From positions 1 through 48,871 of the forward strand of contig CASFGK010000007.1 in the NCBI GenBank assembly GCA_949294195.1: DNA of 48,871 bases. The letters run 5' to 3'. Shown here piece by piece: positions 1 to 48,871 of this stretch. The notes beneath the pieces were generated by a model. It was not told where the DNA came from. It saw only the letters and a list, made by a program, of their open reading frames with translations, and did not search any database. This DNA is from an uncultured Bacteroidales bacterium. GTDB taxonomy: Bacteria > Bacteroidota > Bacteroidia > Bacteroidales > UBA932. Made by a program: the position numbers and the translations under genes. Each line of letters begins with the position of its first letter. Position 1 is the stretch's first letter.

Positions 1-55
1 CAGTCTTGTCAATGATCTTTTCTGCCCCGTCCTGTACCGGTCTCCCTCGTTTCAT
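1..55 (-). CDS. N-terminus of a probable TetR-type regulator, cut by the window edge
   Basis: An ATG at 55 opens a frame that runs without a stop to the edge of the window, encoding MKRGRPVQDGAEKIIDKT. A canonical promoter (-33 TTTG, 19-base spacer, -7 TACCTTTG) lies 26 bases upstream, and the untranslated leader should be about 15-20 bases with a purine-rich stretch before the ATG. The start KRGRP followed by residues like an opening helix resembles the N-termini of many TetR-family repressors, but 18 residues cannot prove it. A palindrome over the predicted transcription start would fit an autoregulated repressor. The existence of a gene here is fairly likely; the family is a guess. Confidence 0.5.
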   Translation of the reverse strand, partial: MKRGRPVQDGAEKIIDKT

Positions 56-65
56 TCCCCTCATT

Positions 66-77
66 TCCCGAACGGGA
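66..77. promoter_or_regulatory. Palindrome over the transcription start of the left-edge gene
   Basis: TCCCGAACGGGA is a perfect 12-base palindrome placed 4 bases downstream of the -7 box of the minus-strand promoter, so it covers the predicted transcription start. It could be an operator for the regulator-like gene that starts at 55. This is an inference from position; no second copy was seen in the window. Confidence 0.3.
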
Positions 78-80
78 TTG

Positions 81-111
81 CAAAGGTACTGCTTTTTTCT
101 TTCCCTCCAAA
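81..111 (-). promoter_or_regulatory. Canonical Bacteroidota promoter for the left-edge gene
   Basis: On the minus strand TTTG (111-108) is followed after exactly 19 bases by TACCTTTG (88-81). This matches the Bacteroides consensus TTTG-N19-TAnnTTTG in full. It drives transcription leftward into the partial gene starting at 55. Confidence 0.75.
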
Positions 112-285
112 TTTTTTCGCACTTTTTTTTGAACTTTTTTTTGCCAGTCTTTATTGCCGACACCGCAAAATCACTGTGCCTCAGACCGTTCCATATCCCG
201 GATTTTCTTCTCCTTTTTCCCCCCCCAACGCCACGATCACAAAACCCGGAAAACGGAAAACTCCCGGAATCCTGTCTCGTATCAC
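112..285. other. Gene-free spacer, pyrimidine-rich on the plus strand
   Basis: The stretch between the left-edge promoter and the groEL terminator holds homopolymeric T and C runs on the plus strand, including a run of eight C. Short open frames cross it, but none has recognisable protein character or a promoter. I see no gene in it. Confidence 0.6.
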
Positions 286-334
286 AAAAAAAATCCGGAC
301 CGGAACAGATATGCTTCTCGTTCCAGGTCCGGAT
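286..334 (-). terminator. Intrinsic terminator of groES-groEL
   Basis: Arms 293-306 and 320-334 pair over 14 base pairs with one bulged base and a 13-base loop. On the minus strand the stem is followed by eight T (the A run at 286-293). It lies about 30 bases past the groEL stop and ends the groESL transcript. Confidence 0.85.
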
Positions 335-362
335 CTAATTTTTTAATCTTATGAAGTGTTCT

Positions 363-2003
<1,641 letters not shown>

Positions 2004-2013
2004 TTATAATAAA

Positions 2014-2280
2014 TTAAAGAATTGCAAAAATGTCAGACTGTTTCATGATAAGATATTTCTTGTCATCGACAGTAACTTCAGTCCCTGCATATTTTCCATA
2101 CAATACCTCATCTCCTACTTTTACCTCCATAGGCTCGTCTTTCTTGCCTGGACCTACCGCCACGATGACGCCCTGCTGTGGTTTCTCTTTTGCTGTATCA
2201 GGAATGTAAAGTCCTGCAGCCGTCTTGGTCTCAGCCTCTTTAGGCTCTACCAGCACTCTGTCTGCTAATGGTTTGATCAT
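2014..2280 (-). CDS. groES: Co-chaperonin GroES (10 kDa)
   Basis: Heptameric lid of the GroEL chaperonin. The 88-residue protein begins [17 protein letters not shown] and contains the mobile-loop region [18 protein letters not shown] that contacts GroEL, then GKYAGTEV, all typical of the family. First gene of the groES-groEL pair. No CIRCE element (TTAGCACTC-N9-GAGTGCTAA) precedes it; the only marked structure upstream is an inverted repeat at 2316-2355. I could not assign a convincing TAnnTTTG box, so its promoter is unknown. Confidence 0.97.
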
Positions 2281-2315
2281 AATTACGTATAATTTTAAAG
2301 ATTAATCGTTTTCAC

Positions 2316-2355
2316 CCTTGACGGCCATGCCAGACTTGCTGCATTCCCGTCAAGG
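2316..2355. repeat. Inverted repeat between the nuclease-fold gene and groES
   Basis: CCTTGACGG (2316-2324) and CCGTCAAGG (2347-2355) are perfect 9-base arms. Inside them ATGC (2327-2330) and GCAT (2341-2344) can pair as well, leaving a 10-base loop. There is no T-run on either side, so it is not a textbook terminator. It sits 36-75 bases before the groES start codon and may be the end of the upstream transcript, an operator or part of the groES leader. Confidence 0.5.
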
Positions 2356-2414
2356 ACGCCATACAGCAGGACAAAACAAATGCCAGCCGTTTCCGACTGA
2401 CATTTTGGCAGGAA

Positions 2415-3212
2415 TCATTTTCTTATCCTTACATCGGCAAACACCGGCAGATGATCTGAAGCCATAGAAACATCACCAGACTCAAATTCAAGAGGTACAG
2501 CCGATTCCACGACTTCATACCTGCTGCCTTCCAATGCAAGGATGTAATCTATACAGACAGCCGGCGTATCTGAAGGGAATGTAGCGGTCTCCTGTTTGGA
2601 TATGACAGTCCAGTGCCTGGCAAATTCATCCATTGTCCTGCTGCCGGGAACGGCATTCATGTCACCACACAGGAACACAGGCTTTCTGCCGTTTCCGTAC
2701 TTTTCTTTCAATCTGTCCGTTATCGCCTGAACCTGAATAACCTGAGCTGAATCAGACACATGGTCGAGATGTGTCGACGCCACGACAAAACCGTCAAACT
2801 CCATGACAACCAGAGCGCGTGGCTCAGCGCCATCACCCTGAGGAAGTCTGACTGACCAGCTGTCGATGACAGGATATGACAGGCCGGCTGTCAGCCCGTC
2901 TCCATATGCGCCTCCGTCATACGGCATTGCAGAACCGAAAATATACTGCCACTGCCCCATCTTGTCTGCGAACTCCTTCAATTGGTAATGTACGCCTGTA
3001 CGCTGCGTACAGCTGTCAAGCTCGTTCATGGATATAATGTCGGCATCCAATTCCTTCATCATATCGGCGACCATGGACATGCTGTTTTCCTGGAACTTTG
3101 TAAATGTTCCGACATTGTAAGTCACAATCCTGACTGTCTGACGGGCCGAGCATCCTGCGGCCAAACACATTATCGCTGCGCATGACACAGCAAAAAGAAA
3201 CGATTTTCCCAT
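2415..3212 (-). CDS. Endonuclease/exonuclease/phosphatase-fold lipoprotein
   Basis: Predicted 265-residue secreted lipoprotein. I chose the ATG at 3212 because it gives a signal peptide, MGKSFLFAVSCAAIMCLAAG followed by Cys21, and lies just below a TAAGTTTG promoter box. A longer frame reaching 3329 would overlap the divergent gene. The mature part shows the family motifs in order: TYNVGTF near the start, a metal-binding Glu in NELDSC, THLDH, GDMNAVPGS (active-site Asp and Asn), and SDHLPVF with the catalytic Asp-His pair at the C-terminus. Members hydrolyse phosphodiesters or phosphomonoesters in nucleic acids, inositol phosphates or lipids; the substrate cannot be told. It is divergently transcribed from the kelch lipoprotein gene. 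Confidence 0.85.
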   Translation of the reverse strand: MGKSFLFAVSCAAIMCLAAGCSARQTVRIVTYNVGTFTKFQENSMSMVADMMKELDADIISMNELDSCTQRTGVHYQLKEFADKMGQWQYIFGSAMPYDGGAYGDGLTAGLSYPVIDSWSVRLPQGDGAEPRALVVMEFDGFVVASTHLDHVSDSAQVIQVQAITDRLKEKYGNGRKPVFLCGDMNAVPGSRTMDEFARHWTVISKQETATFPSDTPAVCIDYILALEGSRYEVVESAVPLEFESGDVSMASDHLPVFADVRIRK

Positions 3213-3230
3213 AGCAAATTTATTTTTCTG

Positions 3231-3238
3231 CAAACTTA
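3231..3238 (-). promoter_or_regulatory. -7 box of the nuclease-fold lipoprotein gene
   Basis: TAAGTTTG on the minus strand, 19 bases before the chosen ATG at 3212. It fits TAnnTTTG, but no TTTG is seen at the -33 spacing. It supports the short start of the gene. Confidence 0.5.
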
Positions 3239-3260
3239 CACAAATTGACGGTATTGAGAG

Positions 3261-3268
3261 TATCTTTG
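3261..3268 (+). promoter_or_regulatory. -7 box of the kelch lipoprotein gene
   Basis: TATCTTTG on the plus strand, 20 bases before the ATG at 3289. It lies back to back with the minus-strand box at 3231-3238, so the two genes share a 76-base divergent promoter region. Confidence 0.6.
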
Positions 3269-3288
3269 CACAGATATATTTATGCAAC

Positions 3289-4428
3289 ATGAACTTCAGA
3301 AATCCGTTACTGCCAGTGACAACTGTCACATTTGCATTTTTCCTTGCGTCCTGTACAGACTCTTATGATATCGACATAAGAAAAATTGCCGAAGTCCCTG
3401 CTGAAAACCATACCGGAACAGCAGGAGCATTCATCGGAAGCATCGGAGACACTGTCATCATAGCAGGAGGCTCGGATTTTCCCGGTCCCAAGCCCTGGGA
3501 AGGCGGAGAGAAAGTCTATTATGACGACATCTATATATTATATAGGAATGGCGGGAACTATGAATGCAATGTTGCCGAGGGCAAACTGCCGGTGCCATTG
3601 GGGAACGGATGCGCGGTATCTGACGGAAAGACCGTATTCTGTATCGGAGGGAACAATTCTGCAAGAAGGTCAGATGCAGTGTACGCATTGCGGATAAACA
3701 ATACTAAAATCATTGCAGACTCGATAGCGTGTATCCCGCCCGGATTTGTCCCGTGCTCCGCATCTGTGCATAAAGGGGAAATATATGTTCACGGGACTGA
3801 TACGGACGGCAATGCATTGTACAGATTCTCATATGCATCAGGCACATGGACCGAACTGGCGTGCTGTCCGGACAGGAAAATACAGGAAGGGGCTCCGCTG
3901 ATATTCCTGATGAAGGGAAACAAGCCAATGCTGTTTCTAATCGGAGGAAGGGGGACAGACAAAGACGGGCTGTACCTTTCCGGCTCCATCTGGGGATACG
4001 ACATACAGGAGAATTCCTGGGAAAGACGGACAGAGATCTCCACCGGAGGGGAAGCATCTACCCTGATGTATTCAAGCGCAGTCAGTTACGGAAGCAGATA
4101 TATTATGGTTGCAGGCGGGGACGACGGGAAGGAATTCAGTAGGAGACTGGAGCTCGACAGAAAAATACGGATGAGCGGCAACTCCCGGGAAACTGAAAGG
4201 ATGAAAGCAGAACTGGCAGATGCCAATATTTACCACGCCGGATTCTGCGACAAGATCTTTTCATACGATGTGCTGCAAGACTGTTGGTCTGAAATCGGAG
4301 AGTCCGGCATACCTCTTCCGGTAGTGACGTCCGCCATTTGCATCGGGAATTCCATAATTATTCCGTCTGGCGAGATCCATCCAGGAGTAAGATCAAGGGA
4401 TATAATTGAAATTCAATTACACAGATAG
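3289..4428 (+). CDS. Kelch-repeat lipoprotein of the NanM/YjhT mutarotase type
   Basis: A 379-residue lipoprotein (lipobox LASC, Cys22) predicted to fold as a six-bladed kelch propeller. The segment IIAGGSDFPGPKPWEGG followed by KVYYDDIYIL is the hallmark of the cyclically permuted N-acetylneuraminate mutarotase family. Further glycine pairs typical of kelch blades are seen in FCIGGNN, FLIGGRG and MVAGGDDG. Known NanM proteins convert alpha- to beta-sialic acid in the periplasm. No sialate transport or catabolism gene is nearby, so the sugar is uncertain. It is followed after 5 bases by murI and probably co-transcribed with it. Confidence 0.75.
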   Translation: MNFRNPLLPVTTVTFAFFLASCTDSYDIDIRKIAEVPAENHTGTAGAFIGSIGDTVIIAGGSDFPGPKPWEGGEKVYYDDIYILYRNGGNYECNVAEGKLPVPLGNGCAVSDGKTVFCIGGNNSARRSDAVYALRINNTKIIADSIACIPPGFVPCSASVHKGEIYVHGTDTDGNALYRFSYASGTWTELACCPDRKIQEGAPLIFLMKGNKPMLFLIGGRGTDKDGLYLSGSIWGYDIQENSWERRTEISTGGEASTLMYSSAVSYGSRYIMVAGGDDGKEFSRRLELDRKIRMSGNSRETERMKAELADANIYHAGFCDKIFSYDVLQDCWSEIGESGIPLPVVTSAICIGNSIIIPSGEIHPGVRSRDIIEIQLHR

Positions 4429-4433
4429 CGAAA

Positions 4434-5291
4434 ATGATAGGAATTTTTGACTCGGGAATCGGAGGCCTTTCGGTTTTTAAAGAAATATACAGACTGTTAC
4501 CGGATCAGGATTACATATATTTTGCGGACAGCGCCCACTGCCCCTACGGAGAGAAAAGCAGGGAATATGTCATAAGCAGAGCCAGAGAAATCACGGAATT
4601 CCTGATCGGAAAGGGAGCCGACATCATAGCTGTTGCATGCAATACTGCCACAGCGGCAGCCATATCAGTACTCAGGGAAGAGTATTCTGACCCGTCACGG
4701 ACGGAAACGGCACAGTGCCTTTTGAAAATGTCAGGAGGACGCCGGAATCATGTGAAGTTCATAGGAATGGAACCTGCTGTCAAGCCTGCCGCGGAAATGA
4801 CCAGGACAGGAGTCATCGGCGTTCTTGCTACCTCCGGGACACTCAAGGGAATGAAATACCGGGCCAGCAGGGAAATGTTCACAAAAGGAGTGAAAGTGGT
4901 CGAACATGTCGGGAACGGATTCGTCGAACTGGTAGAAAAAGGCATCACAGAAGGCCCCGAAGCAGAAGAGACAGTGGAAAAAAGCATCCGCCCGCTGCTG
5001 GACGCAGGGGCGGATGTAATAGTGCTCGGATGCACACATTATCCGTTTATGATGCAGACGATCAGGAAAATCGCAGGGCCCGGCATCGAAGTCATTGACC
5101 CGGCTCCTGCTGTAGCCAGACATCTGGCAGACGTCATGAAGGAAGACGGGATTACGGACCGCTCTTCACATTCATCATTGCCTTCAGGCAATTCTGATAT
5201 CTCGCTTTACTCTTCAGGAAATCCCCGTATTCTGGAAGACGCATTCAAGAACCTGATGCCGGACAACGTTCTGTTCCACGTCAGAAATTGA
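4434..5291 (+). CDS. murI: Glutamate racemase
   Basis: Converts L-glutamate to D-glutamate for peptidoglycan. The N-terminal GIFDSGIGGLSVFKEI, the first catalytic cysteine in VACNTATAAA (Cys69) and the second in LGCTHYPF (Cys200) are all present, as is GMEPAVKPA. At 285 residues it is slightly longer than usual because about 20 residues (roughly 86-107, including SDPSRTETAQCLLK) lie between the Cys69 helix and GMEPAVKPA. Starts 5 bases after the kelch lipoprotein gene. Its 3' end overlaps the end of the convergent porin gene by 11 bases. Confidence 0.95.
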   Translation: MIGIFDSGIGGLSVFKEIYRLLPDQDYIYFADSAHCPYGEKSREYVISRAREITEFLIGKGADIIAVACNTATAAAISVLREEYSDPSRTETAQCLLKMSGGRRNHVKFIGMEPAVKPAAEMTRTGVIGVLATSGTLKGMKYRASREMFTKGVKVVEHVGNGFVELVEKGITEGPEAEETVEKSIRPLLDAGADVIVLGCTHYPFMMQTIRKIAGPGIEVIDPAPAVARHLADVMKEDGITDRSSHSSLPSGNSDISLYSSGNPRILEDAFKNLMPDNVLFHVRN

Positions 5292-6660
5292 ATTTTGTCA
5301 TGAACTGGATGCGGTGGTTAGTCACCCAATAGCGGGCAGCTTTCCTTCCTGGTGCAAGCCATTTCCCTGCCTTAACAACCGTACCGTCAGCGTTAAGAGT
5401 ATCACCGAACTGAGCTGCAGTCACCTCATATTCAAGCCCTAAAGTGAATTTTCCTATATTATATGCAACAGCCGGAACCAGACGGAAAGCCTGCGCCATT
5501 CTCTTGAAATTCTGTCCGTCCTTGGTAAAGAAATAATAGCCGCTGTCCAAATCAACGAAATCCTCAGAGGCGCCGAGATTGGCGATATATCCAGCCATGA
5601 ACATTCCCTGCAGTTTTTTCCCTACCGATACTGAAAGCCATGACGAACTGGTATGAGTGGCAGCATAATCATAGTGGCCGTCAGCATTTGATACCGAGGT
5701 TATTCCATAGCCGCTGACCTGGTTCAGATAGTCTGCCGCACCTCCATAAATAGTCTTTGCCTTGACAGTCAAGGACTTGTATTTATACTGCATATACAGG
5801 AAAGGCGAAAGTGTCGTCATCCTGTCAGAAACGCTCACCGTTACAGACTGTCCGCCGGCAACCATTTCACCGATGTTTCTCGGTTTGATACTGAGCAGGC
5901 TGACACCGGCCTTGGCAATAAAGCCTCCTGTCTTGTATGCAAGTCCGGCATAGACTTCAGGAAGGATGCCGTACTTCATGTAATTGGCCGTACTGCCTTC
6001 CGGTCCGCCGGAAATGTACTGCATCTGATAGATAAAGGAACCTGTAATGGTGAAGTGTTTCCCGAGATTTGCATCCATCGTCACCTGTGGACTGCGGTTG
6101 AATGCGTTGAACGGAGCCCCTGTCGCAAGGCTTATCACATCAGGCTGGTCTGCCGCTATCGGATGCCACGCCTGCCCCATAAGCAGTGAGACCGAAGCTG
6201 TATTTTTGCCACACATGGGCAGGTCCTTCCAGCCAAGCTTCATATAGGCCTGACGGAGCCGCAGTGTAGCTGTTCCGGTAGACCCCGAAAGCCCTGCATA
6301 AAAGTCTGTCTCCACTTTTGCGGAAATATCTGTCTTTCCTATACGGTAACCGTTTACGTCAAGTCCCGCTCTGGAAGTGATAGCCAGAAAGCGGAAAGAC
6401 GGCCGGGCGTTGAGATCATCTCCGAGTTCATTGACATTCTTCTCGAAAGGAAGATAGTAGAAAAGATTTCCTGTTCCGGAAGCGCTTTCTCTCGAATCGA
6501 ATGTGAAGTAGTTCCTGATAAAGCCGTAAAGGCTGAAATGGTTCCTGAACTCCTGTTTCACTGCACTTTCCCTTTCAGGAGAAGAGTCTGCGGCAGCTGC
6601 GCTCACCGGAAGGGCTGAGATAAAGGACAGAACTGCCAAAGGGTAAAAAAACTTCTTCAT
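5281..6660 (-). CDS. Outer-membrane porin, probably for dicarboxylates
   Basis: A 459-residue protein with a signal peptide (MKKFFYPLAVLSFISALPVSA, cut near AAA/DSS) and alternating aromatic and small residues typical of a beta-barrel, ending with Phe (MTKFNF). The pattern resembles DcaP-like or general porins of Bacteroidota. I chose the ATG at 6660 because it starts the signal peptide and lies below a TACCTTTG box; the longer frame from 6744 would begin inside the terminator hairpin of the neighbouring gene. It lies just downstream of an SLC13 dicarboxylate transporter, which suggests that it lets the same anions through the outer membrane. Substrate is inferred only from context. Confidence 0.7.
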   Translation of the reverse strand: MKKFFYPLAVLSFISALPVSAAAADSSPERESAVKQEFRNHFSLYGFIRNYFTFDSRESASGTGNLFYYLPFEKNVNELGDDLNARPSFRFLAITSRAGLDVNGYRIGKTDISAKVETDFYAGLSGSTGTATLRLRQAYMKLGWKDLPMCGKNTASVSLLMGQAWHPIAADQPDVISLATGAPFNAFNRSPQVTMDANLGKHFTITGSFIYQMQYISGGPEGSTANYMKYGILPEVYAGLAYKTGGFIAKAGVSLLSIKPRNIGEMVAGGQSVTVSVSDRMTTLSPFLYMQYKYKSLTVKAKTIYGGAADYLNQVSGYGITSVSNADGHYDYAATHTSSSWLSVSVGKKLQGMFMAGYIANLGASEDFVDLDSGYYFFTKDGQNFKRMAQAFRLVPAVAYNIGKFTLGLEYEVTAAQFGDTLNADGTVVKAGKWLAPGRKAARYWVTNHRIQFMTKFNF

Positions 6661-6688
6661 AAATACCATAGGTTTCAATACAAGGGCC

Positions 6689-6696
6689 CAAAGGTA
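6689..6696 (-). promoter_or_regulatory. -7 box of the porin gene
   Basis: TACCTTTG on the minus strand, 28 bases before the porin ATG and just after the terminator of the SLC13 gene. It shows that the porin can be transcribed separately from the transporter. No TTTG is seen at the -33 spacing. Confidence 0.55.
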
Positions 6697-6715
6697 ATAA
6701 AATTTTAACAAAACA

Positions 6716-6744
6716 ATGGCCGGACACTTCACAGCTCCGGCCAT
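6716..6744 (-). terminator. Terminator between the SLC13 transporter and the porin
   Basis: ATGGCCGGA and TCCGGCCAT arms (6736-6744 and 6716-6724) form a perfect 9-bp stem with an 11-base loop. On the minus strand it is followed by TGTTTTGTT. It ends or weakens transcription from the SLC13 gene before the porin. Confidence 0.75.
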
Positions 6745-6778
6745 CAGAAGAATTACTTATATATAATCATTACCATTT

Positions 6779-8227
6779 TCAGAATCCGATAAGGAACAGC
6801 ATCGCATATCCCAGGACAAACCCGATGACACCGATAATGAGTCCCACTTTTGTCATGTCCTTAGTGGTTACAAGGCCCGTAGAATGCGCGAGGGCATTAG
6901 GCGGAGTACTGATCGGGAAAAGCATTGCCAGAGAAGTACACAGTACGGCTCCTATGAGCAAGGTCTTCGAACCTCCGAGAGGGTCCAAAGTCTCTCCCAT
7001 ACCTACTCCCACTGCACAAAGGATAGGGACAATCAGACTGGCAGCCGCCGTATTGGATATAAAATTGGATATGAAATATCCGAGGAATCCCGAAACCAGT
7101 ATCACAATGATAGGAAGCCACTCGCCGAAAGGTATGGAGGTCACAAGGTGCTCGGCAAGACCGGTCGCGGTGAGAGCAAGACCCAAAGCGAAGCCGCCGG
7201 CAACCATCCAGAGCACGCTCCAGTTGATTTCCTTGAGATCGTCTTTTGTGATGATGCCTGTAACACAGAATACACCGACCGGAATCATTGCAACGACGTT
7301 TGAATTGAGTTTTGTAAGGCTCTCGGACATCCACAGAAGAATCGTTATGGCGAATGTTATCCATACGACATATGTCTGCCAGGTTTTCTCCCTTCCGCCT
7401 TCTATCTTGAGTTCAATGGTCTTCTGCTTGAAAGGAAAGAGTTTCATCAGAACGAGCCACGCGATAAAAAGCATGACTAGCACATACGGAATCATCCTCA
7501 GGGACCAGTCCCCGAATCCTACATCCAGATGAAGGGAATCGTTCAGGTACTGGAAAGCTATCGCATTGGGCGGAGTGCCGATAGGTGTGCCGATTCCGCC
7601 CAGATTGGCTGCTATAGGAATAGCCAGAGCCAGAGCTATACGCCCTTTCCCGTCAGGAGGGAGGGTTTTCAAGACAGGAGCGAGAAAAGTAAGCATCATC
7701 GCTGCTGTAGCAGTATTGCTCATGAACATTGAAAATATGCCTATAACCAGCAGGAATCCCAGCAGGACAAACTCGGACTTCTTCCCGAACGGCTTCAGAA
7801 GAACACGTGCCAGCTGGACATCCATTCCGACTTTTGTTGCCGCTATAGCCAGAATGAAACCTCCCAGGAACAGCATGATCACAGGATCGGCGAATGTTGC
7901 AAGTATCGACTTATAGCTTACGAATGTCCCCATTTCCGCAGGAATTCCCGATCCCTTCATGAACGAGAAACTGCTGTCGGAAATAGTAAGCAGCATTATC
8001 ACGATTATGAGTACGGAAGTAGTCCAGGTAGGGATGATTTCGAACATCCACATCAGAGCGGCGAAAACAAAAATGGCTATGGTCCTCTGTTCTGTGACGG
8101 TGAGACCGTCGATTCCGAAGAACGAAGTAGGAACAAGCCATAAGAAAAGGGTGATTACCAACACGATAGGAAGAGCTATCGTGAGTTTCCGGGAGAATTT
8201 TCTCTCTTTGGGAACCTGCTGTGTCAT
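6779..8227 (-). CDS. SLC13/DASS family sodium-coupled dicarboxylate transporter
   Basis: Inner-membrane carrier of 482 residues with about 11-12 hydrophobic segments. It shows both copies of the family's Na+/substrate motif: SNTATAAMM with GTPIGTPPNAIAF in the first half, and SNTAAASLIVPI with FPISTPPNALAHSTG in the second. Family members import succinate, fumarate, malate or related anions, or citrate, with sodium ions. The porin gene downstream probably serves the same substrate. Single gene with its own TAAATTTG promoter box, closed by a hairpin terminator. Confidence 0.9.
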   Translation of the reverse strand: MTQQVPKERKFSRKLTIALPIVLVITLFLWLVPTSFFGIDGLTVTEQRTIAIFVFAALMWMFEIIPTWTTSVLIIVIMLLTISDSSFSFMKGSGIPAEMGTFVSYKSILATFADPVIMLFLGGFILAIAATKVGMDVQLARVLLKPFGKKSEFVLLGFLLVIGIFSMFMSNTATAAMMLTFLAPVLKTLPPDGKGRIALALAIPIAANLGGIGTPIGTPPNAIAFQYLNDSLHLDVGFGDWSLRMIPYVLVMLFIAWLVLMKLFPFKQKTIELKIEGGREKTWQTYVVWITFAITILLWMSESLTKLNSNVVAMIPVGVFCVTGIITKDDLKEINWSVLWMVAGGFALGLALTATGLAEHLVTSIPFGEWLPIIVILVSGFLGYFISNFISNTAAASLIVPILCAVGVGMGETLDPLGGSKTLLIGAVLCTSLAMLFPISTPPNALAHSTGLVTTKDMTKVGLIIGVIGFVLGYAMLFLIGF

Positions 8228-8270
8228 TATCAGTATGCGGTTTTAGTGTGTGGTTAAAAAATTCGGGTAT

Positions 8271-8278
8271 CAAATTTA
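8271..8278 (-). promoter_or_regulatory. -7 box of the SLC13 transporter gene
   Basis: TAAATTTG on the minus strand, 43 bases before the ATG at 8227. It fits the TAnnTTTG consensus; a -33 TTTG at the right distance is not seen. Confidence 0.45.
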
Positions 8279-8317
8279 GCAAGTTTTTGCAAAAGACAAT
8301 GGGGATATTGGAAAAAT

Positions 8318-8354
8318 TTCCGTCCGCCCGGAAGTGTTTCCCGGGCGGACGGAA
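8318..8354 (-). terminator. Terminator downstream of gdhA
   Basis: TTCCGTCCGCCCGG (8318-8331) and its exact complement (8341-8354) form a 14-bp stem with a 9-base loop, followed on the minus strand by AAATTTTTCC. It lies about 60 bases past the gdhA stop and closes the korA-korB-gdhA unit. Confidence 0.9.
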
Positions 8355-8415
8355 TAACAGATCACATACTATCCCCGGCTCCAGGCCTTATGCCTTTCAC
8401 AAGGAATGGCATATA

Positions 8416-9753
8416 CTAGATTACACCCTGCTCAAGCATAGCGCGTGCGACCTTCATGAAACCGGAAACATTTGCTCCTTTCACATAGTTTATGTATCCG
8501 TCGGACTCCTGCCCGTGCTCGACACATGCGTGATGGATATTTGCCATGATTTCATGAAGCTTCCTGTCAACCTCCTCGGCACTCCAGCTGATATGCATTG
8601 CATTCTGGGTCATTTCCAGACCTGAAGTAGCCACTCCGCCGGCATTTACCGCCTTTCCGGGAGCAAACATGATTCTTGCCTTCTGGAACGCTTCGATAGC
8701 CTCAGGAGTACATCCCATGTTGGAAACTTCCGCACAGCACCATGTCCCGTTCTTTATAAGCTCTTCGGCATCAGCGCCGGTAAGTTCGTTCTGGAATGCG
8801 CACGGCATTGCAATGTCGCACTTTATGCTCCATGCCTTCTTGCCTGGCAAGAATGTCGCGGACGGGAATTTCCGGGCAAACGGAGCGACGACATCGTTGT
8901 TTGAGGCGCGGAGCTCAAGCATGTATGCTATTTTTTCTTCATTCATTCCTTCAGGGTCATAAATGGCTCCGTCAGGGCCTGAAATGGCAACTACCCTGGC
9001 TCCGAGCTGGGTCGCCTTGGTGGCCGCTCCCCATGCTACATTGCCGAAACCGGAAATAGCTACTGTCTTGCCCTGGATATCCTTGCCCTGAAGATGGAGC
9101 ATGTGCTGCACGAAATAGACAGCGCCGAATCCTGTAGCTTCAGGACGTATAAGCGAGCCGCCCCATGTCATGCCTTTCCCGGTAAGGACGCCCGTATGCT
9201 CGCGGGCAAGTTTCTTGTACATTCCATAAAGGAATCCTATCTCCCGTCCGCCTACTCCGATATCTCCTGCAGGGACATCTGTATCAGGGCCGATGTTTCT
9301 CCAGAGCTCAAGCATGAAAGCCTGGCAGAAACGCATTATCTCGGCATCCGATTTCCCCTTGGGGTTAAAGTCAGAACCTCCTTTGCCGCCTCCCATAGGA
9401 AGGGTAGTGAGGGCATTCTTGAATGTCTGCTCGAATCCCAGGAATTTAAGGATGGAAAGGTTGACGGACGGATGGAAACGCAGACCTCCCTTATATGGGC
9501 CTATAGCATTGTTGAACTGGACACGGTAGCCGGTATTTGTCTGGATTTCGCCGTTGTCATCAACCCACGTTACCTTGAATGTGAAGATCCTGTCCGGTTC
9601 GACGATTCTCTCGACAATCCTGGCAGCCTCGAATTCAGGATGCCTGTTGTATTCTTCCTCAACTGTCTCCAATACTTCCCGTACAGCCTGGAGATATTCC
9701 TTCTCATTGCCGTATTTGGCCTGAAGACGGGCCATTATTTCATTAGTGTTCAT
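8416..9753 (-). CDS. gdhA: Glutamate dehydrogenase, probably NADP-type
   Basis: Reductive amination of 2-oxoglutarate with ammonium to glutamate in the cytosol. The 445 residues match hexameric bacterial GdhA. Visible are GGGKGGSDFNPKGKSDAEIM with the substrate-binding and catalytic lysines, PAGDIGVGGREIGFLYG, and the Rossmann segment AISGFGNVAWGAA. It lies 63 bases behind korB with no promoter box between them, so it is probably read with korA-korB. The cluster makes sense as a route from a 2-oxoacid:ferredoxin reaction to glutamate. Cofactor preference is inferred from similarity to the E. coli-type enzyme. Confidence 0.95.
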   Translation of the reverse strand: MNTNEIMARLQAKYGNEKEYLQAVREVLETVEEEYNRHPEFEAARIVERIVEPDRIFTFKVTWVDDNGEIQTNTGYRVQFNNAIGPYKGGLRFHPSVNLSILKFLGFEQTFKNALTTLPMGGGKGGSDFNPKGKSDAEIMRFCQAFMLELWRNIGPDTDVPAGDIGVGGREIGFLYGMYKKLAREHTGVLTGKGMTWGGSLIRPEATGFGAVYFVQHMLHLQGKDIQGKTVAISGFGNVAWGAATKATQLGARVVAISGPDGAIYDPEGMNEEKIAYMLELRASNNDVVAPFARKFPSATFLPGKKAWSIKCDIAMPCAFQNELTGADAEELIKNGTWCCAEVSNMGCTPEAIEAFQKARIMFAPGKAVNAGGVATSGLEMTQNAMHISWSAEEVDRKLHEIMANIHHACVEHGQESDGYINYVKGANVSGFMKVARAMLEQGVI

Positions 9754-9816
9754 GATTTATTGGTTATTAAAGTTCTTATCATATCAGACTTAATCAAGTC
9801 GGCAGCCCGCGCCCGG

Positions 9817-10836
9817 TCATTCGACAGTCCACGTAGAGCCGCTGCGGAGCAGTTCGTCCACGCAATGAATATGCGACTTTGCTGTCACCTGCTCTGCCTG
9901 CATGCGGACTCCTCCGTCGTATGTAACATCAGGCACGTCACGGATAACCCCCAGCGCAACAGGATATTCCGGATATTTCATATCAGCTAGCATCATGTGG
10001 ATGCCTATGTTGTCAGAATGGGCGTCATGGGTAAGGATATCATCCTCTGTGATGCCCTTTTCTCCTATAGTCACCACCTTCAGGCGCAGACCGTCAAGGA
10101 CCAGACCTTTGTCACGGTTCTTTCCGAATATCATTTTCTCTCCGTGTCTGAGGACAATCGTCCTGTCGGCACGGTATTCTTTAGCGGAAATGGCGGAATG
10201 GGCTCCGTCGTTGAATATCACACAGTTGGTCAGCATCTCCATAACAGATGTCCCGTTATGGGTGGCTGCCGCCACCATGATTTCCCCGTTCAGTTTCAGC
10301 TCGCAGTCAAGTCCACGGGCAAAGAACGTTCCCTTTGCCCCGAGAACGAGGCTGCCCGGATTGAAAGGATGCTCGACCGTACCGTATGGGGATGTCTTGG
10401 TGACTGCCCCGAATCTGGAAGTCGGGGAATACTGCCCTTTTGTAAGGCCGTATATCTGGTTGTTGAACAAGATGATGTTGATGTCCACGTTCCTCCGGAC
10501 AGCATGGATGAAATGGTTGCCGCCGATGGCAAGGGCATCGCCGTCCCCGCAGGCCTGCCATACGGTAAGACTCGGATTGGCGACCTTTATTCCGGTGGAA
10601 ATTGCGGTCGCACGTCCATGTATACTATGAAAGCCGTATGTATTCATATAATACGGAAGTCTGGAAGAACATCCTATTCCGGATACCACGACATAACGCT
10701 CCTTCTCATATCCCAAGGCTTCGGCCACCTGCGGCATCGCCCTCTGCAAAGCCGCGAGTACGGCATGGTCACCGCACCCTGGACACCATCTTACTTCCTG
10801 GTCACTTTTAAAATCCTGAAATGTATATTTGGTCAT
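9817..10836 (-). CDS. korB: 2-oxoacid:ferredoxin oxidoreductase, beta subunit
   Basis: Thiamine-diphosphate and iron-sulfur subunit of a 2-oxoacid:acceptor oxidoreductase, probably 2-oxoglutarate-specific. The 339-residue form starts MTKYTFQDFKSDQEVRWCPG, matching the family N-terminus, so the ATG at 10836 is preferred over one 21 bases upstream. Cysteines in WCPGCGDH, SGIGCSSRL and TNCVIFND can bind the [4Fe-4S] cluster. GDGDALAIGGNHFIHA is the thiamine-diphosphate/Mg motif and NNQIYGLTKGQYSPTS its partner. Follows korA after 77 bases that contain a possible hairpin (10870-10906). Neighbour gdhA supports 2-oxoglutarate as substrate, but pyruvate or branched oxoacids are not excluded. Confidence 0.92.
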   Translation of the reverse strand: MTKYTFQDFKSDQEVRWCPGCGDHAVLAALQRAMPQVAEALGYEKERYVVVSGIGCSSRLPYYMNTYGFHSIHGRATAISTGIKVANPSLTVWQACGDGDALAIGGNHFIHAVRRNVDINIILFNNQIYGLTKGQYSPTSRFGAVTKTSPYGTVEHPFNPGSLVLGAKGTFFARGLDCELKLNGEIMVAAATHNGTSVMEMLTNCVIFNDGAHSAISAKEYRADRTIVLRHGEKMIFGKNRDKGLVLDGLRLKVVTIGEKGITEDDILTHDAHSDNIGIHMMLADMKYPEYPVALGVIRDVPDVTYDGGVRMQAEQVTAKSHIHCVDELLRSGSTWTVE

Positions 10837-10869
10837 GACATTCTCGTTTTTATGCATGTTCTCGGATTT

Positions 10870-10906
10870 GCCCCGGATGCCCGGCTAAAAGGACATCCCT
10901 CGGGGC
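10870..10906. repeat. Hairpin between korA and korB
   Basis: GCCCCG (10870-10875) pairs with CGGGGC (10901-10906), and GATG (10876-10879) with CATC (10894-10897) inside it. No T-run follows on the minus strand. It could tune the korA:korB ratio by processing or partial termination. Confidence 0.35.
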
Positions 10907-10913
10907 CACTGCC

Positions 10914-12746
10914 CTATAATGCGAAATTAATGGCGGATACCAGTTCCTGAACAAGGAACGGCTGAGCCTGCACTTTGTTGTACTGCAAATATTTATGCTT
11001 AGGAAGAAGATTTCTGAGATATCCTGCGAAATGGCCGCTGTTCAGCTCGCATACCAGTATCCTCTCAAAATCGGAAAAGACTTCTTCCGTATTCTTCGGA
11101 AGCGGGTTGATGAAATCGAAATGGGCATAGCTGACATCCTTGCCTGAAGCCCTGACCTGAGACACCGCAGAAAGGAGATGGCCATATGTGCCTCCCCATC
11201 CTATCACCAGCAACTTGCCGGAAGAAGGGCCGTTGACCTTCAGTTCAGGAATATATTCCGCGAGCCTTGCCACCTTTTCAGCCCGCTCACGGACCATGGT
11301 CGCATGATTCACCGGATCTGAAGAAAGGACCCCCTGATGATTCTTTTCCAGTCCGCCCACACGGTGTTCGAAGCCCTGCTGTCCCGGAAGCGCCCATTTA
11401 CGGGCCATTGTCTTCGGATCCCTCTCGAACGGGAAAAACGGTCCTGTAAGTTTTTCCGCAAAAGGAGGTTTTATCTCAGGATAGTCGGACATGGAAGGGA
11501 TAAGCCACGGTTCGGAACCGTTTCCAAGGAACCCTTCTGAAAGGAGTATGACAGGCATCATGTGCTCAAGGGCTATCTTCGCAGCCATGAAAGCCGCGTC
11601 GAAACAGTTGGAAGGAGAGTGTGCCGCCATTACGGCAATAGGACATTCTCCGTTGCGTCCGTACAGCGCCTGATTGAGATCTGTCTGTTCTGTCTTTGTA
11701 GGGATTCCGGTGGAAGGCCCTGCCCGCTGGACATCCACCACGACCAGAGGGAGCTCCGTCATGACGGCAAGGCCAAGAGCTTCGGATTTCAGGGAGAGAC
11801 CTGGTCCTGAAGTCGTTGTGACCGCAAGGTCTCCCGCAAATGCGGCCCCGATGGCCGTACATATTCCCGCTATCTCGTCCTCGGCCTGTAAAGTCGTAGC
11901 ATGCAAGCTCTTGTGCAAAGCCAGTTCCTCAAGTATGGCCGTAGCCGGGGTAATAGGATAGGAACCGCAGAACAGCGGCCGTCCCGACTTCTCGGATGCA
12001 GCCAGCAGGCCCCATGCTATCGCCTGGTTTCCGGTAATGTTGCGGTAAAGACCCTTTTTCTTGTAGGCAGGCTCCACGACATAAGTGTTAGGAATGGCCT
12101 GGATGTTTGCCGCATAGTTGTACCCGTCGCTGACAACCTTCTCGTTCGGCGCTATAAGTTCAGGATGTTTCTTCCTGAATTTCCGTTCAAGATAGTTGTG
12201 TATATATTCCACAGGGCGGCTGTAAATGAAACATGCCATTCCCAAAGCAAACATATTCTTGCATTTGTGGACAGTCTTGATATCCAGCCCGCTGTCTTTA
12301 AGACTTTCTTCAGTCAAAGCCGTGATATCAGCAGGAATGATGGTACGGTCGCTTATATTCAGCTCCTCTACCGGATCACCGGTGAAACCGGCTTTCTTCA
12401 GTCCGGCTTCATCAAAAGTGCCCGAATCCAAAATCACCATTGCCGTCCTCTTGAGCCATTTGGCATTGGCCTTGAGCGCGGCAGGATTCATTGCGACGAG
12501 AAGGTCGCAGTAGTCACCGGGAGTATTGACATCCTCGCTTCCTATATGGACCTGGAAACCGGAAACTCCCGAAACGGTACCGTGCGGAGCCCTGATCTCG
12601 GCAGGAAAGTCCGGGAAAGTAGAAAGCGCATTCCCGTAAATCGCTGACATATCAGCAAAAAGAGATCCGGTGAGCTGCATACCGTCTCCCGAATCTCCTG
12701 CAAATCTGATCACAACATCCGTAGTATCTATTACTTTGTGTTGCAT
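10914..12746 (-). CDS. korA: 2-oxoacid:ferredoxin oxidoreductase, fused gamma-alpha subunit
   Basis: A 610-residue subunit that joins the gamma domain (about residues 1-190, with the motif RFAGDSGDGMQLTG near the N-terminus) to the alpha domain (about 210-610, with SYPITPATAILEELA). It pairs with KorB to interconvert a 2-oxoacid plus CoA with an acyl-CoA and CO2, using ferredoxin as electron carrier; in anaerobes it can run reductively. Length and domain order match the KorAB type. First gene of the korA-korB-gdhA unit, with a TACATTTG box 42 bases upstream. Confidence 0.93.
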   Translation of the reverse strand: MQHKVIDTTDVVIRFAGDSGDGMQLTGSLFADMSAIYGNALSTFPDFPAEIRAPHGTVSGVSGFQVHIGSEDVNTPGDYCDLLVAMNPAALKANAKWLKRTAMVILDSGTFDEAGLKKAGFTGDPVEELNISDRTIIPADITALTEESLKDSGLDIKTVHKCKNMFALGMACFIYSRPVEYIHNYLERKFRKKHPELIAPNEKVVSDGYNYAANIQAIPNTYVVEPAYKKKGLYRNITGNQAIAWGLLAASEKSGRPLFCGSYPITPATAILEELALHKSLHATTLQAEDEIAGICTAIGAAFAGDLAVTTTSGPGLSLKSEALGLAVMTELPLVVVDVQRAGPSTGIPTKTEQTDLNQALYGRNGECPIAVMAAHSPSNCFDAAFMAAKIALEHMMPVILLSEGFLGNGSEPWLIPSMSDYPEIKPPFAEKLTGPFFPFERDPKTMARKWALPGQQGFEHRVGGLEKNHQGVLSSDPVNHATMVRERAEKVARLAEYIPELKVNGPSSGKLLVIGWGGTYGHLLSAVSQVRASGKDVSYAHFDFINPLPKNTEEVFSDFERILVCELNSGHFAGYLRNLLPKHKYLQYNKVQAQPFLVQELVSAINFAL

Positions 12747-12787
12747 GGTCGATTAAAATCTATAATCAAATTTTGGTTAAAAGCATA

Positions 12788-12795
12788 CAAATGTA
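12788..12795 (-). promoter_or_regulatory. -7 box of korA
   Basis: TACATTTG on the minus strand, 42 bases before the korA ATG, within the 154-base gap that separates it from ccsBA. No good -33 partner is seen. The gap also has no clear terminator for ccsBA. Confidence 0.5.
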
Positions 12796-12900
12796 ATAAA
12801 TTTTCATGATGTTGTTTGATATTTCAATAAAAAATTAATCCTGAATCCAGTGACTTTCCCGGCATCCCCACAATGCTTCTACCGGAACCTGTCCGCCACT

Positions 12901-15054
12901 CTACGCATAGCTGTGCAGCCCGCCGAGAAAGAAATTCACGCCGAAATAGGTTATTACCACACACAGGAATGCCAGAAAGCAGAACCAGTGGAAAAATACC
13001 GGCTTCCGGAATATCCCAAGAGAGCGGCCATGGAGAGCGAAAGAGTAGACAAGAAGAGTGACGAGAGCCCATACTTCCTTCGGGTCCCATGCCCAATACC
13101 GGCCCCACGAAACATTTGCCCATACCGCTCCGAGGAATGTGCCGGCGGCAAGAAAGAAAACAGCCGGGTACAATATCAGGAGAGAAAAGCAAGCCGGGCG
13201 GTCAAAAGCCACTGTCCGTTCCCTGCCGGTGTAATGACGGACAAGCGCCATAAGACTGTTCAGCATGACCAGTCCGAGCAGTGTATATGAAATCATCATG
13301 CACATCACATGTACAGACAGCAGAGGAGACGACAGTACCGGAGTCATGTACGTAATCTGAGGGTCAGACTCACCCAGCGAGGCCACAAGCAGGGCAAAAC
13401 CTGCCAGAAGAAAACCCATCGGCTGTATAAGGGGGAATTTTTTCCTGACAAAGACAGTGAGCATCATGGTATGCCATGCAAGCAGCAGCATAGTCTCGAA
13501 ACCGTTGGACATGGGGACATGGGCCGAAATGTACCATCGGAGGGCAAGAACGGCAGAGAGATACACAAAGACTGCAACAGAGAGAACAAATACTGCGGTA
13601 TCAACAGCCCTTCCCGCTACGGGACTTACCTTGTGCCCGGAATAAAATGAAAAGACGAAAAGGACAAGACCTATGGCAAGGCAGAAAATGAAGGCGGCTT
13701 TCGGCTTCTCGATACCGTTATATATGCGCTCAGCCGCAATACGCGCCTCGGGAGGAAGCTCATCCCCTGCCGTTTTCATCTGGTACTCCCTGATTTTTCC
13801 GAAGATTTCCCCTGCTTTCGCAAAGTCCTTCTTCATTATGGACTCCCCTGCCAGAGACATTACCTTCCTGACAAAAATCCACTGGTCATTATCCATTTCA
13901 AGAGGAAGCGTATCGACCGAAGAATACCAGTCAACCTTACCGTCCGCTGTCCTGTACGGGTAGATTCTGAGAAGGCGGGCCGAACAGACCATCATTATGG
14001 CATTCTCCCTGACTTCTGCCTTCAGCTCCGCCTTTCTGCTTTCCTGCGGTCCGTTCTCCACAGTCTTTTCCCAGCTGTCATAATAGAAAATCCATCCCGT
14101 AAGTACCTGCTCCGGAGACAACCCTTTGTATGAGGATTTTCCGTAAAGCTTCAGGGTAAAGTCCCTTGCCAAGGTCTGCATAAGGCAAATACGGTCATTG
14201 TAATATACATACATGCGGCCATAATCCCGGGCTGTTTCTGCCGGCAGGTATTTCAGTTCCTGTTTTCCGGCTGCAGAGCATTCCTGTTCTGAAGCGGCAG
14301 TACCGTTATAGGCCCCTGACAGAAGAAACATAACGGCCGCCACTGCCGCTTTTCCCGAGACCTGACTGAGAGCCCGCCTGAATCCGCTGTCTTTCTGAAA
14401 GAAAAAACATATCACCGAAAGCAGCAGAAGTGCATATCCGGAATAAGAGACAGCCACTCCTGCAGGATCATGGCTTACTGCAAGAGCAGACCCGTTTCCG
14501 TCATCATCGTATGTCGCCTGGTAGAAACGGTAGCCCTTGTACCGGAAAATCCTGTTCATGGATACAATGGCATCCGTTTCATCACCGGAGTCCGTTACCT
14601 TGAGAGTACTGATATAATCACTCGGGGCATACGTGCCCGGATAATATTCCACCTGAAAATCTTCCAGAGAAACGGAAAAAGGGAACGGGACAGACGATCC
14701 GTCAGCAGATATATACTCGTTTACAGGGTTTTCCCCTTTCCGCAAATGCACCGTCCCCTGACCGCCGAAAACATGAGTGACCAGCGCACCGGCAAGTATC
14801 ATGAAAAACGCCAGATGTATGCCTGCAGTTGCAAGAGGAATTCTGTTCAATGTCCTGCCCTTTATCACCTCCTTATACAGGTATGAAATGCCGGAAAGAG
14901 CCGCCACCGCCCACATGGCAATGAATACCGGAGAATGATACCCCCATTTCATGACAGCATCGGTCCCGCAGAATTTCTCCAGGACCGATGCAATGGCCAT
15001 GTAAATGATCAGCAGGGCTATCGCCCCGAATGATATATACTTACAGGTTTTCAC
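12901..15054 (-). CDS. ccsBA: Fused cytochrome c biogenesis protein (ResB/CcsB + ResC/CcsA)
   Basis: System II haem exporter and cytochrome c synthetase in the inner membrane. The 717 residues begin with a ResB-like half: several membrane spans and a large periplasmic region up to about residue 430. The C-terminal half is a CcsA/ResC half of many helices with the tryptophan-rich signature WANVSWGRYWAWDPKEVWAL that binds haem. The reading frame starts at GTG 15054, whose G is shared with the TAG stop of the di-haem gene (TAGTG), a typical translational coupling site. Its task here is very likely to attach haem to the neighbouring CXXCH lipoprotein. Confidence 0.9.
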   Translation of the reverse strand: MKTCKYISFGAIALLIIYMAIASVLEKFCGTDAVMKWGYHSPVFIAMWAVAALSGISYLYKEVIKGRTLNRIPLATAGIHLAFFMILAGALVTHVFGGQGTVHLRKGENPVNEYISADGSSVPFPFSVSLEDFQVEYYPGTYAPSDYISTLKVTDSGDETDAIVSMNRIFRYKGYRFYQATYDDDGNGSALAVSHDPAGVAVSYSGYALLLLSVICFFFQKDSGFRRALSQVSGKAAVAAVMFLLSGAYNGTAASEQECSAAGKQELKYLPAETARDYGRMYVYYNDRICLMQTLARDFTLKLYGKSSYKGLSPEQVLTGWIFYYDSWEKTVENGPQESRKAELKAEVRENAIMMVCSARLLRIYPYRTADGKVDWYSSVDTLPLEMDNDQWIFVRKVMSLAGESIMKKDFAKAGEIFGKIREYQMKTAGDELPPEARIAAERIYNGIEKPKAAFIFCLAIGLVLFVFSFYSGHKVSPVAGRAVDTAVFVLSVAVFVYLSAVLALRWYISAHVPMSNGFETMLLLAWHTMMLTVFVRKKFPLIQPMGFLLAGFALLVASLGESDPQITYMTPVLSSPLLSVHVMCMMISYTLLGLVMLNSLMALVRHYTGRERTVAFDRPACFSLLILYPAVFFLAAGTFLGAVWANVSWGRYWAWDPKEVWALVTLLVYSFALHGRSLGIFRKPVFFHWFCFLAFLCVVITYFGVNFFLGGLHSYA

Positions 15055-16709
15055 TATATTGCATTGATAAATTCTACAACTGCATCACGCTCGTCTTTGC
15101 TCAACTCGCGGAACGCCTCTATGGACTCTCTCGCGTCACTCTCCGCACTCCCGTGCCACATAATCGCTTCCACCACATTGCGTGCACGGCAGTCATGGAG
15201 CCTGTCCTGATGCCCTGAACATACCATGGATAGTCCTCGTCCCCAAAGAGGTGTTGTACGGCACCATCCGCCTCTGATATCATTTTCCATGTAAAGCCTG
15301 TGCTGCATCATGTCGCTGTACGGCCATATGGTCTGATACGGATAGCGGGGCAGTTCCGTGCCCTGGTCAAAGAACTTGTTAGGGTCGTTGTAGTTGTCAG
15401 GACCGGTCTTCCAGGACGGTCTGTGACATGTGGCACATCCTATTTCCCTGAAAAGCTTCCTTCCAAGCTGCACCTGAGGATCATCCAGGTTGCGCGCCGC
15501 CGGTACAGCCAGACCTCTGTGCCATATCATCAGGTCAGTATATTCCTTATCAGTCATTTCCACTGGAAGGTCCTTACTCATAAGGAAAGAATAGATATCC
15601 TCCTCAACGTTTCCGGTATTCCATTTATCCTTATAGTCAGGGAAGTATGTATCAATGAAATGATAGAATCCGGCCTGGACTTCAGGGTCTTTTGAGGCCG
15701 TCTCCGCATAAGCGGCCGTCATATAATGGTACCGGCGGTCAGAACGGGTCACATTGGTGATATTCCATATGGCGTTCGCTCCGGGGCCGTCCTGAAGGGC
15801 CCCGCGGCTGAGCGCATACGTATAGCGGAAAGGATGCTGCTCGCCGTCGCCCTGGACTGTATTCGAATACTGCTTGACCCATTCCCCGTCCTTGAAGAAA
15901 GCGTCGTTTACAAGATCTTTCCCGGTCTGTTTTTCCACGGCCTCGAGTTTTGCGTACTGAAGTTTCAGAGAGTCATCAGGAATCGCATCAAGAAGCCCGC
16001 TCCCGTAAATGCCTATGGTCGACTCCAGGCGTATGCCGACCTCGCTCACATCCAGATCGACAGTCTGTCCGCTTCTGCTTGCCTGGATAGGGACATAATA
16101 TGCATCGGCAGGGATGACCACCTCCGGATAAATAAGTTCATATGTCTCGCCGTCAGGGAAGCTGTTGCCCCACTCATCGGTATAATTGAGCCAGTTGATA
16201 GTGATCTTTTCTTCATCGAGAGGTGCCTTGAACGGAGCGATCGCCTGTGTCTGGGGCATACCTGTCAGCGATGTAAGATATGCATCGGTCTGTTTGTCAT
16301 ACAGGACCAGCAGATAGCCGTTACCCATCTCGTCATACCGGTATGAGGTGGTTCTCTTGCCATGTCCGTAACCCGGATGGCACATCAGACATGAAGTCCT
16401 GAGGTAAAGGGGGCCGAGCCCGTCAAAAGGCTCTGATGTCGGGCCGAAATTGTGTTCGAAAATCATTTCCCCGTGTTTGAAATCCTGTACCATGCCGGAG
16501 TTTTCGACAGCCGGAGCCGGATCCTCGAATGCAGAAGCGGATACGTTGAACGTAGTCCCAAGCTCACCGCCCGCATAAGTCTCCACTTCAATCCACTCAG
16601 GATCAGGTTCGGGTACCGGTACCGGATCAATAGTCTTCTCATTACATGCAGCCAGCAGGAATAAAGCCGGTAACAAAATGTAAATCAGTTCAGTCTTCAT
16701 AGTTTTCAT
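15054..16709 (-). CDS. Di-haem oxidoreductase-family lipoprotein
   Basis: A 551-residue lipoprotein (lipobox LAAC, Cys22) with two CXXCH haem sites, CLMCH (107-111) and CATCH (425-429). The C-terminal segment LHDCRARNVVEAIMWHG followed by LSKDERDAVVEFI is typical of the DHOR family (formerly called thiol oxidoreductases), related to di-haem peroxidases of the MauG type. It probably sits at the cell surface or in the periplasm. It lies between an imelysin gene and ccsBA, a setting known from Bacteroidota and linked to iron acquisition. The true reaction is unknown. A further ATG at 16700 is possible. Confidence 0.88.
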   Translation of the reverse strand: MKTMKTELIYILLPALFLLAACNEKTIDPVPVPEPDPEWIEVETYAGGELGTTFNVSASAFEDPAPAVENSGMVQDFKHGEMIFEHNFGPTSEPFDGLGPLYLRTSCLMCHPGYGHGKRTTSYRYDEMGNGYLLVLYDKQTDAYLTSLTGMPQTQAIAPFKAPLDEEKITINWLNYTDEWGNSFPDGETYELIYPEVVIPADAYYVPIQASRSGQTVDLDVSEVGIRLESTIGIYGSGLLDAIPDDSLKLQYAKLEAVEKQTGKDLVNDAFFKDGEWVKQYSNTVQGDGEQHPFRYTYALSRGALQDGPGANAIWNITNVTRSDRRYHYMTAAYAETASKDPEVQAGFYHFIDTYFPDYKDKWNTGNVEEDIYSFLMSKDLPVEMTDKEYTDLMIWHRGLAVPAARNLDDPQVQLGRKLFREIGCATCHRPSWKTGPDNYNDPNKFFDQGTELPRYPYQTIWPYSDMMQHRLYMENDIRGGWCRTTPLWGRGLSMVCSGHQDRLHDCRARNVVEAIMWHGSAESDARESIEAFRELSKDERDAVVEFINAI

Positions 16710-16740
16710 ATTTTAAACTTCGTTTACATTCCACAATTAT

Positions 16741-16770
16741 GGAGATGAGTGCATATCGGCACCCATCTCC
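16741..16770. repeat. Hairpin between the imelysin and di-haem genes
   Basis: GGAGATG (16741-16747) pairs with CATCTCC (16764-16770), and GTGC (16749-16752) with GCAC (16759-16762). The loop has 6 bases. On the minus strand it is followed by ATAATTG, not a T-run, so it is more likely a processing or stability element inside the operon than a full terminator. Confidence 0.5.
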
Positions 16771-16791
16771 TTGAATTACAATCCTATCGGA

Positions 16792-17976
16792 CTATTCTGT
16801 CAGCGCATTCACCGCCTGTGACAGTAAAGTGTCAAGAGTCTGGATGGACACGATGGCGGCTCCTGCATTCTCATTTCCGTAATTTTCTATAAACGGTTCC
16901 GGTATCGCACGGATCTTTGCAATCGCGTCTTCTATCGCATCCGAAACCTGCTGTTCAAGTTCAGGATTGACCTCCTTGAAATATGCGCTCAAAGAATTTT
17001 CAGTATCGTAGTCCCCTTCAATGCCGCCATTCCATACATTCCTGATACTGATAATATTATCTTCAAAGTCAACAATCGATTTATAGCTGTAGGGAGATTC
17101 GACATAATTGGGGTCTCCTCCGGTATATACCATGCCTATTTTCTGGGAGGCGACTTCGTCTGCAATGGTATTGCAGCCTTCAATCATCCACTGCATGGCC
17201 ACTGTCGCGCTACGGCATGAACTACCGGCCTGGCCTGCGGACAGAAGATTCTCGCCATAATACAGTCCGCCTGACGGTGTAAGAGGCAGTTCAAGCTCGT
17301 CATTGACTTTCGCGAAGCGGTCAGGATTGTGTTCCTCTCCTGCCCATGCGAGTTCCATCTGCCAGCATTTGTTCCTGAGATCGCCGGCAACCGCCACAGC
17401 ATAGGTAAGGTAATCTGCACAACGCACGCCTTCGTCCGTTCCTTCAAACCAGGAAACCTCTCTGTTGCCTCCTTCCCAGAAAAGGACATATTCGATACCA
17501 TGGAATCCCAGAAGTGTAGGCCCGAGTTTTTCTCCGGCATACACGTCCCCGTCTTCACCGGCAAGTCCCGCAATCTGTGCGGTATTGGTCAATGCTTCTT
17601 TCAGTCCGGTAAGATCAAGCGGCCAGGTATCGATGTGCGGGTCGATTCCGAAATCAGTCGCCGCTCCCCAAAGAAATGCCTCGCTTTTCTCCCAATATGC
17701 ACGCGCCTCAAGAAAAGTTTCGCAGGCTTTGTCCAGATTGGCCTGGGTGGTATTCGCCTTCAGCGCTTCAAGATCTGCGACAAGCTGCTCCGTGTAGTCG
17801 GAGAGGCTGGTATAAGTAGGTATCACCGTGTGATTTACGAAACGGTCCGCAATTTTCATGAACCTTTCGTCACGTACAGTAAGGTCATCAGGATCGAGAC
17901 CTTTGTTGTTCTCGTTGCATGCAGCGAGAGCCAGCAGAGCCAGAGCTGCTGCTGAAATTCTGATCATACTTTTCAT
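16792..17976 (-). CDS. Imelysin-family lipoprotein
   Basis: A 394-residue lipoprotein (lipobox LAAC, Cys20). It carries the imelysin signature GxHxxE as GFHGIE (157-162), in a mostly helical domain. Imelysin-like proteins (EfeO, IrpA, ICMP) take part in iron uptake, and the GxHxxE site is the proposed metal site. It stands between a porin gene and the di-haem lipoprotein gene, with 60 and 82 bases around it and no own promoter box, so the four genes look like one operon. Whether it binds iron, haem or another ligand cannot be told from sequence. Confidence 0.9.
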   Translation of the reverse strand: MKSMIRISAAALALLALAACNENNKGLDPDDLTVRDERFMKIADRFVNHTVIPTYTSLSDYTEQLVADLEALKANTTQANLDKACETFLEARAYWEKSEAFLWGAATDFGIDPHIDTWPLDLTGLKEALTNTAQIAGLAGEDGDVYAGEKLGPTLLGFHGIEYVLFWEGGNREVSWFEGTDEGVRCADYLTYAVAVAGDLRNKCWQMELAWAGEEHNPDRFAKVNDELELPLTPSGGLYYGENLLSAGQAGSSCRSATVAMQWMIEGCNTIADEVASQKIGMVYTGGDPNYVESPYSYKSIVDFEDNIISIRNVWNGGIEGDYDTENSLSAYFKEVNPELEQQVSDAIEDAIAKIRAIPEPFIENYGNENAGAAIVSIQTLDTLLSQAVNALTE

Positions 17977-18036
17977 TGTCTTGTTTTGTTATACGTTCTT
18001 TTTATGATTCTCCACTGGAAATCAGGGAAACGGAAG

Positions 18037-19422
18037 TCAGTGCCTGAAGAAGCCCGACCATGCGATTCCAAGAGACAGCGATGGCTCAGGGTTGTACGGA
18101 GACTTCAGGAACCGGTGTGAATATTCCGCCTTTATAACTATTTCCGGAATAGGGAAATAATTGACACCCACTGCTATGCGATGCTTGTCAGTCCAGTCGT
18201 TGGGAGTTGTCCCCTCTGCCGGAATATACGAATCATAATACTCGTACCTTCCGAACAGGTAGAATTTCCTGTCCTTGAGCTTTGGCGACAGGCCGAAGAA
18301 ATCGTATCCCACTTCAACACCGCCGGCCATTGCCGCCTGACCTACAAGAGAATGGGCATAAGGGGACGACGTCGTGTGGTTCTGGGTAGAATTTCTTCTG
18401 TTGATATATTCTATATCTGTCAGATAACCATAGTCAAAGCTGCCCCGGGCGACAAAATTGCGGGCATTGTACTCGAAATCGAATGCTCCTATCATCACTG
18501 TTCCCTTTACGCCCTCGTACTGTGCTGCCGTAATAGTGGTTATGTCATTATGGAAACTGTTCCCGACATATCCGCTGAGTCCCATACGGAGACCTTTCAC
18601 CGAATAATTGTCGACACGGAACGCTCCTGCAAGCTGGTTTGCGGGTTTGAACTCATACGGTGACGCAGAGCCGTCATGTACCCATCCTGCTGTCGAGAAG
18701 AGTGTGGAATTGAGTCCTGAAACCATAAGCACTTCATACCGCCAGTCTCCGGCGCGCCCCCAAAGGCTTATTCCCGTTTCATGCCACGTACACGGGATGA
18801 TGGTGTTTTCTCCTTCCGGACGATATACAGTAAAGAACTGCGTAGGAAGATGGTTGCTGTTTGTCAGGCCGACAGGGACAATGATGTGTCCGGCCCGGAC
18901 ATTGAACTGCGGGAAAAAGGACTTCTGTATCCAGAACTGCTCGAGGGCGACTTCCCCGCCGCGCTCAATTTCCTTCTCGAATTCCCCGGCCTCTTCATTT
19001 TCCCTTTCGACTGCCGCTTCAGTCCCTCCGTGCTCGAATTCTATCTCGGTACCGAGAGTCCATCCTTTCCCGAAATCATAGCCAATCATGACCACGACAT
19101 GAGGCAGGTCAAAACGGCCATGTCCTTTTGCATCCTTGTAAGTCTGGGGAGATGAATAGATTCCGAAGTTATCGCTGTACATGTTCCAGGTCATGACGGC
19201 TTCTCCGTAACCGCCTATGGCAAGGCGGTTGAAAAAACCTTTTCCTGATTTACGGTCTTTTTCCTGTGTTTTGCCGGTCCGGTCAGAATTTTCACCGGCA
19301 TCGGAAGTGGCACCTGTCACTGCGTCGGGCTGCCCGCTTTCGGAGTGTGTCTGTGCAAACGTCTGTTGGTTAGTCATCAAGGCTAAGAAGGCGATTGCAG
19401 AAAGAATAAATTTGGGTTTCAT
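18037..19422 (-). CDS. Outer-membrane porin heading the imelysin locus
   Basis: A 461-residue predicted beta-barrel with a signal peptide ending TFA/QTHSES, an acidic low-complexity linker (about residues 24-60), then a porin-like barrel beginning LAIGGYGEAVMTW, similar in character to phosphate-selective porin O/P and related Bacteroidota porins. I chose the ATG at 19422 because AAGAAG lies 9 bases before it; an ATG at 19431 is also possible. The mRNA should start near 19441. As first gene of the operon it may pass iron or its chelates to the imelysin and di-haem lipoproteins. An odd stretch rich in Glu (residues about 140-165) lies in an early loop. Confidence 0.75.
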   Translation of the reverse strand: MKPKFILSAIAFLALMTNQQTFAQTHSESGQPDAVTGATSDAGENSDRTGKTQEKDRKSGKGFFNRLAIGGYGEAVMTWNMYSDNFGIYSSPQTYKDAKGHGRFDLPHVVVMIGYDFGKGWTLGTEIEFEHGGTEAAVERENEEAGEFEKEIERGGEVALEQFWIQKSFFPQFNVRAGHIIVPVGLTNSNHLPTQFFTVYRPEGENTIIPCTWHETGISLWGRAGDWRYEVLMVSGLNSTLFSTAGWVHDGSASPYEFKPANQLAGAFRVDNYSVKGLRMGLSGYVGNSFHNDITTITAAQYEGVKGTVMIGAFDFEYNARNFVARGSFDYGYLTDIEYINRRNSTQNHTTSSPYAHSLVGQAAMAGGVEVGYDFFGLSPKLKDRKFYLFGRYEYYDSYIPAEGTTPNDWTDKHRIAVGVNYFPIPEIVIKAEYSHRFLKSPYNPEPSLSLGIAWSGFFRH

Positions 19423-19447
19423 CTTTTGCATCTTCTTTTTTCGGATG

Positions 19448-19479
19448 CAAAAGTACTGCGACACGACAAGTGCGGCAAT
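19448..19479 (-). promoter_or_regulatory. Promoter of the porin-imelysin-di-haem-ccsBA operon
   Basis: TACTTTTG (19455-19448) is preceded, after 20 bases, by ATTG (19479-19476) on the minus strand. The -33 element lies inside one arm of the 13-bp inverted repeat at 19470-19503. Confidence 0.65.
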
Positions 19480-19503
19480 CCCTAAAAATTGGGATTGCCG
19501 CAC
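19470..19503 (-). terminator. Inverted repeat after recQ, overlapping the next promoter
   Basis: GTGCGGCAATCCC (19470-19482) and its exact complement (19491-19503) form a 13-bp stem with an 8-base loop. It lies about 70 bases past the recQ stop and is the best candidate for its terminator, but no T-run follows on the minus strand. Because it also covers the -33 box of the following operon it could be an operator. Confidence 0.55.
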
Positions 19504-19571
19504 CGCCTTTAACTATATCTGGGGATCTTTCCCGGGCCTGTCCCTGTCCCGGACACACGAAAGCCCTGCTG

Positions 19572-21767
19572 TCAGTTCGCCACTTCACACAGGAATTTCA
19601 GCCGGACAAGCCTGATTTCAAACTCTTCATACCCGCTTCCAAGCTCCTTCATGGCATCTTCTATGGAGTCCGACTCGGCATCTTCCATGAAATAGTCATA
19701 AATGTCCGATACCGTATCGTCATCAAGATTCTGTCTGATATAGTAGTCCAGATCGAGCTTCGTGCCTGAATAGACAATCGCCTCAAGTTCGTCCATAAGC
19801 TCGTCCATCTCCATCCCCCTGGCATCGGCTATATCTTCCAGAGAATGCTTGCGGTCGACACTCTGGATTATGAAAACCTTATTGGCGGACTTGTTGACTA
19901 TGGACTTGACTACGAAATCGTCCGGACGGGCAATGTCATTCTCTTCGACATATTTCCCGATCAGTTTCAGGAATTCCGCCCCGAATTTCCTTGCCTTGCC
20001 TTCTCCCACTCCCTGACAGTTCTTCAGGTCCTCTTCAGTTTCAGGATACATTATGGACATGTCCTCCAGCGAAGCGTCCGAGAAGATTACCCATGGCTGA
20101 AGCCGGAGTTTCTTCGACATGTCATGCCGCAGGTCCTTCAACATTGCCAGAAGCACCGGGTCTCCGCCTCCGCCTTTCGGTACAGATGCAGATGCATCAT
20201 CATCATCGTCTTCTCCTTCAACGAAGTCCCGTTCCCCCGTAAGCATCAGTTCATGCGGATGGGCATAAAAATCCTTTCCCTTCTGAGTCACGGATATAAG
20301 CCCGTATGACTCTATTTCCTTGTCAAGCAAGTGCATCACCAATCCCTGATGGATGACGGCGCACCAGAATCTGGCAGAATGTTCTTTCCCGGCTCCGAAA
20401 AGAGCGAGCCTGTCATGCCTGTATGACTTTATCAGAGAGTTGGACTCTCCTGCCAGGATATTGGCAAGATGTTCTATCTTGAAATGCTCCGGCATGGACT
20501 GGACAAGCTCGATGACCAGACACATTTCCTCATGTCCTTCAAATGTCTTCCCGGGATGAAGGCAATTGTCGCACGCTCCGCAGTTGTCCTTCGGATAGTC
20601 TTCGCCGAAATAGTTGAGCAGCAACTTCCTTCTGCACTGGTTGGATTCAGCGTATGCAACAACTTCCAGCAGCAGCTGCTTTCCTATCTCCTGCTCCGCT
20701 ACAGGTTTCCCCTGCATGAATTTCTCCAGCTTCTGTATATCCTTATACCTGTAGAATGCTATGCAGACTCCTTCCTGACCGTCACGGCCGGCCCTTCCTG
20801 TCTCCTGATAATATCCTTCTATGCTTTTCGGTATGTCATAATGGATGACGAACCTCACATCGGGCTTGTCGATACCCATGCCGAATGCAATAGTCGCGAC
20901 AATCACGTCCACTTCTTCCATAAGGAACCTGTCCTGATTCTCGGCCCTGGTCTTCGCGTCAAGTCCGGCATGATAAGGAAGAGCCTTTATACCATTGATG
21001 TTAAGCAGCTCGGCAAGCTCCTCCACCTTCTTGCGGCTCAGACAATATATGATGCCTGACTTTCCCGGATTCTGCTTTATGAATTTTATGATTTCCCGTT
21101 TCGGGTCTGACTTGTCCCTGATTTCATAATACAGGTTAGGCCTGTTGAAGGAAGACTTGAAGACTGCGGCATCCATCAGCCCAAGATTCTTCTGGATGTC
21201 ATTCTGCACCTTAGGCGTGGCCGTGGCGGTAAGGGCAATCACAGGAGCAGCGCCTATCTCCTCTATTATCGATCTGATACGTCTGTACTCAGGCCTGAAA
21301 TCATGTCCCCACTCGGAGATGCAATGCGCCTCGTCCACAGCATAGAACGATATCTTTATCTCCTTGAGCAACGCAATGTTCTCAGGCTTGGTAAGCGACT
21401 CCGGAGCGACGTACAGCAGTTTGGTGACACCTGAAAGGAGGTCTTCCTTCACTTCACTGAGCTGCGCACGTGAAAGGGATGAATTGAGGAAGTGCGCAAT
21501 GCCTTCATTTCCTGCGACAAATCCACGGATGGCATCTACCTGGTTTTTCATCAGAGCTATCAGAGGAGAAATAACAATGGCAGTCCCGTCCATCACGAGA
21601 GCGGAAAGCTGGTAGCAAAGGGATTTCCCTCCGCCGGTAGGCATTATGACAAAAGCGTTTCCTCCTGATACCAAATGCTTTATGATTTTCTCCTGATCCC
21701 CTTTAAATGAATCAAATCCGAAAAACTCTTTCAGCTTCGAATGAAGCAGCGATGAATCGATATCCAT
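19572..21767 (-). CDS. recQ: ATP-dependent DNA helicase RecQ
   Basis: 3'-5' helicase for recombination and replication repair. The 731 residues carry the Walker A motif MPTGGGKSLCYQL, DEAHCISEWGHDFR (Walker B and aromatic-rich loop), STOP-type motif VI region GRAGRDGQ, the zinc-binding cysteines in NQCRRKLLLNYFGED and CGACDNC, a winged-helix RQC region and an HRDC-like segment around residues 560-620. After this come about 110 residues with acidic helices, the longer C-terminus seen in Bacteroidota RecQ. No clear promoter box was found upstream. Confidence 0.95.
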   Translation of the reverse strand: MDIDSSLLHSKLKEFFGFDSFKGDQEKIIKHLVSGGNAFVIMPTGGGKSLCYQLSALVMDGTAIVISPLIALMKNQVDAIRGFVAGNEGIAHFLNSSLSRAQLSEVKEDLLSGVTKLLYVAPESLTKPENIALLKEIKISFYAVDEAHCISEWGHDFRPEYRRIRSIIEEIGAAPVIALTATATPKVQNDIQKNLGLMDAAVFKSSFNRPNLYYEIRDKSDPKREIIKFIKQNPGKSGIIYCLSRKKVEELAELLNINGIKALPYHAGLDAKTRAENQDRFLMEEVDVIVATIAFGMGIDKPDVRFVIHYDIPKSIEGYYQETGRAGRDGQEGVCIAFYRYKDIQKLEKFMQGKPVAEQEIGKQLLLEVVAYAESNQCRRKLLLNYFGEDYPKDNCGACDNCLHPGKTFEGHEEMCLVIELVQSMPEHFKIEHLANILAGESNSLIKSYRHDRLALFGAGKEHSARFWCAVIHQGLVMHLLDKEIESYGLISVTQKGKDFYAHPHELMLTGERDFVEGEDDDDDASASVPKGGGGDPVLLAMLKDLRHDMSKKLRLQPWVIFSDASLEDMSIMYPETEEDLKNCQGVGEGKARKFGAEFLKLIGKYVEENDIARPDDFVVKSIVNKSANKVFIIQSVDRKHSLEDIADARGMEMDELMDELEAIVYSGTKLDLDYYIRQNLDDDTVSDIYDYFMEDAESDSIEDAMKELGSGYEEFEIRLVRLKFLCEVAN

Positions 21768-21865
21768 GATACAGAAAATTTATCCTTACTAAGGTATAAC
21801 AATATTCCGAGCTAAACAAATAATTACTTTACTCTTTTTAATAATTTATTTTCAAAACTAATCAC

Positions 21866-21873
21866 TACCTTTG
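21866..21873 (+). promoter_or_regulatory. -7 box of nhaA
   Basis: TACCTTTG lies 59 bases before the nhaA ATG in an AT-rich stretch between the divergent recQ and nhaA genes. A convincing -33 box is not seen. Confidence 0.5.
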
Positions 21874-21932
21874 CTTTGATTTTTCATGTTTTTAACCCGG
21901 ATTTGAAATAAATCCGATCATAAAGGACTGCA

Positions 21933-23369
21933 ATGAACTCTAAAACTGATACCCCGGCAAGAAGCGGCATCCCTGTAGAAAAACTGTCCGGATACAGGAA
22001 CAGGGAAATCCTCCATATCTTCAATACGTTCTTCCACAACGAATCCACAGGTGGCATCCTTCTGCTCATCTGCGCAATCATTGCCGTGACATTCGCCACT
22101 CTGCCAGGATGCGGATGGTTTGACAGAATGTGGGAGACCCACGCCGGCATCGACATCGGCAGCTTCTCGATAGACATGTCGCTGCGGCATTGGGTCAATG
22201 ATGCGCTGATGGCTGTTTTCTTCTTTGTCGTAGGACTGGAAATAAAAAGGGAAATGCTTGTGGGCCAGCTGTCTTCGATAAAAAGGTCAATCCTGCCGAT
22301 AGTAGCTGCGCTGGGAGGGATGATTGTTCCCGCAGTGATTTACTGGGCTTTCAACGCCTCTCATCCGGAAAGCGCCCAGGGATGGGGAATACCTATGGCT
22401 ACGGATATAGCATTCGCCATCGGTATACTTTCTCTTCTCGGAAACAGGGTCCCTGCCAGTCTCAAGGTTTTCCTGACAGCACTTGCAATAGTCGACGATA
22501 TAGGAGCCATCATCGTTCTGGCAGTATTCTATCCTACACATGCCCTGCACCTGGACTTCCTTGTGTACGCAGGCATCATACTGGCCGTCCTGGCGGCATT
22601 CAACTCAATGAAACTTAAAGCAAAGTTCCTGTATATCATTCCCGGAATAGTGATGTGGTATTTCACATACCGGTCGGGTATACATGCCACTATCGCCGGA
22701 GTCCTGCTGGCAATGGTAATCCCGTCAAAAGGAAGCATCAATGAAATAAGGTTCCAGAGCAGAATCAGCCTGCTGCTGGAAAAGTTCAAACTGACGAGCA
22801 ACAGGCAGATGAATGTACTGACGAGTCCGGAACAGCAGCATATCATCCATAGTATGAACAATGAAATCAAAGGAGTCGATCCTTTGCTTCACAGACTTGA
22901 AAGCAAACTCCATCCGGTCGTGACATTTCTGATCATGCCGCTGTTCGCGCTTGCAAATGCAGGTGTCGCCCTGGATTTCAGCAGCATTTCCTCAGGCGGC
23001 ATATCTGCCATCACCCTCGGCATCTTCTTCGGACTCCTGGTGGGAAAGCCTGCCGGAATATTCCTGTTCAGTTTCATAAGCATAAAACTGAAGCTGGCAG
23101 CCAGACCTACAGGAGTAAACTGGAAACAGCTCGCTTCCATAGGCGTACTCGGAGGCATAGGATTCACCATGTCCATATTCATAAACAATCTTGCCTTCTC
23201 CAGCCCGGAACTTGTTGATATCGGGAAAATCAGTATTCTGATAACATCCGCCAGCGCCGCTCTGCTGGGACTTGCGGCAATGAGCCTGTCATGCAAAGAC
23301 AAAGCTCCTGAACTTACGGCAGAAGAAATACTTCCTGACGAGACCAACCGAATTAAATCCGTCAAATAA
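21933..23369 (+). CDS. nhaA: Na+/H+ antiporter NhaA
   Basis: Inner-membrane antiporter that exports Na+ in exchange for H+ and controls cytoplasmic pH. Of 478 residues, about 12 membrane segments are visible. The key aspartates are present: the pair in AIVDDIGAI (Asp188, Asp189; equal to Asp163/164 in E. coli) and Asp158 in MATDIAFAIGILSLLG. GLEIKREMLVGQL is also typical. The hydrophilic loop at about 265-320 and the N-terminal extension (about 25 residues) make it longer than the E. coli protein. Single gene. Confidence 0.96.
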   Translation: MNSKTDTPARSGIPVEKLSGYRNREILHIFNTFFHNESTGGILLLICAIIAVTFATLPGCGWFDRMWETHAGIDIGSFSIDMSLRHWVNDALMAVFFFVVGLEIKREMLVGQLSSIKRSILPIVAALGGMIVPAVIYWAFNASHPESAQGWGIPMATDIAFAIGILSLLGNRVPASLKVFLTALAIVDDIGAIIVLAVFYPTHALHLDFLVYAGIILAVLAAFNSMKLKAKFLYIIPGIVMWYFTYRSGIHATIAGVLLAMVIPSKGSINEIRFQSRISLLLEKFKLTSNRQMNVLTSPEQQHIIHSMNNEIKGVDPLLHRLESKLHPVVTFLIMPLFALANAGVALDFSSISSGGISAITLGIFFGLLVGKPAGIFLFSFISIKLKLAARPTGVNWKQLASIGVLGGIGFTMSIFINNLAFSSPELVDIGKISILITSASAALLGLAAMSLSCKDKAPELTAEEILPDETNRIKSVK

Positions 23370-23392
23370 TATTACCGTATCGGAATTTTGCA

Positions 23393-23400
23393 TATCTTTG
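23393..23400 (+). promoter_or_regulatory. -7 box of the FKBP lipoprotein gene
   Basis: TATCTTTG, ending one base before a perfect hairpin at 23401-23443. With a start about 7 bases downstream the mRNA would begin inside the 5' arm of that hairpin. No -33 TTTG at the usual spacing. Confidence 0.5.
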
Positions 23401-23443
23401 CATGATTTGTCCTGCCGGGGCTGTCCCGGCAGGACAAATCATG
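23401..23443. repeat. Perfect 19-bp inverted repeat between nhaA and the FKBP gene
   Basis: CATGATTTGTCCTGCCGGG (23401-23419) and its exact complement (23425-23443) are separated by GCTGT. It may end the nhaA transcript (31 bases after its stop), but there is no T-run on either side. It also forms the 5' end of the predicted FKBP leader, 31 bases before the start codon. Confidence 0.8.
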
Positions 23444-23474
23444 GTGAAGAAAATCAATACAAAAACAATAGGAA

Positions 23475-24239
23475 ATGAAATCATTAAAACTTATCGCAGC
23501 AGCCTCAGCCGCCGTTATGGCAGCAGCTGCCTGCAACTCAAACAGCACTCCTGCCGTCAAGGTAGACGTACAGCTTCCCTCAAAGTCAATGACCGATTCT
23601 GTCAGCTACCTCGTAGGCGTAAACTTCGGCTATTTCATCAAAGCCAACAATTTCGGAGAGGAACTCAATTATGCCCAGATCAAAAAGGGTATGCTTGATT
23701 TCATCAATGCGGAAGGCAACATGAACACTCCGGAGTTCAACAAGCAGCTTGACGTAGATCCCCAGCTCATGAATACACTCTTCAATGAGTACATCAGCGC
23801 CAAAAACGAATACACTGCAGCTGTAAACAAGAAAATCGGAGAAGACTTCCTTAAGGCGAACAAGATGAAAGACGGCGTGGAAGTGACAGAAAGCGGTCTC
23901 CAATACAAGATTATCGAAGCCGGAAATGATGTGAAGGCCGGTCCTAAGGATACAGTATACGTACACTATACCGGAACTCTTATCGACGGAACCGAATTCG
24001 ATGCAACCGACAAGACCAAAGAGCCTTTGAAGATGATGCTCAACAGGGTAATCAAAGGTTGGACTGAAGGACTCCAGCTGGTAGGTGAAGGCGGAAAAAT
24101 CCAGCTTTTCATTCCTGATTCTCTCGCATACGGAGCACGCAACACGGGTAAAATCGGACCTAACTCTACTCTTATCTTTGATGTAGACGTTGTGAAAGTC
24201 GGCAAGGCCCCGGCAGAGGAAGTAAAAGCTGACAAATAA
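23475..24239 (+). CDS. FKBP-type peptidyl-prolyl isomerase lipoprotein
   Basis: Proline isomerase and folding helper in the periplasm or at the outer membrane. The 254 residues start with a lipoprotein signal (Cys20 in MAAAAC), continue with an FkpA/Mip-like N-terminal dimerisation region (SYLVGVNFGYFIKANN and helices to about residue 130), and end with the FKBP domain: YVHYTGTLIDGTEFD, VIKGWTEGLQLVGEGGK and IPDSLAYGARNTGKIGPNSTL. The active-site Tyr, Asp, Trp and Tyr residues are present. Monocistronic, between an unusual leader hairpin and a strong bidirectional terminator. Confidence 0.95.
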   Translation: MKSLKLIAAASAAVMAAAACNSNSTPAVKVDVQLPSKSMTDSVSYLVGVNFGYFIKANNFGEELNYAQIKKGMLDFINAEGNMNTPEFNKQLDVDPQLMNTLFNEYISAKNEYTAAVNKKIGEDFLKANKMKDGVEVTESGLQYKIIEAGNDVKAGPKDTVYVHYTGTLIDGTEFDATDKTKEPLKMMLNRVIKGWTEGLQLVGEGGKIQLFIPDSLAYGARNTGKIGPNSTLIFDVDVVKVGKAPAEEVKADK

Positions 24240-24260
24240 ACAGGAAGAAAACAGTACAAA

Positions 24261-24303
24261 TAAAGAAACGAGGCGGATTTTGATATTCCGCCTCGTTTCT
24301 TTA
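24261..24303. terminator. Bidirectional terminator shared by the FKBP and M3 peptidase genes
   Basis: A perfect 17-bp stem (24261-24277 with 24287-24303) and a 9-base loop. The outer arms are A-rich on one side and T-rich on the other, so both strands have a T-rich end. It overlaps the TAA stop codon of the M3 peptidase gene (24303-24301), which is itself the last triplet of the stem. Confidence 0.9.
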
Positions 24304-26544
24304 TTTCAGGCCTCTTGCCCTAAGCAGTGCATCCGGATCCGGCTCAGCTCCACGGAACCGTCGATACAGCACCATAGGCTCTTCGCTGCCTCCCTTTTCA
24401 AGGATGTTTTCCCTGAACGAGCGTGCTACAGTACTGTTGAACACCCCTCTTTTCCTGAACAGTTCAAAAGCGTCCTTATCAAGGACCTCTGCCCACAGAT
24501 AGCCATAGTATCCGGCACTGTAACCGCCGCTGAATACATGGTTGAAATACGTAGTCCTGTAACGTGGTATTATCTGCTCGGGAAGTCCGGCCTGCGACAT
24601 TACATAAGCCTCGAATTTTTCAGGATCAATGACTTTAAGACCGTTTGTCCGCCCGGTAGAATCTGCCGGAGCATCGTTCTCCGAAGCGTACGGACAATCC
24701 TGAGGGACATAAATGGAAGTGAGTTCATGCCATTTCATATCCAGGATTGCAGCAGCTACCAGCTCTGTGGTCATAAACCCCTGATTGAAATTCTTCGACA
24801 CCGAAATCTTGGTAATCAGACTGTCAGGAATGGACTCTCCGGTCTGGTAATGCCGGGCACAAGTCTTGAGGACTTCCGGAAGGAATGCCCAGTTCTCGTT
24901 TATCTGAGAAGGAAGCTCCACAAAATCCTGTGTCACATTGGTTCCGCTCACATCCTTATAAGTACACTGGCTGAGAAGTCCGTGAAGGGCATGTCCGAAC
25001 TCGTGGAACATCGTGGCCGCTTCGTCTATGGACAGAAGTGACGGGATGCCGTCTGAAGGTTTCGGGAAATTGGCCACATTGACGATTACAGGTCTGATAT
25101 CTTCTCCCTTTTTAGTCCGGTACTGGTTTCTGACGTTATTCATCCAGGCCCCTCCCCTTTTGGAACTTCTGGTATAATAATCGGTAAGGAGGATTCCCAC
25201 CATGGAGCCGTCGCTGTCCGTCACTTTGAAACTTTCCACATCAGGATGGTACAGAGTAACGCTGTCAAACCGCTCGAAATTCAGTCCGTAAAGTCTGTGC
25301 GCGGTATTGAACACTCCTTCACGCACATTCTCCATCTTGAAGTACGGCTTTATCTGATCTTCATTGAGAGCATATTTCTCATGGCGGACTTTCTCGGCAT
25401 AATAGGACCAGTCCCATGGTTTTATTACCGATGTACTGTCGTCAGGGAGAAGGCCGGCTTCTATGTCCTTATCCATTAAAGCCTGCATGTCTTCTACCTC
25501 AAGAGCCGCCTGCCGTACTGCAGCCGGGAAAATTTTCCCGAGAAAAGAATCCACTGTCTGCGGATCATGAGCCATCTTGTCCGAAAGTATCTGGGCGGCA
25601 GGCGTAGGATAACCGAGAAGATTTGCCCTTTCGATACGAAGTTTCATTATCTGAAGGACAAGAGGATTGTTGTCTGAGTCCCCGCCAGCGCTGCACCTTG
25701 TAGAATATGCCGTGAACATTTTCTCCCTGAGGTCGCGCCTTGCACTGGAGGTCATGAACGGAACATAACTCGGAGTGTGAAGGGTGAAAAGCCAAGGTCC
25801 GCCGTCAGCGACCGACTTTTCGTCTATTCCCTTGATTTTGGCAGCCTCACGCCTGCTTATTCCGGCATGTGCGGCATCAGAAGCCGCCGAAGCAAGTACA
25901 GCAGAAGGTAATCCGGCGATTTCGGAACTGTCGGTCAGTACTAGCCGGAACGAGTTGGTCTGTGAAAGGACATTGTTCCCGAAGCGCTGCTCGAGTACTG
26001 CCAGTTCCTTGTTTATTTCCCTGAGTCTCGCCTGGCTTTCAGGCGAAAGACTGACTCCGTTATTGACAAATTTACGGTACAGTTTCCCAAGGGCCATTTC
26101 CTGCTCCCTTGTCAGGTCCAGATTTTTCCTGTTCTGATAAAGTTCATCGACCCGGGCAAAGAAATACGGGTTCATGAAAACGTTGTCATTGTGCTCTGTA
26201 AGCATCGGGATGACCTTCTCCACGATCTTCTGCATGGATGGGGTTGCGTCCGACTCCGAGAGATTGAACAGCACGCCGGTCACTCTGTCAAGGATTTCTC
26301 CCGATAGCTCATAAGCTGCGACGGTATTTTCAAAATCAGGAGCATTGCCATTGGCAATAATGGCATCGATCTGTCCTTCCTGCTGTCTGATACCGAACTT
26401 TACCGCAGGAATGTAATCAGACTCTTTTATTGACTCGAAGTCCGGAATCCCGTACGGCGTTTTCCAGTCACCAAGGAAAGGATTGAACTGCTTACACGAA
26501 GAAACAAGCATAACTAATGTCAGGATAAACAATATTCGTTTCAT
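24301..26544 (-). CDS. M3-family zinc metallopeptidase lipoprotein (oligopeptidase/dipeptidyl carboxypeptidase type)
   Basis: A 747-residue lipoprotein (lipobox VSSC, Cys17) with the zinc site HEFGHALHG near residue 510 and the downstream Glu-bearing helix expected for thimet oligopeptidase-like enzymes. The C-terminal FSGGYSAGYYGYLWAEVL is a strong Dcp signature. It should cut short peptides in the periplasm or at the cell surface; E. coli Dcp is cytoplasmic, so the lipid anchor is a difference common in Bacteroidota. Promoter box at 26595-26602. The 3' end lies inside a shared terminator. Confidence 0.93.
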   Translation of the reverse strand: MKRILFILTLVMLVSSCKQFNPFLGDWKTPYGIPDFESIKESDYIPAVKFGIRQQEGQIDAIIANGNAPDFENTVAAYELSGEILDRVTGVLFNLSESDATPSMQKIVEKVIPMLTEHNDNVFMNPYFFARVDELYQNRKNLDLTREQEMALGKLYRKFVNNGVSLSPESQARLREINKELAVLEQRFGNNVLSQTNSFRLVLTDSSEIAGLPSAVLASAASDAAHAGISRREAAKIKGIDEKSVADGGPWLFTLHTPSYVPFMTSSARRDLREKMFTAYSTRCSAGGDSDNNPLVLQIMKLRIERANLLGYPTPAAQILSDKMAHDPQTVDSFLGKIFPAAVRQAALEVEDMQALMDKDIEAGLLPDDSTSVIKPWDWSYYAEKVRHEKYALNEDQIKPYFKMENVREGVFNTAHRLYGLNFERFDSVTLYHPDVESFKVTDSDGSMVGILLTDYYTRSSKRGGAWMNNVRNQYRTKKGEDIRPVIVNVANFPKPSDGIPSLLSIDEAATMFHEFGHALHGLLSQCTYKDVSGTNVTQDFVELPSQINENWAFLPEVLKTCARHYQTGESIPDSLITKISVSKNFNQGFMTTELVAAAILDMKWHELTSIYVPQDCPYASENDAPADSTGRTNGLKVIDPEKFEAYVMSQAGLPEQIIPRYRTTYFNHVFSGGYSAGYYGYLWAEVLDKDAFELFRKRGVFNSTVARSFRENILEKGGSEEPMVLYRRFRGAEPDPDALLRARGLK

Positions 26545-26594
26545 ATCAGGTAAGGTTTAACGTACACCATGCCGCATCGCGCGACAAAATCATA

Positions 26595-26602
26595 CAAATA
26601 TA
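26595..26602 (-). promoter_or_regulatory. -7 box of the M3 peptidase gene
   Basis: TATATTTG on the minus strand, 50 bases before the ATG at 26544. A TTTG occurs upstream at only 14 bases distance, so the -33 element is uncertain. Confidence 0.5.
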
Positions 26603-26686
26603 CAGTGCCTGAACAACAAAAAACAGAAAAAAAGGAAAAAACTCCGGCGTTCCGTATCAAATATGCAAAGGCAAGCCTGTAAAGTA

Positions 26687-27214
26687 TCATAGAGGCAGCT
26701 CTGAAAGCATGTCTTCCAGAGAATCGAAAAGAGGGACGCCATAGTAGTCGCATGTAATCCTCACATTGTCATAGCGGTAAAATGATGGTTCACATACCAC
26801 ATACAGCTTTCCGGAGCGGGCATGGAGCCCCATTTCCAGAAGTGTAATCGGAGACTTGCTGCTTCCAAGTATATTCATGATAATGATGTCGGACTGCTCC
26901 AGATGCTCCAGTTCCCAGTTTACCTGATATTCCATTTCCCCGTCCGCACCCCCGTTCCATGAACCGCGTCTGGGATTGAAAAGGATATAGCGGCCGTCCT
27001 TTCCCGAGAAATATTCCTTCAACTGAGACTGCCAGTCCACGCTGTTCCCCATATCTATGGTACCTGCAAGGAAAATTTTCGTAAAACTGCCGTCATCCTT
27101 TACAGGAAGCACTTCACGGGGTTTAAGCTCGTAAGTAACAGATGTTTCAGTGCCGGATACACATGAGGTCAAGGCGCATAAGGCCGCACATAATGCAAAC
27201 AGGATATTTTTCAT
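26687..27214 (-). CDS. Lipoprotein with a nucleoside 2-deoxyribosyltransferase-like fold
   Basis: A 175-residue lipoprotein (lipobox LTSC, Cys18). The mature part IFLAGTIDMGNSVDWQ, ILFNPRRGSWNG, WELEHLEQSDIIIMNI and SPITLLEMGLHA matches the pattern of the Nuc_deoxyrib_tr_2 group: a glycine-containing first loop, the NPRR segment and a glutamate (LLEMG) at the place of the catalytic nucleophile. Such enzymes transfer deoxyribose between bases or cut N-glycosidic bonds, usually in the cytosol; a lipid-anchored form is unusual. Single gene with its own promoter box at 27288. Function and substrate are unproven. Confidence 0.75.
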   Translation of the reverse strand: MKNILFALCAALCALTSCVSGTETSVTYELKPREVLPVKDDGSFTKIFLAGTIDMGNSVDWQSQLKEYFSGKDGRYILFNPRRGSWNGGADGEMEYQVNWELEHLEQSDIIIMNILGSSKSPITLLEMGLHARSGKLYVVCEPSFYRYDNVRITCDYYGVPLFDSLEDMLSELPL

Positions 27215-27287
27215 GATTTAATATATTTTCAGTCCCGTCAGGATGATATCCCTCACCCGGGACTTTCATCTCTATCATAAAATCGTA

Positions 27288-27295
27288 CAAAGTTA
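27288..27295 (-). promoter_or_regulatory. -7 box of the deoxyribosyltransferase-like gene
   Basis: TAACTTTG on the minus strand, 74 bases before the ATG and directly after the terminator of the upstream OB-fold lipoprotein gene. Confidence 0.45.
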
Positions 27296-27305
27296 CAATA
27301 AAAAA

Positions 27306-27331
27306 GCGGCCGTCCGTTTCCGGATGGCCGC
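27306..27331 (-). terminator. Terminator of the TonB receptor/OB-fold lipoprotein operon
   Basis: GCGGCCGTCCG (27306-27316) pairs with CGGATGGCCGC (27321-27331) with one G-T pair and a 4-base loop. On the minus strand it is followed by six T. It lies 26 bases past the stop of the OB-fold lipoprotein. Confidence 0.9.
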
Positions 27332-27356
27332 AATATCGTCTCACATGAAGATCATA

Positions 27357-28973
27357 TTACTCTTCAGTGACATGTTTCAAATAGTATGCTCCGCCAAACT
27401 GTGCATCACCCTTATAGGAAGAACGTTTGCCGATAATAGTGATGACATCTCCTTCTTTTACATTGAGAGAAGAAAATGACTTGTCATTACTGTCAACAGG
27501 AGCATTGGTAAGACCATACACATATATGGTTCCGGTCTCGTCAGTCAGGTCAAAGTTTCCATACGTAGTATTCACTATATCGGAAACTGTACCTGTAACC
27601 ATATAGTACGTGTCATCTTCAGCAGCAGCAAGAACTTCTGCTATAGTGGCATCAGTGTGGCCGATATGGCTTTCATAATATGCCGGACCTCCGACCTGAG
27701 GGTCACCGTTATGCTCGTCACGGGTTCCTACAAGAGTAAGGATATCGCCCTCGCGAAGGCCGAGAGTGCTGAATGACTTGTCATTGCTCTCCTGCTTGGT
27801 AGCTGTCAGACCGTATACATAGATAGATCCGGTAGCATCTACAAGGTCAAAGTTTCCGTATGTTGTATTTACTATGTCTGAAACTTTTCCTGTAAGTCTG
27901 TAATAATTCACATCATTAGGCTCTGATGCAAGCAGTTCGGCTACAGTCCTCTCTGATATGTTGCCTTCCTGTGTAATGGTTACAGTAGCTGTTGAAGTAC
28001 CGTCAGAGCTTGTAGAAGAGAATTCGATAGCAGCAACGCGTGCTTCACCGTCATTAGGAGCTACATTGATTGTAACCGCTGTAACCGCGTCTCCGTCTTC
28101 GTTGGTCTTGTTGGCAACATCGCTGATGCTGATCCAAGAACTGATTTCCTCAGGGACAGTGAACTCAAGGCCGTCACCTTTAACGATAAACTGTGCCTCG
28201 ACTGACCCGCCGGCTTTGGTTACCGTGAACTCCGTAGCAACACTCTGAAGCAATGACTTGGTTACTGAAAGGACTTTGACGTCAACAAGTTCGATTGTGC
28301 TTCCGTAAGTAAGCTTAGGGCCCTGTACAGTAACGATGTCACCGACTTCGATGTTGAAGCTATCCCAGTTGTACTGGCCTGTAGCATCTACAGTACCATA
28401 GATATAAAGCTCGCCCGTACCGTCATTCAGATACCAGTTTCCGTACTGTGTATTACCAATACTTGTACATGTACCTGTAACGATGTAGGTCTTGCCGTCA
28501 GGTCCGTCGATGACTTCCTGGCAAGTGGCGGCAGAAGCGGCGATTTCGCCCTGTCTTACGATAAGATGCTGCTTGATGCCGGTATTGTTTCCGTTCTCGT
28601 CAAGAACGCGGATTACAAGATTCGCCTCACGTCCTGCAGTAGGATCATCCAGAGCTCCTGCAGAGAAAGAAAGCTCGAATCGGCCTGCATCTCCGGAAGT
28701 CGGAGTCACTGTAAGCCATTCAGGAAGATCCACTTTATTGTAAACGAAATTTCCTCCGTCTTCAGCTACATCATCAGCCTGCTCTTCAGCTGTGAGTTCC
28801 CAGTTTGTGGTAGCGTCAAGGGTTACGACAGTCGCGTTTCCTGATACAGGAATGCTGATATATGACTGTGAAACCTTGATCTGATCCAATGTTGAAATCT
28901 CATACTCATGCGTACATCCGGCCAGAAGAAGGACACCCGACGCAATTGCTGTCAATATATATCTAAGTTTCAT
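27357..28973 (-). CDS. Surface lipoprotein with two BACON-like and three OB-fold domains
   Basis: A 538-residue lipoprotein (lipobox LAGC, Cys20). Order: BACON-like beta-sandwich (about 28-143, with ISIPVSGNATVVTLDATTNW), OB-fold 1 (150-237, with YIVTGTCTSIGNTQYGNWYL), BACON-like 2 (243-337), OB-fold 2 (343-433) and OB-fold 3 (442-534). Copies 2 and 3 share VSDIVNTTYGNFDL and IYVYGLT exactly. The OB copies resemble the DUF5689/DUF6359 and YhcR-type OB-folds found in secreted proteins and nucleases of Bacteroidota. It follows the TonB-dependent receptor by 20 bases, so it is the likely surface partner that captures the ligand. No catalytic residues are visible. Ligand unknown; nucleic acid or glycan are both possible. 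Confidence 0.8.
   Translation of the reverse strand: MKLRYILTAIASGVLLLAGCTHEYEISTLDQIKVSQSYISIPVSGNATVVTLDATTNWELTAEEQADDVAEDGGNFVYNKVDLPEWLTVTPTSGDAGRFELSFSAGALDDPTAGREANLVIRVLDENGNNTGIKQHLIVRQGEIAASAATCQEVIDGPDGKTYIVTGTCTSIGNTQYGNWYLNDGTGELYIYGTVDATGQYNWDSFNIEVGDIVTVQGPKLTYGSTIELVDVKVLSVTKSLLQSVATEFTVTKAGGSVEAQFIVKGDGLEFTVPEEISSWISISDVANKTNEDGDAVTAVTINVAPNDGEARVAAIEFSSTSSDGTSTATVTITQEGNISERTVAELLASEPNDVNYYRLTGKVSDIVNTTYGNFDLVDATGSIYVYGLTATKQESNDKSFSTLGLREGDILTLVGTRDEHNGDPQVGGPAYYESHIGHTDATIAEVLAAAEDDTYYMVTGTVSDIVNTTYGNFDLTDETGTIYVYGLTNAPVDSNDKSFSSLNVKEGDVITIIGKRSSYKGDAQFGGAYYLKHVTEE
27372..27947 (-). repeat. Tandem OB-fold coding repeats within the lipoprotein gene
   Basis: Two adjacent units of about 270-280 bases encode OB-folds 2 (27947-27675) and 3 (27650-27372). 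The core of each encodes the same residues VSDIVNTTYGNFDL and IYVYGLT, which points to a duplication inside the gene. OB-fold 1, further upstream, is more diverged. Confidence 0.7.
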
Positions 28974-28993
28974 ATTGTCTTGATTTTATCAGA

Positions 28994-31900
28994 TTAGTTG
29001 AACATGTATTTGATACCAACCTGAGCATACCAGCACTGTCCGATAGCATGGTTGTAAGTCCATGTAGGAGTACTTCCGTTGACAGCACTGCTTGTGCTGA
29101 AGACAGGCACGCCTTCCGCATTGACGTGATCGCAGGCAAGGATTCGTCCTGAATTAAGAAGCGGATTCATATACTTGGAAACTCCCCAGGAAGAGTTGAA
29201 GATATTCAGAAGGTTCTTGATATCCACGCTGAGCTGAAGGGTGTTCGTAGTCTTTCCGATTCTCACCTTGAAGTCGTGAGAGTAATGGAAATCAAGTCTG
29301 TGAACCCAAGGAGAATATACGCTGTAAGCCTCTGCGTACTCGCCTTTGTGCTTGCTCAGATACTTGTCGTTCTCAAGATATGCCCAGAAGCGGTCGCGGT
29401 CGTCTTCCGATACGAACTGGAGCTCGTCCTTGGTGTTAGGGATGTAGATAGCATCGTAGTTGTATCCGTCACCGTTGAAGTCGCCGTCATACATGTAAGA
29501 GTAGTTTGATCCACCTCTCCAAGTCTCATAGAACAGGCTGAATGTGTTGTTGCATTTGTCTCTGTATGAAAGAGAAGCGAAGAACCTGTCCGGAGTCACA
29601 TACTGTGAATTGTGGAGAATAGGGTTGTTAGGGCCGTCGACTGTAGGAACATAAGTGAATGCACTTGAAGCATCAGAGCCAGGCATACCGGTAAGTTCCT
29701 TGGAAACAAGGTGTGTATATGATGCTGTAAGGTCAAGTCCCTCAACCGGGCTCATGTTGAACATTACGTTGGCAGAATATCCGTAACCCTTGTTGGTGTT
29801 GGTCAGGACGAAAGCATCTGCCTTGGTGTATTTGTGGTTTGCAGGGTAGATAGGTCTGTTGTCCGGACCGTTGTATCTTGCGAAACCGTCTACAGGCATG
29901 ACATTCCAGTTGGTCATACATACTCCGTTCACTGTCTTGTTGAAGATGAACTCTCCAGTAATGCTCATCGGGAATGAAGTAGGGAAAGCATAGTCAAGAG
30001 CGACTGAAGTCTTCCATACCTGAGGCATCTTGAACTTGCGGTCTACTGCAGCGAATGATGATCCTACTACACCGTCTTCAGGAGAAATGCTGAGAGGGAA
30101 CCTTTCAGGATCGAGCTGGTTCAGGAACTGCTTCAGGTCATTCCTGTCAGTAATGAAATTGTTGGCAAACTGTGAAAGGAGTTCGTCTCCGGCCTGGATC
30201 TTGGCGTTCATCTGGACCATACCTGAGTTTGTTGGCATGTTGGTGAAGAACACCAGAGGTAGACGTCCTGAGAAGAGACCTGTACCTCCACGGAACTTGA
30301 AGCTCTTGTCACCGAAAATATCCCATGTAAAACCTACACGTGGAGAAGCGGAAATCTTGCCTGACGGCCAGAGTCCTGTATCTACATGGCGTCCGTTGTA
30401 ATCCAGATCATAGATAGCCTGGTTGGTCATGATGTCCTTGTTGCTGAAGAACAGTCCGTCAAGACGGATACCGTAAGTAAGCATGAACTTCTCGTTAGGA
30501 GTCCACTCGTCCTGGGCATATACGCCTACCTTGTGGAAACGTACCCTTGCTGCAGGATTCTCGTTGCCGTCATAGCCGTAAGTAAGGCAGACAGTCTCCG
30601 GAACTCCTCCGTTCATGAAGTCGGACATACTGTTGTAACGGTAGTATCCTGTACCGTTTCTCATATATGAGTTGTCGGCCATCTGGTACTCGTAGCTTGC
30701 TCCGGCAGTAATCTTGTGTGTTCCTACATAATAGGTGATGTCATCCCTGACATTTGCGACAGTATTGTGCACACCGTTGTTGTATGTGAAGAGCTCGTAT
30801 CCGAGTGACATGTACGGAGTGATTGTGCCTGAACCGTCAAGGATGTCGACAAACGGGAACACTGATGAGTTCGTTCCCCTGATATCGTCAAGCTTTGAGA
30901 ATGTGGCAAGGAGCTGGTTTGAAAGGTTGTCGTTGATACGGCTGTTCAGATCCAGAGATACTGAATGTACCAGATTGTCCATTGAGTACATTGAATTTGC
31001 AAAGGACATCGAATACTCTGACAGACGTGCGTTTACAGTACGTGTAGCACAGTCTGAAGAAGAGGCGTTTGGAGAGTTCCAGCCCTTGTTCAGCGTATAA
31101 TTGTAACGCAGTGCAAGATGATGGTTTGCAGCGATGTTCCAGTCCAGACGGACGAGAATCTTCTGGTTGCTCTCATCTGCAGGGAAGCTGGTGAACGAGC
31201 CTGTATCGTATCCGTATTTCTCTTTGACATAGTTGGAAACTGTAGTAAGATCCTCAACTGTAGTCCTTGAAATATAAGCATTTGCATCAGCTACACCGTC
31301 TGTAGAAGGTCTCCAGCGGTTTGCGATGGTAGGAGTCTTGGAATACTCGTAGTTCACGAAGAAGAAGAGTTTGTTCTTCACGATAGGTCCTCCGAGAGTG
31401 ACACCGTAGGTAGTCATCCTGTCCCTCTCGCGGGCACCTGCAATATCCTCTCCGTCAACGGCGCTACCGCGCATGTTTTCGTTTCTGTGATAGATATATG
31501 CACTTCCCTTGAAAGTGTTCGTACCTGACTTGGTGATGGCGTTCACACCACCTCCGATGAAGTTGGTCTGACGTACATCGTATGGAGAAATAACGACCTG
31601 AACCTCTTCGATAGCATCGATTGAGATAGGGGTTCCTCCTCCAGGGAGACCGTCGCTAAGACCGAAGTTGTTGTTGAAGTTCGCACCGTCGACTGTGAAG
31701 TTGGCCGTACGTCCGTCGGTTCCGGCAAAGCTCATTCCGTTTCCTCCGTATGGAGAAAGCCTTGTGATATCTGTAATACTTCTGCTGATAGTCGGCAGAG
31801 CGGCCATCTGTTCATTTGAAATGTTTGTGGAAGCACCTGTCTTCTCTACCGCAAACTTGGATGCCGCAGATGCGACAACGATCGATTCGCTAAGCATCTC

Positions 31901-32245
31901 ACTGTCTTCCTTCATAGTGATGTTCAGGCTGTAAGTCTCTGCGAGCTGGAGAGTTACATCTGTGTAAATGACAGGCTGATAGCCCAGACACGAGAACTCT
32001 ACAGAGTAAGGTCCGCCAGAACGCATACCGTTGATTGTGTAACGGCCGTCTTCATTTGTAATTACAGTGTAGATAGTACCGGAGGGTTCGTGTGTGGCAA
32101 GAATCGCCACTCCGACAACAGGAGCACCTGCTTCATCTACAACGAGACCGTTGAGAGATGATGTGGTCACCTGTGCTGAAAGAATACCCCCTCCTACGAA
32201 CATTGCCGCCAATGCGAGCAGAAAACATTTAACTGTTTGTTTCAT
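28994..32245 (-). CDS. Oar-like TonB-dependent receptor with an N-terminal carboxypeptidase-like domain
   Basis: A 1083-residue outer-membrane receptor. After a signal peptide (cut near LSA/QVT) come a carboxypeptidase-regulatory-like domain (about 30-112, with GLVVDEAGAPVVGVAILA), a plug domain (about 128-240, with TVDGANFNNNFG, DAIEEVQVVISPYDVRQ and VNAITKSGTN) and a long beta-barrel ending with Phe-Asn. It lacks the usual SusC/RagA plug signature and resembles the Oar group. It presumably uses TonB energy to import a bulky ligand delivered by the OB-fold lipoprotein encoded 20 bases downstream. Its promoter is a full consensus match. No SusD gene is adjacent. Confidence 0.9.
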   Translation of the reverse strand: MKQTVKCFLLALAAMFVGGGILSAQVTTSSLNGLVVDEAGAPVVGVAILATHEPSGTIYTVITNEDGRYTINGMRSGGPYSVEFSCLGYQPVIYTDVTLQLAETYSLNITMKEDSEMLSESIVVASAASKFAVEKTGASTNISNEQMAALPTISRSITDITRLSPYGGNGMSFAGTDGRTANFTVDGANFNNNFGLSDGLPGGGTPISIDAIEEVQVVISPYDVRQTNFIGGGVNAITKSGTNTFKGSAYIYHRNENMRGSAVDGEDIAGARERDRMTTYGVTLGGPIVKNKLFFFVNYEYSKTPTIANRWRPSTDGVADANAYISRTTVEDLTTVSNYVKEKYGYDTGSFTSFPADESNQKILVRLDWNIAANHHLALRYNYTLNKGWNSPNASSSDCATRTVNARLSEYSMSFANSMYSMDNLVHSVSLDLNSRINDNLSNQLLATFSKLDDIRGTNSSVFPFVDILDGSGTITPYMSLGYELFTYNNGVHNTVANVRDDITYYVGTHKITAGASYEYQMADNSYMRNGTGYYRYNSMSDFMNGGVPETVCLTYGYDGNENPAARVRFHKVGVYAQDEWTPNEKFMLTYGIRLDGLFFSNKDIMTNQAIYDLDYNGRHVDTGLWPSGKISASPRVGFTWDIFGDKSFKFRGGTGLFSGRLPLVFFTNMPTNSGMVQMNAKIQAGDELLSQFANNFITDRNDLKQFLNQLDPERFPLSISPEDGVVGSSFAAVDRKFKMPQVWKTSVALDYAFPTSFPMSITGEFIFNKTVNGVCMTNWNVMPVDGFARYNGPDNRPIYPANHKYTKADAFVLTNTNKGYGYSANVMFNMSPVEGLDLTASYTHLVSKELTGMPGSDASSAFTYVPTVDGPNNPILHNSQYVTPDRFFASLSYRDKCNNTFSLFYETWRGGSNYSYMYDGDFNGDGYNYDAIYIPNTKDELQFVSEDDRDRFWAYLENDKYLSKHKGEYAEAYSVYSPWVHRLDFHYSHDFKVRIGKTTNTLQLSVDIKNLLNIFNSSWGVSKYMNPLLNSGRILACDHVNAEGVPVFSTSSAVNGSTPTWTYNHAIGQCWYAQVGIKYMFN

Positions 32246-32292
32246 AAGTGGTAATATTATATAAAAGTAATTCTTTGATACTTTTTACGGCG

Positions 32293-32323
32293 CAAAGATA
32301 GATTATATATTAAAAAAGACAAA
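32293..32323 (-). promoter_or_regulatory. Canonical promoter of the TonB receptor operon
   Basis: On the minus strand TTTG (32323-32320), 19 bases, then TATCTTTG (32300-32293). It matches the Bacteroidota consensus in full and suggests strong expression. The leader is about 40 bases. Confidence 0.85.
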
Positions 32324-32353
32324 GTTTCTTTTGAGATTCTTATTTTCTTTTAA

Positions 32354-33037
32354 TTATTTCTTAACATCCGTATATCCAACCGTCTGGCCCAGAATTTCAT
32401 GCAGGACTTTCACCGATTTCACATTCACGACAGATTCAGTATGATACCCTATATATTCGAGTATGGCCTCGGCAAGTCCGCTTCTGGTCTTCCCGTTCAT
32501 AGGGATGAGCATGGCCTGACTGAACGGCTCTTCGAGGAAACACTCGGCAAGTTGCGCATATTCTCCGGCAAAAGGAGCAAGCGACTCAGCCGAAGGCATG
32601 AAACCCAGCTTTACGGCAAACTCCAGAAGGAACCAGATGTGAAAGTTGCTGTAGTCGGATTCCATGGCATCCAGCAGAAGGATACTGTTCCTGCACCAGT
32701 CATAAAGTCCTGGCTCATCCGCACCTTCTCTGACTGTGCGGAAAAGCACCTCGCTCATGAACATGGTCATCGTGTTCTTGTAAAAGCTGTTCCTTATCCC
32801 CAACAGCGGATACTGCAGCACCGGTTTCCCGGCAGCTGCAAGAGAAGATTTGCGGTTTTCAGTAACTTCGCACTCAAGGATATTCATCGGCTGGAACAGG
32901 GTCATATATGATTTTTTTCCAGCTCCCCTGACATAGAAACTCCTTCTGCCGAATTCCCTGCTGAGAGTATGGATAACGGCAGCGCTGTCTCCTGTCTTGG
33001 TGTAATGGAGGATAATGAGTTCCGTCAGGGTTGTCAC
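32354..33037 (-). CDS. recO: DNA repair protein RecO
   Basis: Recombination mediator that works with RecR and RecF to load RecA. The 227 residues begin with the OB-fold (ELIILHYTKTGDSAAVIHTL, SYMTLFQPMNILECEV) and continue with the helical domain. The four-cysteine zinc finger of many RecO proteins is absent: only isolated cysteines occur. The start codon overlaps the stop of rdgB by 4 bases (ATGA), so it is translated with it. Confidence 0.88.
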   Translation of the reverse strand: MTTLTELIILHYTKTGDSAAVIHTLSREFGRRSFYVRGAGKKSYMTLFQPMNILECEVTENRKSSLAAAGKPVLQYPLLGIRNSFYKNTMTMFMSEVLFRTVREGADEPGLYDWCRNSILLLDAMESDYSNFHIWFLLEFAVKLGFMPSAESLAPFAGEYAQLAECFLEEPFSQAMLIPMNGKTRSGLAEAILEYIGYHTESVVNVKSVKVLHEILGQTVGYTDVKK

Positions 33038-33660
33038 AGCGTATTCAGGAAAGATGCCATGGCGCGCAGGGCCTTGCCCCTGTGTGAAATGGCATTCTTC
33101 TCTTCTTCAGAGATGTCTGCAAGCGTTTTCCCGGGATATTCGTCCGGAATGAAAACAGGGTCATACCCGAAACCGCCGTTCCCCGACTTGAAATACGAAA
33201 TGCTGCCGTCAAGAATACCTTCGAAGAAATACTTCTCTCCTTTCTGTATAAGTGTGATGACACTCCTGAATCTGGCCCTGCGCGAATACCTGTTCATACG
33301 GACTCCAAGAGACTCGGCCATCGAACATTCGGTCCTGAGGACGGCAAGTTCTTCAAGTACCTTGTCCATGTTCCGGTTGAAATCCTTGTCTTCTCCCGCA
33401 TATCTGGCTGTATGGACGCCCGGAGCGCCGCCCAGAGCACTGACTTCAAGACCTGTGTCATCTGCAAAGCATGTGCATCCGCAACTTTTCCAGATATGCT
33501 CGGCCTTGATGATGGAATTGGCTTTCAAAGTCAGCCCTGTCTCAGGGACATCGTCAGTGATACCCATTTGCACGGGGGTAACGAGCTCAAATCCCCCGCC
33601 CAAGATTTCTGATGCTTCACGCAGTTTTCCGCTATTGCCCGTTGCAAATACGATCTTCAT
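33034..33660 (-). CDS. rdgB: Non-canonical purine NTP pyrophosphatase, RdgB/HAM1 family
   Basis: Hydrolyses dITP, ITP and XTP to monophosphates and so keeps deaminated purines out of DNA. The 208-residue form starts MKIVFATGNSGKLREASEIL, the family N-terminus; the frame extends further upstream but that part is not conserved. Also seen are ADDTGLEVSALGGAPGVHTARYAG and FGYDPVFIPDEYPGKTLADI. Followed by recO with a 4-base overlap, a DNA-maintenance pair. Confidence 0.95.
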   Translation of the reverse strand: MKIVFATGNSGKLREASEILGGGFELVTPVQMGITDDVPETGLTLKANSIIKAEHIWKSCGCTCFADDTGLEVSALGGAPGVHTARYAGEDKDFNRNMDKVLEELAVLRTECSMAESLGVRMNRYSRRARFRSVITLIQKGEKYFFEGILDGSISYFKSGNGGFGYDPVFIPDEYPGKTLADISEEEKNAISHRGKALRAMASFLNTL

Positions 33661-33699
33661 AATAATAACTGCTTTATTCTTTTCCTCTAAAAAACGGTG

Positions 33700-33707
33700 C
33701 AAAGGTA
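33700..33707 (-). promoter_or_regulatory. -7 box of rdgB-recO
   Basis: TACCTTTG on the minus strand, 39 bases before the rdgB ATG at 33660. It confirms that the upstream extension of the frame is not translated in full. Back to back with the ctpA promoter box. Confidence 0.55.
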
Positions 33708-33728
33708 AAAAACTGTTTTGAATTTTGT

Positions 33729-33736
33729 TAAATTTG
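33729..33736 (+). promoter_or_regulatory. Possible -7 box of ctpA
   Basis: TAAATTTG on the plus strand, 49 bases before the ATG at 33786. It fits TAnnTTTG but no -33 TTTG stands at the right distance. Confidence 0.35.
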
Positions 33737-33785
33737 TGGCTTGGCTTTTGATAAAAACGTCATCCCGGCGAAAAATTTATTGGAA

Positions 33786-35414
33786 ATGAAACAAATAAGA
33801 CTCCTTTTTGCAGCATTTGCTGCCATATTCATCACCGCTGCCGCATCCGGCCAGTCCAAAAGTTTCAAACTCGGGCAGTGGGTCGAAATACAGAATTCAA
33901 TCCTTAAGGAACTCAACCGGTCATACGTCGATTCTCTCCCTGTTGACAGGATAATGCGGACAGGTACCGATGCCATGCTGGAAAACCTGGATCCTTATAC
34001 CATATATATACCTGAAGAAGAAAACGAAGACCTCCAGATGATGCTTTCAAAGACATACGGAGGCATCGGGGCCATCATTTACAAGAAGAAGGAAGCCAAC
34101 GTGGTGATAAACGAGCCGTACAAGGACTCTCCGGCATACAGGAACGGGCTTGTCTGCGGAGACGAAATCATTGCGATAGACGGGGAACCTACAGTAGGAC
34201 TGGAGGCGGCCCAGAGCAGTGACAAGATGAAGGGCAAGCCGGGAACGACAGTCGTTTTCAAAGTAAAGAAACTGCGCACGGGAGACACTCTGGACATTCC
34301 GATTGTCAGGGAACGTATTCATATACCTGATGTCGAATATGTAGGAATGCTGGATGACACTACAGGATATATCAAGCAGACCGGATTTACGGACAATGTA
34401 TCCGGTGAAATCAAGGCCGGATATCTCAAGCTCAGGGAACAGGGAATGAAAAGACTGGTACTGGACCTTCGAGGAAATGGAGGAGGACTGATGCCGGAAG
34501 CGATAAACATCGTGTCGCTTTTCGTTCCGAGAGGTTCCATGGTGGTAACCTCCAAAGGGAAAGACCCACAGTCTTTAAAGGAGTACAAGACAACATCCGA
34601 ACCTGTCGACACGGATATACCTCTTATTATAATGGTGGACAGCGGCTCTGCCTCGTCATCTGAAATCGTGGCCGGTGCCATCCAGGATCTGGACAGGGGC
34701 ACGATCATGGGAGAGAGGACTTTCGGAAAAGGACTGGTCCAGACTATACGGCCGATAGCATACAACGGTCAGTTGAAAGTAACTACGGCCAAATACTATA
34801 CTCCGAGCGGCAGATGCGTACAGGCTATAGACTACAGCCACAGGAACGAGGACGGAAGCGTGGGACATATCCCGGACTCTCTTACACACGAATTCAAGAC
34901 ACTGCACGGAAGAAGCGTCCGTGACGGAGGCGGAATCACTCCCGATATAAATATAGAATCCCCGTCATACAGCAGACTCGTATACTCTCTTGTGCTTTCC
35001 GGAGTAGTCGACAACTATGTGCTCAAATTCGTCAGGGAGCATGACAGCATACCAGCCCTGGAGCAGTTCCGTTTCTCCGACTCGGATTTCGAGGACTTCA
35101 TAGAATTCGCAAAGACCCAGGAGTTCGACTACCGCAGCAGTGCCAGGACCCTTTTCGACCAGATGAAAAAAGAGATTGAAACTGACGGACTTACCGATGC
35201 CATGAGTCAGGAACTTGATGCTCTCGGCAAAGCCCTTGACATGGACAAGGAAAAATTCATCCGGTTGAAAAAGGATGAGATTGTCCCGTTCATAGAAGAA
35301 GAGATTGCTGTCAGGTATTATTATCAGGAGGCAGGAATAGAAGTCCGTCTGAGATACGACGAGCAGCTGAAGGAAGCTCTGAAAGTACCGGCAGACAAAC
35401 TTGTATCATTCTGA
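33786..35414 (+). CDS. S41-family C-terminal processing peptidase
   Basis: Tail-specific serine protease of the periplasm, 542 residues from the ATG at 33786, which opens a signal peptide (MKQIRLLFAAFAAIFITAAA). Then come a leading helical region, a PDZ domain (about 75-170, with GIGAIIYKKKEANVVINEPY and GDEIIAIDGEP), and the peptidase core with the catalytic serine in DSGSASSSEIVAGA and the lysine in RTFGKGLVQ. The remaining 150 residues are a helical C-terminal domain. Homologues cut incorrectly made envelope proteins and penicillin-binding protein partners; the target here is unknown. The gene ends 3 bases before the convergent aroC. Confidence 0.93.
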   Translation: MKQIRLLFAAFAAIFITAAASGQSKSFKLGQWVEIQNSILKELNRSYVDSLPVDRIMRTGTDAMLENLDPYTIYIPEEENEDLQMMLSKTYGGIGAIIYKKKEANVVINEPYKDSPAYRNGLVCGDEIIAIDGEPTVGLEAAQSSDKMKGKPGTTVVFKVKKLRTGDTLDIPIVRERIHIPDVEYVGMLDDTTGYIKQTGFTDNVSGEIKAGYLKLREQGMKRLVLDLRGNGGGLMPEAINIVSLFVPRGSMVVTSKGKDPQSLKEYKTTSEPVDTDIPLIIMVDSGSASSSEIVAGAIQDLDRGTIMGERTFGKGLVQTIRPIAYNGQLKVTTAKYYTPSGRCVQAIDYSHRNEDGSVGHIPDSLTHEFKTLHGRSVRDGGGITPDINIESPSYSRLVYSLVLSGVVDNYVLKFVREHDSIPALEQFRFSDSDFEDFIEFAKTQEFDYRSSARTLFDQMKKEIETDGLTDAMSQELDALGKALDMDKEKFIRLKKDEIVPFIEEEIAVRYYYQEAGIEVRLRYDEQLKEALKVPADKLVSF

Positions 35415-35417
35415 TCT

Positions 35418-36497
35418 TCAACGCAGTGTCAGAAGCATATCAGCCAAGGCAATAGCAGCTGCAGCCTCAACGATTACAGGGGTCCTCAGTGCGAAGCAGA
35501 CATCATGGCGTCCCGGAATTGCAAGTGAAGCTATCTTCCCTGCAGTGAAGTTCCAAGTATGCTGGATCATCCTGATACTGGACGTCGGCTTGAATGCGAC
35601 TCTGAAGACAACAGGATTACCGTTGGTGATTCCACCGTTGGCACCGCCTGCTCCGTTGCCGGATGTTGTCCCTGCAGGCGAGACTATTGGGTCGTTATGC
35701 TCGGAACCTTTCATACGGGCTGCCCCGAAGCCGTCTCCGAACTCAATGCCCCTTACTCCCGGGATTGAAAAGACGAGATGGGAAACCAGCGATTCCACCG
35801 AATCAAAAAAAGGCTCTCCAAGTCCTACCGGGACATTTTTTACTGTGCATTCCACTATTCCTCCCAATGAATCCCCTGCTGAAATTGCCTTATCCAGCTG
35901 CGAAGACCATAGTACCGAAGGGTCCGTCACCCCGGGAAGTTCCACATCATGGCGGGTTACTCCTCCTATTTCGGCCAGATACGCGTCTATGGAAAACACC
36001 GTCCCGTCTCCATGCAGGCTGTCTGAAAGTCCGGACCGGACCAGACGGTCAAGGGCATAGGCGGAATGCAGGATTTTTTTTGCGATGACTCCTGCCGCCA
36101 CCATGGACAGAGTCACTCTTCCGGAAAAATGGCCGCCGCCTCTCGGATCATTGAAGTCATGCCATTTCACTCCTGCAACAAAATCCGCATGCCCGGGCCG
36201 AGGCATTTCCTTGAAAAGGGAGTAATCGGAAGGTCTGGTGTTTCCGTTTCGGAACAGCAGAGCCACAGGCGCTCCTGTAGTATGACCCGCCATCACCCCA
36301 CTGAGAATCTCAGGCATGTCATCTTCTTTTCTCGGAGTCGTGCCTTTGGCTCCGCTTTTCCTTCGCGAAAGATCCTCCGCGAAATCATCGGCTGACAGGC
36401 TGATTCCAGCAGGAACGCCATCAGCCACTACCCCTATCCCCGCTCCGTGTGATTCACCGAAAACGCTTATTCTGAAATTGCTGCCGAAAGTATTCAT
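35418..36497 (-). CDS. aroC: Chorismate synthase
   Basis: Last step of the shikimate pathway: EPSP to chorismate with reduced FMN. The 359 residues have SVFGESHGAGIGVVADGVPA, GTTPRKEDD, SGVMAGHTTGAPV, PRPGHADF and RGGGHFSGRVTLSMVAAG, the last being the form found in many anaerobes. Third gene of the operon aroB, aroD-aroA fusion, aroC, beginning 1 base after the fusion gene stop. It lies head-to-tail 3 bases from convergent ctpA with no visible terminator. Confidence 0.97.
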   Translation of the reverse strand: MNTFGSNFRISVFGESHGAGIGVVADGVPAGISLSADDFAEDLSRRKSGAKGTTPRKEDDMPEILSGVMAGHTTGAPVALLFRNGNTRPSDYSLFKEMPRPGHADFVAGVKWHDFNDPRGGGHFSGRVTLSMVAAGVIAKKILHSAYALDRLVRSGLSDSLHGDGTVFSIDAYLAEIGGVTRHDVELPGVTDPSVLWSSQLDKAISAGDSLGGIVECTVKNVPVGLGEPFFDSVESLVSHLVFSIPGVRGIEFGDGFGAARMKGSEHNDPIVSPAGTTSGNGAGGANGGITNGNPVVFRVAFKPTSSIRMIQHTWNFTAGKIASLAIPGRHDVCFALRTPVIVEAAAAIALADMLLTLR

Positions 36498-36498
36498 G

Positions 36499-38541
36499 TT
36501 ATATGCCTCTTATCTTGTCAAACAGATTGAAAAACGAAGGACATGATTTGGCTACACATTGCGTGTCATCCATCTCCACAGGAGAATCCGCTCCCAGGGA
36601 TGCGACGGCAAGCGCCATTGCCATACGATGGTCATGCCTTGTCCTGTAGCGTCCGCCCTTAAGCAGATTGCCTGTCAGTATTCTCATAGCCAGAGTCTGG
36701 CCGTTTATTTCAAGCGTATCCCCTTCGACTGAAGCCTTGACTCCCATCTGAGTCAGCATTTCAAGTATGGCCTGTCCCCTGTCGCTTTCCTTGTGAGAAA
36801 GTCTTCTTACGCCGCTTATCCTGCTGGTACCCTGACAGAAAGCCGCCAGAACAGATATAATAGGGAAAAGATCCGGACACTGTGATGCGTCCGTTGTGAA
36901 GCTGCGCAGCGGAGAACGCTGTACCGTTATATCTCCGTCATTGCCGTCATACTGGGAAAGGCTTGCACCTGCATCCATCAGTATGTCCATGATACTCAGA
37001 TCAGCCTGTATGGAGCCGGTATCCAGACCGGAAAGCATCACCCTGCCGAAAACCGCGCCGGCTACAAGGAAATTGGCAGCCGTGCTCCAGTCTCCTTCCA
37101 GGTCGAAATCAGCCGGGCTGTAGACCTGTCCGCCCTTTACCTTGAAAAGTATGTCACTGCAGAAATCCCAGCTTCCTTCTGACAGCATGAAGTCGTCTCC
37201 TCCAAGCAACTCGTCCGATATCCTGATTCCGAATTTCTTCAGGATATCCACAGTGATGAGCATGTAAGGAATGCTTACAGGTTCATGTACCGTAAAAGAC
37301 GAATTTCTTCCGGCCAGAGGAAGAGCCATCAGCAGCCCTGATATAAGTTGGGAGCCATTCGCGCCGGAAAAATCCGTTTTGCACGGGGTCAGACGCCCTT
37401 CAACTCTGAGCGGCACCCTGCACTCGCCATCCGGACCCGAAACATCTACGCCGAACTTATACATTATTCCGTCGACACCGGACAGAATACGCCCGGAAAG
37501 TGTCTTTTCTCCGGTCAGTGTCACGGGCCGTGATGCAAGTACGCTGACCAGAGGCAGCATAAGCCTTGTAAGCAGACCGGACTCTCCGACATGCAAAGTC
37601 CCGGAAGCATCGAGCAGGTCCTTCATTCTATCGGTCCCTGCCCCTTTGATGACAAGGGTATCCCCCTCCAGAGAAACTTCTGCACCGAGGCTTCGCGCAA
37701 CAGCTACGGCCGCCGCATTGTCCCCACAGTCGGAATAGTGTCTCAGATATGATATGCCGTCACTCAAAGCAGCCGCAATTACAGCCCGCTGGGCGAAACT
37801 CTTGGAAGACGGCACTCTTACGGAAGGGCAAGGCTGTTCCGAAGCGCTTGTCCCGGGTTCAGGATATCCCAGGAATTTCCGGTCTCCGTATACCATCCTG
37901 TACATTTCCCTGTCAGGCCATTGTCCAGGAGCTGCAGCATCTTCGAATGCCGCATAAGTAAACGGAGCTCCTTTTCTCAGGCATTCAAGCCTGGAGCTGC
38001 GGCCAGCTTCACCCATACAGAAAGCTATCAGTCTGGAAGGCTCGAAAATGTCATAAAGGGACATTACACGGTCGGCATCATCTTCCGAAACTGCCGTAGT
38101 GACTATTTTCGCTATCTCCCCGTCATGATAAAAGCATTTTTCCACTACGGCTTTCAGACTTTCCACAGAACCGGTTCCCCCGAAATCGTGATATGAACGG
38201 ATAAGGACAGTACCGTTCTCCCGTGCAGCCATGGCCACTCTCTTGACCATCTGCTTGGGAGCTTCCAGCTCGAGATCAGCATATCTTGCTCCCGCCACTA
38301 TCGCCTTTATCAGCCTGTCTTCGCAAAGTCTGGATGCGGCCGCTTCCGAAAGCGAACTGTCATTCTCCATAAGGACAGCCATGCGGCAGGTAGCCACCAG
38401 CGGAATGTCCGTCGAAAAGCATTCCTGTATCTGAGAAGCCGACATTTCACAGCTGTCAAGCCTTATTTCAGCCATCTCGCACAAAGGCACGGCATGCATG
38501 ACGTCGCAAGCGGACTTGTCATGTATAGTTGAACAAATCAT
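36499..38541 (-). CDS. Fusion of type I 3-dehydroquinate dehydratase and EPSP synthase
   Basis: A 680-residue two-domain enzyme for steps 3 and 6 of the shikimate pathway. Residues 1 to about 225 are a type I dehydroquinase (AroD): MAEIRLDSCEMS, ADLELE, SYHDFGGTG with catalytic His118, Schiff-base Lys145 in GEIAKIVTTA, and FCMGEAGRSSRL. Residues from about 238 are EPSP synthase (AroA): PSSKSFAQRAVIAAAL, GESGLLTRLMLPL, NGSQLISGLLMALPL, LSHKESDR and the C-terminal HDHRMAMALAVAS. All main catalytic residues of both parts seem intact. There is no frameshift or stop between them, only a short linker. The start is ATG at 38541, 15 bases after aroB. Confidence 0.92.
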   Translation of the reverse strand: MICSTIHDKSACDVMHAVPLCEMAEIRLDSCEMSASQIQECFSTDIPLVATCRMAVLMENDSSLSEAAASRLCEDRLIKAIVAGARYADLELEAPKQMVKRVAMAARENGTVLIRSYHDFGGTGSVESLKAVVEKCFYHDGEIAKIVTTAVSEDDADRVMSLYDIFEPSRLIAFCMGEAGRSSRLECLRKGAPFTYAAFEDAAAPGQWPDREMYRMVYGDRKFLGYPEPGTSASEQPCPSVRVPSSKSFAQRAVIAAALSDGISYLRHYSDCGDNAAAVAVARSLGAEVSLEGDTLVIKGAGTDRMKDLLDASGTLHVGESGLLTRLMLPLVSVLASRPVTLTGEKTLSGRILSGVDGIMYKFGVDVSGPDGECRVPLRVEGRLTPCKTDFSGANGSQLISGLLMALPLAGRNSSFTVHEPVSIPYMLITVDILKKFGIRISDELLGGDDFMLSEGSWDFCSDILFKVKGGQVYSPADFDLEGDWSTAANFLVAGAVFGRVMLSGLDTGSIQADLSIMDILMDAGASLSQYDGNDGDITVQRSPLRSFTTDASQCPDLFPIISVLAAFCQGTSRISGVRRLSHKESDRGQAILEMLTQMGVKASVEGDTLEINGQTLAMRILTGNLLKGGRYRTRHDHRMAMALAVASLGADSPVEMDDTQCVAKSCPSFFNLFDKIRGI

Positions 38542-38556
38542 TTTATGTTACACAAG

Positions 38557-39621
38557 TTATTTCATCAAATCCAAAGCCCGGCCGACCGGCATAGGCACGA
38601 TCCTGACATCTCCTATTCCGGCAGGCAGCACGAAATATATCCTTCCGTCCTCGGCTTTCTTGTCCTTGAGCATTGCCACGCCAAGTCTGTCCAGAGGGAA
38701 TGGCAGCAGCGTGGGCAGCCCGCACTTTTCAAGGTCCCGGGCAATCTGTCCGGCAAGTCCCGGACTGCCGATTCCCGCCGCTTCTGACAGACGTGCGGCA
38801 CATACCATTCCGATGGAAACAGCCTGTCCATGTGAAATGCGGTGGCTGCACCACTCTATGGCATGGGCAAATGTATGGCCGAGGTTCAGCTTGCGTCTTT
38901 CTCCTGTCTCGAACTGATCCCCGGACACAATCTCCGCCTTCACAGATACTGAAGAGCATACCAGTTCCTCCAGACTAGGCAAGGCCCCGGACATGAACAG
39001 GTCCCTGTCCCGTGCGGCATGAAGTCCGGCGAACAGGTCTATGGTCTTGCTGTAGTTTCCGTCATCCTTGATTACAAAGGTCTTGACCATTTCGGCTGCG
39101 CCTTCAAGAAGATGCCCGTATGGCAAAGTCTTCAATACTTCCGGACAAATATACGTAAACTCCGGCTGCCTTATTACACCAAGCATGTTTTTGTATCCCA
39201 GAAAATTCACGCCTGTCTTACCGCCGACCGATGCATCCACCTGCGCCAGTAGCGACGTAGGGACATAGGCCGTTTTTATGCCTCGTTTATATATAGCCGC
39301 AGCAAACCCGGCCATATCCGTAAGGATTCCGCCGCCGACTGCAAGAAGCAGGGCATTCCTGTCAGCACCGTTCTCCAAAAGCCATGTGCATATACGCGTA
39401 ACTGTACTGATATCCTTGTCTTCTTCCGAAACGTCAAGTCCCAGTTCCGCTGTCAGGCCGACCGCCTGCCCGATAGTAACGGCATGCGGATATACATTCC
39501 TGTCATACACCAAATAAACAGGCCCGGTCCTGTCCAGGAAGGACGGGAGAGCATCCAGAGACGGCCTGAAAATTACATGGCCGGTATATGTCCCGGTCCC
39601 GGAAATCAGTATGTCTTCCAT
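38557..39621 (-). CDS. aroB: 3-dehydroquinate synthase
   Basis: Second enzyme of the shikimate pathway, NAD- and metal-dependent cyclisation of DAHP. The 354-residue form starts at ATG 39621 (MEDILISGTG). It shows AVGGGILTDMAGFAAAIYKR with the NAD-binding glycines, YVPTSLLAQVDASVGGKTGV and LNLGHTFAHAIEW, whose His residues bind the metal. An ATG at 39648 would lie within the -7 box of the promoter, so it was not chosen. First gene of the operon; the spacer upstream holds the first copy of the repeated ~92-bp element. Confidence 0.96.
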   Translation of the reverse strand: MEDILISGTGTYTGHVIFRPSLDALPSFLDRTGPVYLVYDRNVYPHAVTIGQAVGLTAELGLDVSEEDKDISTVTRICTWLLENGADRNALLLAVGGGILTDMAGFAAAIYKRGIKTAYVPTSLLAQVDASVGGKTGVNFLGYKNMLGVIRQPEFTYICPEVLKTLPYGHLLEGAAEMVKTFVIKDDGNYSKTIDLFAGLHAARDRDLFMSGALPSLEELVCSSVSVKAEIVSGDQFETGERRKLNLGHTFAHAIEWCSHRISHGQAVSIGMVCAARLSEAAGIGSPGLAGQIARDLEKCGLPTLLPFPLDRLGVAMLKDKKAEDGRIYFVLPAGIGDVRIVPMPVGRALDLMK

Positions 39622-39643
39622 TTCACTACACTTCAGATATTCC

Positions 39644-39735
39644 TGCAAATATACGCAGCAGCCGAGAAAAAAGGAATTAACTTGTTCAATTTCCTTTTCC
39701 GAGACGCAACAGTATTTCTGCCGAAGGCAAATATA
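39644..39735 (-). repeat. Repeated intergenic element, copy A (before aroB)
   Basis: A 92-bp segment that aligns with 48646-48738 over its full length; by hand count about 71 of 93 columns agree with one gap. Left to right it has TGCAAATATA, CCGAG, an inverted repeat (AAAAGGAA 39669-39676 with TTCCTTTT 39691-39698) around TTAACTTGTTCAA, a second CCGAG (39699-39703) and CAAATATA (39728-39735). The end boxes read TATATTTG on the minus strand, the promoter -7 pattern, directed toward aroB. Confidence 0.75.
39646..39653 (-). promoter_or_regulatory. -7 box of the shikimate operon
   Basis: TATATTTG on the minus strand, 24 bases before the aroB ATG. A second TATATTTG stands 82 bases upstream (39728-39735). 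Neither has TTTG at -33; the proximal one has TTCC there. Confidence 0.55.
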
Positions 39736-39780
39736 GTGATTAAAGTTTATGGAGGACTCCCTGCGGACTGAAAGAAAATA

Positions 39781-39817
39781 CCGGACAGTGAAGTTTCCGT
39801 ATGTACGTGCTGTCCGG
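39781..39817. repeat. Inverted repeat upstream of the ROK kinase gene
   Basis: CCGGACAG (39781-39788) and CTGTCCGG (39810-39817), with an inner palindrome CGTATGTACG (39798-39807). It lies just upstream of the ROK promoter and may be an operator or the 3' end of a transcript. Confidence 0.4.
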
Positions 39818-39829
39818 GAAAAACACGAA

Positions 39830-39860
39830 TTGGATTTATTATATGGATTTTTTATCTTTG
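39830..39860 (+). promoter_or_regulatory. Promoter of the ROK-manA-tsaE operon
   Basis: TTG (39830-39832), 20 bases, then TATCTTTG (39853-39860). The leader to the ATG at 39896 is about 30 bases. This favours the ATG at 39896 over the longer frame from 39749. Confidence 0.65.
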
Positions 39861-39895
39861 TATGTTTGTTCAGAAATTTATTTTTTAAAACAGAT

Positions 39896-41014
39896 ATGGC
39901 AAATTATACTAATGACCCGCGCATCGTCCTGACCCTGGACGCAGGAGGCACAAACATGGTCTTCAGCGCGATGAAAGGAGGAAAATTCATTGTAGATCCT
40001 ATCACATTGCCGTCAAATGCGGCAAACCTCGACCTTTGTCTCGGCACAATGGTGACAGGCTTCAGAACCGTAGTATGGAAACTCGGCGAAGAAAAGGAAA
40101 CACCTGCCGCTATCAGTTTTGCTTTCCCGGGGCCTGCCGACTACCCTAACGGAATCATCGGTGGATACCTTCCGAATTTCCCTTCTTTCAGGGACGGAGT
40201 GGCGCTAGGACCATATTTGAGCAATGAATTCGGGGTCCCGGTCTATATCAACAACGACGGTGACCTGTTTGCATATGGAGAAGCTCTCGGAGGCCTTCTT
40301 CCTGAAATCAATGACAAGCTCGAGCAGGCTGGTTCTTCAAAACGCTACAGAAACCTCATAGGATATACATTCGGTACAGGACTCGGCATCGGAACCGTAA
40401 TCAACGGAGAACTCAACCGGGGAGACAACTCCTGCGTTGAAACATTCTGCCTGCCGCATACGGACAACCATGATATCATAGTAGAGGACGGGGCATCCAT
40501 AAGGGCCGTCAAGAGAGTATACAGACAGCTCAGCGGAGACAGCGACAATTCTCTGGAACCAAAAGACATATTCGACATAGCAGAAGGGAAAAGAGCCGGA
40601 GACCAGGAAGCTGCAAAGAAAGCTTTCGACACGATGGGACGTGTAGCCGGTGACGCCATGGCCACTGCAGTAACGCTCATTGACGGACTTATCGTTATCG
40701 GAGGAGGCATCACTGCAGCCAGGAAATATATCATGCCGGGACTGCTGGAGATGCTCAGAAGCAAGATGCACACTCTTGCAGGCGACGAGCTGAACAGAGT
40801 CCAGATGAAAGTATATGATCTGGACAACGATGACGAATTCACCGCTTTCGCAAAAGGAGACCAGAGAAAGATAAAAGTCTACGGCAGCGACAAGGAAGTG
40901 ACATACGACCCACAGAAACGAATCGGAGTCGCCATCTCCAAGCTGGGTGCCAGCAAAGCCATTTCATTAGGCGCATACACCTTTGCCCTCAACCAGTTGG
41001 ACAAGAACAAATAG
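39896..41014 (+). CDS. ROK-family sugar kinase
   Basis: ATP-dependent kinase of the ROK family, 372 residues from the ATG at 39896 (MANYTNDPRI). LTLDAGGTNMVFSAM is the phosphate-binding loop, INNDGDLFAYGE holds the catalytic Asp, and GYTFGTGLGIGTVINGEL and VIGGGITAARKY are further family motifs. The usual ROK zinc motif (CxCGxxGCxE) is not present; the matching region reads CVETFCLPH. The neighbour manA suggests a mannose, fructose or glucose kinase role. No DNA-binding domain is present, so it is not a ROK repressor. manA starts 17 bases downstream. Confidence 0.85.
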   Translation: MANYTNDPRIVLTLDAGGTNMVFSAMKGGKFIVDPITLPSNAANLDLCLGTMVTGFRTVVWKLGEEKETPAAISFAFPGPADYPNGIIGGYLPNFPSFRDGVALGPYLSNEFGVPVYINNDGDLFAYGEALGGLLPEINDKLEQAGSSKRYRNLIGYTFGTGLGIGTVINGELNRGDNSCVETFCLPHTDNHDIIVEDGASIRAVKRVYRQLSGDSDNSLEPKDIFDIAEGKRAGDQEAAKKAFDTMGRVAGDAMATAVTLIDGLIVIGGGITAARKYIMPGLLEMLRSKMHTLAGDELNRVQMKVYDLDNDDEFTAFAKGDQRKIKVYGSDKEVTYDPQKRIGVAISKLGASKAISLGAYTFALNQLDKNK

Positions 41015-41031
41015 TCAAAAAAATCAAAAAT

Positions 41032-42009
41032 ATGTATCCTCTTAAGTTCAAACCAATACTCAAGACACTTGTATGGGGCGGTGAAAAAATCGCTCCGTTC
41101 AAGGGAATAACCACGGACCAGCACAATATCGGCGAAAGCTGGGAACTTTCAGGAGTAAAAGGGAACGAATCGGTGGTAGCTAACGGGGAATTTGCCGGCA
41201 AGACTATCACGGAGCTCGTCCATGAATTCAAAGGGAAACTCATCGGCGAGGAAAACTACCGCCGTACAGGTGACCAGTTCCCGCTTCTGATCAAATTCAT
41301 CGATGCCAAACAGGACTTGTCCATTCAGGTACATCCTGATGATGAACTCGCTGCCGCAAGACATAACGGGTCAAAAGGGAAAACCGAAATGTGGTATGTC
41401 GTGGCTGCCGACAAGGATGCCCATCTCATGTCAGGGCTTACCAGGGAAATCACACCTGAAGAATACGAGGCAAAAGTAAACGACCACACCATTACCGATG
41501 TCCTCCATGACTACAAAGTAGCTCCGGGGGATGTCTTTTTCCTGCCGGCAGGACGTATACACAGCATCGGATCAGGCTCTTTCATCGCTGAAATCCAGCA
41601 GACATCGGATATCACCTACAGAATATATGACTTCGGACGTCTGGGACTTGACGGCAAACCGCGCGAGCTTCATACAGAGCTGGCAAAGTCAGCCATCGAC
41701 TATACTGTCCATCCTGACTACAGGACAAATTACAAAAAGGAGAAAGACCGGGAGAACGTACTGGTAGACTGCAAGTACTTCACCACTTCTCTCTATGATC
41801 TTGACAGAACCGTAACAAGGGATCTCAAGGATCTGGACTCTTTCTTGATAGTAATCTGTATCGCAGGGAAAGGGACGCTGAAAGATGCCGAAGGGCATGA
41901 AGTTACTTTACATCAAGGAGAAACAGTGCTTGTCCCGGCAGACTGCAATGCCGTTACTTTTTCACCTGACGGGCAAGGCATGCAGCTTCTTACAAGTTAC
42001 GTAAAATAA
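41032..42009 (+). CDS. manA: Mannose-6-phosphate isomerase, class I
   Basis: Interconverts mannose 6-phosphate and fructose 6-phosphate with a zinc ion. The 325 residues are the shorter cupin type. Metal ligands are visible in SIQVHPDDE (His101), GKTEMWY (Glu119) and LPAGRIHSIG (His177). Follows the ROK kinase, so the pair could convert free mannose to fructose 6-phosphate. Its stop codon overlaps the tsaE start by one base (TAATG). Confidence 0.93.
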   Translation: MYPLKFKPILKTLVWGGEKIAPFKGITTDQHNIGESWELSGVKGNESVVANGEFAGKTITELVHEFKGKLIGEENYRRTGDQFPLLIKFIDAKQDLSIQVHPDDELAAARHNGSKGKTEMWYVVAADKDAHLMSGLTREITPEEYEAKVNDHTITDVLHDYKVAPGDVFFLPAGRIHSIGSGSFIAEIQQTSDITYRIYDFGRLGLDGKPRELHTELAKSAIDYTVHPDYRTNYKKEKDRENVLVDCKYFTTSLYDLDRTVTRDLKDLDSFLIVICIAGKGTLKDAEGHEVTLHQGETVLVPADCNAVTFSPDGQGMQLLTSYVK

Positions 42010-42434
42010 TGCAGAAGACGGAAATACATATCAAAGACCTCAGTGACCTTGAAAAGGCCGCTGAGGCTTTTCTTAAAAAAACGGCAGGGCACAATCTGAT
42101 CGCCTTCTACGCGCCTATGGGAGCAGGGAAAACGACATTCACCACAGCTCTCTGCAAGCGTCTTGGAGTAACGGATCCGATATGTTCCCCTACATTCACC
42201 ATTATTAATGAATACGTCACTTCCGACGGGCAGACAATCTATCATTTTGATTTTTACCGCATCACCAAGCTTTCTGAAGCTATTGACATAGGTCTGGAAG
42301 ACTATCTGTACAGCGGGAATCTATGCCTTATGGAATGGCCTGAAAACATCAGTGAACTTCTTCCGGAAGAAACCCTCAAAGTACATATCCAGGTCAATCC
42401 AGACCTGTCAAGAACAATCTGGTGGGAAGAATAA
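42009..42434 (+). CDS. tsaE: tRNA threonylcarbamoyladenosine biosynthesis ATPase TsaE
   Basis: P-loop ATPase that supports TsaB/TsaD in making the t6A37 modification of ANN-decoding tRNAs. The 141 residues carry the Walker A loop GAGKTT (38-43), SPTFTIINEY, and HFDFYRI, with CLMEWPENI near the end. Last gene of the ROK-manA-tsaE unit; it ends 6 bases before the convergent unknown lipoprotein gene. Confidence 0.94.
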   Translation: MQKTEIHIKDLSDLEKAAEAFLKKTAGHNLIAFYAPMGAGKTTFTTALCKRLGVTDPICSPTFTIINEYVTSDGQTIYHFDFYRITKLSEAIDIGLEDYLYSGNLCLMEWPENISELLPEETLKVHIQVNPDLSRTIWWEE

Positions 42435-42440
42435 CGTTAC

Positions 42441-43697
42441 CTACCAAATGGATATGTCGGCATAATATCCGTTGAAATCAGCTTTTTTCACCTCTCCATC
42501 TATGTTGACAAGAGGCGCATTGTCGGATCTGTCCGAGTAAAGAAGATACAAATGCCCATTGTATTTTGCAGCTGGAGTGACTCCATAAAAAGTCGTGCGG
42601 CTTCCATATGAGCGTATTTCCGCTCCGTTCTTATAGCATATTACTCCGATCTTGTCATCATGCTTATTGACCATATCGTATATATTCCCCTTATTTGTAA
42701 ATGTGTAAAGAGGGACATGACCTGTCGGCAACGAATAAAGAAGCTGGCCCCTGTTGTTCCATACGATATAATTTTCATTTATATCCGAAGGCGTTTTGCG
42801 AAAGCGGCCCCTGAGATAAATGCAGTCTTCGTCTTTTGACATTTCACAGAACACCAGACTGCCTGTCTGCCCCGGATCCAGGTCGAAGATTTTTTCTCCT
42901 CCCTCATAATAGGCGTATGTGGATGAGTTTCCATCACTTCCAACATAACATACGCTTCCGTCCCGGCCCAAAGTAGCACAGTATATTTTCTTATGCGCTG
43001 ACTTTGTGGCAAAGAGTTCCGAATTCCCATTATCATACAGATAATAACCTGATGCGACCGACCTCGCCTTGTCTCCGACTTGATAAACGAGGTAAATGTG
43101 GCCGTTTTCTTCTATGATATCCGAAAGTACAGTCCCAACGTCTACCGAAAGCAATGCCTGACCGTTCTTTCTGAACACGAATCCGTCACCGTCACCAGGC
43201 ATAGGTCTGCAGACCGTATACACATCACCGCTTTCCGAAACCAGAAAACCTCGCATGAACTCTCTGCCAGGATATCGGAACAGATCGACACCATCCTTCT
43301 TTATGACCGTCTCGGTCCTTGTGGCATAATCAGTATACAGATGTCCCTTTATGAATCTGTGCATGTCAAAATCAGATGCTGTCTCATAAGCATCCCCGAT
43401 CGGAACTTCCAGAATCCTTTCCCCTTCCTTCTCGACAAACAATGTACATTTGACTTTACCCTTATGCGCATCATGCACCCAATCATATCCCTCCGGATAC
43501 TCAAGCGCGGTAAAATACAAAGTATCGTCCTGCTCCGGAAATTCATCAGGATCATCATCCGGGACATCATCCGGAATTTCATCTCCGATATCCGGATTCT
43601 CCGGCAAAACCTGGCCCTTCTGTACACACATGGTAAACAATAACGTACTTGCAGCCATCAAAACGGTCTGCATCATTAGTTTTTTCTTACTTCTCAT
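42441..43697 (-). CDS. Unrecognised lipoprotein, possibly a beta-propeller
   Basis: I do not recognise the family. The 418 residues start with a hydrophobic signal and Cys24 in LLFTMC, a weak lipobox, followed by an acidic, proline-rich linker (about 30-57, many PD and DD pairs). The rest (about 58-418) is beta-rich with repeated units such as KDGVDLFRYPG, GHIYLVYQ, DEDCIYLRG and GHLYLLYS, which look like blades of a propeller with a xxxYLLY pattern. No catalytic motif is seen. It stands alone on the minus strand and no TAnnTTTG box was found upstream. A surface or periplasmic binding role is possible. Confidence 0.7.
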   Translation of the reverse strand: MRSKKKLMMQTVLMAASTLLFTMCVQKGQVLPENPDIGDEIPDDVPDDDPDEFPEQDDTLYFTALEYPEGYDWVHDAHKGKVKCTLFVEKEGERILEVPIGDAYETASDFDMHRFIKGHLYTDYATRTETVIKKDGVDLFRYPGREFMRGFLVSESGDVYTVCRPMPGDGDGFVFRKNGQALLSVDVGTVLSDIIEENGHIYLVYQVGDKARSVASGYYLYDNGNSELFATKSAHKKIYCATLGRDGSVCYVGSDGNSSTYAYYEGGEKIFDLDPGQTGSLVFCEMSKDEDCIYLRGRFRKTPSDINENYIVWNNRGQLLYSLPTGHVPLYTFTNKGNIYDMVNKHDDKIGVICYKNGAEIRSYGSRTTFYGVTPAAKYNGHLYLLYSDRSDNAPLVNIDGEVKKADFNGYYADISIW

Positions 43698-43889
43698 AAA
43701 GACTGTGAAAGTTTAAATTTGATTTTTTCAGTTTGAATTCCATGATCACCGAATCCGGCCGGCAAAGGAAAACAGAAAAATAAAAGCCGCGAAATATCCC
43801 GCCTCATATATCGTGACTTCACCACAGGTTTACGATTCTTAATATTATACACGTTTATAAAATTCAGAAAAACCAATAAAAAAAAGAAA

Positions 43890-43917
43890 TCCCCGTCACA
43901 GAACGATCTGGAGGGGA
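43890..43917 (-). terminator. Terminator of the suf-ispE operon
   Basis: TCCCC (43890-43894) pairs with GGGGA (43913-43917), and CAGA (43899-43902) with TCTG (43907-43910) inside it. On the minus strand it is followed by TTTCTTTTTTTTATTGG. It lies 26 bases past the ispE stop. Confidence 0.8.
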
Positions 43918-43943
43918 CATTCTAATTATTTGGTTTTCAATGA

Positions 43944-44879
43944 CTATTTCCGGTAAATGGCAAAAAGGGCAGAACCGCTGCCGGACATGGAAGCATATAC
44001 AGCGCCGGACTCATATAGAGATGTCTTTACCGCCTCAAGCTGAGGATATCCGGCAAATACGGTCTTTTCAAAATCGTTTTTCAGCCAATCCTTCCAGCTG
44101 CACACCGGCATGGACAGGACTTCACGAAGGTTCCGTTCGGGGATTGTCGGTATTATACCGCGGTAAGCATCTGCAGTAGAAACCGATATTCCATCAGGAA
44201 CCACAACTTTCAGTATATAGCGGCTCTCTTCAGGCGCAGACGGCAGCCCAGCCATGATTTCATCTGAATCCGAATTGCATATACAGATATCACCGAACTG
44301 GTATCCTGTCAGGACTTCCCCTCTTCCTTCCCCTATCATAGGCCTGTTGTAAATGAAGAAAGCGCAGTCGCTTCCCAGCATGGAAGCGTATCCTGCCATT
44401 CGTGTATCGTCAAGACCAAGAGAAAACATGTCATTCAACATCCTGACGACAAAGGCCGCATCCGCAGAGCCTCCTCCCAGTCCTGCGCCTACCGGGGAAA
44501 GCTTTTCCAGAAAAATCTTGACAGGCGGGAGTCCGAAATCGGCATCCAGAACTCCATATGCCCTGACGCAAAGGTCTTCAAGCGGATTCCAGCCGACACC
44601 CTCCTTTCTCGCTATCGTCATCATCACTTTCCCGTCATGAGAAATGGCCTGGACAATTTGCGGAGGTTCTTCTCGCTGAAGTTCCTGAGCCTCAGGTTTC
44701 CCGTATCTTGCAAACAGACCGGCAGACGTCCGGCTGTAGTCGTCTCCAGCCACAACTTCAAGTATGTCATGGATTTCATGATACGGCAGAAACAAAGTCT
44801 CGATATCATGATACCCGTCAGACCGTTTGCGCAGGACATTGAGACCGAGATTAATCTTGACATTCGGGTTGGTTATCAT
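43944..44879 (-). CDS. ispE: 4-diphosphocytidyl-2-C-methyl-D-erythritol kinase
   Basis: Phosphorylates CDP-methylerythritol in the MEP isoprenoid pathway. The 311 residues are typical of this GHMP kinase: KINLGLNVLRKRSDGYHDIE at the N-terminus, and the ATP-binding SPVGAGLGGGSADAAFVVRM; near the C-terminus MSGSGSALFAIY. It lies 13 bases after sufD and is closed by a terminator, so it appears to be in the Suf operon. Linking MEP and Fe-S genes is plausible because IspG and IspH need Fe-S clusters, but that is inference. Confidence 0.95.
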   Translation of the reverse strand: MITNPNVKINLGLNVLRKRSDGYHDIETLFLPYHEIHDILEVVAGDDYSRTSAGLFARYGKPEAQELQREEPPQIVQAISHDGKVMMTIARKEGVGWNPLEDLCVRAYGVLDADFGLPPVKIFLEKLSPVGAGLGGGSADAAFVVRMLNDMFSLGLDDTRMAGYASMLGSDCAFFIYNRPMIGEGRGEVLTGYQFGDICICNSDSDEIMAGLPSAPEESRYILKVVVPDGISVSTADAYRGIIPTIPERNLREVLSMPVCSWKDWLKNDFEKTVFAGYPQLEAVKTSLYESGAVYASMSGSGSALFAIYRK

Positions 44880-44892
44880 CGCTTATCTTGAA

Positions 44893-45573
44893 TTATTCCC
44901 GTATTGACATATTTCTTACTGCCTGCTCTGCTATCTCCGACACGCTTTCCCTGGTCTTTATGTCAGGGATGTGACTGATTACAGGCGAAATGAAAGAAAG
45001 CATCTGCAGTATCATGGCCTCCCTTTCAGGAATACCACGGGAGCGCATGTAAAACTGTTCGTATTCATTCAGCCTTCCGACAGTGGCACCGTGGGAGCAC
45101 TTTACATCGTCTGCATAGATTTCAAGCTGCGGCTTGGTATCCATTCTGGCCGAATCCGAAATCAGAAGATTGTGATTCTCCTGATATGCTTCTGTCTTCA
45201 TGGCATCCCGGGCAACCACAATCCTGCCATAAAAGTCAGTCTTTGCGGTTCCTCCTGCAATCCCCTTGAAAAGCTGGCGCGACGTACAGCGATGGACCAT
45301 GTGATTGATATCCGTACGAAGGCTCACCCTCTCATCTCCAGGACATAGATAAATCCCCGAGATATATGCTTCGGCCCCCGGCCCCTCCATATCTACCTGC
45401 AGACTCACCTGGCAGCATGCACCTGGAAGGACAATAACCGACAGGTCCAGATGTGAATCCCGGGACATGACGACATGAAAGGAAACGTCGCCTGAACTCC
45501 CGGCTCCGAGAACTATCGAACGGTTCAGGCTTTCACCGGCAGATACTTTAAACTTCGCCATGCTTCCGGCCAT
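44893..45573 (-). CDS. sufD: SufD-like Fe-S scaffold protein, short form
   Basis: Partner of SufB and SufC in the SufBC2D scaffold. The protein has 226 residues from the ATG at 45573 (233 from 45594, which would overlap sufC by 17 bases). Most SufD proteins have about 420-450, so the N-terminal helical part is missing. The conserved core LEIYADDVKCSHGATVG with the Cys and His important for the SufB-SufD interface is intact, and so is the C-terminal region AMILQMLSFISPVI. No remnant of the N-terminal part was found around it. It probably is a trimmed functional form, but a truncated copy with the missing part elsewhere in the genome cannot be excluded. Confidence 0.85.
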   Translation of the reverse strand: MAGSMAKFKVSAGESLNRSIVLGAGSSGDVSFHVVMSRDSHLDLSVIVLPGACCQVSLQVDMEGPGAEAYISGIYLCPGDERVSLRTDINHMVHRCTSRQLFKGIAGGTAKTDFYGRIVVARDAMKTEAYQENHNLLISDSARMDTKPQLEIYADDVKCSHGATVGRLNEYEQFYMRSRGIPEREAMILQMLSFISPVISHIPDIKTRESVSEIAEQAVRNMSIRE

Positions 45574-45577
45574 AATG

Positions 45578-46333
45578 TCAGTTGATACTGTCATATCCTT
45601 TTTCCTCTATTTCAGCTACGAGTTCCTTTCCCGCCGTCCGGACAATCCTTCCGTTTTTCAATACATGCACGACATCCGGGACAATATATTCCAGAAGTCT
45701 CTGGTAATGAGTGATTATGATTGCCGACTTCTCTGGTGTATGCAAAGCATTCACACCATGGGCGACTATTCTGAGAGCATCCACATCCAGTCCGCTGTCC
45801 GTCTCGTCCAGGATTGAAAGTACAGGATCCAGCATCGCCATCTGGAAGATCTCATTGCGTTTTTTCTCACCGCCTGAAAATCCCACATTGACCTCTCTTT
45901 TCGAAAATTCCGGTTTCATCCTGACAAAAGCCATTTTCTCTTTCATCATTTTGAGGAATTCCGCCGCTTTCAGAGGTTCCAGTCCTCCGGCCTGACGGCG
46001 GGCGTTGACAGCGGTTTTCATGAAGTTGGTAATGGTTACTCCGGGAATTTCCACAGGATACTGGAAAGACAGGAAAATGCCTGCCCACGACCTTTCTTCC
46101 GGCGTCATTTTCAGAAGGTCTCTCCCCATGAATGTCACAGACCCTTCAGTTACAGTGAAACTCGGTTTGCCCGCGAGCACAGCGGATAAAGTGCTTTTCC
46201 CTGCTCCGTTCGGTCCCATGACAGCATGAATCTCGCCTTTCCTTATGGTCAGGTCCACTCCTTTGAGGATTTCCTTGTCCTCTACACGGGCATGGAGGCC
46301 TTCGATTTTCAACAGAATATTGTTTTCTGGCAT
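45578..46333 (-). CDS. sufC: Fe-S cluster assembly ATPase SufC
   Basis: ABC-type ATPase of the SufBCD complex. The 251 residues show Walker [12 protein letters not shown], the ABC signature [14 protein letters not shown], and Walker [13 protein letters not shown], with the usual H-loop in [10 protein letters not shown]. It is separated from sufB by a pnuC-type gene. sufD starts 4 bases after its stop or overlaps it, depending on the start used. Confidence 0.97.
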
Positions 46334-46389
46334 ATCGTTATTTTTAGTCTGTTATATATAATCATTATCTTACCGAGGTTTACTGACCG

Positions 46390-47049
46390 TTAAGCAGACT
46401 TGCTGTACAGTCTGTACCAACTGTATAGAGAAGCTACCCCATTTATCAGATACAGCCCCGAAACGATCGGCATGAACACATGGCCGACAGATATATGCAG
46501 TGCCATCTGCGTCACATTCACAAGCAGCCATGCAATCCAGCAGTCCCATTTCTTGAGAGCCGACAGGAACTGCGCCACAAGTATAAGCACAGTCACACAT
46601 GCATCCAGATACGGGATAGGATCAGAAGGGAATGCTCCCGGGAACCAGTTGTTCCCGAGCCGGCTGAGCAACCACCCCCATACACCGGCAAGTATGAATA
46701 CCGATGCTATTGCAGCAATTCTCTGAGGCCAGCCAAGCATGGTTACTTTCAGCGCGTTATGGTCGGCAGAACTCTCTTCTTCTTTTTTCGGATGAGTCCA
46801 GCGATAATGCCCCAATATATTAATTCCCAATGATATGGGCTGAAGAATCAGACTTGCGTACAGATTCTTGTTCCAGAACATGAGGAACAGGGCGAATGTA
46901 TACAGATATCCGACCCAGAAGTTGTACTTGCTGTTCCTTCCTGCCAGAAACACACAAGTAAGACCCAATACAGACGTTATCAGGTCTATCAGCAGGACCG
47001 GAGTGTCACTCCCAATCGTAAATAGTGTATAGTTTATTATTTCTTTCAT
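46390..47049 (-). CDS. pnuC: PnuC-family vitamin transporter
   Basis: Inner-membrane facilitator of nicotinamide riboside or a related vitamin (thiamine in the PnuT subgroup). The 219 residues from the ATG at 47049 form about seven hydrophobic segments, with the family patterns YNFWVGYLYTFALF, NILGHYRWTHP, and DCWIAWLLVNVTQMALHIS. It lies between sufB and sufC on the same strand with gaps of 64 and 56 bases, which is not the normal suf layout. No TPP riboswitch or kinase gene is seen beside it, so the substrate is left open. Confidence 0.88.
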   Translation of the reverse strand: MKEIINYTLFTIGSDTPVLLIDLITSVLGLTCVFLAGRNSKYNFWVGYLYTFALFLMFWNKNLYASLILQPISLGINILGHYRWTHPKKEEESSADHNALKVTMLGWPQRIAAIASVFILAGVWGWLLSRLGNNWFPGAFPSDPIPYLDACVTVLILVAQFLSALKKWDCWIAWLLVNVTQMALHISVGHVFMPIVSGLYLINGVASLYSWYRLYSKSA

Positions 47050-47113
47050 CATACCGGCTAACATTTGGACAGATTTTCCTGCTCCGCTGCAGCTCTGCCC
47101 TGAATGACATATG

Positions 47114-48559
47114 CTATCCCACAGAGCCTTCCAGCGAAACCTGCAGCAGTTTCTGCGCTTCTACTGCAAATTCCATTGGGAGCTTGGACAGTACCTCGCG
47201 GGCATACCCGTTGACTATCAGGCCTACAGCCTCTTCCGGTCCGATTCCTCTCTGGTTGCAGTAGAAAAGCTGGTCTTCGCTTATCTTGGATGTAGTCGCT
47301 TCATGTTCAACAACCGCCGTCCTGTTGGCATTTTCTATGACCGGAAACGTATGCGCTCCGCATTTGTCTCCGATCAGCAGACTGTCGCACTGGGAAAAAT
47401 TCCTGGAATTGTCCGCTCCAGGCAGCATTTTTACAAGGCCTCGGTAACTGTTCTGGCTGCGGCCTGCAGAAATTCCCTTGCTCACAATACGGCTGCGGGT
47501 ATTTTTCCCGATGTGTATCATCTTGGTCCCGGTATCGGCCTGCTGTAAATTGTTGGTTACTGCAACAGAGTAGAACTCTGACGATGAATTGTCCCCTTTC
47601 AGTATGGTACTCGGATATTTCCATGTTATCGCAGATCCGGTCTCTACCTGAGTCCAGGAAAGATGGCTTCCGGAACCTTTGCATATTCCCCTTTTTGTCA
47701 CGAAGTTGAAAATTCCTCCTCGTCCCTGCGCATCACCTGGATACCAGTTCTGGACAGTGGAATACTTGACCTCCGCATCCTTTTCCACGATTATCTCCAC
47801 GACGGCCGCATGAAGCTGGTTCTCGTCTCTCATCGGTGCCGTACATCCCTCCATATAGCTGACGTAGGAGCCTTCGTCCGCCACGATAAGCGTCCGTTCA
47901 AACTGGCCGGTTCCACGGGCATTGATTCTGAAATAGCTGGACAACTCCATCGGGCAACGGACCCCTTTCGGGATGTAGCAGAAAGAGCCGTCACTGAACA
48001 CTGCGGAATTGAGTGCCGCATAGAAATTGTCTCCGACAGGGACGACCGTAGAGAGGTACTTCCGCACCAGATCCGGATGCTCCCTGACCGCCTCGGAAAA
48101 CGAGCAGAATATTATTCCTTTTTCCGCCAGTGACTGTCGGAAAGTGGTTTTGACCGACACCGAATCAAACACGGCATCTACAGCCACTCCGGCAAGCGCC
48201 GCCCTCTCATGGAGAGGAATGCCGAGCTTCTCAAAAGTCTCAGCAAGCTCCGGATCTATCTCCTTTGGCCTGTCACTGTCCTTTTTAGGTGCAGCGTAAT
48301 AGATAATATCCTGAAAATCAATCTCTGGAATATCAAGATGCGCCCACCGCGGCATCTTCATCCCCTGCCATTTTCTGAAAGCCTCCAGCCGGAAATCCAG
48401 AAGCCACTGCGGCTCTTCCTTCTTGGCTGAAATCAGCCTTATGATATCTTCATTCAGACCTTTAGGTATGAACTCCTGCTCGACATCCGTCACAAATCCA
48501 TGTTCATACTCTTTCTGAGTGATGTCTTCAAGTATATTCTTTTCTATATTTTCATCCAT
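47114..48559 (-). CDS. sufB: Fe-S cluster scaffold protein SufB
   Basis: Main scaffold subunit of the Suf system. The 481 residues match the usual length and contain [49 protein letters not shown]-like [34 protein letters not shown] and the C-terminal FYCNQRGI. First gene of the Suf operon; upstream lie a short hairpin and the second copy of the repeated ~92-bp element with a TATATTTG box. Confidence 0.97.
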
Positions 48560-48645
48560 ATATTTCTAACATCCTAATATTCAAGCACCCCTTATCCCCA
48601 GTCCTACTGCAGGACGGCATACATGCCAGACATTTTTTCTAAATC

Positions 48646-48738
48646 TGCAAATATAGCCAGAAACCGAGAGTAATGAAAATGAACTTGTTCAATTTTCATT
48701 ACCGAGGTGCTACAATATATGTGACGAAGTCAAATATA
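48646..48738 (-). repeat. Repeated intergenic element, copy B (before sufB)
   Basis: 93 bp that align with copy A (39644-39735). The order is the same: TGCAAATATA, CCGAG, an inverted repeat (GTAATGAAAA 48670-48679 with TTTTCATTAC 48693-48702) around TGAACTTGTTCAA, CCGAG (48702-48706), and CAAATATA (48731-48738). The stem bases differ from copy A, yet still pair. The palindrome GAAC-TT-GTTC in the middle is complete here. Confidence 0.75.
48648..48655 (-). promoter_or_regulatory. -7 box of the suf operon
   Basis: TATATTTG on the minus strand, 88 bases before the sufB ATG; a second TATATTTG stands 83 bases upstream (48731-48738). The leader would contain a 5-bp hairpin (48601-48615) and the palindrome GGCATACATGCC (48616-48627). 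Confidence 0.5.
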
Positions 48739-48813
48739 CGCAAACTCGCCCGAATACGGATAGAAATAGGAGGAATAATGCAAACAGTTGGAAATTAACG
48801 GTAATGTGCGTTT

Positions 48814-48871
48814 CTATTCCATGTCCTTCCTCAGGGCATAATATCCGTTTTTTGAAGGGTTAGGAAAATGA
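48814..48871 (-). CDS. Possible C-terminus of a gene entering from the right edge
   Basis: The minus-strand frame from the edge to the TAG at 48816-48814 is open and would end HFPNPSKNGYYALRKDME. It is only 18 codons long, so an open frame is not significant by itself. The residue composition looks protein-like, but no family can be named. Confidence 0.25.
   Translation of the reverse strand, partial: HFPNPSKNGYYALRKDME

Follow-up and report, generated by a model that had tools for sequence, protein, structure and literature searches.

What is the sequence of about 92 bp that occurs twice between the genes of this contig, and what accounts for its position there? The window (the whole stretch analyzed, 48,871 nucleotides from an uncultured Bacteroidales bacterium) carries both copies that the initial annotation had described, at 39644-39735 and 48646-48738, and their end-to-end likeness was recovered by a DNA search with copy 1, which matched copy 2 over its whole length at 77% identity (E = 1e-13). 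Both lie upstream of minus-strand genes, which Pfam places as aroB and sufB. As detailed below, the element is a hairpin repeat of 80-95 bases, found in gut Bacteroidales and sited in gene promoters directly upstream of the -7 box.

The genome of origin (2.16 Mb in 31 contigs, 88.6% complete) holds further copies. Copy 1 gave 15 DNA matches there at E <= 1, itself included, the weakest of them probably due to chance and one, elsewhere in the genome, a third and stronger match at E = 2.5e-21. The pattern CCGAG-N-ACTTGTTCA-N-CCGAG is found exactly twice in the genome and never when read backwards. A covariance-model search, proposed in the initial annotation, was carried out with a model (R1) made from 15 copies from three genomes and a hand-written structure; it returned 15 copies at E <= 0.01 among the best 21 candidates scored, the two known copies being the only ones within the window. 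Partial copies are present in this genome as well. The model also finds copies elsewhere in the genus and the order, and the suggestion of a discrete repeated element is confirmed. The remark that no Bacteroidota element of this form had been described also agrees with our searches: Rfam gave nothing at curated score and one chance match (SNORD74, 15.2 of 41 bits), and no paper on such an element was found in open-access literature searches. Of the proposed "new repeated element or RNA family," the first half stands; we rejected an ordinary RNA family on the Rfam result together with the mobile behavior described below, and the evidence favors mobile DNA. A plasmid origin was considered and set aside, as 7 kb of the window had no match in a near-match search of a plasmid collection.

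Read on the strand that has the gene at the left, a unit consists of CAAATATA, 7-8 bases usually ending in AAG, CCGAG, a variable palindrome, and a second CCGAG, followed by about 10 bases, a segment that we call the guide, usually a small hairpin, and CAAATATA again. Units are mostly 75-95 bp long, and a head-to-tail arrangement is common. A unit begins and ends with CAAATATA or a variant, which read on the other strand gives the -7 box of Bacteroidota promoters, so that the outermost 8 bases at either side of both window copies are direct repeats of such a box. The consensus of this box is given as TAnnTTTG, of which TATATTTG, the reverse complement of the end repeat, is one form (PMC7366714). 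The coordinates of the parts are collected in Table 1.

Table 1. Parts of the two window copies of the element, with the genes that lie behind them.
Feature	Position	Strand	Basis
Copy 1, gene-proximal end; CAAATATA on the plus strand, i.e., TATATTTG, the -7 box of aroB (target site)	39646..39653	-	Box in relatives
Copy 1, big hairpin; CCGAG 39662-39666 opposite CCGAG 39699-39703, tandem G-A mismatch	39661..39705	+	Covarying stem, 15 aligned copies
Copy 1, guide segment GTATTTC; target pairing of 4 bases only (GTAT/ATAC)	39712..39718	+	Sequence; covariation in relatives
Copy 1, small hairpin GCC-GAA-GGC	39720..39728	+	Outermost pair Watson-Crick in 52/55 readable copies
Copy 1, gene-distal direct repeat CAAATATA, second -7 box	39728..39735	-	Sequence
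aroB (3-dehydroquinate synthase), preceded by copy 1; 24 nt from start codon to element	38560..39621	-	Pfam DHQ_synthase
Copy 2, gene-proximal end, the -7 box of sufB	48648..48655	-	Box in 27/29 relatives
Copy 2, big hairpin; CCGAG 48664-48668 and 48702-48706	48663..48708	+	Covarying stem in aligned copies
Copy 2, guide segment AATATATG; target pairing of 5 contiguous bases (TATAT/ATATA)	48714..48721	+	Sequence
Copy 2, small hairpin GAC-GAA-GTC	48723..48731	+	Sequence; 55-copy count
Copy 2, gene-distal direct repeat CAAATATA	48731..48738	-	Sequence
sufB, preceded by copy 2; 88 nt from start codon to element	47117..48559	-	Pfam SUFBD_core

The facing CCGAG motifs of the big hairpin pair as C-G, G-A, A-G, G-C, giving a tandem G-A mismatch of a kind that is stable in DNA, and the outer pair of this hairpin is A-T in copy 2, compared to G-C in copy 1. 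Across 15 aligned copies, 91.2% of the stem cells are paired, compared to 28-41% in slid versions, and double changes are found in 29 cells versus 9.6 in shuffles (0 of 500 shuffles as high) and at 8 stem pairs versus 5.0 (10 of 500 as high); one of the five measures, the number of further pair types, is not above chance (15 versus 13.9; 179 of 500). The outer pair of the small hairpin occurs as four pair types, with a loop that is often GAA or GCA, and the hairpin is absent from a few distant copies, e.g., those of G536 and G407. Of 108 units folded by calculation with DNA parameters, 90 are more stable on the strand bearing CCGAG and 17 on the other strand; with RNA parameters, the counts are 77 and 29. 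Subterminal hairpins, one big and one small, are in this way present at both ends on one strand. Two copies (L336:1619-1772 and L359:1329-1492) have apical loops with about 70-90 extra bases and further nested hairpins, as if cargo were tolerated.

The gene-nearest box of both window copies also precedes the same gene in relatives that have no element there. The aroB start was readable in 10 of 19 relatives, and in 9 of these 10 the adjoining 200 nt contain exactly one CAAANNTA box, eight times as CAAATATA and once as CAAAGATA; G092 (L403) has no recognizable box there. For sufB, where all 29 starts were readable, CAAATATA, CAAAGATA, or another CAAANNTA box lies within 200 nt in 27, exactly one in 25 of the cases. 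When 2000 stretches of 200 nt were drawn at random from the window, 113 had such a box. At these 19 aroB and 29 sufB loci, R1 found no copy at the site; its sole hit (L321) lies about 1.3 kb away.

The decisive case of insertion is a divergent intergenic region that we see in three states, each in a different species. The region of G007 (L107) is free of the element and contains CAAAGATA and TATCTTTG, presumably the -7 boxes of the left and the right gene. At the left gene's box, G138 (L385) has an array in which the model makes five matches. In a Bacteroidales metagenome-assembled genome (L194), the left box is intact, and the box of the right gene has a single unit that points the opposite way. 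Comparison of flanks suggests that L360 and L387 are another such opposite-orientation pair.

The initial annotation had both copies in one orientation to the downstream gene, which holds for most copies and is not universal: in 64 of 75 arrays (from the genome of origin, G124, G138, G163, and G182), the left gene points away from the array, and the right genes are on the plus strand in 39, on the minus strand in 30, and absent in 6, with directions called by a simple open reading frame rule. The annotated genes behind the copies are unrelated and include those for a glycosyltransferase, a capsule protein, cytidine deaminase, RsfS, an FKBP, a serpin, a DUF5606 protein, a cNMP-binding protein, and PCMD and DUF1573 proteins, along with aroB and sufB. 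We attribute the fixed orientation to the target, an asymmetric -7 box, rather than to shared regulation. We also considered a target duplication of 11 bases, i.e., the box and the next three bases, and rejected it because the right flanks mostly lack the repeat, L332 being an exception. In L370, L374, L378, L387, and others, the units of an array share the bases after the box though their hairpins differ; inner array junctions often read CAAATAT+CGCAG, and first junctions read CAAATATA+CGCAG.

The element is spread widely and unevenly. Within the genus, R1 found copies at E <= 0.01 in at least 51 of 200 genomes (24 with five or more and 27 with one to four), with the best 21 candidates per genome scored; across Bacteroidales, with the best 10 scored, copies at E <= 1e-4 occur in at least 26 of 393 genomes and 12 of 206 genera, so that both sets of counts are lower bounds. 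A pattern scan of named genomes gave at least 119 loci, of which 80 were scored with R1; the 80 yielded 33 matches in 27 loci, some of them in Candidatus Cryptobacteroides, Muribaculum, Odoribacter, Proteiniphilum, Mediterranea, and a Rikenellaceae genome, and all of the records concerned are Bacteroidales by title except L179 ("uncultured bacterium"). The isolates Proteiniphilum acetatigenes DSM 18083 and Muribaculum sp. An289 are carriers. In the array and unit analysis, 7 of 120 model matches that lay on the opposite strand over another unit were omitted, leaving 113 units; 29 of the 75 arrays consist of 2-4 units. An identical 46-base hairpin stands at at least eight places in G138, and exact repetition of this kind suggests recent dispersal.

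The guide would connect this anatomy with the choice of site. Distant copies combine different boxes with different guides, as in the box/guide pairs CAAAGATAG/CTATCTT, CAAATATAG/CTATATT, CAAAGATAC/GTATCT, CAAAGGTAG/CTACCTT, CAAAAATAA/TTATTTT, GAATTTAC/GTAAAT, and CAAATATAA/TTATATT. Over 29 units (the best match per genome plus four chosen representatives), the longest guide-target complement averages 6.38 bases, compared to 4.66 when the targets are permuted (highest 5.38; 0 of 5000 permutations as high), and it is 6-8 bases long in 24 of them. Because R1 itself holds four guide-target pairs, this set of distant copies is not independent of the search, and position 6 of the target, which lies outside those four pairs, was therefore tested alone. 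It is complementary to the guide in 26 of 36 units and misfits in 10, compared to 14.7 complementary units expected (0 of 20000 permutations); these 36 are the best match per genome plus ten units of named contigs, with Proteiniphilum included three times and G567 twice. The units are related, so none of these figures is an exact probability. Complementarity of the guide to the target or end repeat, and joint change of the two, a degenerate "nn" position of TAnnTTTG included, are shown statistically. The guides of the window copies are weak, pairing over 4 bases in copy 1, less than in most relatives, and over 5 in copy 2.

The right end follows the guide too, with exceptions. Among the units readable for this count (54 of 113), guide GGAT goes with ...ATATC in 17 of 17 and guide GTAT with ...ATATA in 10 of 12 units of G138; outside G138 the rule is weaker, as 8 of 25 units with guide GTAT have ...ATATC. 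For the guides of Mediterranea (L224) and of the G138 subfamily with GGAT, the right end is the better match of the two; in G341 (L428), only the left end matches.

A sister family occurs in the same genomes. Its ends are TAAAATAAA and its guide is GTTTATT or a variant (L345, L353, L356, L358, L362, L365, L372, and L383); TAAAATAAAC is seen with GTTTATT in L358, L362, L365, and others, and the guide fits part of the copies. In three of nine arrays (L358, L365, and L383), a start codon on the same strand follows the right end at a distance of 3-28 bases, so this family may target an A-rich start region and not a -7 box.

Taken together, several observations favor mobile DNA: orthologous promoters have the element in some genomes and lack it in others, insertions of both orientations occur within a single intergenic region, units form head-to-tail arrays, the spread is patchy, and target site and internal segment covary. 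We think it probable that the element is mobile and non-autonomous, with the upstream edge of a -7 box (TAnnTTTG) as its insertion site and such a box at both of its ends afterwards. In the manner of IS200/IS605 elements, it would move as a folded single strand of DNA; the guide would pair both with the target and with the element's own right end, and an open promoter would offer such a guide a single-stranded target. Insertion would leave one box with the gene and place a second at the distal end, following the native upstream sequence. There the native promoter would be rebuilt, with the element becoming leader, so that insertion would do little harm, and arrays could grow because each insertion leaves a fresh box.

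A bolder form of the proposal, which we advance tentatively as a possibility, is that an element with no protein and a guide of 6-8 bases invades transcription bubbles. Its folded strand would pair with the -7 region melted by RNA polymerase and insert at the upstream edge of the box; with a box at both ends, the promoter would survive and the target would be recreated, and the guide would have been reprogrammed to different variants of TAnnTTTG in different lineages and to another motif, TAAAATAAA, in one sister family. If this is right, an order of dominant gut bacteria harbors a widespread element that is aimed at the promoter core, leaves the promoter intact, and shows in its own sequence where it will insert, and guide-directed transposition extends to a minimal unit of only some 85 bases. 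It would then explain many of the palindromes that Bacteroidales promoters contain, the transcription bubble as a target would have a ready test, and guide swaps would be a direct test of retargeting.

Among known systems, the element is best read as an IS200/IS605-like, non-autonomous, single-strand transposable element guided to -7 boxes. As described in PMC6006769, IS200/IS605 elements have single-strand hairpins near both ends, with a guide 5' of the right hairpin and the end sequence 3' of it, and their target flanks the left end while a like sequence closes the right end; the element resembles them on these points and usually has AAG at the foot of its left hairpin. The pairing of guide and cleavage site that covaries with the target is found here as well, with exceptions at the right end. 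The element differs in that its complement is mostly 6-8 Watson-Crick bases, compared to the tetranucleotides described in PMC6006769, and in that it targets the host -7 promoter box, encodes no transposase, and forms arrays, with many carriers in which no Y1 gene was found.

REP/REPIN sequences (with TnpA_REP, or RAYT) are likewise small extragenic palindromes in many copies, and one Y1 gene flanked by copies is seen here (in G037). The element lacks their GT[AG]G at the hairpin foot, which usually reads AAG before CCGAG or GCGAG (among the copies read, only the second unit of L047 has a GTAG, four bases before the foot), and has in addition two hairpins, end repeats containing the target, and promoter-specific insertion. 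The "atypical secondary structures" beside subclass 2.6 of the Bacteroidetes TnpA_Y1 proteins (Quentin et al. 2018, PMC6006769) have in common with the element the phylum, the lack of GT[AG]G, and copies elsewhere in the genome; the description with which we compared it gives no sequence, target, or guide, and the two may be identical. CGTC-tagged REPs are also dispersed palindromes without a dedicated transposase, but they are 20-40 bp long, and the relevant passages of PMC3733652 describe no guide or promoter target. The promoter-bearing miniature elements (MITEs) Correia and BrickBuilt, the latter of Porphyromonas, are small non-autonomous repeats that may supply promoter motifs (PMC10969869); those have terminal inverted repeats, whereas the element has direct end repeats and a guide.

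The weakest step of the proposal is the enzyme: we infer that a Y1 (HUH) transposase supplies the movement in trans, for which one good locus speaks and against which the genus-wide pattern stands. In G037, one Y1 gene lies between two similar element dimers. Its protein falls below the Pfam cut-off (20.6 of 23 bits) but keeps the HUH and Tyr positions, which are invariant in an alignment of 33 proteins of the genus. The genome of origin has two Y1 (IS200-like) genes by Pfam and three matches to the G037 protein, with no element copy in the stretches scanned around them, and its place orthologous to the G037 locus (in L040) has no Y1 gene and one symmetric hybrid copy. This copy (L040:1551-1653; C28, at about 89.98 kb) joins two left ends within a divergent promoter and keeps a -7 box for each gene. 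A survey of 58 stretches flanking Y1 genes, some of them overlapping, found an element copy only at the G037 place and at one in G158, and the other loci compared gave no further association. Matches to the G037 protein at E <= 1e-10 occur in 165 of 200 genomes of the genus, i.e., in 12 of the 24 with five or more copies versus 153 of the 176 others. Ten copy-rich genomes, up to 99% complete, gave no Y1_Tnp match at E <= 0.1 with Pfam, and a profile of the 33 genus proteins found in the same ten only a 24-residue scrap in G151 (E = 0.07); no cognate Y1 gene of the REP/REPIN kind was found there, and the flanked arrangement is seen in G037 only. Promising as the G037 locus is, the genus, Pfam, profile, flank, and locus surveys led us to reject a RAYT (Y1) as the general driver. 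The Y1 (HUH) proteins of the genus are very diverse, with at least 12 matches in some genomes.

The searches for Y1 genes in copy-rich genomes bear on a rival that we regard as rather doubtful, in which the copies are relics of a once-mobile family whose enzyme has been lost from many genomes and which now spreads by local duplication and recombination only. The ten copy-rich genomes in which no Y1 was found, the partial copies in the genome of origin, and the arrays whose units share three bases after the box despite differing hairpins would all fit such a history, but the exact 46-base hairpin repeated in G138 speaks against it. The position at promoters could also mean a cis-regulatory module, i.e., a structured promoter or leader kept for gene control, such as a hairpin or cruciform that hides the -7 box or a 5' leader structure. 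It is consistent with this that CAA (TTG on the gene strand) lies 19-21 nt from the box, as would fit a -33 motif, in 62 of 72 units starting with CAAATATA, and that some loci are filled in several species, e.g., those upstream of the RsfS gene (L038) and of a PCMD-domain gene (L039). Neither window copy has the motif at that spacing, however, and for this reason we also rejected a complete promoter carried by the element; with unrelated genes behind the copies, element-free aroB and sufB promoters in relatives, and opposite orientations within one intergenic region, a regulatory module is unlikely.

The repeats at the ends might instead be the 8-bp target duplication of a palindromic MITE of an ordinary DDE transposon, the guide being only the palindrome's inner arm. 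An inverted internal copy of the target and direct repeats at the two ends are what this would give. The ends are nevertheless direct rather than terminal inverted repeats, some 10-30 bases separate the inverted copy from one end, in most cases with a small hairpin of its own in between, and target and guide change together between genomes, whereas terminal inverted repeats are fixed by the transposase; we consider such an origin improbable. The lowest probability goes to an RNA intermediate, in which RNA of the element would pair with the opened -7 region and be copied into DNA or guide a recombinase, in a bridge-RNA-like or target-primed manner. In favor of this very improbable route, the -7 region is opened by RNA polymerase, guide-target complements reach 6-8 bases in 24 of 29 units, and G-T exceeds A-C among the stem mismatches (25 to 14), though A-G (34) and C-T (29) are commoner than either; the Rfam result speaks against it.

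Other genes of the window were noted in passing. A fusion of type I 3-dehydroquinase and EPSP synthase is encoded at 36502-38541 on the minus strand, and a gene for an NMN transporter (PnuC-like) at 46393-47064, also on the minus strand, lies between sufB and a sufC-like ABC gene.
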